Shown here: positions 1-32,812 of the stretch, one piece after another
Layout: every line of letters starts with the position of its first letter
Numbering within the stretch: the stretch's first letter is position 1
NCBI GenBank assembly: GCA_011049175.1
Contig: DSCJ01000095.1
Span: 1 to 32,812 of the forward strand
Length of the DNA stretch: 32,812 nucleotides
Direction of reading: 5' to 3'
Source of the DNA: Bacteroidota bacterium
Lineage (GTDB): Bacteria > Bacteroidota > Bacteroidia > Bacteroidales > VadinHA17
Program-made: the position numbers and the translations under genes
Notes under the pieces: generated by a model
Database searches by the model: none
What the model was told of the DNA's origin: nothing
Seen by the model: the letters and a program-made list of their open reading frames with translations, nothing else

Positions 1-1449
1 GTGGCTATTGTAATTTATCTGAATCAGTGGCCCCATCAGCCCAGGGAAAGAGATTATGCTTATGCAGGTTCTTTCTACGCTTTTTCAGTCTGGATTGGTA
101 TGAGTGCAGGATACCTGTATATGTTCGGATCGAAATTTTTAAAAGAAATACCGGCTGCTGTGATGGCCCTGATCCTTCCGTTACCGGTACCGCTGCTTAT
201 GTTCTCAGAGAATTATGATGACCATAACCGGGCGAAACGATATAGTGCGCGTGATTTTGCAGCTAATTACCTCAATTCATGCGATCAAAATGCCATATTA
301 TTTACCAACGGGGATAATGATACCTTCCCCCTGTGGTATGTTCAGGATGTGGAAGGGATCCGGACGGATGTGAGGGTAGTGAACCTGAGCTATTTGGGGG
401 CCGACTGGTATATTACCCAGATGAAAGTCTGGGCGTATGATTCTCCCCCCGTACCTTTTTCCCTTGAAGAAAAACAATACAGGAAAGGAACACGTGATAT
501 TGTGCTGATCCAGGAAAGCGAAAGGCTTCGGGGTTTCCAGGATATCAACCAGGTATTCGATTTCATTGCCAGTGATGATCCCCGCACACAGACCACTTCA
601 CCCTTTATGCGTGGGGAACACCTGCATTTTTCTCCCACCGGAAAGTTGAGAATACCGGTGGATACGGTAAAGGTGCTGCAAAACGGGACCGTTTCAACCA
701 ATGCCCGGGAGGAGGTTCTACCCTATCTCGATTGGGAAATCAACAGGAACATGTTGTACAAAAATGATCTGATGATCCTTGACCTGATGGCTACTAACCG
801 GTGGGAACGGCCGGTATATTTTGCCGTTACCGTTCCCCGCAGTTCTTACCTGGGTCTTGAACCATTCTTTCAACTGGATGGTCTGGCTTACCGGGTTGTT
901 CCCATTCTGACAGAGACCGGAGGAGCTGAGCTGGGAAGAATTGAAACATCGGTGATGTATGAGAATATCATGGAAAAATTCAGATGGGGAGGAGTAACCG
1001 ATCCGGATGTATACCTTGATGAGAATAACCTTCGAATGTTGTCCAATTTCAGATACCATTTCAACCGCCTTGCGGAAGAATTAATAAAAGAGGAAAAACT
1101 GGATTCGGCACGGAGGGTTATGGACAGAGCCCTGGAGCTGTTCCCAAATGAACGGGTCCCCTATAACTATTTCAGCCTGAGAACAGTTGAGAATCTCTAT
1201 AAGCTGAATGACAAAGAAAGGGCCGAGGCCATGCTGCGTGCAATGGTGCAGATGTTCGACGAGGAAGTCAGATACATTCTCAGGCTTGACCGTGACAAGC
1301 AGAATTCCGTGCTGGATATTTTGCAGCTGGACATGCACATTTTACAGCAACTGACATCCATTGTCACACAATACGGGGATGAGCAGTTAAGGGCAGAAAT
1401 ACTTGACACGTTTCAGCATCTCATAAACCTTTATAATATCACACCTTGA
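1..1449 (+). CDS. DUF2723 (GT117-like) membrane protein, C-terminal part, 5' end outside window
   Basis: This is the C-terminal portion of a large Bacteroidota membrane protein of the DUF2723 family, which is classed with protein O-mannosyltransferase-like enzymes (GT117). Two hydrophobic segments lie near residues 25-65. They are followed by the family's recognisable soluble block, with FTNGDNDTFPLWYVQ at about residue 100 and NLSYLGADWYITQMK at about 127. The last ~120 residues are helical and TPR-like (SARRVMDRALELFPNE). The reading frame is open from base 1, so the GTG there is probably an internal valine and the gene starts upstream; full-length members are roughly 1000 residues. The stop (1447-1449) overlaps the next gene's start by four bases. 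The overlap and the glycan genes downstream suggest a role in glycan transfer or assembly at the inner membrane. Family assignment is confident; the substrate is unknown. Confidence 0.85.
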   Translation: MAIVIYLNQWPHQPRERDYAYAGSFYAFSVWIGMSAGYLYMFGSKFLKEIPAAVMALILPLPVPLLMFSENYDDHNRAKRYSARDFAANYLNSCDQNAILFTNGDNDTFPLWYVQDVEGIRTDVRVVNLSYLGADWYITQMKVWAYDSPPVPFSLEEKQYRKGTRDIVLIQESERLRGFQDINQVFDFIASDDPRTQTTSPFMRGEHLHFSPTGKLRIPVDTVKVLQNGTVSTNAREEVLPYLDWEINRNMLYKNDLMILDLMATNRWERPVYFAVTVPRSSYLGLEPFFQLDGLAYRVVPILTETGGAELGRIETSVMYENIMEKFRWGGVTDPDVYLDENNLRMLSNFRYHFNRLAEELIKEEKLDSARRVMDRALELFPNERVPYNYFSLRTVENLYKLNDKERAEAMLRAMVQMFDEEVRYILRLDRDKQNSVLDILQLDMHILQQLTSIVTQYGDEQLRAEILDTFQHLINLYNITP

Positions 1450-2066
1450 GGGTGATAAGCCGTTCACCGGTATTGATGAGGAAGCTTTTTCCCGGAGTGG
1501 TGTGGAATCTGCCCGGGAACCGGAAGGAAATACTTCTGACTTTTGACGACGGTCCCGTGCCCGTGGCGACGGAATGGATACTCGACAGTTTGAGAGATTA
1601 CCGGCTTAAAGCCCTGTTTTTCTGCCTTGGGGAAAGGGTGGAACAACATCCGGAGTTGTTCTACAGGATCATAGAGGAAGGACACAGGGTGGGGAATCAT
1701 ACATACAACCATCCCGACGGATGGAAAACTTCCAAAAAGAAGTATTTGGAGAATGTGGAGAAAGGGAATTCCATAATACACGGGAATTTGTTCAGGCCAC
1801 CCTATGGAAGGTTGACGCCCCAACAGTATGTCCGGCTCAGAAAGACCTGGAGGATTATCATGTGGTCCTGGCTGGTATATGATTTCAATAATCAGGCCAG
1901 TGAAAGGAAATTGTGGGAAAAGCTGGAGTTGCATTTAAGTGAAGGGGGAATATTTGTGTTCCACGATGCACCATATAAAAATAAGGAACGGCGCGAATTG
2001 CTGGAGAAAACCTTTCAGGAGATAAAAAAAACCGGACGGTATTTTTCAGGCAATGATTTTCCTTAA
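1446..2066 (+). CDS. NodB-type polysaccharide deacetylase family protein
   Basis: A 206-residue, single-domain carbohydrate esterase family 4 (NodB homology) protein. These are metal-dependent hydrolases that remove N- or O-acetyl groups from polysaccharides. All five family motifs are visible: TFDDGP (residues 32-37, with the catalytic base and metal Asp), HTYNH (85-89, metal His), RPPYG (117-121), WSWLVYDF (around 140-147) and FVFHDA (171-175, catalytic His). No signal peptide is seen, so it may act in the cytoplasm or be membrane-associated. The start taken here is TTG 1446, overlapping the preceding stop. GTG 1452 or ATG 1476 (MRKLFPG) are equally possible and leave the domain intact. It sits between the DUF2723 gene and two glycosyltransferases, so it probably trims a sugar in the same glycan. 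Confidence 0.9.
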   Translation: MRVISRSPVLMRKLFPGVVWNLPGNRKEILLTFDDGPVPVATEWILDSLRDYRLKALFFCLGERVEQHPELFYRIIEEGHRVGNHTYNHPDGWKTSKKKYLENVEKGNSIIHGNLFRPPYGRLTPQQYVRLRKTWRIIMWSWLVYDFNNQASERKLWEKLELHLSEGGIFVFHDAPYKNKERRELLEKTFQEIKKTGRYFSGNDFP

Positions 2067-2145
2067 CTTGCCTGTGTATGCATCCGGGCAACCGGAATCC
2101 GGTAGGACGATCATTTCCGGCCACAAAAAAAACGAATACCCTGGT

Positions 2146-3318
2146 ATGGCAAGTTCTGTTCAATACAGGAAAATACTGCTGATAACCACCTATACTTATC
2201 CCGATTTTTCAGGAAGCGGGAGAAATGCATTTTATTTTGCCAGGTTTCTTGCGGATGAAGGGCATCCGGTTGCCATTCTTACTTTTAACAGGAATATGGA
2301 GCGTAAAGGAACAGAAGCGGTGGAAGGTGTTTCCATTCACCGAATTCCCTATTTTCCTGTAAACGTGTTCAGTAAGGTGCTGTCTTTGCTCACCATATTA
2401 CCCAACTATATTTATTATGTATTCCGGAACGATATCCTGGTGGTGTATGGGACAAGGATCCCCGCCTATGAAACAATCCTTTTGTTGGGCCGATTCATGA
2501 AGAAAAGAGTGATATTCCGCCCTCTGTTGCCGGGGGTGGATGATCTGTATTCACTGATGGAGGGGAGGAGGAAAATGCTCCGGATGTTATACAGGTTGTT
2601 ATTCAGGGGAGTGAATGTGTATTTTTCTATCAACCGGCAATTTGCCAAAGCATACCGGCAATATTTCCCGGATTCAGGGAAATGTGTTGAGGGTGTGCAG
2701 GGGGTGGATACAGACCGTTTCAAACCGGCTGATGAAGTTGAAAGGAAACGTTTGCGTCAGCAGCTGAACATTCCCGGAGATATCCTTGTCCTGGTTTCTG
2801 CAGGTTTTGTGATACCCCGCAAAGGTTACCGGGAAATTATTATGGCTCTGGAGAAGGTGGGAATACCGTTCCTGTATATTGTTGCGGGAGAATACCGTTT
2901 CCGTGAACACCATTTTTTGCGGAATAACCGGGAATGGGCTCAGGATACGGTTGATATGGGGAATAAAATACTGGGAGACCGTATCCGGTTTGCTGGAGAA
3001 ATTGAACAGGTGGCCGATTACCTGAGAGCTTCGGACCTGTTCATACATTCTGCCGAAAAGGAAGGGTTTCCTAATGCTTTGCTGGAAGCAATGTCGTGCG
3101 GCCTCTGTTCCCTGGTAAGAAAATTTCCAGGGTTGGATGAAACTTTCTGCCGCTATGACCAGAATATGATCATATATGAAGAAGCAGGCCAGTTGCCAGG
3201 ATTGATAGAAAAGTTCGGGAGCAACAAACAGGAACGGGATAGAATAGGAAAAAATGCCGTAAAGATGATCCATGAAAGGGGGAGTTTTCAATGGGTGCTG
3301 GAGCACGTATTATTATGA
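2146..3318 (+). CDS. Glycosyltransferase family 4 protein
   Basis: A GT-B fold, retaining glycosyltransferase of the GT4 type. The N-terminal Rossmann half begins KILLITTYTYPDFSGSGRN, with the usual glycine-rich acceptor-side loop. The C-terminal half carries VLVSAGFVIPRKGYREI, FLYIVAGE, then DRIRFAGEI and the donor-binding E-x7-E signature EGFPNALLEAMSCG. From ATG 2146 the protein has 390 residues, normal for the family. An upstream in-frame ATG at 2053 would add 31 poorly conserved residues and overlap the deacetylase by 14 bases. I prefer 2146 because the conserved strand begins eight residues after it. Neither start has a clear Shine-Dalgarno, as is usual in Bacteroidota. The sugar donor cannot be read from sequence. 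It lies in the glycan operon, with 18 bases to the next gene. Confidence 0.88.
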   Translation: MASSVQYRKILLITTYTYPDFSGSGRNAFYFARFLADEGHPVAILTFNRNMERKGTEAVEGVSIHRIPYFPVNVFSKVLSLLTILPNYIYYVFRNDILVVYGTRIPAYETILLLGRFMKKRVIFRPLLPGVDDLYSLMEGRRKMLRMLYRLLFRGVNVYFSINRQFAKAYRQYFPDSGKCVEGVQGVDTDRFKPADEVERKRLRQQLNIPGDILVLVSAGFVIPRKGYREIIMALEKVGIPFLYIVAGEYRFREHHFLRNNREWAQDTVDMGNKILGDRIRFAGEIEQVADYLRASDLFIHSAEKEGFPNALLEAMSCGLCSLVRKFPGLDETFCRYDQNMIIYEEAGQLPGLIEKFGSNKQERDRIGKNAVKMIHERGSFQWVLEHVLL

Positions 3319-3336
3319 CATATTGGGATAAAACCT

Positions 3337-4464
3337 ATGTCTGAACGAGGAAATATCAAAGTGTTGTATCTGATACAGTTGCCGCCACCTGTGCACGGAG
3401 TGAGTCTGACAAACCGGTTTGTATACACCAGTGAGGTGATCAATCAGGGTATGTCAAAACGGCTGGTACGGATGAAATTTTCCGGTTCGATTGAAGGTCT
3501 CCGACGGATGAGCGTCCGAAAGCTCATGACCTTTGTTTCCGTAAAAGCCCGGTTGTTTTATGAGTTACTCATCGATCGGCCTGATTTTGTTTATTTTTCA
3601 TTTATGCCGGTGGGTACCGGGCTGATCCGTGACAGTATATTCCTGTTCCTGATCAAAATGTTCAGGGTGCGGGTTCTGCTGCATCTCAATAACCGGGGAA
3701 TCAGGGAAAGGAGTAAAAAACCATTTATGAGAAAATGGTACAGGATGGTTTTCAGGAACACCTGTGTGATCCATGTTACGGAGGGTTTACTGAAAAGAGA
3801 GATTACAGCATTGAATATCAAGAAACTGGCAGCGGCCTTTGTAGTGCCAAATACAGCTGAAACGTTTGATATGCCTGAGGTGAAAGAACAAGATCATACA
3901 TTCCGGTTGCTTTTTCTATCGAATCTTTTTCCTGAAAAAGGCCTGTTGTTTTTACTGGAAGCCATGACAAACTGTATAAAATATATCCCCGGCATAGAGT
4001 TGCATGTATACGGAGCGGGGCGCGGAAAGAAAACGGACAGAAAATACCAAAAGTACATTGAAGATAACCGGCTTGAAAGAAAGGTTATATTTCACGGACC
4101 CGTTGCCGGTAATGAGAAGGGAAAAGTTTTTTCCGCCCATGATCTTTTCGTGTTTCCATCCTATTTTGCCGAGGAATGTTTCCCCCTGGTGCTCCTGGAA
4201 GCCATGCAGGCAGGCATGGCCATTGTAACTACAGGTATCGGTGGTATTCCTGAAATGCTGGAGCATAAGAAGGAAGCCCTGGTCGTTAATTCAGGCTATG
4301 CCCGGGAGCTGGCTGAGTCAATCCTTTACCTTTACCGGCACCCTGTGGAAGCCAGGCAACTGGGTCAACATGCCCGGGAAAGGTTTTTCAGGGAATTTTC
4401 CATGGAACATTTTGAAAGAAAGATGAGAAAGGTTTTCGAATCGTGTTTTAAACCGCATGCCTGA
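3337..4464 (+). CDS. Glycosyltransferase family 4 protein
   Basis: A second GT-B, GT4-type glycosyltransferase of 375 residues, not closely similar to the preceding one. The N-terminus KVLYLIQLPPPVHGVSLTNR is typical of group 1 glycosyltransferases in polysaccharide clusters. The C-terminal donor domain shows RLLFLSNLFPEKGLLFLLEA, ELHVYGAGRG, KVIFHGPVAG and the E-x7-E block EECFPLVLLEAMQAG (about residues 279-293), then TTGIGGIPEML. No membrane segment is obvious, so it should act on the cytoplasmic face, adding one sugar to a lipid-linked glycan. Its TGA stop overlaps the ATG of the sulfotransferase gene (ATGA-type junction at 4462-4466), which indicates translational coupling. The donor and acceptor are unknown. 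Confidence 0.88.
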   Translation: MSERGNIKVLYLIQLPPPVHGVSLTNRFVYTSEVINQGMSKRLVRMKFSGSIEGLRRMSVRKLMTFVSVKARLFYELLIDRPDFVYFSFMPVGTGLIRDSIFLFLIKMFRVRVLLHLNNRGIRERSKKPFMRKWYRMVFRNTCVIHVTEGLLKREITALNIKKLAAAFVVPNTAETFDMPEVKEQDHTFRLLFLSNLFPEKGLLFLLEAMTNCIKYIPGIELHVYGAGRGKKTDRKYQKYIEDNRLERKVIFHGPVAGNEKGKVFSAHDLFVFPSYFAEECFPLVLLEAMQAGMAIVTTGIGGIPEMLEHKKEALVVNSGYARELAESILYLYRHPVEARQLGQHARERFFREFSMEHFERKMRKVFESCFKPHA

Positions 4465-5435
4465 TGCAGGAGCTTCCGCACATTATATTGCTTTCATATA
4501 TGAACAGGTCGGGGTCCACTTTTCTGACTCAGCATTTGAGCCGTTCGGAAAATATACTGGTATGTCTGGAAGCCGAGGTGCTGGTTTCTGAATTTCTGGA
4601 AGCCCCGGGCCGAAAGTTCTGTTTTACTGACCGGATTGGGTATCTGAAACACCTATGGACCACCGATTATAAATTAAAGGAATGGGCCAAAGCAAATTCT
4701 AATCCTGACTGGGAGAAATTGAAAGCGGCCTCGGACAACCTGGAAGCCTTTTGCTTGCTACTGGCTGCATACCGGGATTACGTAAAACCTGGTGCTACGC
4801 ATGTGTTATTTAAGGCAGAGCGATTGATATACCTTTTTGGTAAAATCGCCCGAGCTGCCCATACAGGGATGGTATTTCATCCACTGGTTATGATCAGGGA
4901 TGTTCGTGCCATTTACGAATCGCAAATAAGAACCCCCATGTTACCCGGGAATGAGCTGATGACCAAAGACCCGGTTAAAACTTCTCTCGACTGGAACCGG
5001 TTTGTCAGGGAATCGTCGAAACTGGCAAACCGGGGTTCGGTGTGGATTATTTTTTTTGAATCATTCATACGTGATCAACAAATTATTTTGCATAAGTTAG
5101 AGGAAAGACTGGGCATTGACGGCTCGTGGGAAGAGAACGGCCAGGGTGACGTTTATGAAAGATTGTGTGTTGAAATGAAAAAAATTCACCGGAGTATAAA
5201 GGGCAAGGCCGACTTCCAACGGATTGATCAATGGAAAAACCTGTTGAAACAGGAAGAAATTGATGTTATTGAATCTTTGTCAGGCAGATGGCTGAAACAA
5301 TTGGGGTATAAATTAACAGGGTGGGGGAAAAAGAATATCCGGCAAAAAAGAACACTTACTCTGAAGCAGATGGCCTATCATTTGAGAAGATGGAATGATA
5401 AAATAATATTTCACATGGGTTGTTCCGGGAAATAA
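4464..5435 (+). CDS. Sulfotransferase-like protein (PAPS-dependent)
   Basis: A 323-residue protein of the P-loop sulfotransferase superfamily, which moves sulfate from PAPS to a hydroxyl or amine of a sugar or lipid. The 5'-phosphosulfate loop is SYMNRSGSTFLTQHL (residues 11-25). The 3'-phosphate site is MIRDVRAIYESQ (143-154), with the conserved Arg and a downstream segment IIFFESFIRD matching the usual beta-strand before the C-terminal helices. ATG 4464 overlaps the glycosyltransferase stop. The next gene is also sulfotransferase-like but only distantly similar. The family is assigned from the two PAPS motifs; that the acceptor is the glycan built by this operon is inferred from context only. 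Confidence 0.8.
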   Translation: MQELPHIILLSYMNRSGSTFLTQHLSRSENILVCLEAEVLVSEFLEAPGRKFCFTDRIGYLKHLWTTDYKLKEWAKANSNPDWEKLKAASDNLEAFCLLLAAYRDYVKPGATHVLFKAERLIYLFGKIARAAHTGMVFHPLVMIRDVRAIYESQIRTPMLPGNELMTKDPVKTSLDWNRFVRESSKLANRGSVWIIFFESFIRDQQIILHKLEERLGIDGSWEENGQGDVYERLCVEMKKIHRSIKGKADFQRIDQWKNLLKQEEIDVIESLSGRWLKQLGYKLTGWGKKNIRQKRTLTLKQMAYHLRRWNDKIIFHMGCSGK

Positions 5436-5452
5436 ATGGAAGATTGTTGTCA

Positions 5453-6328
5453 ATGAATTACTTTATATACAGGATATTGAGAAAGACACGATTCATTCTG
5501 GCCTATGTGCATTCCTTTGCCATGGGATGGGTGAAACGGGAGCAATATTCACATATTAAAAACTTTTGTATGTTCATTGGGTATCCACGCAGCGGGCACA
5601 GCCTGATTGCCGCCTTGCTGGACGCCCATCCGGAAGTGGTCATGGGAATGGAGTGGGGAGTTATACCCCATCTGGAAATGGGGTATAATAAAAATCAGAT
5701 TATTCATTCCCTTGTTAATAACAGCCGTCAATTCAGAAAAAAGGAAAACAATACATGGACCGGTTATTCATACAGGGTGGAAGGTCAATGGCAGGGGTGT
5801 TACCAACAGATCCGAGTGATAGGTGATAAACTGGGAGGCAGGACATCCCTTCTGATCCAGGAGGACCCATCAGTGATCGAAAGGATGAAAAAATCATTGG
5901 GATATCCCATTAAATGGATCCATGTTATCAGGAATCCATTTGATATCATAACTACCATGACCCGAAGAAGACTTGAAAAACAAAATGCCTGGTCTGAAAA
6001 TGCAGATCCGGAAGAACTGATCTCTTCCATTTCTGCCTATTTCAAACGGGTCGAGGCGGTGAGTTGGTTCAGGGGAAAATCGCAACAGGATATTATTGAT
6101 GTGTACCATGAAGATTTTATCGCCTGTCCGGAAAAAGAATTGAAGAGGTTGATCGAATTTCTGGGGCTGGATGCTTCGCCTGATTACCTTGCATCCTGTT
6201 CGTCTATCGTATATGAAAAGCCACACCGGAGCCGCGAACTGATCCGGTGGACTCCTGAATTAATCCAACAGGTTGAGGAGAGGAAAAATTTATATGAATT
6301 CTTAAAAAGATACCATTATGATTCCTGA
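5453..6328 (+). CDS. Sulfotransferase family protein
   Basis: A second P-loop sulfotransferase. From ATG 5453 it has 291 residues; an upstream TTG at 5420 would add 11 residues and overlap the previous gene, and I judge it less likely. The 5'-phosphosulfate loop is FIGYPRSGHSLIAALLDAHP (residues 41-60) and the 3'-phosphate motif is HVIRNPFDIITTMTRR (157-172). Both are close to the canonical GYPRSG and RNP patterns of carbohydrate and aryl sulfotransferases. The N-terminal ~25 residues are basic and mildly hydrophobic and could associate with the membrane. It is the last gene of the + strand glycan operon. Its 3' end overlaps the convergent gene by 13 bases, leaving no room for a conventional intergenic terminator. 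The acceptor is unknown. Confidence 0.88.
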   Translation: MNYFIYRILRKTRFILAYVHSFAMGWVKREQYSHIKNFCMFIGYPRSGHSLIAALLDAHPEVVMGMEWGVIPHLEMGYNKNQIIHSLVNNSRQFRKKENNTWTGYSYRVEGQWQGCYQQIRVIGDKLGGRTSLLIQEDPSVIERMKKSLGYPIKWIHVIRNPFDIITTMTRRRLEKQNAWSENADPEELISSISAYFKRVEAVSWFRGKSQQDIIDVYHEDFIACPEKELKRLIEFLGLDASPDYLASCSSIVYEKPHRSRELIRWTPELIQQVEERKNLYEFLKRYHYDS

Positions 6329-7245
6329 ATGTGAATACCTGTCCGGTTGATCAGGAAACAGTTGTTATTATGCCAGGGTTCGGGCCGGAACTTTGGATCA
6401 TGTTTTGATCTGATGAGATGGAAATGCAGTAACTCTTCCCCCGTTTTTTTGTCAAATAATTTTCCGTTATCCCATATTATTTCCCAATCGGGAATATGTT
6501 GCTTCCGGTACCAGAGATCCGACCTTACCATATCTTTTCTGAACAGGGAAATTTCACCTTTTTGGGCCATATTTTTGGAAATGACGTCCATGTCTCTGTA
6601 ATCACGGGCGGAGGATGTGGCCAAATGATATTTTATTCTACGGATGGCTTTTCCCAGTGATTCTGAGAAATGGTGTGTGAAAGGGGATTCGTCAGGGTGT
6701 TTCAGCTTTTTCCCCACCAGGCTTGATTTTTCGTCAAAGCCATAATGCAGGTGAGTATCAGAAAAAACGCGCAAGTAATAGGGATACAATTTATATAATG
6801 AACTGATTTCCGGTGTATTTCTGAAAAGGGCAAAATGACCGGCGAGGTATTGTTCCCTTACTCCGATAACGTCTGTTTTCCGTTTCATATAAGGTTCAAT
6901 GAGCGGGAATATGTTTCCGTATACCAGGTCCAGATCCGAATATCCCCAGTAATCATAACCTCTGAACCAATCACGGAAAATTTCCCCGAAAGCCGGCCGG
7001 TAATCACATATTTTATAGGGATTATCAAGAGAAATGGACATGTTAAAGTGGCCGGACAGTATTTCGCCAAATGCTTGCAGGCTGATTTGATGCACGATAA
7101 CGTTGGGGGGGGTATCCCGGGGAGCGGTTTGGTCTGTAAAGATCATCCAGTCAATGTGGGGATTCCATCTGCACGTTTGCAAAAAATACAGGATCCACGG
7201 TGGCCATGGGCCGAAATGTGCTATCAAAATTCGGAGTTTCATCAT
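6316..7245 (-). CDS. Putative DxD glycosyltransferase (DUF6625-like), paralogue 1
   Basis: A 309-residue protein and one of three tandem paralogues. It starts LRILIAHFGPWPPW, with a first strand that begins at the very N-terminus, then MIFTDQT, DNPYKICDYRPAFGEIF, and the block YWGYSDLDLVYGNI. The S-D-L-D-L segment (residues 103-107) looks like the metal-binding DxD motif of GT-A glycosyltransferases. Later conserved elements are YLAGHFALFRNTPEI, YGFDEKS and a C-terminal IIWDNGKLFDKKTGEELLHF. I associate this architecture with DUF6625-type proteins of polysaccharide clusters; that name is from memory. It is the last gene of a - strand operon and overlaps its upstream neighbour by four bases. 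A run of eight C lies in codons near residue 46. Activity and substrate are inferred, not shown. Confidence 0.75.
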   Translation of the reverse strand: MMKLRILIAHFGPWPPWILYFLQTCRWNPHIDWMIFTDQTAPRDTPPNVIVHQISLQAFGEILSGHFNMSISLDNPYKICDYRPAFGEIFRDWFRGYDYWGYSDLDLVYGNIFPLIEPYMKRKTDVIGVREQYLAGHFALFRNTPEISSLYKLYPYYLRVFSDTHLHYGFDEKSSLVGKKLKHPDESPFTHHFSESLGKAIRRIKYHLATSSARDYRDMDVISKNMAQKGEISLFRKDMVRSDLWYRKQHIPDWEIIWDNGKLFDKKTGEELLHFHLIRSKHDPKFRPEPWHNNNCFLINRTGIHIQES

Positions 7246-8231
7246 GAAACGGGTCTTATTCCATCCGGAATAATAATAAATTCATCGGTACTATTTACAG
7301 GGGTACGTATTCTGAAATTCTGATTTTGCTTGGATAACATAAAGTGAAAATATAAGAGATCTATCTTCATTCCCGTATTTTCAGAAAACAGATTGCCCTT
7401 TTCCCATTTGATTTTCCAGCTGGTAATTCCCTGTTTTTTGTACATGTTATCACACTCAAAACGGGTTTTATGGCTGATCATGATGTTTTTCTTTATGTAT
7501 TGCTGTTTTAGAATTGTATTAAAGTCGCGGGGGACTGTTTTACGGTTTGTCATGAAGGGATTAATCAGTTGTTTTTTAATTATTCTCAGAGGAAAGATCC
7601 ATTTTGACCGGGTTATTCTGTAAAGTTTTTGATCCCATTGTTGAATTTTTGTTTTATCCTTTTCAAAATTTTTTGATGATGTTCTGACAGGGAATTTCAG
7701 CAGTTGTTCATCAAAACCCAGGTAATCCGGGTGGGCAAAAGCCTGTCTGTATCTTCCTCCCAGTGTGAAAAGGCGGTTTATCTCCGGGGTGTTCCTGAGA
7801 AGACAAAGATGTGCCGGGATAAAGCCTGAATGAGTTGAAATCACATCGGCTGCAGCCAATTCAGAGGAAGAGAGCAGACGGCGGAAATTGCCATATACCA
7901 GGTCCATGTCACCATATCCCCAGAAAGTATATTCCTGAAGATATTCTGAAAAAATATATCCGCAGGCCGGCTTCAGATCGCATAATTTATAAGGATGATT
8001 CAAACGGATCCGGCATTTCAGTTTTTTTTCCGCCATTTCAACCCATTCCGATATTTTCATTGGGATGTACCTTACATTATCGGGTATGTTTGCCGGTACC
8101 GTTTGATCTGAAAGGAGAATCCAATTGACCGAAGGATTCGCCCGGCAGGACAAAAGAAAATATTCTGTCCAGGGAGGCCAGGGGCCGAACCAGGTGATGA
8201 CAATTCCGATGGAGGGGAAGATGTCAGGCAT
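7242..8231 (-). CDS. Putative DxD glycosyltransferase (DUF6625-like), paralogue 2
   Basis: A 329-residue paralogue of its two neighbours. Shared blocks are GIVITWFGPWPPW (residues 9-21), ILLSDQT, LNHPYKLCDLKPACGYIF, YTFWGYGDMDLVYGN with the DxD-like GDMD at 107-110, LCLLRNTPEINRLF, YLGFDEQ and, near the end, SWKIKWEKGNLF. Compared with paralogue 1 it has a longer, very basic middle region (about residues 205-265, rich in Lys and Arg, with TRSKWIFPLRIIKKQL). This could be a membrane-surface or acceptor-binding insert. It overlaps the genes on both sides (4 and 8 bases), so the three are almost certainly one transcript. The acceptor, donor and linkage are unknown; the three paralogues may add different sugars. 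Confidence 0.75.
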   Translation of the reverse strand: MPDIFPSIGIVITWFGPWPPWTEYFLLSCRANPSVNWILLSDQTVPANIPDNVRYIPMKISEWVEMAEKKLKCRIRLNHPYKLCDLKPACGYIFSEYLQEYTFWGYGDMDLVYGNFRRLLSSSELAAADVISTHSGFIPAHLCLLRNTPEINRLFTLGGRYRQAFAHPDYLGFDEQLLKFPVRTSSKNFEKDKTKIQQWDQKLYRITRSKWIFPLRIIKKQLINPFMTNRKTVPRDFNTILKQQYIKKNIMISHKTRFECDNMYKKQGITSWKIKWEKGNLFSENTGMKIDLLYFHFMLSKQNQNFRIRTPVNSTDEFIIIPDGIRPVS

Positions 8232-9318
8232 GAAATCCTTTGTTTGTCAGGGTGAAACGATTCAGGTTATGACAGTTCGGAAGGGGAATTTCCCTCAACT
8301 TCGCTTTTGTTTGTCTGAAATGAAAGGCCAGCATTTCCTTCCCTGTTATTTTTTCCATCAGGCGGCTTTGATCCCATACCATTTCCCATATTTTTAATCC
8401 TGTCCGTTCGAAATATATGTCGGAAGCCAGGAGGCTGGTAAATAACACGGTATTTTTTTGGGATTTTTCCATAACATGAGCGATATCTGTCATATCATAC
8501 AACCTGTGTTTTCCTGCCTGCCTTTTTTTTATTCTCCAGTGATACTGGTGCAATATTTCTTTTTTTGCCGGCAGAAAATATGTATCTGATGCGATGATTT
8601 CCGGAATATGGAAGGGGAAAAGAAGAATATCGGCCAGAGTTTTTCCGGCAGGATGCCCCCTCAGATTTTCATCAAAACCCTGGCAGGAAGGATTTTTGAT
8701 GATACTTTCCCATGCCGGCACACGTGTGAAGAGCCTTTTAATACCGGGTGTATTCCTGTAAAATGCCAAAGGGCCGGATAAATAGCCCGAATAGGTACTT
8801 ATGATCTGGTACTGGTCAAACCATTCGGGTTTCAGAAAATGGTCCATTCTTCCAAAAATGATGTCGTTATCGCAATAACCCCACCATGAAAAGGATTGGA
8901 GGTGCTCTTCAAACAAGAGACCGAACAATGGTTTCAGGTCGCATACCTTATAGGGGTTAGACAGGCTGACTGCAATTCCTGTTTTTTTGTGGATTAAGGT
9001 TTCCAGTTCCTTCCTGGTCAGCACCTTTGTACTGATATTTTCACTAAAGGTGGAAGTAACAGGTTGTTCAGTGAAAATCAGCCAGTGGTATTGAGGGTTT
9101 GCGGCAGCTGTAAGCAGAAATAGTTGAAACCATACAGGCAACGGCCCCAGGTGGACATGTATCAAACAGGGTTTTTTTTTCAATTTAATGATGTTATTGC
9201 ATGAAAAGCTTTGATGTTTAAATAATTTTGTAAATTTGGGTACTACAGAATACATACAAATGGATGTATACACATTTTCAAAAAAGGTACTCACCTTTAT
9301 TTTTCCCCATTTTGACAT
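8224..9318 (-). CDS. Putative DxD glycosyltransferase (DUF6625-like), paralogue 3
   Basis: The first gene of the three-paralogue operon and the most divergent copy. It has CLIHVHLGPLPVW where the others have the FGPWPPW block, then NPYKVCDLKPLFG, SWWGYCDNDIIFG (DxD-like at residues 150-152), LAFYRNTPGIKRLF and CQGFDENL. The conserved core starts only at about residue 49, so the first 48 residues from ATG 9318 have no counterpart in the paralogues. Alternative starts are ATG 9255 (residue 22) or TTG 9183. A -7-like element on this strand at 9321-9328 would place transcription initiation at or just after 9318, which favours an internal start. A run of nine A encodes Lys-Lys-Lys at residues 47-49. 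Function is inferred from family and context. Confidence 0.7.
   Translation of the reverse strand: MSKWGKIKVSTFFENVYTSICMYSVVPKFTKLFKHQSFSCNNIIKLKKKPCLIHVHLGPLPVWFQLFLLTAAANPQYHWLIFTEQPVTSTFSENISTKVLTRKELETLIHKKTGIAVSLSNPYKVCDLKPLFGLLFEEHLQSFSWWGYCDNDIIFGRMDHFLKPEWFDQYQIISTYSGYLSGPLAFYRNTPGIKRLFTRVPAWESIIKNPSCQGFDENLRGHPAGKTLADILLFPFHIPEIIASDTYFLPAKKEILHQYHWRIKKRQAGKHRLYDMTDIAHVMEKSQKNTVLFTSLLASDIYFERTGLKIWEMVWDQSRLMEKITGKEMLAFHFRQTKAKLREIPLPNCHNLNRFTLTNKGFHA
9210..9238 (+). promoter_or_regulatory. Candidate promoter for the SprB-like adhesin operon
   Basis: TTTG at 9210-9213 is followed by two abutting exact -7 matches, TAATTTTG (9223-9230) and TAAATTTG (9231-9238). The second lies 17 bases after the TTTG, slightly short of the usual ~19. 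Transcription from here would give a leader of about 120 bases before ATG 9364. The site lies inside the possible 5' end of the divergent gene, so the two transcription units would overlap head to head. Confidence 0.35.
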
Positions 9319-9320
9319 TT

Positions 9321-9328
9321 CAAAAATA
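9321..9328 (-). promoter_or_regulatory. Candidate Bacteroidota -7 element for the three-paralogue operon
   Basis: On the - strand this octamer reads TATTTTTG, an exact match to TAnnTTTG. No good TTTG -33 element is seen at the expected distance; there is only a GAAA/TTTC near 9349-9352. If used, it would start transcription around 9318-9312, at or beyond the longest start codon of the third paralogue. Confidence 0.3.
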
Positions 9329-9363
9329 CATCAATTTGACCATCCTATGAAAAAATATACGGT

Positions 9364-12300
9364 ATGAGAACTTTTTCACTGGCTATCGGATTATTTATTT
9401 GTTTCAGTCTTCATATTACCGCGCAAAAATGGTCTTGGGCTGAACAATTCACTGCCTCCGGCTATGTCAGTACCGTTGAAGTACAGACGGATGCCAGCAA
9501 TCATGTTTATGTGGCGGGTACCTGGGAGGGGGGTGGTCCTCTATCAATTCAGACAGAAGATCTGAATTCTTATGGAAGCCAGGATGCTTTTCTAGCCAAA
9601 TTTGATGATAATGGGAATTTATTGTGGATAATCGGGTGTGGAGGTGCCGATGACGATGAGATTGGAAGTTTCCGGGTTCACAGTAGCGGCCATATTTATG
9701 TTGTTGGTGCATTCAAAGGGGCTTCCGTTACCATTGAGTCAACAAATCCCGCCCAGAATGTGGTGCTGAACAACTCCACCTCCGGCAGATGGGAACCCTT
9801 TGTTGTAAAATACAAGCCCGATGGCACGATTATATGGGCAAAAAGGCTTTTCTGGGGAAATCACAATGACCGGTTGCAGGACATTGATTTCAAGGATGAT
9901 ATGATGGTCATAATAGGTAATTATAAATCCGATCCTTTATACTATGATGATGGAGGTACAGGGGGTACCATTCCATTTACCGGGAATAAAAATCTGTTTA
10001 TCGCCAAATACGATACTTCGGCCAGCTTTCAGGCCATCAGCCGGTTTATTCCCACTATCCAGCAATCTGCATTCAGAAAGGTTCATCCCTGCGTCTTCGG
10101 AGGGTATTATATAACCGGTGATATACTGGGAGAGTTGCAGGACGGAGGGGAAAACACTTTGTTTGCTACTTCCACAGGGGATGTGGGTTTTATGGATATC
10201 ATGCTGATGCGGGTAGACGACAACCTGGATTATTTGTGGGGAAGAACGGCAGGGGGGGCGGCTTACGACCATGTAAACTCTTCTACAGTAAGCAAATATG
10301 GCAATTTGTATATTTCGGGAAAGACAGAATCGGATCCCATTGTATTTGACAGTACGGCTACTTTCATTGCTGAACCACTGGCTTCTATCGGGGGTGCTGA
10401 TTTCTATATTTGTAAATACAGCTCATCAGGAACACTCCAGTGGGTCAGGAGGGAAGGAACTCCCAATGCTGACAATGCTTACGGTCTGGCTATATTCCAG
10501 GAAATGGTCCAGTTTGCAGGGATGTATGCAGATGAACTGGTGATTAACCAGGATACCCTGAGAAGCAGCGGTCCAGCGGATGTGAATACGGGATTTGCCA
10601 TTTTTGACCGGAACGGTAATCCGGTAGGAGGACAGGGTATCGGGGGAACCGATCATGATGAGGGGCAGGGAGTGGCCTACGACCGGAACGGGCAAACTCT
10701 TATCATTGGTCGTTCCCGTTCAAATCCTCTTGAAATAGGGGAGTTTTCTCTCTCAAATCCAAACCCTACCATGTATATGGGTTTCGTGGCCCATTATGAA
10801 TATGCTTTTTCTGTGGCCGTTTCGCACAAACAGCATGTTACCTGTAACGGTGGTTCTGACGGAGAAATTACTGTGACACCGTATTTTGGTGTATATCCTT
10901 TTACATACGAATGGAGTCATGATGCCATGCTGAACGATTCCGTTGCAACAGGCCTTGCAGCCGGGGATTATACGGTTACTGTCAAGGATGCACGGGATTC
11001 GACAGAAGTGATTGATATAGAGATTCTGGAACCGGAGGCTATCCAAATCGGATATGCCATTACCGATGTGGGCTGTTACGGAGGTAGCAACGGTGCCATT
11101 GATATTACTGTAAGCGGAGGGACACCTCCCTATACCTATGCCTGGACTGGAGAAGGGGTAAGTGCTGTGGCTGAAGATCAGACTGGTTTGACAGCCGGGG
11201 ATTATTCCGTAACAGTGACGGATGAAAACGGGTGTACGGGGATTGAGAATTTTACAGTGAATGAACCTCTCCCGATTACTTTTGATGGGACTACCGTAAC
11301 CGACATTGTTCTGCCAGCCGGTTGCAACGGAGCCATTAATCTGCAGGTAAACGGCGGTACACCCGCTTATACCTATTCCTGGTCAGGTCCCTCGGGTTTT
11401 ACTTCCACCAGTGAAGACCTGACCAATCTGTGTGATGCAGGAAATTATACGGTAACAGTAACAGATGCGAATACATGTACGGGAGATACCATCATCACGG
11501 TAAATGACGGATATCTGTTTTTTGCTTATATATGTGAGCAGAACGATGTATCGTGTTATGGAGGGAATGACGGATACGCCAGGGTCTGCACGGAAAATTC
11601 GGTGGGGAGTCTGAGCTATGAATGGACTACCGTGCCCGGCGGACTGGTGGTAAGTACTACCCATGAACTGCTTGATGCTCCGGCCGGTACCTATGCAGTA
11701 ACTGTTGCCGATGACGGAACACCTCCCGGTTCTCCCTCTACCGTTCAGGTAACCATTGATGAACCTTCCAGCCTGCCTTCCATAACTTACAATAAAACAG
11801 ATGTTACCTGTTATGGTGCCTGTAACGGGAAAATTGATCTCACGCTGGTTTCCGGAGGTACTCCTCCTTACAGCTATGCATGGGTTGGTCCTTCCGGATT
11901 CACTTCCACCAGCAAGGATGTTGCAGGACTATGTCCCGGGAATTATTCCGTAACGGTAACCGATGCCAATGGCTGTACGGCGGAAGTGAACAACATTCCT
12001 GTTGACCAGCCTTCGGTAATTTCCTGTAATCTTGTTTCTACCGTGAATAACCCGTGTAACGGTGACCTTGAGGGGGAGCTAACCGTTGCCGTTTCAGGTG
12101 GTACCGGTTTGCTGAGTGTGCAATGGGACGATCCGGCTACGCAAACCAGTCTTACTGCCCGTTTTCTTGAAGCCGGCAACTATCGGGTTACCGTCACTGA
12201 TGAAAACAGTTGTTCACGGCAGTTCGGACCCTATACGGTAACAGAGCCGCCGGCCATTCAGTACAGCTCTGTGCCTGATAATGTGGATTGTTTCGGTGAT

Positions 12301-13458
12301 TGTGACGGAAGCATTGTCATGACCGTATCGGGAGGGACTACTCCTTACAGCTATGAATGGTATAACGGAGGAGGTAGTCTGGTGGGAACAAGCAAGAACC
12401 TTACCGGAGCATGTGCCGGTGATTATACTCTTCTTATTACCGATGCCAATAACTGTTCAGAAACCTATGAAGGAGCTATTACAGAACCAGCCGAGCTGGT
12501 GATCGTTTCGGAAGAATTTACCGATCCGGTGTGTGCTGGCGAATGCACAGGTTCCATTTCGCTTTCGGCCGGGGGGGGCACTCCTTCTTATGAGTATTCC
12601 ATTGATGACGGATCCACCTGGCAAATATCCGGTGAATTTACGGGGCTTTGTTCAGGAAACTATCAGGTAAAAGTAAAGGATGCAAACGGGTGCGAAACCA
12701 GCGGAAGCATGCTTTCACTTACTGATCCGCTGGGTATAACGATAAGCACTGTGGATGAAACCCCTATTTCCTGCCATGGTGAAGCAGATGGAATTATTGG
12801 CATCACCGCTTCAGGACGTGATCCTCTGGAATATTCTATTGACGGGGGGAATACATGGGTGTCGGAAAATGAATTCACCGGCCTGCCGGCAGGTGACTAC
12901 CATGTGATGGTACGTGATGTCATCGGTTGTGAAGAAGACGGGGGAATGTTCACCGTTTCGGAACCTGCTGAGCTGGTTCTGGGGGATCCTGTGGTTGATG
13001 GGAATACCATTACCATTACCGCAACAGGCGGAACCGAGCCTTACACCTATATTCTGAAAACCGGTACCGAAACCCTGGCTTCAAACAATACCGGTGTGTT
13101 TTCTGGACTAACAGCCGGAACATATCAGATTGAACTGGACGACGTAAATGGTTGCGGACCGGTATTAAGTGAAGAAATACACATTGAGGAGTTTGAAATA
13201 TTTGACGCCATTACCCCCAACGGCGACGGTTCGAACGACACCTGGGTTATTCATGGATTATGGGAATATCCCGGTGTGGTGGTGAAGATTTTTAATGCAT
13301 GGGGTAATCTTGTTTATGAATCTGACCCTGGCTATCCCGAGCCATGGGACGGACGTTCGGGCGGCAAGGAATTGCCATCAGGAACTTATTACTATATTAT
13401 TGATCTTTATGGAGATGGCAATGAACTACTTAAAGGAACGGTAAGTATTATCAAGTAA
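9364..13458 (+). CDS. Secreted SprB-repeat adhesin-like protein with T9SS type-B sorting domain
   Basis: A 1364-residue exported protein. The signal peptide MRTFSLAIGLFICFSLHITA ends at about residue 20. Residues ~25-475 form a beta-propeller-like region of SBBP-type units, each with an AKYD- or CKYS-type strand followed by LxW and a later Gly-rich YxxG turn (for example DAFLAKFDDNGNLLWIIG). From about residue 480 to 1275 come ten tandem ~75-80-residue SprB-like repeats built on VTCYGxxNGxID, SGGTPPYxYxW, AGDYxVTVTDANGC and an EP-containing linker; the last repeat is degenerate. The C-terminal ~87 residues (ITPNGDGSNDTWVI, FNAWGNLVYES, LPSGTYYYIIDLYG, KGTVSIIK) are the gliding-associated CHU_C/T9SS type-B sorting domain. 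It should be exported by Sec, moved across the outer membrane by the T9SS and surface-anchored. The PorP/SprF-like gene starts at the base after its stop. Role in adhesion or motility is inferred. Confidence 0.92.
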   Translation: MRTFSLAIGLFICFSLHITAQKWSWAEQFTASGYVSTVEVQTDASNHVYVAGTWEGGGPLSIQTEDLNSYGSQDAFLAKFDDNGNLLWIIGCGGADDDEIGSFRVHSSGHIYVVGAFKGASVTIESTNPAQNVVLNNSTSGRWEPFVVKYKPDGTIIWAKRLFWGNHNDRLQDIDFKDDMMVIIGNYKSDPLYYDDGGTGGTIPFTGNKNLFIAKYDTSASFQAISRFIPTIQQSAFRKVHPCVFGGYYITGDILGELQDGGENTLFATSTGDVGFMDIMLMRVDDNLDYLWGRTAGGAAYDHVNSSTVSKYGNLYISGKTESDPIVFDSTATFIAEPLASIGGADFYICKYSSSGTLQWVRREGTPNADNAYGLAIFQEMVQFAGMYADELVINQDTLRSSGPADVNTGFAIFDRNGNPVGGQGIGGTDHDEGQGVAYDRNGQTLIIGRSRSNPLEIGEFSLSNPNPTMYMGFVAHYEYAFSVAVSHKQHVTCNGGSDGEITVTPYFGVYPFTYEWSHDAMLNDSVATGLAAGDYTVTVKDARDSTEVIDIEILEPEAIQIGYAITDVGCYGGSNGAIDITVSGGTPPYTYAWTGEGVSAVAEDQTGLTAGDYSVTVTDENGCTGIENFTVNEPLPITFDGTTVTDIVLPAGCNGAINLQVNGGTPAYTYSWSGPSGFTSTSEDLTNLCDAGNYTVTVTDANTCTGDTIITVNDGYLFFAYICEQNDVSCYGGNDGYARVCTENSVGSLSYEWTTVPGGLVVSTTHELLDAPAGTYAVTVADDGTPPGSPSTVQVTIDEPSSLPSITYNKTDVTCYGACNGKIDLTLVSGGTPPYSYAWVGPSGFTSTSKDVAGLCPGNYSVTVTDANGCTAEVNNIPVDQPSVISCNLVSTVNNPCNGDLEGELTVAVSGGTGLLSVQWDDPATQTSLTARFLEAGNYRVTVTDENSCSRQFGPYTVTEPPAIQYSSVPDNVDCFGDCDGSIVMTVSGGTTPYSYEWYNGGGSLVGTSKNLTGACAGDYTLLITDANNCSETYEGAITEPAELVIVSEEFTDPVCAGECTGSISLSAGGGTPSYEYSIDDGSTWQISGEFTGLCSGNYQVKVKDANGCETSGSMLSLTDPLGITISTVDETPISCHGEADGIIGITASGRDPLEYSIDGGNTWVSENEFTGLPAGDYHVMVRDVIGCEEDGGMFTVSEPAELVLGDPVVDGNTITITATGGTEPYTYILKTGTETLASNNTGVFSGLTAGTYQIELDDVNGCGPVLSEEIHIEEFEIFDAITPNGDGSNDTWVIHGLWEYPGVVVKIFNAWGNLVYESDPGYPEPWDGRSGGKELPSGTYYYIIDLYGDGNELLKGTVSIIK

Positions 13459-14361
13459 ATGTACCGCAGCATGAGAAAATTACTGCTAATTGCTATCATC
13501 GGATTGTTTGCATTGACTGGCAACGCACAGCAATTGATACAGAACAGTCAGTACATGCTTCATTTGTATGATCTTAATCCGGCTGTAGCCGGAAGTCAGG
13601 AAGGAATTCCCATGGCCTTCTCGTTTCGGAAATTGTGGGTGGGATTTAACGGTTCCCCTTCCATTCAGAATCTTTCGGCTCATCTGGAGGTTGCCGATCA
13701 TATGGGGGTGGGGGCAAAAGTGTTTAATTATTCCGCAGGGCCATTGCGTCGTACGGGTTTTGAGGCTACCTATGCCTATCATCTGCCTCTGAATGATGGC
13801 GACCAGAAACTGGCTTTCGGTTTGTCGGGTTTGATTTATCAGTATTTTCTTGATGTGGGTACATTGAACCTGGAAGATCCCAATGATCTTGTACTGGCTG
13901 AGGCAACCGATAAAATGGTTGTTCCGGATATATCGTTCGGCACCTATTTTTACGGAGATAATTATTATGTGGGGCTGGCCATACCTCAGTTGTTCGAAAG
14001 GAGAGTGGATCTGCAGACAGATAGGTTGCTGGAGCAGCGACAGGTTCGGCATTATTACCTTCACGGTGGATATCGTTTTGAAACCGGAGGGGAATTTGCA
14101 GTGGAACCGTCCTTGCTGATGAAATTTATTGAGGCGGGAAAGTTTCAGGCAGATATTAATGTACGTGCTGTGTACCGCGAAATGGTTTCCCTGGGAATAT
14201 CTTACCGGACAGGTGACGCCATTGCCATTATGGCCGGTTATAACCATGGGCCTTTTCTGGTGGGTTACTGCTACGATGCCTCTCTTTCTGATATACGTAC
14301 CGTAAGCAGTGGTTCGCATGAAATCATGCTGATTTATCAATTTGGCAACTTTCTGCGGTAA
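13459..14361 (+). CDS. PorP/SprF family type IX secretion system membrane protein
   Basis: A 300-residue outer-membrane beta-barrel protein of the PorP/SprF family. After a signal peptide (cleavage near GNAQQ, about residue 24) comes the family's hallmark NSQYMLHLYDLNPAVAGSQE, then the FRKLWVGFNGSPSIQNLSAH block, alternating barrel strands, and a final strand ending YQFGNFLR. SprF-like proteins are needed for surface delivery of their SprB-type partner, and the type-B-sorted protein immediately upstream is the obvious partner. ATG 13459 directly follows the adhesin stop; ATG 13471 (MRKLLLIAIIG) gives a more typical signal peptide and could be the real start. A strong terminator lies 26 bases after its stop. 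Confidence 0.92.
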   Translation: MYRSMRKLLLIAIIGLFALTGNAQQLIQNSQYMLHLYDLNPAVAGSQEGIPMAFSFRKLWVGFNGSPSIQNLSAHLEVADHMGVGAKVFNYSAGPLRRTGFEATYAYHLPLNDGDQKLAFGLSGLIYQYFLDVGTLNLEDPNDLVLAEATDKMVVPDISFGTYFYGDNYYVGLAIPQLFERRVDLQTDRLLEQRQVRHYYLHGGYRFETGGEFAVEPSLLMKFIEAGKFQADINVRAVYREMVSLGISYRTGDAIAIMAGYNHGPFLVGYCYDASLSDIRTVSSGSHEIMLIYQFGNFLR

Positions 14362-14386
14362 GCTTCATGAATAAAATTTTTATACA

Positions 14387-14422
14387 ATATAAGGCTTCTA
14401 TTCCGGAAGCCTTATATTTTTT
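14387..14422 (+). terminator. Rho-independent terminator after the adhesin/PorP operon
   Basis: ATATAAGGCTTC (14387-14398) pairs perfectly with GAAGCCTTATAT (14406-14417) around a seven-base loop, and six T follow at 14417-14422. It separates the secretion cassette from purD. Confidence 0.88.
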
Positions 14423-14459
14423 ATAAGTTTACGCTTTACTGAAAAATACCAGCTGGTTC

Positions 14460-15743
14460 ATGAAGGTACTTATTCTTGGAGCAGGCGGTCGCGAACATGC
14501 TCTTGCCTGGAAAATAGCACAAAGCCCGATACTGAATGAATTATATATTGCTCCCGGGAATGGAGGTACGGCTTCCGTAGGAGATAATATTCCTGTTTCA
14601 CCTGATGATTTCGAAAGCATAAAAAAGGTGGTGCTGGGGAAACGTATCGATATGGTGGTGGTGGGACCGGAGGCTCCCCTGGTAGCAGGGATTTATGATT
14701 TTTTCAGATCAGATGAGAAGCTGAAGGATGTATATTTGATCGGTCCTTCCAGGGCGGGCGCCATGCTGGAAGGAAGCAAACATTTTGCCAAGGAATTTAT
14801 GGAAAGGTATGGAATACCTACGGCCTTTTCTTTCAGTGTGAATGCAGAGCATGTGGAAGATGGTATTTCTTTTTTAAGACGGATGGAGCCGCCCTATGTG
14901 CTTAAGGCCGACGGATTGGCTGCAGGAAAGGGGGTTTTGATTGTGGATACATTGAATCAAGCGGAAAAGGAACTACGTGAAATGCTCGGGGGCAAGTTTG
15001 GGGATGCCAGTAAAACGGTGGTGATTGAGCAATACATGAGAGGGATCGAAGCATCGGTTTTTGTTCTAACGGATGGAGAATCTTTTTTGATCCTGCCCAA
15101 TGCCAAGGACTACAAGCGGGTGGGGGAAAGAGATACGGGGTTGAATACCGGAGGAATGGGAGCGATATCTCCCGTTCCCTTTATTGACAAAGCCTTTTTA
15201 AAGAAGGTGGAAAAAAGAATTGTGATCCCGACAATCACCGGATTACGTAAAGAGCATATACCGTACACCGGATTTTTATATGTTGGCCTGATGAACAGGG
15301 AAGGGGAACCTTATGTGGTTGAATTCAATGTAAGAATGGGAGATCCTGAGGCACAGGCGGTAATTCCAAGGATTAAAAGTGATTTGCTGGAACTACTTGC
15401 TGCAGCGGGAGAAGGTAGATTGAAAGAACATAAAATCCAGGTTGTCCCGGAAACAGCCAGTACTGTCGTTCTGGCCTCAGGCGGATACCCCGGTAATTAT
15501 GAAAAAGGAAAGATCATCAGAGGTCTGGAGAATACCACAGATTGTTTCCTTTTTCATGCCGGTACACGTAGTGATGGGAAAGAACTGGTGACCTCCGGTG
15601 GTCGGGTACTTGCCGTTACTGCTCTGGCAGAAAATATGGATTCATCTCTTGAATTGTGCTACCGGAATATTGAAAAAATACATTTTGAGAAAAAATATTT
15701 CAGAAAAGACATTGGATTCGATCTGAAACGGTATCATTCATAA
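14460..15743 (+). CDS. purD: Phosphoribosylamine--glycine ligase (GAR synthetase)
   Basis: The second enzyme of de novo purine synthesis. It joins glycine to 5-phosphoribosylamine with ATP to give glycinamide ribonucleotide in the cytoplasm. The 427-residue length is standard. Visible features are the N-terminal ILGAGGREHALAWKIAQSP, the ATP-grasp blocks GSKHFAKEFMERYGIPTA and VLKADGLAAGKGVLI, the DTGLNTGGMGAISP segment, and the metal-binding EFNVRMGDPEAQAV. The C-terminal GARS domain ends with a Gly-rich TSGGRVLAVTALA. ATG 14460 is the natural start because the first strand begins immediately. It is followed six bases later by a DUF6427-like membrane protein gene, so the two are probably co-transcribed. 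No other purine gene is adjacent, although purQ lies 8 kb away on the same strand. Confidence 0.97.
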   Translation: MKVLILGAGGREHALAWKIAQSPILNELYIAPGNGGTASVGDNIPVSPDDFESIKKVVLGKRIDMVVVGPEAPLVAGIYDFFRSDEKLKDVYLIGPSRAGAMLEGSKHFAKEFMERYGIPTAFSFSVNAEHVEDGISFLRRMEPPYVLKADGLAAGKGVLIVDTLNQAEKELREMLGGKFGDASKTVVIEQYMRGIEASVFVLTDGESFLILPNAKDYKRVGERDTGLNTGGMGAISPVPFIDKAFLKKVEKRIVIPTITGLRKEHIPYTGFLYVGLMNREGEPYVVEFNVRMGDPEAQAVIPRIKSDLLELLAAAGEGRLKEHKIQVVPETASTVVLASGGYPGNYEKGKIIRGLENTTDCFLFHAGTRSDGKELVTSGGRVLAVTALAENMDSSLELCYRNIEKIHFEKKYFRKDIGFDLKRYHS

Positions 15744-15749
15744 TTTTTA

Positions 15750-16739
15750 ATGATGGTCTGGTTTTTAAGAAGTTACCGGCCGGGGGTCATTTTTTTTATT
15801 GTTCTGGTTGCTTTGTTGATCTGGTTGCCCGGGTTTTTTTATCAGGCTGAAAGGTTCGGATGGGTTCCTGTTACCGGACCTCTGTCGGACTGGATGTTAG
15901 CCGACTGGTCGGACCAGGTTCCCGGGAAACTGATCATGATTATCCTGACTGTTACCTTTGCTTTCCTGGCTGTGCATTTGAATACACGTTTCAATTTTAT
16001 CCCTGAACGAACTTATTTCCCCGCTTTATTTATTGCAACCCTTTCTGCTGCTCTTCCGGGAACACAGGTGTTTCACCCGGTAATCTTAGCCGGTTTTTTT
16101 CTGTATTTTGCCCTTAAACTTCTGTTTCAGACATATCGGTACAATGGGACCAGTTTTCATTTTTTCCAGGCAGCCATTTTAATCGGTCTTGGCAGCCTGT
16201 TTTATCCTCCCCTGATCATATTTTTCCTGCTTATCTACATTGCCCAGTTTGTCCTGAGAACATTTAACTGGAGGGAATGGCTTACCCCCCTGATTGGAAT
16301 ATTTCTGCCATTTTATTTTTATGTTGGAATTAATTTCATGGTGACAGGGGATTGGGAACCCCTGCCGGAAAGGTTTGTTAAAGGAATTACGGAATTGATT
16401 GAATGGGAAGATTTCACTACAGCCCATTTTGTTTTTTTTGGATATCTGGCTCTTTTGATACTGGTGAGCTCCTTTAGCATGATTGCCCGGTTTACCACAA
16501 GAAAAGTGAGCTCAAGGTTGTATCTGGTCATTATTTTCTGGACTTTCGTGATTTCCCTGGCCGGTTATTTTCTGATCCCTGCCGCATCAGTTGAAATGCT
16601 GGTGATTGTTGCTCTTCCCGTTTCCTACCTTTTTTCATCTTATTTCATCATCAGCCAACCGGTATGGAAGTGTGAGATATTATTATGGGGTTATTTAATG
16701 GCTCTGGGATATTTACAAATATCAGCCTATGTATTGTAA
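15750..16739 (+). CDS. DUF6427-like multi-pass membrane protein
   Basis: A 329-residue integral membrane protein with about eight to ten hydrophobic segments spread over its whole length (for example VIFFIVLVALLIWLPGFF near residue 15 and LGSLFYPPLIIFFLLIYIAQF near 155). The segment LRTFNWREWLTPLIGIFLPF is characteristic of the Bacteroidota family DUF6427, whose function is unknown. Either of two adjacent ATGs (15750 or 15753) could be used. It sits six bases after purD, but there is no evidence that it takes part in purine metabolism. The family name is from recognition of the FNWREW block and the topology, not from a search. Confidence 0.75.
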   Translation: MMVWFLRSYRPGVIFFIVLVALLIWLPGFFYQAERFGWVPVTGPLSDWMLADWSDQVPGKLIMIILTVTFAFLAVHLNTRFNFIPERTYFPALFIATLSAALPGTQVFHPVILAGFFLYFALKLLFQTYRYNGTSFHFFQAAILIGLGSLFYPPLIIFFLLIYIAQFVLRTFNWREWLTPLIGIFLPFYFYVGINFMVTGDWEPLPERFVKGITELIEWEDFTTAHFVFFGYLALLILVSSFSMIARFTTRKVSSRLYLVIIFWTFVISLAGYFLIPAASVEMLVIVALPVSYLFSSYFIISQPVWKCEILLWGYLMALGYLQISAYVL

Positions 16740-16741
16740 AA

Positions 16742-16785
16742 ATCGGGCAGATGAGCCTTGCCGGATTATGTTTTCCTGAAAGGAA
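16742..16785. terminator. Possible weak bidirectional terminator between convergent genes
   Basis: The 52-base gap between two converging genes holds an imperfect hairpin, ATCGGGCA (16742-16749) with TGCCGGAT (16759-16766) and one mismatch. A small TTCCT/AGGAA hairpin (16773-16785) is followed by TTTT a few bases on. Neither is strong, so this is a tentative call. Confidence 0.25.
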
Positions 16786-16791
16786 GATGTT

Positions 16792-17223
16792 TTAATCTCT
16801 TATATAACTCATGATGGAAACTGCCTCACCCGCTTTCCCTTCTTTGAATGATATCAGAACATGATATCTTCCGGTTTTCTGGCAGTGAAATTCTATGGAA
16901 GAATAGACCTTTCCGGAAACATGGTTTGTAACCAGCATGCGCCGGTCATCCCATAATTGCAATATGGCTTCTCCTTCAAGCTGATCGGAAGAACAGATCG
17001 TAAATCGGTACACAATGTTTTTTGAAAGGATGACCGAATTTTTTGAAACGGGAATATCCTGGCCATCTCTGGCAGCCGGGAATTTAACCACAAAATCCTT
17101 CAAATACACTGCATCTTCACCTGCCTGCTGGCGGCAGGACTGAAACAGGTCATTCTGATCAGTCTGTCCGATGACTGTCATAGGGAGAAGAAGGAATGAT
17201 ATGAACATTAGAGCGGGTCTCAT
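16792..17223 (-). CDS. Small exported protein of unknown function
   Basis: A 143-residue protein with a clear Sec signal peptide (RPALMFISFLLLPMTVIG, cleavage near residue 20). The mature ~120 residues are mostly predicted beta-strand and hold three cysteines (FQSC, FTICS, FHC). The part from VVKFPAARDGQDIPVSKN onward resembles a compact beta-sandwich (KNIVYRFTIC, EAILQLWDDRR, GRYHVLISFKEG), but I do not recognise the family. The start lies one base after the stop of the lipoprotein gene upstream, which itself follows the ABC transporter gene by 36 bases. The three are probably one operon, which hints at a periplasmic accessory role for the transporter. Confidence 0.75.
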   Translation of the reverse strand: MRPALMFISFLLLPMTVIGQTDQNDLFQSCRQQAGEDAVYLKDFVVKFPAARDGQDIPVSKNSVILSKNIVYRFTICSSDQLEGEAILQLWDDRRMLVTNHVSGKVYSSIEFHCQKTGRYHVLISFKEGKAGEAVSIMSYIRD

Positions 17224-17224
17224 G

Positions 17225-18130
17225 TTAAATCCCGATTAATTGGTTTCTAAGGTCTTCAATTTTCAGGGTAATCTCCTGCAACAGAGTGTCCGGCATTTCT
17301 ACATGACTGGTTTCGTTTTGAATAAAAATCAACTTTCCTCCTTTTTCAATCATTTGGGGTTCTCCCACTTCATAGGAAATGTTTACTTTATCGAAAGAGT
17401 TTTTTACATTTTCCAGATCGGCAAAGAGTGTATCAAATTTCGGATCTTTCCTGTATCTTCCCAGCAAAGCTAAAAGATCAGGGATGACAATTTTCTGCTC
17501 GCCAATGCGGTTATACAAATCAGGATGGGGAGATGTTTTGGCCACCTGGGTAGCGAGGTGCATGCCCTCAATCCAAAGACCTCCCATGATTAGTGAGCTG
17601 AGATGACCGCGTTTGTTTTCCCTGAGATACTGATCCATCTGGTTAAAGCTTCTGACAGACAAAAACATGAGTGAATCAAGATTCTCACTGTTGGTAGCCA
17701 GTCTTTTCAACGTGTTGAAATCAAAAAACTGCCCAACTTTCAGATCATCGGCCAGAGATTTTACGGCAGAAAGATAATCCAGTACGGTATTATTGATATT
17801 GTACATATTCAGATAGCCCAGGTCGGCACCAAAAACTCCCAGAGCAACAGCTTTCTTAAAGGTTGTGTTGTAGTCATCCAGATAATCAGTTGAAGCCAGG
17901 TAGGTATTTGAGAAGGGAGCGTTGATTTTGTCCAGTAATCCGGCTATTTCAACAGGGGAAGCCAGGTTTTCGATGATGTCTTCCATGACTTCCTGATGGA
18001 TCCCGAAAGAGTCTGCTACTTCAAATGTGTCGGTAAAAGAGAATTCATCATCCACACCGGTTGAACTTCTGTTCCTGCAGGAAAACAGCAAGCATACCAT
18101 TACTATTCCATAAAACCAGCTATGTAACAT
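17225..18130 (-). CDS. Lipoprotein of unknown function next to ABC transporter
   Basis: A 301-residue lipoprotein. The N-terminus MLHSWFYGIVMVCLLFSC ends in a lipobox with Cys18. An acidic, disordered linker (VDDEFSFTDTFEVADSFG) follows, then a mostly alpha-helical body containing ASPVEIAGLLDKINAPFSN, ALGVFGADLGYLNMYN and LSSLIMGGLWIEGMHLATQV. I do not recognise a named family; it looks like a conserved Bacteroidota lipoprotein. It lies between the ABCG-type transporter gene and the small exported protein gene, with gaps of 36 bases and 1 base, so it is likely co-expressed with them. The gap before it contains a run of ten T (+ strand 18144-18153). A helical periplasmic partner for the transporter's large extracytoplasmic loop is a guess from position. 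Confidence 0.75.
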   Translation of the reverse strand: MLHSWFYGIVMVCLLFSCRNRSSTGVDDEFSFTDTFEVADSFGIHQEVMEDIIENLASPVEIAGLLDKINAPFSNTYLASTDYLDDYNTTFKKAVALGVFGADLGYLNMYNINNTVLDYLSAVKSLADDLKVGQFFDFNTLKRLATNSENLDSLMFLSVRSFNQMDQYLRENKRGHLSSLIMGGLWIEGMHLATQVAKTSPHPDLYNRIGEQKIVIPDLLALLGRYRKDPKFDTLFADLENVKNSFDKVNISYEVGEPQMIEKGGKLIFIQNETSHVEMPDTLLQEITLKIEDLRNQLIGI

Positions 18131-18166
18131 TTCAGGTGGTTTATTTTTTTTTTGGCAATCAACAAA

Positions 18167-21100
18167 TTAATGAAATATTTTGATTTTACCCAAAGATACC
18201 AGCGGATAAAATTTTTTTGTTCCGATAGAATCAAAGAACTGAATGGTTTTTTTCAGGCTTTCAAAATACAGGGTTATAAAACAAATCAGGCTCATTATCC
18301 AGATGATCCCCATATTGAAGTGAAAAGTATACCGGTATTTCCCCATAAAGAATTTTCTGGGAGCATAGAAATGTGACCTGAAATCCAGGTAACCTGAAGG
18401 TTCAGGATCAAAAAAAACCGGTTCATACTGCCTGACCACCCGGTTCTTGTAAACCAGGACTGGATGACGTTCATATACATTTCGTACGATATCCGCTACA
18501 CTTTCATTGTGATAGTTTTTACGCAATTCACGGAAAAGGTCCGGATCCTGCCGGTCGTAATATTCCATGAGTTTTTCCTTGCGGAAACTTGCCTGTTGGC
18601 TCAGGTTGGCATAATGTTCCTTCAGATTGTTCAGGTATTCCCTGGTCAGAATGGCAGTTTCTATCCGGAAGGAATCTGGGTGTAGCTGCCCGGGAGAGGT
18701 AAAGGGGATATCAGGGTTATTTTCAAGCTCCGATTCGATTTCATTTTTGAGTAACAATAAATACCGGGTGTATTCTTCCCGCGATTCCGGTTGATTCATT
18801 GCCGTTATCGTTTTATTGAGTATTTGCTGTAAAAAGGGGATATATTCCACAGATTTGAAATACGTATTGCTTTCATCCTTTTCCACATCGTACAGCAGGC
18901 GCTCATACTTATTACCGGTAAACTGGTGAACCATGAGGGCCTCATAGCTCCATTTCGTTGCCATCAATTCTGCGATTAAAGGGACCTCTCCTACACTGGA
19001 TATATTTCTGTTCAGCTTGTCGAAACTGAACATGGCACCGCTGAGCACCATCATGGGAATGATGAGCAACGGAATAATGATGTAAATGGTGATAGCCGAA
19101 TTAAAGGAAGCGGAAATATTTAAACCCAGCATATTGGCAAAGGCTGCTGTGGTAAAAAAGGCCATCCAGTATTCAAAATACATGTCGCGAATACTTAGTA
19201 TACTGTTACCGATAAGTACAAACACAAGGGCCTGAAAGGCTGAAAGACTGAACAGGAGTACAATTTTGCTCATCAGGTAACTTAAACGGCTGAGATTCAG
19301 AAAGGATTCACGTTTCAGCAGTTTTCTGTCCCTGAAAATTTCTTCCGCGCTGAGTGTAAGTCCGAGAAACAGAGCAACAATCAGGCTCATGAAAATATAG
19401 ATGGGAATATTCTCGTTTTCCCGGAAAATATATTCCTGTGAATTCGGATCGGCAATATATCTGGTTATATATGAAAGTATAAGGGCAAGCACCGGAGCTT
19501 CCAGCAGGGTGAGGACAACATACTGCCGATTGGCAATTTTCGATTTCAGATCCCGGATCAGATAAATGAAAAATTGCTTTAGTCTTCCGGGCAGGCTGGT
19601 ACGTGAGGCGGGAATTTTAACCACTTCTTCAACAGGCTGTGGGCTGTGATGTTTCCTGAAGCGTTTTTCCCATTTTTCCGGGGTTACTCTTCGTTTGTCT
19701 GTATATCGCCCAAACTCATCCACCACCTGTGATTCCATGATGGTGAATATTAGCTCGGGATTCACATTTCCGCATACAGGACACTCGCCAATATCCCTGT
19801 TAATCTGAGCATCCTGCGTTTTAAAATATATTACCGCCTCCACCGGATTTCCGTAATATGCCATATAACCACCCTGGTCCAAAACCAGAACATTGTCGAA
19901 CATTTTGAACAATTCAGAGGAAGGCTGATGGATTACTACGAATATTAGTTTTCCCTTCAGGGAAAGCTCACGAAGCAGGTCCATGACATTTTCGGAATCT
20001 CTTGATGACAATCCGGACGTGGGTTCATCAACAAACAGAATAAGAGGTTCTCTGATCAGTTCCAGTGCAATATTCAAACGTTTTCTCTGCCCTCCGCTAA
20101 TTACCTTGTTCATGGGTGATCCTACCCTGAGATCTTTTTTCTCATATAATCCCAGGTTATGAAGCGTTTGGATTACCCGGCCGGTGATTTCTTTTTCAGA
20201 CAAGTTGCTAAAACACAGCCGGGCGCTATAATACAGGTTTTCAAAGACGGTAAGGTCTTCAATCAGCAGATCGTCCTGAGGAATATAACCCAGGATACCC
20301 TGAACCTTATCTTTTTCATGGTGGAGATTTATCTGATTGATCCTGACCTCTCCGGAAGAAGGGATTTCCATTCCTGCCATAATGTTCAGCAGAGTGGTTT
20401 TTCCGGTCCCGCTGGCCCCCATGATCCCAATGAGCTTCCCTTCTTCTTCAGCAAAAGATATCTGATGAAGGGCAGTTTCTCCCGATTGGAAAACGTGGGT
20501 CAGAGCATTTACATGAAAGGATATTTTCTCTCGTGATACATCGGAGTAGAAATGTGCAACAATATCGCTGTAATATACCGGTTTTCCCAGCGTCATGCGA
20601 ATAACGCTTCCATTGGCCATGAGATAAATGCGGTTTGGAGTGACAGGCAGACCGTTCAACGATACTTCATGGCCGGGAAAAACTTTCAGAAAATACAGGT
20701 CAACACTGGATATCCGGAGCACAGCAAGGGTTCCGGGAAGCGCCTCAACGCGAATATGCCTGCATCGAGGGCAATCCAGTTCTTTCCCTGATATCAGCAT
20801 GATATTTTCCGATGCGACCTGCTCAAGCTGATCTTCCTTCACAAAATGTTCAATGTCCATGAACTCTTCCCTGGTGAACCGGAAAACCTCAGCCACCGTA
20901 TTGATAATATTCATTCGCTGCTCGGTGAACTTCTTGTCGGTGTTGACCAGTTCATACAGCCTGACCAGAACCACCACTTTCTGCTCCTGGGTAAGGGTAC
21001 GGTTGATTTTTTTACAAATGCTCAGGATTCTTACCGAATCCTTTACTGTGGTTGGGATATTTTCCTTCGGTGGGATGCGGCCGTCAACAATTCCGGCATA

Positions 21101-21259
21101 TTCATCAAATAACCGGATATACTCACTGGCATCTTCATCATTGAGCTGACTGGTAAGAAATCCAAGAACATAATTTCTTTCACTCTGTTCAACTCCACCA
21201 TCCTGTTTCACGATCAGAGCAAACAACTGCATCAGGGCTTTCAGGATTTCTTCACTCAT
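18167..21259 (-). CDS. ABCG-type ABC transporter, ATPase-permease fusion with TerB-like and FHA-like N-terminus
   Basis: A 1030-residue fusion. Residues 1-145 are a helical TerB-like domain (LFALIVKQDGGVEQSERNYV). A CPRC pair at 163-166 precedes an FHA-like beta segment (about 170-240, with HEVSLNGLPVTPNRIYLMAN). The ABC ATPase follows, with Walker A GASGTGKTT (281-289), Q-loop Gln327, signature SGGQRKR (387-393), Walker B LILFVDEP (405-412) and switch His443. The signature and gene order (ATPase before membrane domain) match the White/ABCG class. A second CPVC pair lies at 492-495. The permease has about five membrane segments from 580 to 745, a very large soluble loop (about 745-980) and a last membrane segment (983-1002). 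The two CxxC pairs could bind metal together. The substrate is unknown. It heads an operon with a lipoprotein and a small exported protein. Confidence 0.88.
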   Translation of the reverse strand: MSEEILKALMQLFALIVKQDGGVEQSERNYVLGFLTSQLNDEDASEYIRLFDEYAGIVDGRIPPKENIPTTVKDSVRILSICKKINRTLTQEQKVVVLVRLYELVNTDKKFTEQRMNIINTVAEVFRFTREEFMDIEHFVKEDQLEQVASENIMLISGKELDCPRCRHIRVEALPGTLAVLRISSVDLYFLKVFPGHEVSLNGLPVTPNRIYLMANGSVIRMTLGKPVYYSDIVAHFYSDVSREKISFHVNALTHVFQSGETALHQISFAEEEGKLIGIMGASGTGKTTLLNIMAGMEIPSSGEVRINQINLHHEKDKVQGILGYIPQDDLLIEDLTVFENLYYSARLCFSNLSEKEITGRVIQTLHNLGLYEKKDLRVGSPMNKVISGGQRKRLNIALELIREPLILFVDEPTSGLSSRDSENVMDLLRELSLKGKLIFVVIHQPSSELFKMFDNVLVLDQGGYMAYYGNPVEAVIYFKTQDAQINRDIGECPVCGNVNPELIFTIMESQVVDEFGRYTDKRRVTPEKWEKRFRKHHSPQPVEEVVKIPASRTSLPGRLKQFFIYLIRDLKSKIANRQYVVLTLLEAPVLALILSYITRYIADPNSQEYIFRENENIPIYIFMSLIVALFLGLTLSAEEIFRDRKLLKRESFLNLSRLSYLMSKIVLLFSLSAFQALVFVLIGNSILSIRDMYFEYWMAFFTTAAFANMLGLNISASFNSAITIYIIIPLLIIPMMVLSGAMFSFDKLNRNISSVGEVPLIAELMATKWSYEALMVHQFTGNKYERLLYDVEKDESNTYFKSVEYIPFLQQILNKTITAMNQPESREEYTRYLLLLKNEIESELENNPDIPFTSPGQLHPDSFRIETAILTREYLNNLKEHYANLSQQASFRKEKLMEYYDRQDPDLFRELRKNYHNESVADIVRNVYERHPVLVYKNRVVRQYEPVFFDPEPSGYLDFRSHFYAPRKFFMGKYRYTFHFNMGIIWIMSLICFITLYFESLKKTIQFFDSIGTKKFYPLVSLGKIKIFH

Positions 21260-21364
21260 ATGTGCCTGTATTCATTTATCATTGACAATAAAAATAGGAA
21301 AATATTATTGATTGATTGCATACCCTGGTATCCAATGAATCATTTACCCGGGGATAGCATTCAT

Positions 21365-22204
21365 TTACTTTTTCAGATAGCCCATCCGGCAACGTTCAAA
21401 TTTATCCGACAAACTGCCAAGAATGGATTCATGAGGACCCAGAACCAGCAGGCCGCCCTTTTTTAAATGACTGTACAGCAGTTGAAGAACCCTGTTTTGC
21501 AGATTGAAATTGAAATAGATAATCACATTCCTGCACAGTATCAGATCAAATGGACCGGAGTCTACTCTTTTTCCTTTAACCAGGTCATGCTGTAAAAAGA
21601 CAGGTTTCTCCAGGAGGAATTGTCTCATCCGGATAGTATCTTCAGAGGGATCAATGATCATATACCGATCATAGGGGATGTCTTCCAGAAAATCCGGATC
21701 GTCCGGATTTTCTTTCATGACCGTATCAAAATTGTCAAGATATTGTAAATTGTACCGGTATTTATAACATCCCTGAATGGCAGTATTCAGATAGTGTGGA
21801 TTGAGATCGGTAGCGGTAACATTTCCCCTGTTTAGCATTTGTTCCACATCCAGCAGCATGAGCATGGAATACACCTCCTGCCCGGTAGAACATCCTGCAT
21901 GCCAGATATTGATGTCTTCTTCCCCAAGGAATTGTCTTAAAAAGTCCTTGCGGATTAATTTCCATACCTGGGGGTCCCGAAAGAGCTCTGTTGTACTGAT
22001 AGTACATTCCATTACCATCCGTTCAATGAAGAGGGGATCATTTTTCATCTTCCGGAGCAGGGATGGCATATCCGTATCAAGATCGGTCAGTATTCTGGCC
22101 AGCCTTCTGTGCAATGATTTGTAAGAATAGTTACTGAGATCGAATTCGGAACCTTCTTGGATCAACGAAACAAAAGCATCAATATCCAGCTTGCCTGTCT
22201 CCAT
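21365..22204 (-). CDS. CheR-type protein-glutamate O-methyltransferase
   Basis: A 279-residue SAM-dependent methyltransferase of the CheR family, which methylates glutamates of chemoreceptors or related signalling proteins in the cytoplasm. The N-terminal helical domain carries the expected basic helix (YSYKSLHRRLARIL). It is followed by CTISTTELFRDP, the SAM-binding loop IWHAGCSTGQEVYSM (residues 100-114), ATDLNP, and the family's LILCRNVIIYFN near residue 224. Length and motif order are normal, so it should be active. No CheB, receptor or response-regulator gene is in the window, so it is an orphan here. It lies 20 bases downstream of the EEP hydrolase gene and may share its transcript. I leave the symbol blank because a chemotaxis role cannot be assumed. 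Confidence 0.9.
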   Translation of the reverse strand: METGKLDIDAFVSLIQEGSEFDLSNYSYKSLHRRLARILTDLDTDMPSLLRKMKNDPLFIERMVMECTISTTELFRDPQVWKLIRKDFLRQFLGEEDINIWHAGCSTGQEVYSMLMLLDVEQMLNRGNVTATDLNPHYLNTAIQGCYKYRYNLQYLDNFDTVMKENPDDPDFLEDIPYDRYMIIDPSEDTIRMRQFLLEKPVFLQHDLVKGKRVDSGPFDLILCRNVIIYFNFNLQNRVLQLLYSHLKKGGLLVLGPHESILGSLSDKFERCRMGYLKK

Positions 22205-22224
22205 GATTTCCCTGGTAGAAACAG

Positions 22225-23283
22225 CTAATTTTTGGACAGACCGAAAGATAACAGTACTGGCTGATGATCTGAATGCCGGAACTTCATGTCTGTTGCCTCA
22301 ACATTTAACAGAGACAAGCCCGGTGAAAGGAGAAAAAAATCGATGATGGTGGTATAGGTTTCGCCTTCTCGGTAGGGTTGCCTCAGATCCCTGTTTGTTG
22401 GGATACGGGGGTCATAGCACCATATCCAATTGTCGGGTAAAAAGTCAGGGCTTATGGAACTCAGAGTAAACTTGTCAAATTCAGGTGGAGATAAAAAATG
22501 GGAAGCACTGATGCCAGGTGGATTCTGATTCCAGTCAGCTCCAACCATGATTTTATGACCGGCCTGATGCTGTTCCAGAAGGTATTCTCTGAGGTACTTC
22601 ATTTCCTGTTTTTTCAGGGTGCCGTCGTCGAAGGCTGAGTTGTGAGAATTGATCACCAGCAATTCCTTGCCGCTGGAGAGGGGGAAATGCGCTACCAGAA
22701 AGCACCTGTCAAGCATAAAGATGCGGGTGGGCCAGGAATATTTCCCGGGATAATCGTATCTTTCCACCAGGGAAGGCTCATAGCGGGAAAAGAGAGCAAG
22801 ACCGCTGTTTACTTTTCCCATGGGTTGTGTGATGGGCAGGGGTACGAATCCCACTTTATAATTCGGGGTAAACCAGCCCTTATGTTGCCCGAGTACATTG
22901 TCAATGCTGTCGAATTCATTGAACCGGTATGTACGACGTGAATTTATATCAACCTCCTGCAGGAAAATGAAATCCACAGAATCGCGGGTGACAAGAAAAT
23001 TTTCAATGAAACGAAGGTTTTCTTCTGTTTTTTCTCGATAGGTACGAACCTGGGTCCCCCCGTCATAGAAAAAATCCATATTCTGGTCCAGCCCGGCATA
23101 CCCGATATTCCAGCTTAACGCAAGGTAATGATTTGCCCTGAGCGTGTCCGGATGATCCGATTCATATAGTATGATCCTTTCTGCAGGCTGGTAGTCTGTT
23201 ATAGTGAAAACCAGCAAAAAAAGGCCGAAAAGAATGATCAGTGACAGGACAAAATAGGTGGCAAATTTCAGAATTCTTGACAT
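22225..23283 (-). CDS. Endonuclease/exonuclease/phosphatase family protein, membrane-anchored
   Basis: A 352-residue EEP-superfamily hydrolase, metal-dependent enzymes that cleave phosphodiesters in nucleic acids, phospholipids or inositol phosphates. An N-terminal hydrophobic segment (residues 8-28) probably anchors it in the inner membrane facing the periplasm. Catalytic motifs are visible: SWNIGY (57-62), LQEVDINSRRTY with metal-binding Glu110, INSHNSAFDDGT (substrate-binding His and Asn), GADWNQNPPG (general acid/base Asp and Asn) and SDHQPVLLSF (338-347, catalytic Asp-His). All are intact. The substrate is unknown. The gene is divergent from purQ across 148 bases, and the CheR-type gene follows it by 20 bases. 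Confidence 0.88.
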   Translation of the reverse strand: MSRILKFATYFVLSLIILFGLFLLVFTITDYQPAERIILYESDHPDTLRANHYLALSWNIGYAGLDQNMDFFYDGGTQVRTYREKTEENLRFIENFLVTRDSVDFIFLQEVDINSRRTYRFNEFDSIDNVLGQHKGWFTPNYKVGFVPLPITQPMGKVNSGLALFSRYEPSLVERYDYPGKYSWPTRIFMLDRCFLVAHFPLSSGKELLVINSHNSAFDDGTLKKQEMKYLREYLLEQHQAGHKIMVGADWNQNPPGISASHFLSPPEFDKFTLSSISPDFLPDNWIWCYDPRIPTNRDLRQPYREGETYTTIIDFFLLSPGLSLLNVEATDMKFRHSDHQPVLLSFGLSKN

Positions 23284-23373
23284 GATTTTCAGATTTAGAC
23301 TCCAAATAACAAAAATTATGGGATCTTTTCAATACCGGCTGTCAACTAAATTAATCCGGATTTTTAAAATTGC

Positions 23374-23391
23374 TTGTCAGGACAAATTGTC
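23374..23391. promoter_or_regulatory. Possible operator: three alternating TTGTC/GACAA half-sites
   Basis: TTGTC (23374-23378), GACAA (23381-23385) and TTGTC (23387-23391) form two overlapping short palindromes. They lie 15 bases before the purQ -7 element and between purQ and a divergent gene. The position suits a repressor site, but each half-site is only five bases, so chance is a real possibility. Confidence 0.25.
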
Positions 23392-23405
23392 TTGCCAATA
23401 ATTTC

Positions 23406-23413
23406 TATATTTG
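23406..23413 (+). promoter_or_regulatory. Candidate -7 promoter element of purQ
   Basis: TATATTTG matches the Bacteroidota TAnnTTTG element exactly and lies 18 bases before ATG 23432, implying a very short leader. The -33 position is weak; the best match is ATTG at 23386-23389, 16 bases upstream. Confidence 0.45.
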
Positions 23414-23431
23414 AAAAGATAATTTTAGGCT

Positions 23432-24145
23432 ATGAGGTTTGGTGTTGTCATATTCCCGGGATCAAATTGCGATCATGATGTGATCTATGTATTGAATGAG
23501 GTGATGGAGCAGGATGTGGTGGAACTGTGGCATAAGGATGCAGACCTTAAGAAATCGGATGCCGTAATACTACCGGGCGGTTTTTCTTACGGAGATTACC
23601 TGCGGGCAGGAGCCATTGCCAGGTACTCTCCCATTATGGAAAAAATCATTGAATTTGCCAAGAGGGGGGGATTTGTGCTGGGTATCTGCAACGGATTCCA
23701 GATTTTATGTGAAGCGGGATTATTACCGGGAGCCCTGTTGCACAATAACCATCAGAAGTTCGTATGCAAGAACATTTACATTGTGCCGGACAATAATGCC
23801 ACCCCCCTGACATCCATGCTGGATAAAAACAAACCACTGAAAATTCCCATTGCCCATAAAGAAGGTCGTTACTATGCTCCCAATGATGATTTGATGACCA
23901 TGCGGCAGAATCATCAAATTCTGTTCAGGTACTGTGATAAAAACGGGGAAATTTCTGAAGCCGTTAATCCGAACGGATCGGTAGAAAACATTGCCGGTGT
24001 ATGCAATGCAGCGAAAAATGTATTCGGGATGATGCCGCATCCTGAACGTGCGGCCGACGATGAATTAGGCATTACCGATGGCAGGATTATTTTCGAATCT
24101 CTTATCCGGGCAGTGAAAGACAAGCGCATCAGTACGAGCAACTAA
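23432..24145 (+). CDS. purQ: Phosphoribosylformylglycinamidine synthase, glutaminase subunit
   Basis: The small glutaminase subunit of FGAM synthetase, the fourth step of purine synthesis. It releases ammonia from glutamine for the PurL subunit, with PurS completing the complex. The 237-residue protein is a class I glutamine amidotransferase with GGFSYGDYLRAGAIAR (residues 49-64), nucleophile Cys86 in GICNGFQIL, and the His203/Glu205 pair in MMPHPERA. It starts MRFGVVIFPGSNCDHD, the normal N-terminus. A separate purQ implies the PurSQL-type enzyme rather than the single large PurL found in many Bacteroidota. No purL or purS is in the window. Its stop is immediately followed by the M1 peptidase gene, so the two may be co-transcribed, though they are not functionally linked as far as known. 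Confidence 0.96.
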   Translation: MRFGVVIFPGSNCDHDVIYVLNEVMEQDVVELWHKDADLKKSDAVILPGGFSYGDYLRAGAIARYSPIMEKIIEFAKRGGFVLGICNGFQILCEAGLLPGALLHNNHQKFVCKNIYIVPDNNATPLTSMLDKNKPLKIPIAHKEGRYYAPNDDLMTMRQNHQILFRYCDKNGEISEAVNPNGSVENIAGVCNAAKNVFGMMPHPERAADDELGITDGRIIFESLIRAVKDKRISTSN

Positions 24146-26314
24146 TTGCCTGAATCCTTATTTATTAAAAGCTATTCATTATCTGCTTTGCTTACGATTG
24201 TTTTACATACGGTATTCCTGAGCCGGCTATGGATTTTGCTTTTCAGTTTTGCATGTTTTCCATCCATATCCGGAACATCTTATTTACAGACCGGAAGTCA
24301 AAATTCTGCTTCAGGCCAGGACATCGACGTGATCCATTATCTTTTACATCTGAAAATACCTGATGTGTACGATCCTTATATACAGGGGCATACCGACATA
24401 CAGATCATTGCCACACGGGAGAACCTTACCCGCGTGTATCTCGACCTTTTATCAATGCAGGTGGATTCGGTCTGGTTCAACGAAGAAATTGTGGAAGGGT
24501 TCACCTATAACGGGCAATTGCTTTTTATCCCGCTGCCGTATTCAGTGGAGAAGAATACTTCATTTATGGTAACGGTTTTTTATCGGGGGAAACCTGCTAT
24601 CGATCCCAGGTGGGGTGGATTTTATTTTAAAGAAGGGACGGCTTACAATATGGGAGTTGGTATGGGTTCTACTCCGCCTACTTTTGGCAGGGCCTGGTTC
24701 CCATGTGTGGATAATTTTACTGATCGTGCCAGTTACGAATATTTCATAGAAGTGGAAGATCAACTGACGGCTGTATGCAGTGGAGAATTACTCGAGGTAA
24801 TAGATCATCCCGGACCAGACCGTACCTTTCACTGGAAACTGGATGAACCTGTTCCTACTTATCTTTCGTCAGTAGCCGTTTCAGATTATGTTGCCCTGGA
24901 ATCTGTTATTTCCGGCACGGAGAGGGAGATACCGGTTTCCATTTATGTAAAACCCACCGATTCACTTAAAGCTATAAAATCTTTTAAATCACTTCCCCTG
25001 ATAATGGAAGCATTTGAGCATTATTTCGGACCGTACTCCTGGCCCCGGATTGGATATGTGTCAGTTCCATTTTCAGGCGGTGCTATGGAACATGCCTGTA
25101 ATATTGCTTTATCAGCTTCCACTATTACCGGAGATGACAAATACCGGCTATTGTATGCTCATGAGCTGGCGCACAGCTGGGTAGGGAATCAGGTAACCTG
25201 TGCCACAGCAGAGGATATGTGGCTTAACGAAGGCTGGGCTACCTATGCAGAAGCTTTGTTTCTGGAATATGCCATGGGCAGGAAAGCCTTCAAGGATTAT
25301 GTAAGGGGAAATCATTACAGGGTACTTCAGCAGGCACATCTGAGAGATGAAGGATACTATCCGGTATATGGTATTCCTGAAGAAATTACTTATGGAACTA
25401 CGGTATATGACAAGGGGGCTGACATGGTACATACTCTCAGGGGTTTTATGGGAGACGGATTGTTTTTCCGTACCCTCAGGGAATACCTCAGGCAGTATGC
25501 TTTCCAATCGGTTACCACACGGGAAATGGAACGTTTTTTTTCTGAATATTCCAGAACCGACCTGATGCCGTTTTTTAATGCATGGATTTATACAGAAGGG
25601 TTTCCTGTGTTCACTATTGATTCTATGCATATTATTCACGAAGGTTCCAGATACCGTACCGGAATTTATGTGGGACAGAGGCTTCGGGGCCGGAAATTAT
25701 TTACGCTTGACAACAGGATAGAAGTACTGTTTGTTGACAGGTATATGAACAGGATTAAAAGAACGGTAAAATTTGCCGGGAATAAAACTTATCAGGAGTT
25801 TAAACTTCCTTTTTCCCCGGTGGCTGCATGGCTGGATCCGGAAGAGAAGATTTCTGATGCTGTTACTGATCAGTTAATAATGATCCGTGATCGGGGCAGG
25901 TATGAACTTCCGGAAGAAAATATGGTTGTCGAAGTTCTCGATATGACAGATTCATTGCTGCTCAGGCCATCGTTGATATGGATTGAACCCGAAGGAACCG
26001 AAATGGAAGGGTATATTGCCGGTGACAGATATTGGGATGTGCAATGGGTTTCCACCGGGAATTGTGTTATGAAAGGCAGCTTTTTTATCGATCAGTATTT
26101 TTCTTTTGGAGAAACTTTTTTTGGTCAAATGAAAAAATCTCCGGGTACCGAATCAATATCTCTGTTATACCGGAAAGATGCCGGAGAAGCATGGACATCC
26201 ATTTCCTTCGAAAAGAAAGCCATGGGTCACAGCCTGGTAGTTATGCCCCGAGAACTGAAACCAGGCCACTATGCCGTGACCGTCCGTCAGGAAAAGACAG
26301 GGGGCATAAAATAG
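24146..26314 (+). CDS. Exported M1 family metallopeptidase
   Basis: A zinc aminopeptidase-like protein of up to 722 residues. The catalytic core is complete: HELAH (339-343) with the third zinc ligand Glu362 in WLNEGWATYAE, preceded by the substrate-binding block GGAMEH (311-316). The canonical form of that block is GAMEN; here the Asn is His, a variant I recall from some bacterial M1 branches. TYGTTVYDKGADMVHTLR near 425-440 supplies the expected catalytic Tyr. The N-terminal beta domain (residues 60-255) and a C-terminal beta-rich tail follow family order. A hydrophobic stretch at 12-35 looks like a signal peptide or anchor. No ATG precedes it: translation must begin at a TTG, either 24146 (next to the purQ stop) or one slightly later. 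It probably degrades peptides in the periplasm. Confidence 0.9.
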   Translation: MPESLFIKSYSLSALLTIVLHTVFLSRLWILLFSFACFPSISGTSYLQTGSQNSASGQDIDVIHYLLHLKIPDVYDPYIQGHTDIQIIATRENLTRVYLDLLSMQVDSVWFNEEIVEGFTYNGQLLFIPLPYSVEKNTSFMVTVFYRGKPAIDPRWGGFYFKEGTAYNMGVGMGSTPPTFGRAWFPCVDNFTDRASYEYFIEVEDQLTAVCSGELLEVIDHPGPDRTFHWKLDEPVPTYLSSVAVSDYVALESVISGTEREIPVSIYVKPTDSLKAIKSFKSLPLIMEAFEHYFGPYSWPRIGYVSVPFSGGAMEHACNIALSASTITGDDKYRLLYAHELAHSWVGNQVTCATAEDMWLNEGWATYAEALFLEYAMGRKAFKDYVRGNHYRVLQQAHLRDEGYYPVYGIPEEITYGTTVYDKGADMVHTLRGFMGDGLFFRTLREYLRQYAFQSVTTREMERFFSEYSRTDLMPFFNAWIYTEGFPVFTIDSMHIIHEGSRYRTGIYVGQRLRGRKLFTLDNRIEVLFVDRYMNRIKRTVKFAGNKTYQEFKLPFSPVAAWLDPEEKISDAVTDQLIMIRDRGRYELPEENMVVEVLDMTDSLLLRPSLIWIEPEGTEMEGYIAGDRYWDVQWVSTGNCVMKGSFFIDQYFSFGETFFGQMKKSPGTESISLLYRKDAGEAWTSISFEKKAMGHSLVVMPRELKPGHYAVTVRQEKTGGIK

Positions 26315-26377
26315 CTTTATTACAGCGCCTGCCGGGGAATATGCCTGTTATGGTATTTCCGTTTTTCCGAAAAAAGG

Positions 26378-27994
26378 TTACTCCAGGATTATATTTTTCC
26401 CGGATGGATATTTTACTTCGTAACCAACCCGGAGAGTACGGCTTTCATCTGGCTGGAGGTGCATGTTCCATGTAAAAATACCTGTGTTATGGTTAACACG
26501 TGCTCCCGAGCTTTCTGTCAGAGATACTTCAATTTCCTTATTGGTGGATACCGGGAACTGGTCCTGCACCACCAGATGAACAGGTGCAGATTTGTTATTC
26601 CTGATGCGGATTTCCCAGCTGCGTGTGTCAGTGACCTTGTTACCGAGGAATTGCTTTTTTGAGTAATCCCTCATCATGGTGCGTTCAACAATGATCTGCC
26701 GGTCTCTTCCGAGTGACAGCTCCAGAGTATCGCCCGTACTGCGTGTATCCAGAAAAGACTTTCCCACATAAGTGCCTTCGAAGAACAAATTCATTTCTCC
26801 GGGTAGCAGATTATATTTTTTCCATTCTGTAAGTTTTGCCTGTAAAAAGGGATCCCTGTCGAGTTTTGGGACAGCATGGTATGCAAAAATGGCCGGGATG
26901 GAAAACCCCGAGATTTCCACCATGTTTTCCTGCCCGTCGGAAGGGATGGTATAGGGAATTTTTATCTCGAATAACACCTGCATCTGCCCTTCGCTTACAG
27001 TTGTATAGGATGCTGCTGTAGAGGCTTCCGGAGCGGTTGCCACAGCTTCTTCCATTTCGGACATGTTTCTCATGGGTATGGCCTGTACACCAGCCGATTT
27101 TTTCTGCATATCCCGGTATACCGGTTCATAAAAATCCAGATACCATGGATTCAATTTGGGTCTTGTTCCGCCGAGTTGCGGGTTTCCGGTTGAAAGGGTC
27201 AGGGGGATTTCTTTCCAGTCTTCGCCTGTATTCTGATAAACGGCCGCTTTGTAAACCAGATCAATGGGTTGTTGAATATCTGTTGCCCGGATATCATACC
27301 TGGGAGTCCAGCCGGCCTGGTTCACCATGTAACTGATTTCCAGTTTCCCCTGCTGCGGATTGCCGGCACTGACCTGTATCTGTACTTCACTCACAGGGAT
27401 CCTGCCTGGACTTCCCATCTGGTTCAATTGATTCCTGATGTTCCGGATTTCCTCTTCCAGGATTCGTGTTTTTTCCTGTAGTTTAATTTTCTCTGAAGAT
27501 ATTTCTGTAAGTCTTTTGCGCAGAAAATCAGCAACTTCTTTCAGCCGTGTGGTTTCCACGCCGTTTTGAGCTCCTCCGATTGCTTTGTTAGCCAGCAACA
27601 TAGATTCTTCTGCTTCAAATACCTGTTTTAGCCCATCCTGAATGGCTTTTTCCTTTTCCAAAGATTTCAGTTTGCTTTCCAGAGTATGGATTTGCTCGTT
27701 CTTTCTTCTGTCCTGCAGATAGTTAATGCGGTGAGAAACCGCCAGAATGGTGAATGCGCCCTTTCCTGAAACCTGTAGGCTCTGGGGATTCAAATCCCTG
27801 GGAAGATTTTCAAAAACCAGGGTGGATTTACCCGAGGGTATTGCGGCAGTTCCGGTACGAAAAACCTGGGCTCCTTTCTGAAATACTGTGACGGACTGGA
27901 TCTTTCCGGTGACAGGGATTGGATCGTTATTTGCCCTGAGTACGGATGGGAATAACAGAGCAAAGCTTATCACGATAATGGGAATGGTTTTCAT
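26378..27994 (-). CDS. Exported DUF4139 domain protein (mucoidy inhibitor MuiA-like)
   Basis: A 538-residue exported protein. The signal peptide MKTIPIIVISFALLFPSVLR is followed by a DUF4140-like N-terminal domain (VTVFQKGAQVFRTG, ENLPRDLNPQSLQVSG), a coiled-coil region at about residues 85-195, and the DUF4139 beta-rich domain. The latter has LEISYMVNQAGWTPRYDIRA, YKAAVYQNTGEDWKEIPLTL and the closing EVKYPSGKNIILE. This matches the family annotated as mucoidy inhibitor A; the biochemical role is not known. It converges on the M1 peptidase gene with a 63-base gap that holds no convincing terminator. Upstream is a 150-base gap after the S9 peptidase genes, long enough for its own promoter, though I find no exact TAnnTTTG there. 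Confidence 0.88.
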   Translation of the reverse strand: MKTIPIIVISFALLFPSVLRANNDPIPVTGKIQSVTVFQKGAQVFRTGTAAIPSGKSTLVFENLPRDLNPQSLQVSGKGAFTILAVSHRINYLQDRRKNEQIHTLESKLKSLEKEKAIQDGLKQVFEAEESMLLANKAIGGAQNGVETTRLKEVADFLRKRLTEISSEKIKLQEKTRILEEEIRNIRNQLNQMGSPGRIPVSEVQIQVSAGNPQQGKLEISYMVNQAGWTPRYDIRATDIQQPIDLVYKAAVYQNTGEDWKEIPLTLSTGNPQLGGTRPKLNPWYLDFYEPVYRDMQKKSAGVQAIPMRNMSEMEEAVATAPEASTAASYTTVSEGQMQVLFEIKIPYTIPSDGQENMVEISGFSIPAIFAYHAVPKLDRDPFLQAKLTEWKKYNLLPGEMNLFFEGTYVGKSFLDTRSTGDTLELSLGRDRQIIVERTMMRDYSKKQFLGNKVTDTRSWEIRIRNNKSAPVHLVVQDQFPVSTNKEIEVSLTESSGARVNHNTGIFTWNMHLQPDESRTLRVGYEVKYPSGKNIILE

Positions 27995-28144
27995 GACAAT
28001 GGTTGTTTTGATTAGAACAATGAGGGATGAACAATCATTATGCCACCCATGTACATTTTAGGTAAAGATCGAATAGTTTTTTTTCTATAATGTATTTCTT
28101 GAAAAAAATTAAAAATCTGTAAAACCGGTAAGATGATCATACCT

Positions 28145-29890
28145 TTATTGATGTTCCTTTTCCTGTTTCTTTTTGTCAATATATTTCATTCCTTCTGTAA
28201 TCCATGGGTCGGGCTTTTCATTTTTGAGGTAATGGGTGAAAAACTGATGGATTTTTTCAGTATAATCCAGCATATTCTCTTTTTTCCTGACCGAATGATT
28301 TTCCCCGGCATAAACCAGCATAATCATTGGTTTTTGCATTCTTCTCATGGTAATGTACAATTCGATTCCCTGGTGCCAGTCAACAGCCCCATCTTCATCC
28401 CCGAAAGCTACCAGAAGAGGCGTTTCGATATTCTCAGCCTGGAACAGCGGGGAATTCCGTATATATTCGTCCATTAATTCCCAGTAGGGTTTTCTGAATC
28501 TGCCCTGACTTGTTTCGAATATTTGCTGATCGGGTGTTCCGGAATTCCAATAAATGGAATTGTACATGCTGATCATGTTGGTTAGCGGGGCTCCTGCTAC
28601 TGCTGCAGAAAAAAGATCTGTCTGGGTTATGATAAAGGCTGTTTGATAGGCCCCCCAGCTATGGCCCATTAGCCCGATACTGTTTATATCTATCATTCCG
28701 GTCTCAAGAATCTTTTCAACACCGGGAAGTACGCAGTTTACAGCCGACATCCCCGGTTCGTTCACTTCGTAAACAATATCGGGTTGGAAGACGAAGTATC
28801 CCTGCTGTGAAAAATGAGTGATATTATAAAAGCTTCGCGGGGAAGGATGAATGTACTGGTGCAGCGAGTTGGAGCGTATTTCATAAATATATACCACCAT
28901 GGGATATTGTTTTCCCGGGACAAAATTGGCCGGGTAATGTAAAATTCCCTGGAGCGGTTTTCCATTCCGGCTGGTGAAGTCAATCAGTTCGGCTTTTCCC
29001 CAGGAAAAATGAGATTGTTGAGGGTTGGTTCGGGTGAGGGGTACCGTTTTCCTGAAAAGATTATCAGTAAAATATATATCTGGCGAATCTTCGTAAGATT
29101 CTGCCGTGTAAATATAAGCTCTTGTGTTTTTTGCCTTACTCAGCTGCCGGCAAAGTTTATCTTCATACAATAATTCCCGTAGTTTCCCCCCGGGTTCCAG
29201 CATACTGAATCCCGATTTTTTGGTCTTGTCTCCGAATTTGGAAAAATAAACCGGCTGATCAGGATCCATCCATTCCTCTTCCCTGTCGAGGCGTAAAATG
29301 CGGTAACGTATCTCATTTCCCTCTCCATGGGTCAGATTCAGTGCATGGCTTCCGTCGGGGCGGAAACTCCATGCATCGTATTCTGAATAAAGGATTACTT
29401 CCTGGTCGTTTTTCATCCATCCTCCTGACCCGAAGGGAGGTTTTTCAACCAGGGGTCCGTCATCTCTTGTATTCCAGAAAGGTGCAGGAATACTGCCGGT
29501 TAAATTGGTATGTTTATTTTCTGCAATATGATATGTCCACCAGTGATGATCCTTGAAATACAGCAGATACTTTCCTTCCGGCGACGACCCCGCAAAATAC
29601 TGGATCCTGAAATTTGTAAGTACCGGTGTTTTCTTTCCACTGGTAACATTGACCAGGTAAAGATCTCCATGTTCAAGTCGGAATTGCGGCTGATAGGGAG
29701 TCTTATCCCATACCATGGCATATTTTTGGTTGCCGGTGAGTGTGGCTTCGCGGGCCTTTTCATCACTCAAACGAACGGTATTACCGGTTTCCGGATGCCA
29801 TGCGCACAGGTACGAAAAATTTTTATCCCGGTTGTAGTTTTTTTCCTGCCGTGGTTGTATCGGATCGTCCTTCCAGTGCCAGATATCCAC
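28145..29890 (-). CDS. S9 family peptidase, C-terminal part (catalytic domain) downstream of frameshift
   Basis: The downstream half of an exported prolyl-oligopeptidase-family (S9) serine peptidase. The first open codon here is the GTG at 29890, but the frame really continues upstream into the run of ten A. The segment holds the rest of the beta-propeller (YLLYFKDHHWWTY, TRAYIYTAESYEDSPDIY) and the alpha/beta-hydrolase domain. The catalytic triad is complete: Ser411 in GLMGHSWGAYQ, Asp500 in VAFGDEDGAVDW and His532 in YAGENHS (numbered from GTG 29890). If joined to the upstream half by one extra A, the product would be about 908 residues, normal for the family. All catalytic residues are intact and no further stop or frameshift follows, which argues against long-standing decay. 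Confidence 0.85.
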   Translation of the reverse strand: MDIWHWKDDPIQPRQEKNYNRDKNFSYLCAWHPETGNTVRLSDEKAREATLTGNQKYAMVWDKTPYQPQFRLEHGDLYLVNVTSGKKTPVLTNFRIQYFAGSSPEGKYLLYFKDHHWWTYHIAENKHTNLTGSIPAPFWNTRDDGPLVEKPPFGSGGWMKNDQEVILYSEYDAWSFRPDGSHALNLTHGEGNEIRYRILRLDREEEWMDPDQPVYFSKFGDKTKKSGFSMLEPGGKLRELLYEDKLCRQLSKAKNTRAYIYTAESYEDSPDIYFTDNLFRKTVPLTRTNPQQSHFSWGKAELIDFTSRNGKPLQGILHYPANFVPGKQYPMVVYIYEIRSNSLHQYIHPSPRSFYNITHFSQQGYFVFQPDIVYEVNEPGMSAVNCVLPGVEKILETGMIDINSIGLMGHSWGAYQTAFIITQTDLFSAAVAGAPLTNMISMYNSIYWNSGTPDQQIFETSQGRFRKPYWELMDEYIRNSPLFQAENIETPLLVAFGDEDGAVDWHQGIELYITMRRMQKPMIMLVYAGENHSVRKKENMLDYTEKIHQFFTHYLKNEKPDPWITEGMKYIDKKKQEKEHQ

Positions 29891-30870
29891 ACCGGGGATT
29901 TTTTCGTTTTTTTTTTGCCCTGATTAACAGAATCTTTCTCAGCAGGCTCCCACTCGATTATCCCGAAAAAGACGGTAGAAAGGTCTTCCGACCAGCGGGG
30001 TGTAAAATGCTCACAAATTTTCATGTTCTCCGGAAAGCTTTGCATTTCCCGCTGGTCGAGCACATTCAATGATTGTGGTTTGTTCAGATCATTCAAGGTA
30101 AATAGGATATGGCTTTCATCTTTGAACAGGGTATCGGTAAATGATTTCAGAAAGACAAGGGACGAGCCCTCCCTGTCCCATGAAAGCTGACGGTAGTTTA
30201 CTGTATCACTGTCCAGGATATGGATACGATAGTTGTCAAGGAGGATCAGATGGGCCCCGTTGCCTCTGTGTCCTTCGGTGTTCATTAAACAGGCAAGGTG
30301 TGTTCCGGGTTTGTTGAATGACCATTCCGACACGTTTCCAAGGGTCAGATGCGTTCCCTGCTCAAGATTCCTGATGATCAGGTCTTTCCTTCCATCCTTT
30401 CCCGCATAGGTTTCCATGGCCAGATGAATGGAATTCCTGGCAAAGGTAAATGACTGAATATCTTTTATTGTTTTTTTCTCACCGTCAGCAAGACAGATCA
30501 CTACCAGTTTATTTCTGATTTCCTCCTTTTTCTCCTGCATTTTTTCTCTTTCTGCTTCGGAATATCCCATCAGGCAGGCGGCCCATTTTGAATCTTCCGT
30601 GAAGGCAAGCCGGTTTCCGTGAGGTATTTCATATGTCTTATCACCCTGAGTTTGTTTGATGAAAAGTGTATCCGTGCCACAGACATAATCCAGGGAATAG
30701 GCAATCCATTTCCCGTCCGGCGATATGCTGGTTTGTCCCAGTGAATGCCAGGAATCGTAATCTTCAACCGACAAACAGGGCTTACTTTCCTGGGATAGTA
30801 CCAGTGAGCCTGGAAGAAGAATAAAAATGAAGATGTACAAACGTAGCGGTAATAAGTGGATTTTATTCAT
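29767..30870 (-). CDS. S9 family peptidase, N-terminal part (signal peptide and propeller) upstream of frameshift
   Basis: The upstream half of the same S9 peptidase, 367 codons. The signal peptide covers about residues 8-26 (LYIFIFILLPGSLVLSQ). Propeller-type repeats follow, including SISPDGKWIAYSLDYV, LAFTEDSKWAACLMGYS and LSWDREGSSLVFLKS. The true sequence ends at about residue 318-321 (DSVNQGKKK). The following ~46 codons, beginning TKKSPVWISG, are in the wrong frame. The correct continuation, NEKIPGVDIWHWKDDP, is found one base back in the other frame. The gene is separated by 106 bases from the lipoprotein gene upstream. A TACTTTTA at 30902-30909 is one base off the -7 consensus. As read, the product would lack a catalytic domain. 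Confidence 0.82.
   Translation of the reverse strand: MNKIHLLPLRLYIFIFILLPGSLVLSQESKPCLSVEDYDSWHSLGQTSISPDGKWIAYSLDYVCGTDTLFIKQTQGDKTYEIPHGNRLAFTEDSKWAACLMGYSEAEREKMQEKKEEIRNKLVVICLADGEKKTIKDIQSFTFARNSIHLAMETYAGKDGRKDLIIRNLEQGTHLTLGNVSEWSFNKPGTHLACLMNTEGHRGNGAHLILLDNYRIHILDSDTVNYRQLSWDREGSSLVFLKSFTDTLFKDESHILFTLNDLNKPQSLNVLDQREMQSFPENMKICEHFTPRWSEDLSTVFFGIIEWEPAEKDSVNQGKKKTKKSPVWISGTGRTIRYNHGRKKTTTGIKIFRTCAHGIRKPVIPFV
29895..29916 (-). other. -1 frameshift site at a run of ten A in the S9 peptidase gene
   Basis: On the - strand the codons read GGC AAA AAA AAA ACG, with ten A at 29916-29907. Reading one base back gives AAA AAA AAA AAC GAA and enters the frame of the catalytic half. A possible hairpin (CCGGTG 29895-29890 with CACTGG 29878-29873, one G-U pair) starts ten bases after the slip point. 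The cause may be a sequencing error, a mutation, transcript slippage or ribosomal frameshifting; the sequence alone does not decide. Confidence 0.8.
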
Positions 30871-30932
30871 TCTTTCATTAGTATTTGATTTTGACAGAAA
30901 GTAAAAGTATGAAATCTTTCCTGTTAGTGAAT

Positions 30933-30953
30933 AAAAAAGGGTAATATTTTACC
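30933..30953 (-). terminator. Possible terminator after the lipoprotein gene
   Basis: On the - strand GGTAA (30953-30949) and TTACC (30944-30940) form a five-base stem with a four-base loop, followed after one C by six T (30938-30933). It lies 24 bases past the lipoprotein gene stop. The stem is short, so it is probably weak. Confidence 0.4.
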
Positions 30954-30976
30954 GGGGTTATCCTGATTTCCGGAAC

Positions 30977-31600
30977 TTATTCAATATCAAGACGATAGAT
31001 CTTAATATAATCTACCAGCGCTGTGATATTACGTCCTATCCGGAGGTATAAATATTCATTGTAATTTGCCAGAGGTTGCACCCATATTAAGTTATCATTC
31101 ACATAAAACAGCAAAGATTTGTAAATTATCCTGACGGTCAGCTTATTGAACTCGTCATAACCATTTAAAACAGATTGTCCCGACATGGTATTTGTTGTGC
31201 CTATTTTGATTTCCTGAAAAGAGATGCCCAGATGAAAAACCGACTGAAGGGAGAACTGGAAAAATTGATTATCCGGGTTTTCAGTCAGTTTAACCAGTGC
31301 TTCGAATTCAAGCAAAGACCCCTTCGCCTCAGGTATAAATTTTCTGACTTCAAAATAAGCCCGGTTGAAATTGGTCAGTCTGTAAAAGCCGTTTTCAATC
31401 TGGCTGAGTCCGCTAGTTACAGAGTCTTCAGGCCAGTTTCCTGAATGGTCTGTAAAGTGTTCCGCATATATTTCATTTTTTTGTTCCGGTTTTAGCGATT
31501 CATATTCCCTGTACCTGGCCAGGTCATAATTGATTTTCTCCGTGCAGGAGGCAAGCAGGGAGAATGCGATGATTCCGATAAGTCTAAATTTCATTGGCAT
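30977..31600 (-). CDS. Lipoprotein of unknown function
   Basis: A 207-residue lipoprotein with N-terminus MPMKFRLIGIIAFSLLASC and Cys19 in a good lipobox; a second ATG two codons later could also serve as start. The mature part begins with a short helical, charged stretch (NYDLARYREYESLKPEQK). It continues as a beta-rich domain with regular aromatic strands (ENGFYRLTNFNRAYFEVRKF, NQFFQFSLQSVFHLGIS, KLTVRIIYKSLLFYVNDNL, EYLYLRIGRNI). The pattern resembles a concanavalin-like jelly roll, but that is only a fold guess and I see no catalytic motif. It follows the truncated barrel gene by 17 bases, so the two were probably one operon. A surface or periplasmic role with that barrel is possible. Confidence 0.72.
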   Translation of the reverse strand: MPMKFRLIGIIAFSLLASCTEKINYDLARYREYESLKPEQKNEIYAEHFTDHSGNWPEDSVTSGLSQIENGFYRLTNFNRAYFEVRKFIPEAKGSLLEFEALVKLTENPDNQFFQFSLQSVFHLGISFQEIKIGTTNTMSGQSVLNGYDEFNKLTVRIIYKSLLFYVNDNLIWVQPLANYNEYLYLRIGRNITALVDYIKIYRLDIE

Positions 31601-31617
31601 TAAATTTTAATGTAATC

Positions 31618-32718
31618 TTAACGAAAGGTAATCCCGGTATGGAATTCTATCCCCTGTGTCAGCATATAATGTCTTAAAGGAGGCATAACGAAAGCCCGGT
31701 TGAAAACTCCTTCAAAAAATGCGGTCAATTTATCTGACAGAACGATTGATATTCCTGCTCCTCCGCATATTCCGTAACTCTTGTCGGGAATATTTTCCGG
31801 TTCAAGGAAATCTAAATTTAAGACATAATCAGGTTCTATATACCTTCTCTCCTGCATTCCGGTTTGAATCCCGAAAATTTTTCCGGCATAAGGTCCGGCA
31901 AACAGATAAGGACGGAATTTTCTTTGCTGAAAAGGGGTGTATATTATATTCGCATTTAATGAGATCATGGAGAATTCAATTTCATAAATATTAAACACAT
32001 AGGAGGTTTTGCGAAGATTCTGGTAATTGGTAGTTGACAAATCATTGTAATTCAGGAAATTAATATTGAAAGCGCCCGAAATTTGATGTATGGGAGTCTG
32101 CCACGTTATTCTGCCACCAGCTTTATAGGAAAAAGAGCGGAAAGGATAATCTTCCTGAAGGTCGGGGAAGTTTTTATAAGTTAATAAATGGTAAAAATGC
32201 CCACCAACCATAAAGGAAAAGCATACGGGATTCTTTTGCATATTTTCCAGGGTATAATCCTGATACTCACACATCATGCATTGATGGTATTTTTTGATAA
32301 AGCTGATTAACAATTTTCTGGGCAGGTTTTTTGTATTTTCCAGAGAAGATTTGAGAGAAGGGCAGTCATTGAAAAGAATGCGTAAGGTACCAATGGATGA
32401 TCTGAATTGCCCGATGTTGTCTCTGTGAACGTATTGTACCGAATGAATTCTGAAAGCATTTTCTTTATTCGCAATAACAAAAATTTCTGCAGATTGTTGA
32501 TCATAATAGCGGTACAGGTCGATCTTGCCATCGATCAGCAATTCCAGGAAGAGATTTTTTTCAGTCTCCTCATCCTGGAATGTTCGGCTTATATATTTTT
32601 TCCCCTGATCATAACCGTAACCCAGGATATCTTGAGGTTTGTATTGTAATTTATTTCCTGTTGACTCATCGAAAAGTACGCATAAAACCGTGAAATAGCC
32701 CCTTAGCACTTCGGACAT
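31618..32718 (-). CDS. Outer-membrane beta-barrel-like protein, apparently truncated at the N-terminus
   Basis: A 366-residue protein. The N-terminal ~100 residues (NKLQYKPQDILGYGYDQGKKY, LFLELLIDGKIDLYRYYDQ) look like the interior of a domain common in exported Bacteroidota proteins, where it normally follows a signal peptide and a GD-T-containing strand. From about residue 165 the sequence becomes alternating barrel strands (CFSFMVGGHFYHLLTY, FSYKAGGRITWQT, FRPYLFAGPYAGKIFG, YGICGGAGISIVLSDKLTAF) ending HTGITFR with a terminal aromatic/Arg pattern typical of outer-membrane barrels. There is no signal peptide, and an in-frame TGA lies three codons upstream of ATG 32718. The apparent transposase gene begins 38 bases away on the other strand. 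I infer that an insertion removed the 5' end; if so this is a pseudogene. A cytoplasmic intact protein is unlikely. Confidence 0.65.
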   Translation of the reverse strand: MSEVLRGYFTVLCVLFDESTGNKLQYKPQDILGYGYDQGKKYISRTFQDEETEKNLFLELLIDGKIDLYRYYDQQSAEIFVIANKENAFRIHSVQYVHRDNIGQFRSSIGTLRILFNDCPSLKSSLENTKNLPRKLLISFIKKYHQCMMCEYQDYTLENMQKNPVCFSFMVGGHFYHLLTYKNFPDLQEDYPFRSFSYKAGGRITWQTPIHQISGAFNINFLNYNDLSTTNYQNLRKTSYVFNIYEIEFSMISLNANIIYTPFQQRKFRPYLFAGPYAGKIFGIQTGMQERRYIEPDYVLNLDFLEPENIPDKSYGICGGAGISIVLSDKLTAFFEGVFNRAFVMPPLRHYMLTQGIEFHTGITFR

Positions 32719-32761
32719 AATTATAGTTCAAAAACTGTAATAAAATTATTATAATTATGTC
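32714..32761. repeat. Perfect 12-base inverted repeat spanning two divergent start codons
   Basis: GACATAATTATA (32714-32725) is the exact reverse complement of TATAATTATGTC (32750-32761), with 24 AT-rich bases between. Each arm contains the ATG of one of the two divergent reading frames (32718 on -, 32757 on +). The pairing stops exactly after 12 bases on both sides. It could be part of an insertion-sequence end, a cruciform, or a symmetrical operator. Confidence 0.7.
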
Positions 32762-32812
32762 TATGGAAAAGAGAAGTTTTACAAAAGAAGAGAAGCTGGC
32801 GATATTAAAAGA
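32757..32812 (+). CDS. Probable IS3-family transposase OrfA, N-terminal 18 codons (cut by window end)
   Basis: Only the first 18 codons are present. They read MSMEKRSFTKEEKLAILK, which closely resembles the start of the small HTH protein (OrfA) of IS3-family insertion sequences in Bacteroidota, where a charged segment leads into the first helix of a helix-turn-helix. ATG 32757 is taken as start; ATG 32763, two codons later, is equally possible. The left end of the element should lie within the ~40 AT-rich bases before it or in the neighbouring gene's 5' end, but I cannot identify the terminal repeat without the right end. The neighbouring barrel gene appears to lose its signal peptide here, which fits an insertion. 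The call rests on a short stretch and should be read as probable. Confidence 0.55.
   Translation, partial: MSMEKRSFTKEEKLAILK

Follow-up and report, generated by a model that had tools for sequence, protein, structure and literature searches.

We analyzed a 32,812-nucleotide stretch of DNA (contig DSCJ01000095.1 of assembly GCA_011049175.1, hereafter the window) from a Bacteroidota bacterium of the VadinHA17 lineage. We identified a gene for an S9 peptidase on the minus strand (28145-30870), the coding sequence of which is divided between two overlapping frames. The upstream frame (29767..30870) starts with an ATG at 30870 and comprises 318 genuine codons up to a run of ten consecutive A on the coding strand (29907..29916, located by a run pattern search). 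Through the run it encodes three Lys, which are followed by 46 wrong-frame residues before a stop codon at 29767-29769. The downstream frame (28145..29905) stays open from 29905 to 28148 (586 residues), ends with a stop codon at 28145-28147, and covers the catalytic domain as well as what remains of the strand-rich (propeller) region. An earlier note on this DNA had described two halves on overlapping minus-strand frames that switch exactly at the ten A, a wrong-frame tail of about 46 codons and a restored protein of about 908 residues, all of which we recovered. The restored frame has 908 residues, as does a 93%-identical homologue (L038) read from its own ATG. The whole gene was read and is otherwise open, with no further stop or frame change beyond the A10, consistent with the single clean lesion at a homopolymer that had been proposed.

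The Pfam match to Peptidase_S9 (PF00326, E 6e-25) is confined to the downstream half. The upstream part matches the S9 N-terminal propeller family (PF02897) at 22.4 bits, just below the cut-off of 24. Codons for Ser (28658..28660, in the motif GHSWG), Asp (28391..28393) and His (28295..28297) are intact downstream of the break, as the earlier note had it, and occupy invariant columns across 19 aligned homologues; we take these residues to be the S9 catalytic triad. The Peptidase_S9 domain with Ser, Asp and His places the protein in the S9 (prolyl oligopeptidase) family. Structure matches include PDB entries 8wt1, 7ep9, 2ecf and 7px8, and the protein is DPP4-like, with an apparent signal peptide. 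It shares its catalytic domain family and triad with S9 peptidases such as bacterial DPP4 and acylaminoacyl peptidase, but here the gene is split over two frames. In the structure model, residues 314-348 have pLDDT below 50 and the break falls at about residues 318-324, which places it in a variable, Lys-rich loop that is predicted to be disordered. The strand-rich part of the model extends to about residue 603, whereas only 318 of the 908 residues precede the break, making the suggested propeller-only secreted product doubtful.

The break is private to this genome among the homologues that we read. All 16 other orthologues in the family at E <= 1e-150 are uninterrupted, being open for 906-1011 codons (weaker fragments fall outside this count), and no run of at least eight A occurs at the break position in any of 21 homologous loci. 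These loci were read from 65 found, and are those that cover the site at an identity of 51% or more, together with L060 and L100 (these two, at least, are on the same contigs as L002 and L006). L038 lacks the A-run, having G in place of the window's A at two places, and has one base more here than the window. Open frames without a run are the pattern that the earlier note had tied to a private change. Neither run nor break is conserved, and therefore this is not conserved programming at the S9 gene; the tuned expression proposed earlier is not supported.

The downstream half shows constraint. In comparison with L038, dN/dS is 0.223 upstream and 0.110 downstream of the break, and amino acid changes in the downstream half number 14 on the window side and 13 on that of L038, with 16 unresolved. 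We rejected an old decay of the catalytic half on these grounds. With its single lesion and the low downstream dN/dS, the gene does not have the features of a pseudogene, and these values are compatible with a recent loss. A relative (G022) has only a short S9 fragment, a 98-codon open frame that is 67% identical over residues 499-584, and the gene may have been lost elsewhere in the family too.

A hairpin downstream of the run had been noted (CCGGTG/CACTGG). It exists, but is longer (with a TCC/GGA extension) and begins 8 nt past the run (29868..29898, minus strand). Folded within a 40-nt stretch it reaches -12.1 kcal/mol, with z about -1.9 to -2.0, and no other among the 21 sequences compared is as stable; as a 66-nt stretch the region has z -0.24. 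Homologues without the run fold at -4.2 to -11.5 kcal/mol (e.g., -11.5 for L047, -11.3 for L041 and -10.1 for L048), and 17 of 538 windows of the S9 gene fold equally well. Near-equal folds in homologues without the run indicate that much of the hairpin stems from the conserved protein sequence that is encoded. We conclude that it is probably a by-product of conserved codons, and consider a role as a specific stimulator less likely.

Runs of ten or more A or T are few in the host genome, which is 3.24 Mb in 139 contigs. We identified 16 (18 pattern matches, as two runs are 11 long), and a codon-usage scan placed three inside genes: the S9 peptidase, coaBC and a methyltransferase. A fourth is located just behind an ATG. 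We also considered 82 A9 runs. The A9/T9 runs placed inside genes are all in frame, and comprise 15 (one at the 3' end of its gene) and a further run at window positions 9172-9180, judged from the list of ORFs and not from the scripted scan, which is inside an uninterrupted ORF (8224-9318). One A9 run had been flagged as a possible further broken gene, L430, and was dismissed as the end of a UvrB-like frame followed by another gene, the assignment being a reading of the sequence and not a family search.

The gene for CoaBC is usually essential. The host genome contains one match to the CoaB family (PF04127), and the need for CoaBC in this organism is extrapolated from other bacteria. The coaBC frame of this genome is broken at an A10 that requires the same shift as the S9 gene, and another species of the genus (G001) has the same run in the same frame. 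A run of at least ten A (A10-A13) is present in the linker between CoaC and CoaB in 77 of the 92 genomes of the family that were read, from 101 with a CoaB match (L271, which lacked an anchor, and eight others were left out). The run is in frame in 35 and out of frame in 42. Such runs are concentrated in the linker, with 106 in 18,866 nt, against no A or T run of at least ten in 224,653 nt of flanking coaBC sequence. In other families of the order the run occurs in 29 of the 94 genomes read, a set that is enriched for broken frames because genomes with short frames were included. There are 138 matching genomes at the level of the order, 15 of which have a CoaB frame of fewer than 300 codons (the host genome and G007 among them), and the 94 include all short-frame genomes of these families except L336 and L342, which lacked an anchor. 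Outside the order, 31 genomes were read out of 141 with a match, namely those with the 30 best scores and G338, and none of the 31 has a linker run of at least ten A. L143 was left out as a duplicate, and stop counts ahead of CoaB were not used for one query with about 33 wrong-frame residues there, whose search was the sole source of a few of the 94 genomes.

Among relatives the coaBC run occurs in each of the three frames, and the broken frames of the family need shifts in either direction (28 and 14). On a quick tree of coaBC, in which 30 of 89 inner branches are weakly supported, there are at least 21 changes of frame state and at least 4 in the presence of the run. For 41 of the 48 out-of-frame loci with a run, a search for ATG, GTG and TTG identified no start in the CoaB frame between the last stop and the CoaB motif. 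One or two candidate starts are present in the other seven, and those of the host genome and G001 lie only more than 230 nt upstream. Two attributes of a programmed transcriptional slippage site are present in coaBC, a conserved run and a CoaB that mostly lacks its own start when out of frame. Chance assembly errors were rejected as the source of these breaks, as run and frame recur in G001 and the runs are 10 to 13 long across many assemblies. Folding of the 60 nt that follow each of 107 coaBC runs gives a mean z of about -0.5, with nine below -2. Retention of the run irrespective of frame is suggestive of RNA polymerase slippage. Conservation of the run both in and out of frame suggests, from comparison of sequences, that RNA polymerase slips on A-runs in the lineage of the host.

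Slippage of this kind has been described in other bacteria. The closest model for coaBC is dnaX of Thermus thermophilus, where an A9 slippage site lets one gene give rise to a short and a long product (excerpts of PMC1088944). However, dnaX is nominally in frame whereas relatives retain the coaBC run in any of the three frames, and both the gene and the phylum are different; the S9 run, unlike that of coaBC, is without conservation. In tssM1 of Citrobacter rodentium, slippage at an A11 was measured at 20-25% (excerpts of PMC4256274, also for the comparison that follows). As in the S9 gene, the A-run precedes a premature stop and an altered number of bases restores the frame. Both a truncated and a full-length product arise from tssM1, both are needed and the slippage was measured, whereas the S9 slippage and its two products are predicted. 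Frame-broken homopolymers in undegraded genes are known from Blochmannia (excerpts of PMC3017870, here and below). There and in Buchnera, as in the S9 gene, a single indel is in a long A or T tract of an otherwise undegraded gene, and bypass by polymerase slippage was proposed or shown. The genomes of these endosymbionts are extremely AT-rich and have more than a hundred long A tracts within genes, in contrast to the 16 long runs and the predicted S9 bypass in the host genome. No report of a slippage site in coaBC is among the matches listed in the open-access literature, a body of work outside which subscription papers mostly lie. The term 'phosphopantothen-' is absent from the main text of PMC3711429 (without supplements), the first 300,000 of 475,107 characters of PMC5009743 and PMC1088944, and 'coaBC' is absent from the same portions of the first two.

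We lean, with modest confidence, toward the S9 break being a recent, lineage-private, one-base frame break at an A10 that is leaky through transcriptional slippage. The break would have arisen in the length-variable, Lys-rich loop. RNA polymerase would slip on the A10 to give a mixed pool of transcripts, of which a fraction would be back in frame and encode the complete enzyme, the number of Lys in a tolerant loop being slightly raised or lowered. With ten A, the run has the length of a programmed slippage site (about nine or more A or T on the coding strand), yet the run is not conserved in orthologues as such a site might be, so there is no sign that S9 expression depends on it. The earlier suggestion of truncated and full products by slippage stands in that polymerase slippage, by way of the coaBC runs, is the most plausible bypass, but not as regulation or tuning of the S9 gene. 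An ordinary recent null allele, in which the peptidase was lost without useful bypass and decay has not yet begun, is improbable in our estimation. The privacy of the break, the mere fragment in G022 and the fact that a recent loss leaves no mark in dN/dS are in its favor, and a very recent null allele would give the same dN/dS values as a leaky one. Against it, there is a single lesion, and it is at the one type of site that, as judged from coaBC, looks bypassable in this lineage. The break is probably leaky rather than null, so far as can be judged from DNA.

It is rather unlikely that the S9 run truly has 11 A, whether through an assembly or sequencing error or as a minority allele in the metagenome. 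In favor of it, homopolymers are where such errors usually arise, the assembly consists of 139 contigs and the gene is intact in the 16 other orthologues of the family. Every A9/T9 run of the assembly that was placed inside a gene is in frame, but errors could still be commoner at A10 than at A9, and errors that rise with run length would also yield the out-of-frame excess in this genome at runs of at least ten relative to A9. The repetition of the coaBC A10 in G001 with the same frame indicates that A10 calls are not generally wrong. Programmed -1 ribosomal frameshifting appears very unlikely. A slippery heptamer (A_AAA_AAA) is in phase at the S9 run, with the hairpin beyond it, but the site is not conserved in orthologues, as programmed frameshifting would require, and the fold is nearly matched in some homologues without a run, as noted above. 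Furthermore, coaBC needs both directions of shift, which fits polymerase slippage better than -1 alone, and the sequence beyond its runs has a mean z of about -0.5. Least probable, and hardly to be expected, is phase variation, in which slippage during replication would make the S9 run vary within the population between 10 and 11 A. The length of A10 tracts changes readily, and the difference from L038 is consistent with it, but the relatives that were read have no conserved run. Slippage of polymerase at these runs and production of S9 protein are both inferences.

More broadly, we cautiously favor the view that A-runs of at least ten are frame-neutral in the Bacteroidales-like family of the host by virtue of efficient slippage. 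The coaBC linker would be a slippage site conserved across dozens of species, so that one essential gene yields both CoaC by itself and CoaBC in any genomic frame. The S9 break would represent a similar site that has only just arisen and is tolerated because the cell already bypasses A10 runs. The S9 break by itself is ordinary, and led to an A-run in a gene of coenzyme A synthesis; it is difficult to account for the retention of that run by evolution while its frame drifts unless transcriptional slippage is efficient. If this is correct, frame breaks at A10 or longer runs in genomes of this family should not be called pseudogenes by default, and many coaBC genes of a whole bacterial family would come out split or truncated from standard gene callers.

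Likely true splits of coaBC were counted separately from breaks at runs. The gene is out of frame without a run in eight genomes, six with a candidate start and two (G171 and G200) without. In G225 and G338, a stop in the same frame lies between the CoaC and CoaB domains, and there is an ATG ahead of CoaB.

The source genome (3.24 Mb in 139 contigs, with the window as contig C35) encodes an S9 peptidase on the - strand that is split between two frames exactly at what is assembled as a run of ten A (29907-29916), as the earlier note had read it. The upstream frame begins with an ATG at 30870 and extends for 318 codons up to the run, after which the wrong-frame tail, put by the note at about 46 codons, proves to be 46 residues long and ends at a stop (29767-29769). 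The downstream frame (29905-28148, 586 open residues) matches PF00326. The Ser (28658-28660), Asp (28391-28393) and His (28295-28297) codons, all on the - strand, correspond to S738, D827 and H859 of the nearest homologue, L038, and are invariant in 19 aligned homologues; the triad is intact. No second lesion is visible in either frame, so the gene carries the single break that had been described. A paralogue (contig C87, 41% identical) has an open 954-codon frame.

At E <= 1e-150, we identified S9 orthologues in 17 of 117 genomes of the VadinHA17 family, and the frame is uninterrupted in all 16 besides that of the window (906-1011 codons). No orthologue was found at this threshold in G001, the other species of the genus (genome 80% complete). 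The site was read in 21 of the 65 homologous loci found; all 21 frames are open, and none has eight or more consecutive A between -90 and +30. Nine orthologues have at this site a linker rich in Lys, Glu and Asp, variable in length and encoded by mixed AAA and AAG codons. Over 7.1 kb, L038 (DRPN01000167.1, MAG HyVt-56) has 89% DNA identity to the window, and the downstream proteins are 93% identical. Its gene is in frame, and no run at the site exceeds five because L038 has G in place of two of the window's A. Conservation of the run at this codon, one of the checks proposed in the earlier note, is not borne out in the loci read. Since none of the 21 relatives' loci carries the run, we regard the break as recent and tolerated, and not as an evolved switch for the tuned expression that had been suggested. 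A 98-codon S9 fragment in genome G022 (contig C62, 535-795; 67% identical over residues 499-584), below the E-value cut-off, may reflect disruption or loss of the gene, or an artefact of the contig.

The Nei-Gojobori dN/dS between the window and L038 is 0.223 over the 317 codons before the run and 0.110 over the 586 codons after it (0.100 and 0.124 for the two halves of the latter). Polarised by eight orthologues, downstream amino-acid changes number 14 on the window lineage, 13 on that of L038 and 16 ambiguous; the upstream counts are 14, 8 and 14. These comparisons speak against long-standing decay of the gene, are compatible with very recent loss, and disfavour old decay of the catalytic half, where dN/dS is 0.110 and the two lineages changed almost equally. 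When the L038 protein is modelled with AlphaFold2 (mean pLDDT 77.1, pTM 0.75), the position of the break falls within a stretch with pLDDT below 50 (314-348), and confidence is also low around the Ser (739-745 and 767-792). Judging from the model, a Lys added or lost at this site should do no harm.

The hairpin proposed downstream of the slip is present, with its stem beginning 8 nt after the run: the 40 nt 3' of the run fold at -12.1 kcal/mol (z -1.9 to -2.0), and other stretches give z values of -0.24 (66 nt), 0.03 (60 nt) and -2.0 (90 nt). It is more stable than in all 20 homologues with the anchor motif (-4.2 to -11.5 kcal/mol; L055, without the motif, was left out), but run-less homologues come close (L047 -11.5, L041 -11.3 and L048 -10.1 kcal/mol). 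Equally stable folds occur in 17 of the 538 segments of the gene that were folded, and the stem overlaps codons of the conserved stretch DIWHWKD. We treat the hairpin as a by-product that may still contribute.

The coenzyme A gene coaBC is also broken at ten A in this genome. CoaC (PF02441) and CoaB (PF04127, the only match in the genome) are in different frames that meet at a linker run (L118/L121, contig C66, 11772-11781, - strand), and each half matches its own part of TIGR00521 coaBC_dfp, slightly under the whole-protein cut-off. G001 shares both this run and the break. We read coaBC linkers in 217 genomes (92 of the family, 94 from other families of the order Bacteroidales, a set enriched for broken frames, and 31 of 141 from elsewhere in the phylum), and 106 have a run of 10-13 A. 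Within the family, 77 linkers have ten or more A (35 in frame, 42 out) and 15 do not (12 in frame, 3 out). The corresponding numbers for other families of the order are 29 (23 in, 6 out) and 65 (59 in, 5 out, and one with a same-frame stop between the domains). None of the 31 linkers from outside the order has such a run; 30 are in frame and one has a stop between the domains. The 106 runs all fall within the linkers, which total 18,866 nt, versus no A or T run of ten or more in the 224,653 nt of coaBC sequence that flanks them.

A quick tree of the 92 family proteins requires at least 21 changes of frame state, a number that miscalled run lengths would inflate, and at least four of run presence. 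Separate initiation of CoaB finds few candidate starts: ATG, GTG or TTG is absent from the CoaB frame after the last stop in 41 of 48 out-of-frame run-bearing loci, and in the window genome the only candidates lie over 230 nt upstream. A ribosomal -1 shift by itself fails to cover both directions, as 28 of the out-of-frame run-bearing family genes need one step and 14 the opposite step. From these sequence patterns, selection seems to preserve the run irrespective of its frame. Slippage of the polymerase, by which some transcripts gain or lose bases, would explain this, and the linker run is probably a transcriptional slippage site. No earlier report of one in coaBC was found among the open-access literature matches listed. 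According to one study (PMC7794376), mycobacterial CoaBC forms a dodecamer around a CoaC core, the fused arrangement is described as required for CoaB dimerisation and function, and depletion is bactericidal in M. tuberculosis. Given that dodecamer, a mixture of CoaC and CoaBC subunits is a plausible result of slippage. At eight loci coaC and coaB seem to be separate (L196 in G116, L267 in G007, L270 in G096, L145 in G049, L332 in G251, L333 in G225, L338 in G242 and L343 in G338); all lack a linker A run and have a candidate start in the CoaB frame.

The window genome has 16 A/T runs of ten or more. A codon-usage scan places three A10 runs within genes: the broken S9 and coaBC, and an in-frame methyltransferase (PF08241; L104, contig C3, 79632-79641, + strand), where polymerase slippage would yield some truncated product. 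Of 82 A9/T9 runs, 81 were scanned; 14 are within genes and keep the frame, while another, initially taken for a break, proved to lie in frame at the 3' end of a UvrB-like gene. The last, judged from ORF reading, lies within an uninterrupted ORF (8224-9318). Close to a contig end, eleven A directly after an ATG (L109, contig C11, 131-141, + strand) throw that ATG out of frame with an HMG-CoA reductase-like frame of 444 residues (best NCBIfam match TIGR00532, 239.6 bits, below the cut-off of 259.95); the nearest other listed in-frame start is TTG, and a homologue at E <= 1e-60 was found in only 5 of the 59 other genomes searched. Including L109, three of four runs of at least ten A at genes are out of frame, whereas all 16 A9/T9 runs keep the frame (one-sided probability about 0.004, or 0.018 without L109), although these counts are low and a miscalling rate rising with run length would mimic the pattern.

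By analogy with coaBC, S9 transcripts would be mixed in length. Those with the templated ten A would give a 367-residue product ending in the wrong-frame tail, and those with one A more (or two fewer) would give the whole enzyme. The run is comparable in type to the A11 of Citrobacter tssM1, with a published slippage of 20-25% (PMC4256274), and to the A9 of Thermus dnaX, where half of the product is described as being the shorter form (PMC1088944).

Protein identity between L038 and the window is 91-93% for S9 and for the gene that follows it, whereas coaB of the MAG containing L038 (G060, also G061) is only 59% identical to that of the window genome, and G061 is assigned to a different genus. 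Therefore, the L038 contig is either misbinned or transferred. The gene directly upstream of S9 (window 30977-31600) has only 62% protein identity to its L038 counterpart, and the next gene out (31618-32718) matches well only in its last 31 residues (68%).
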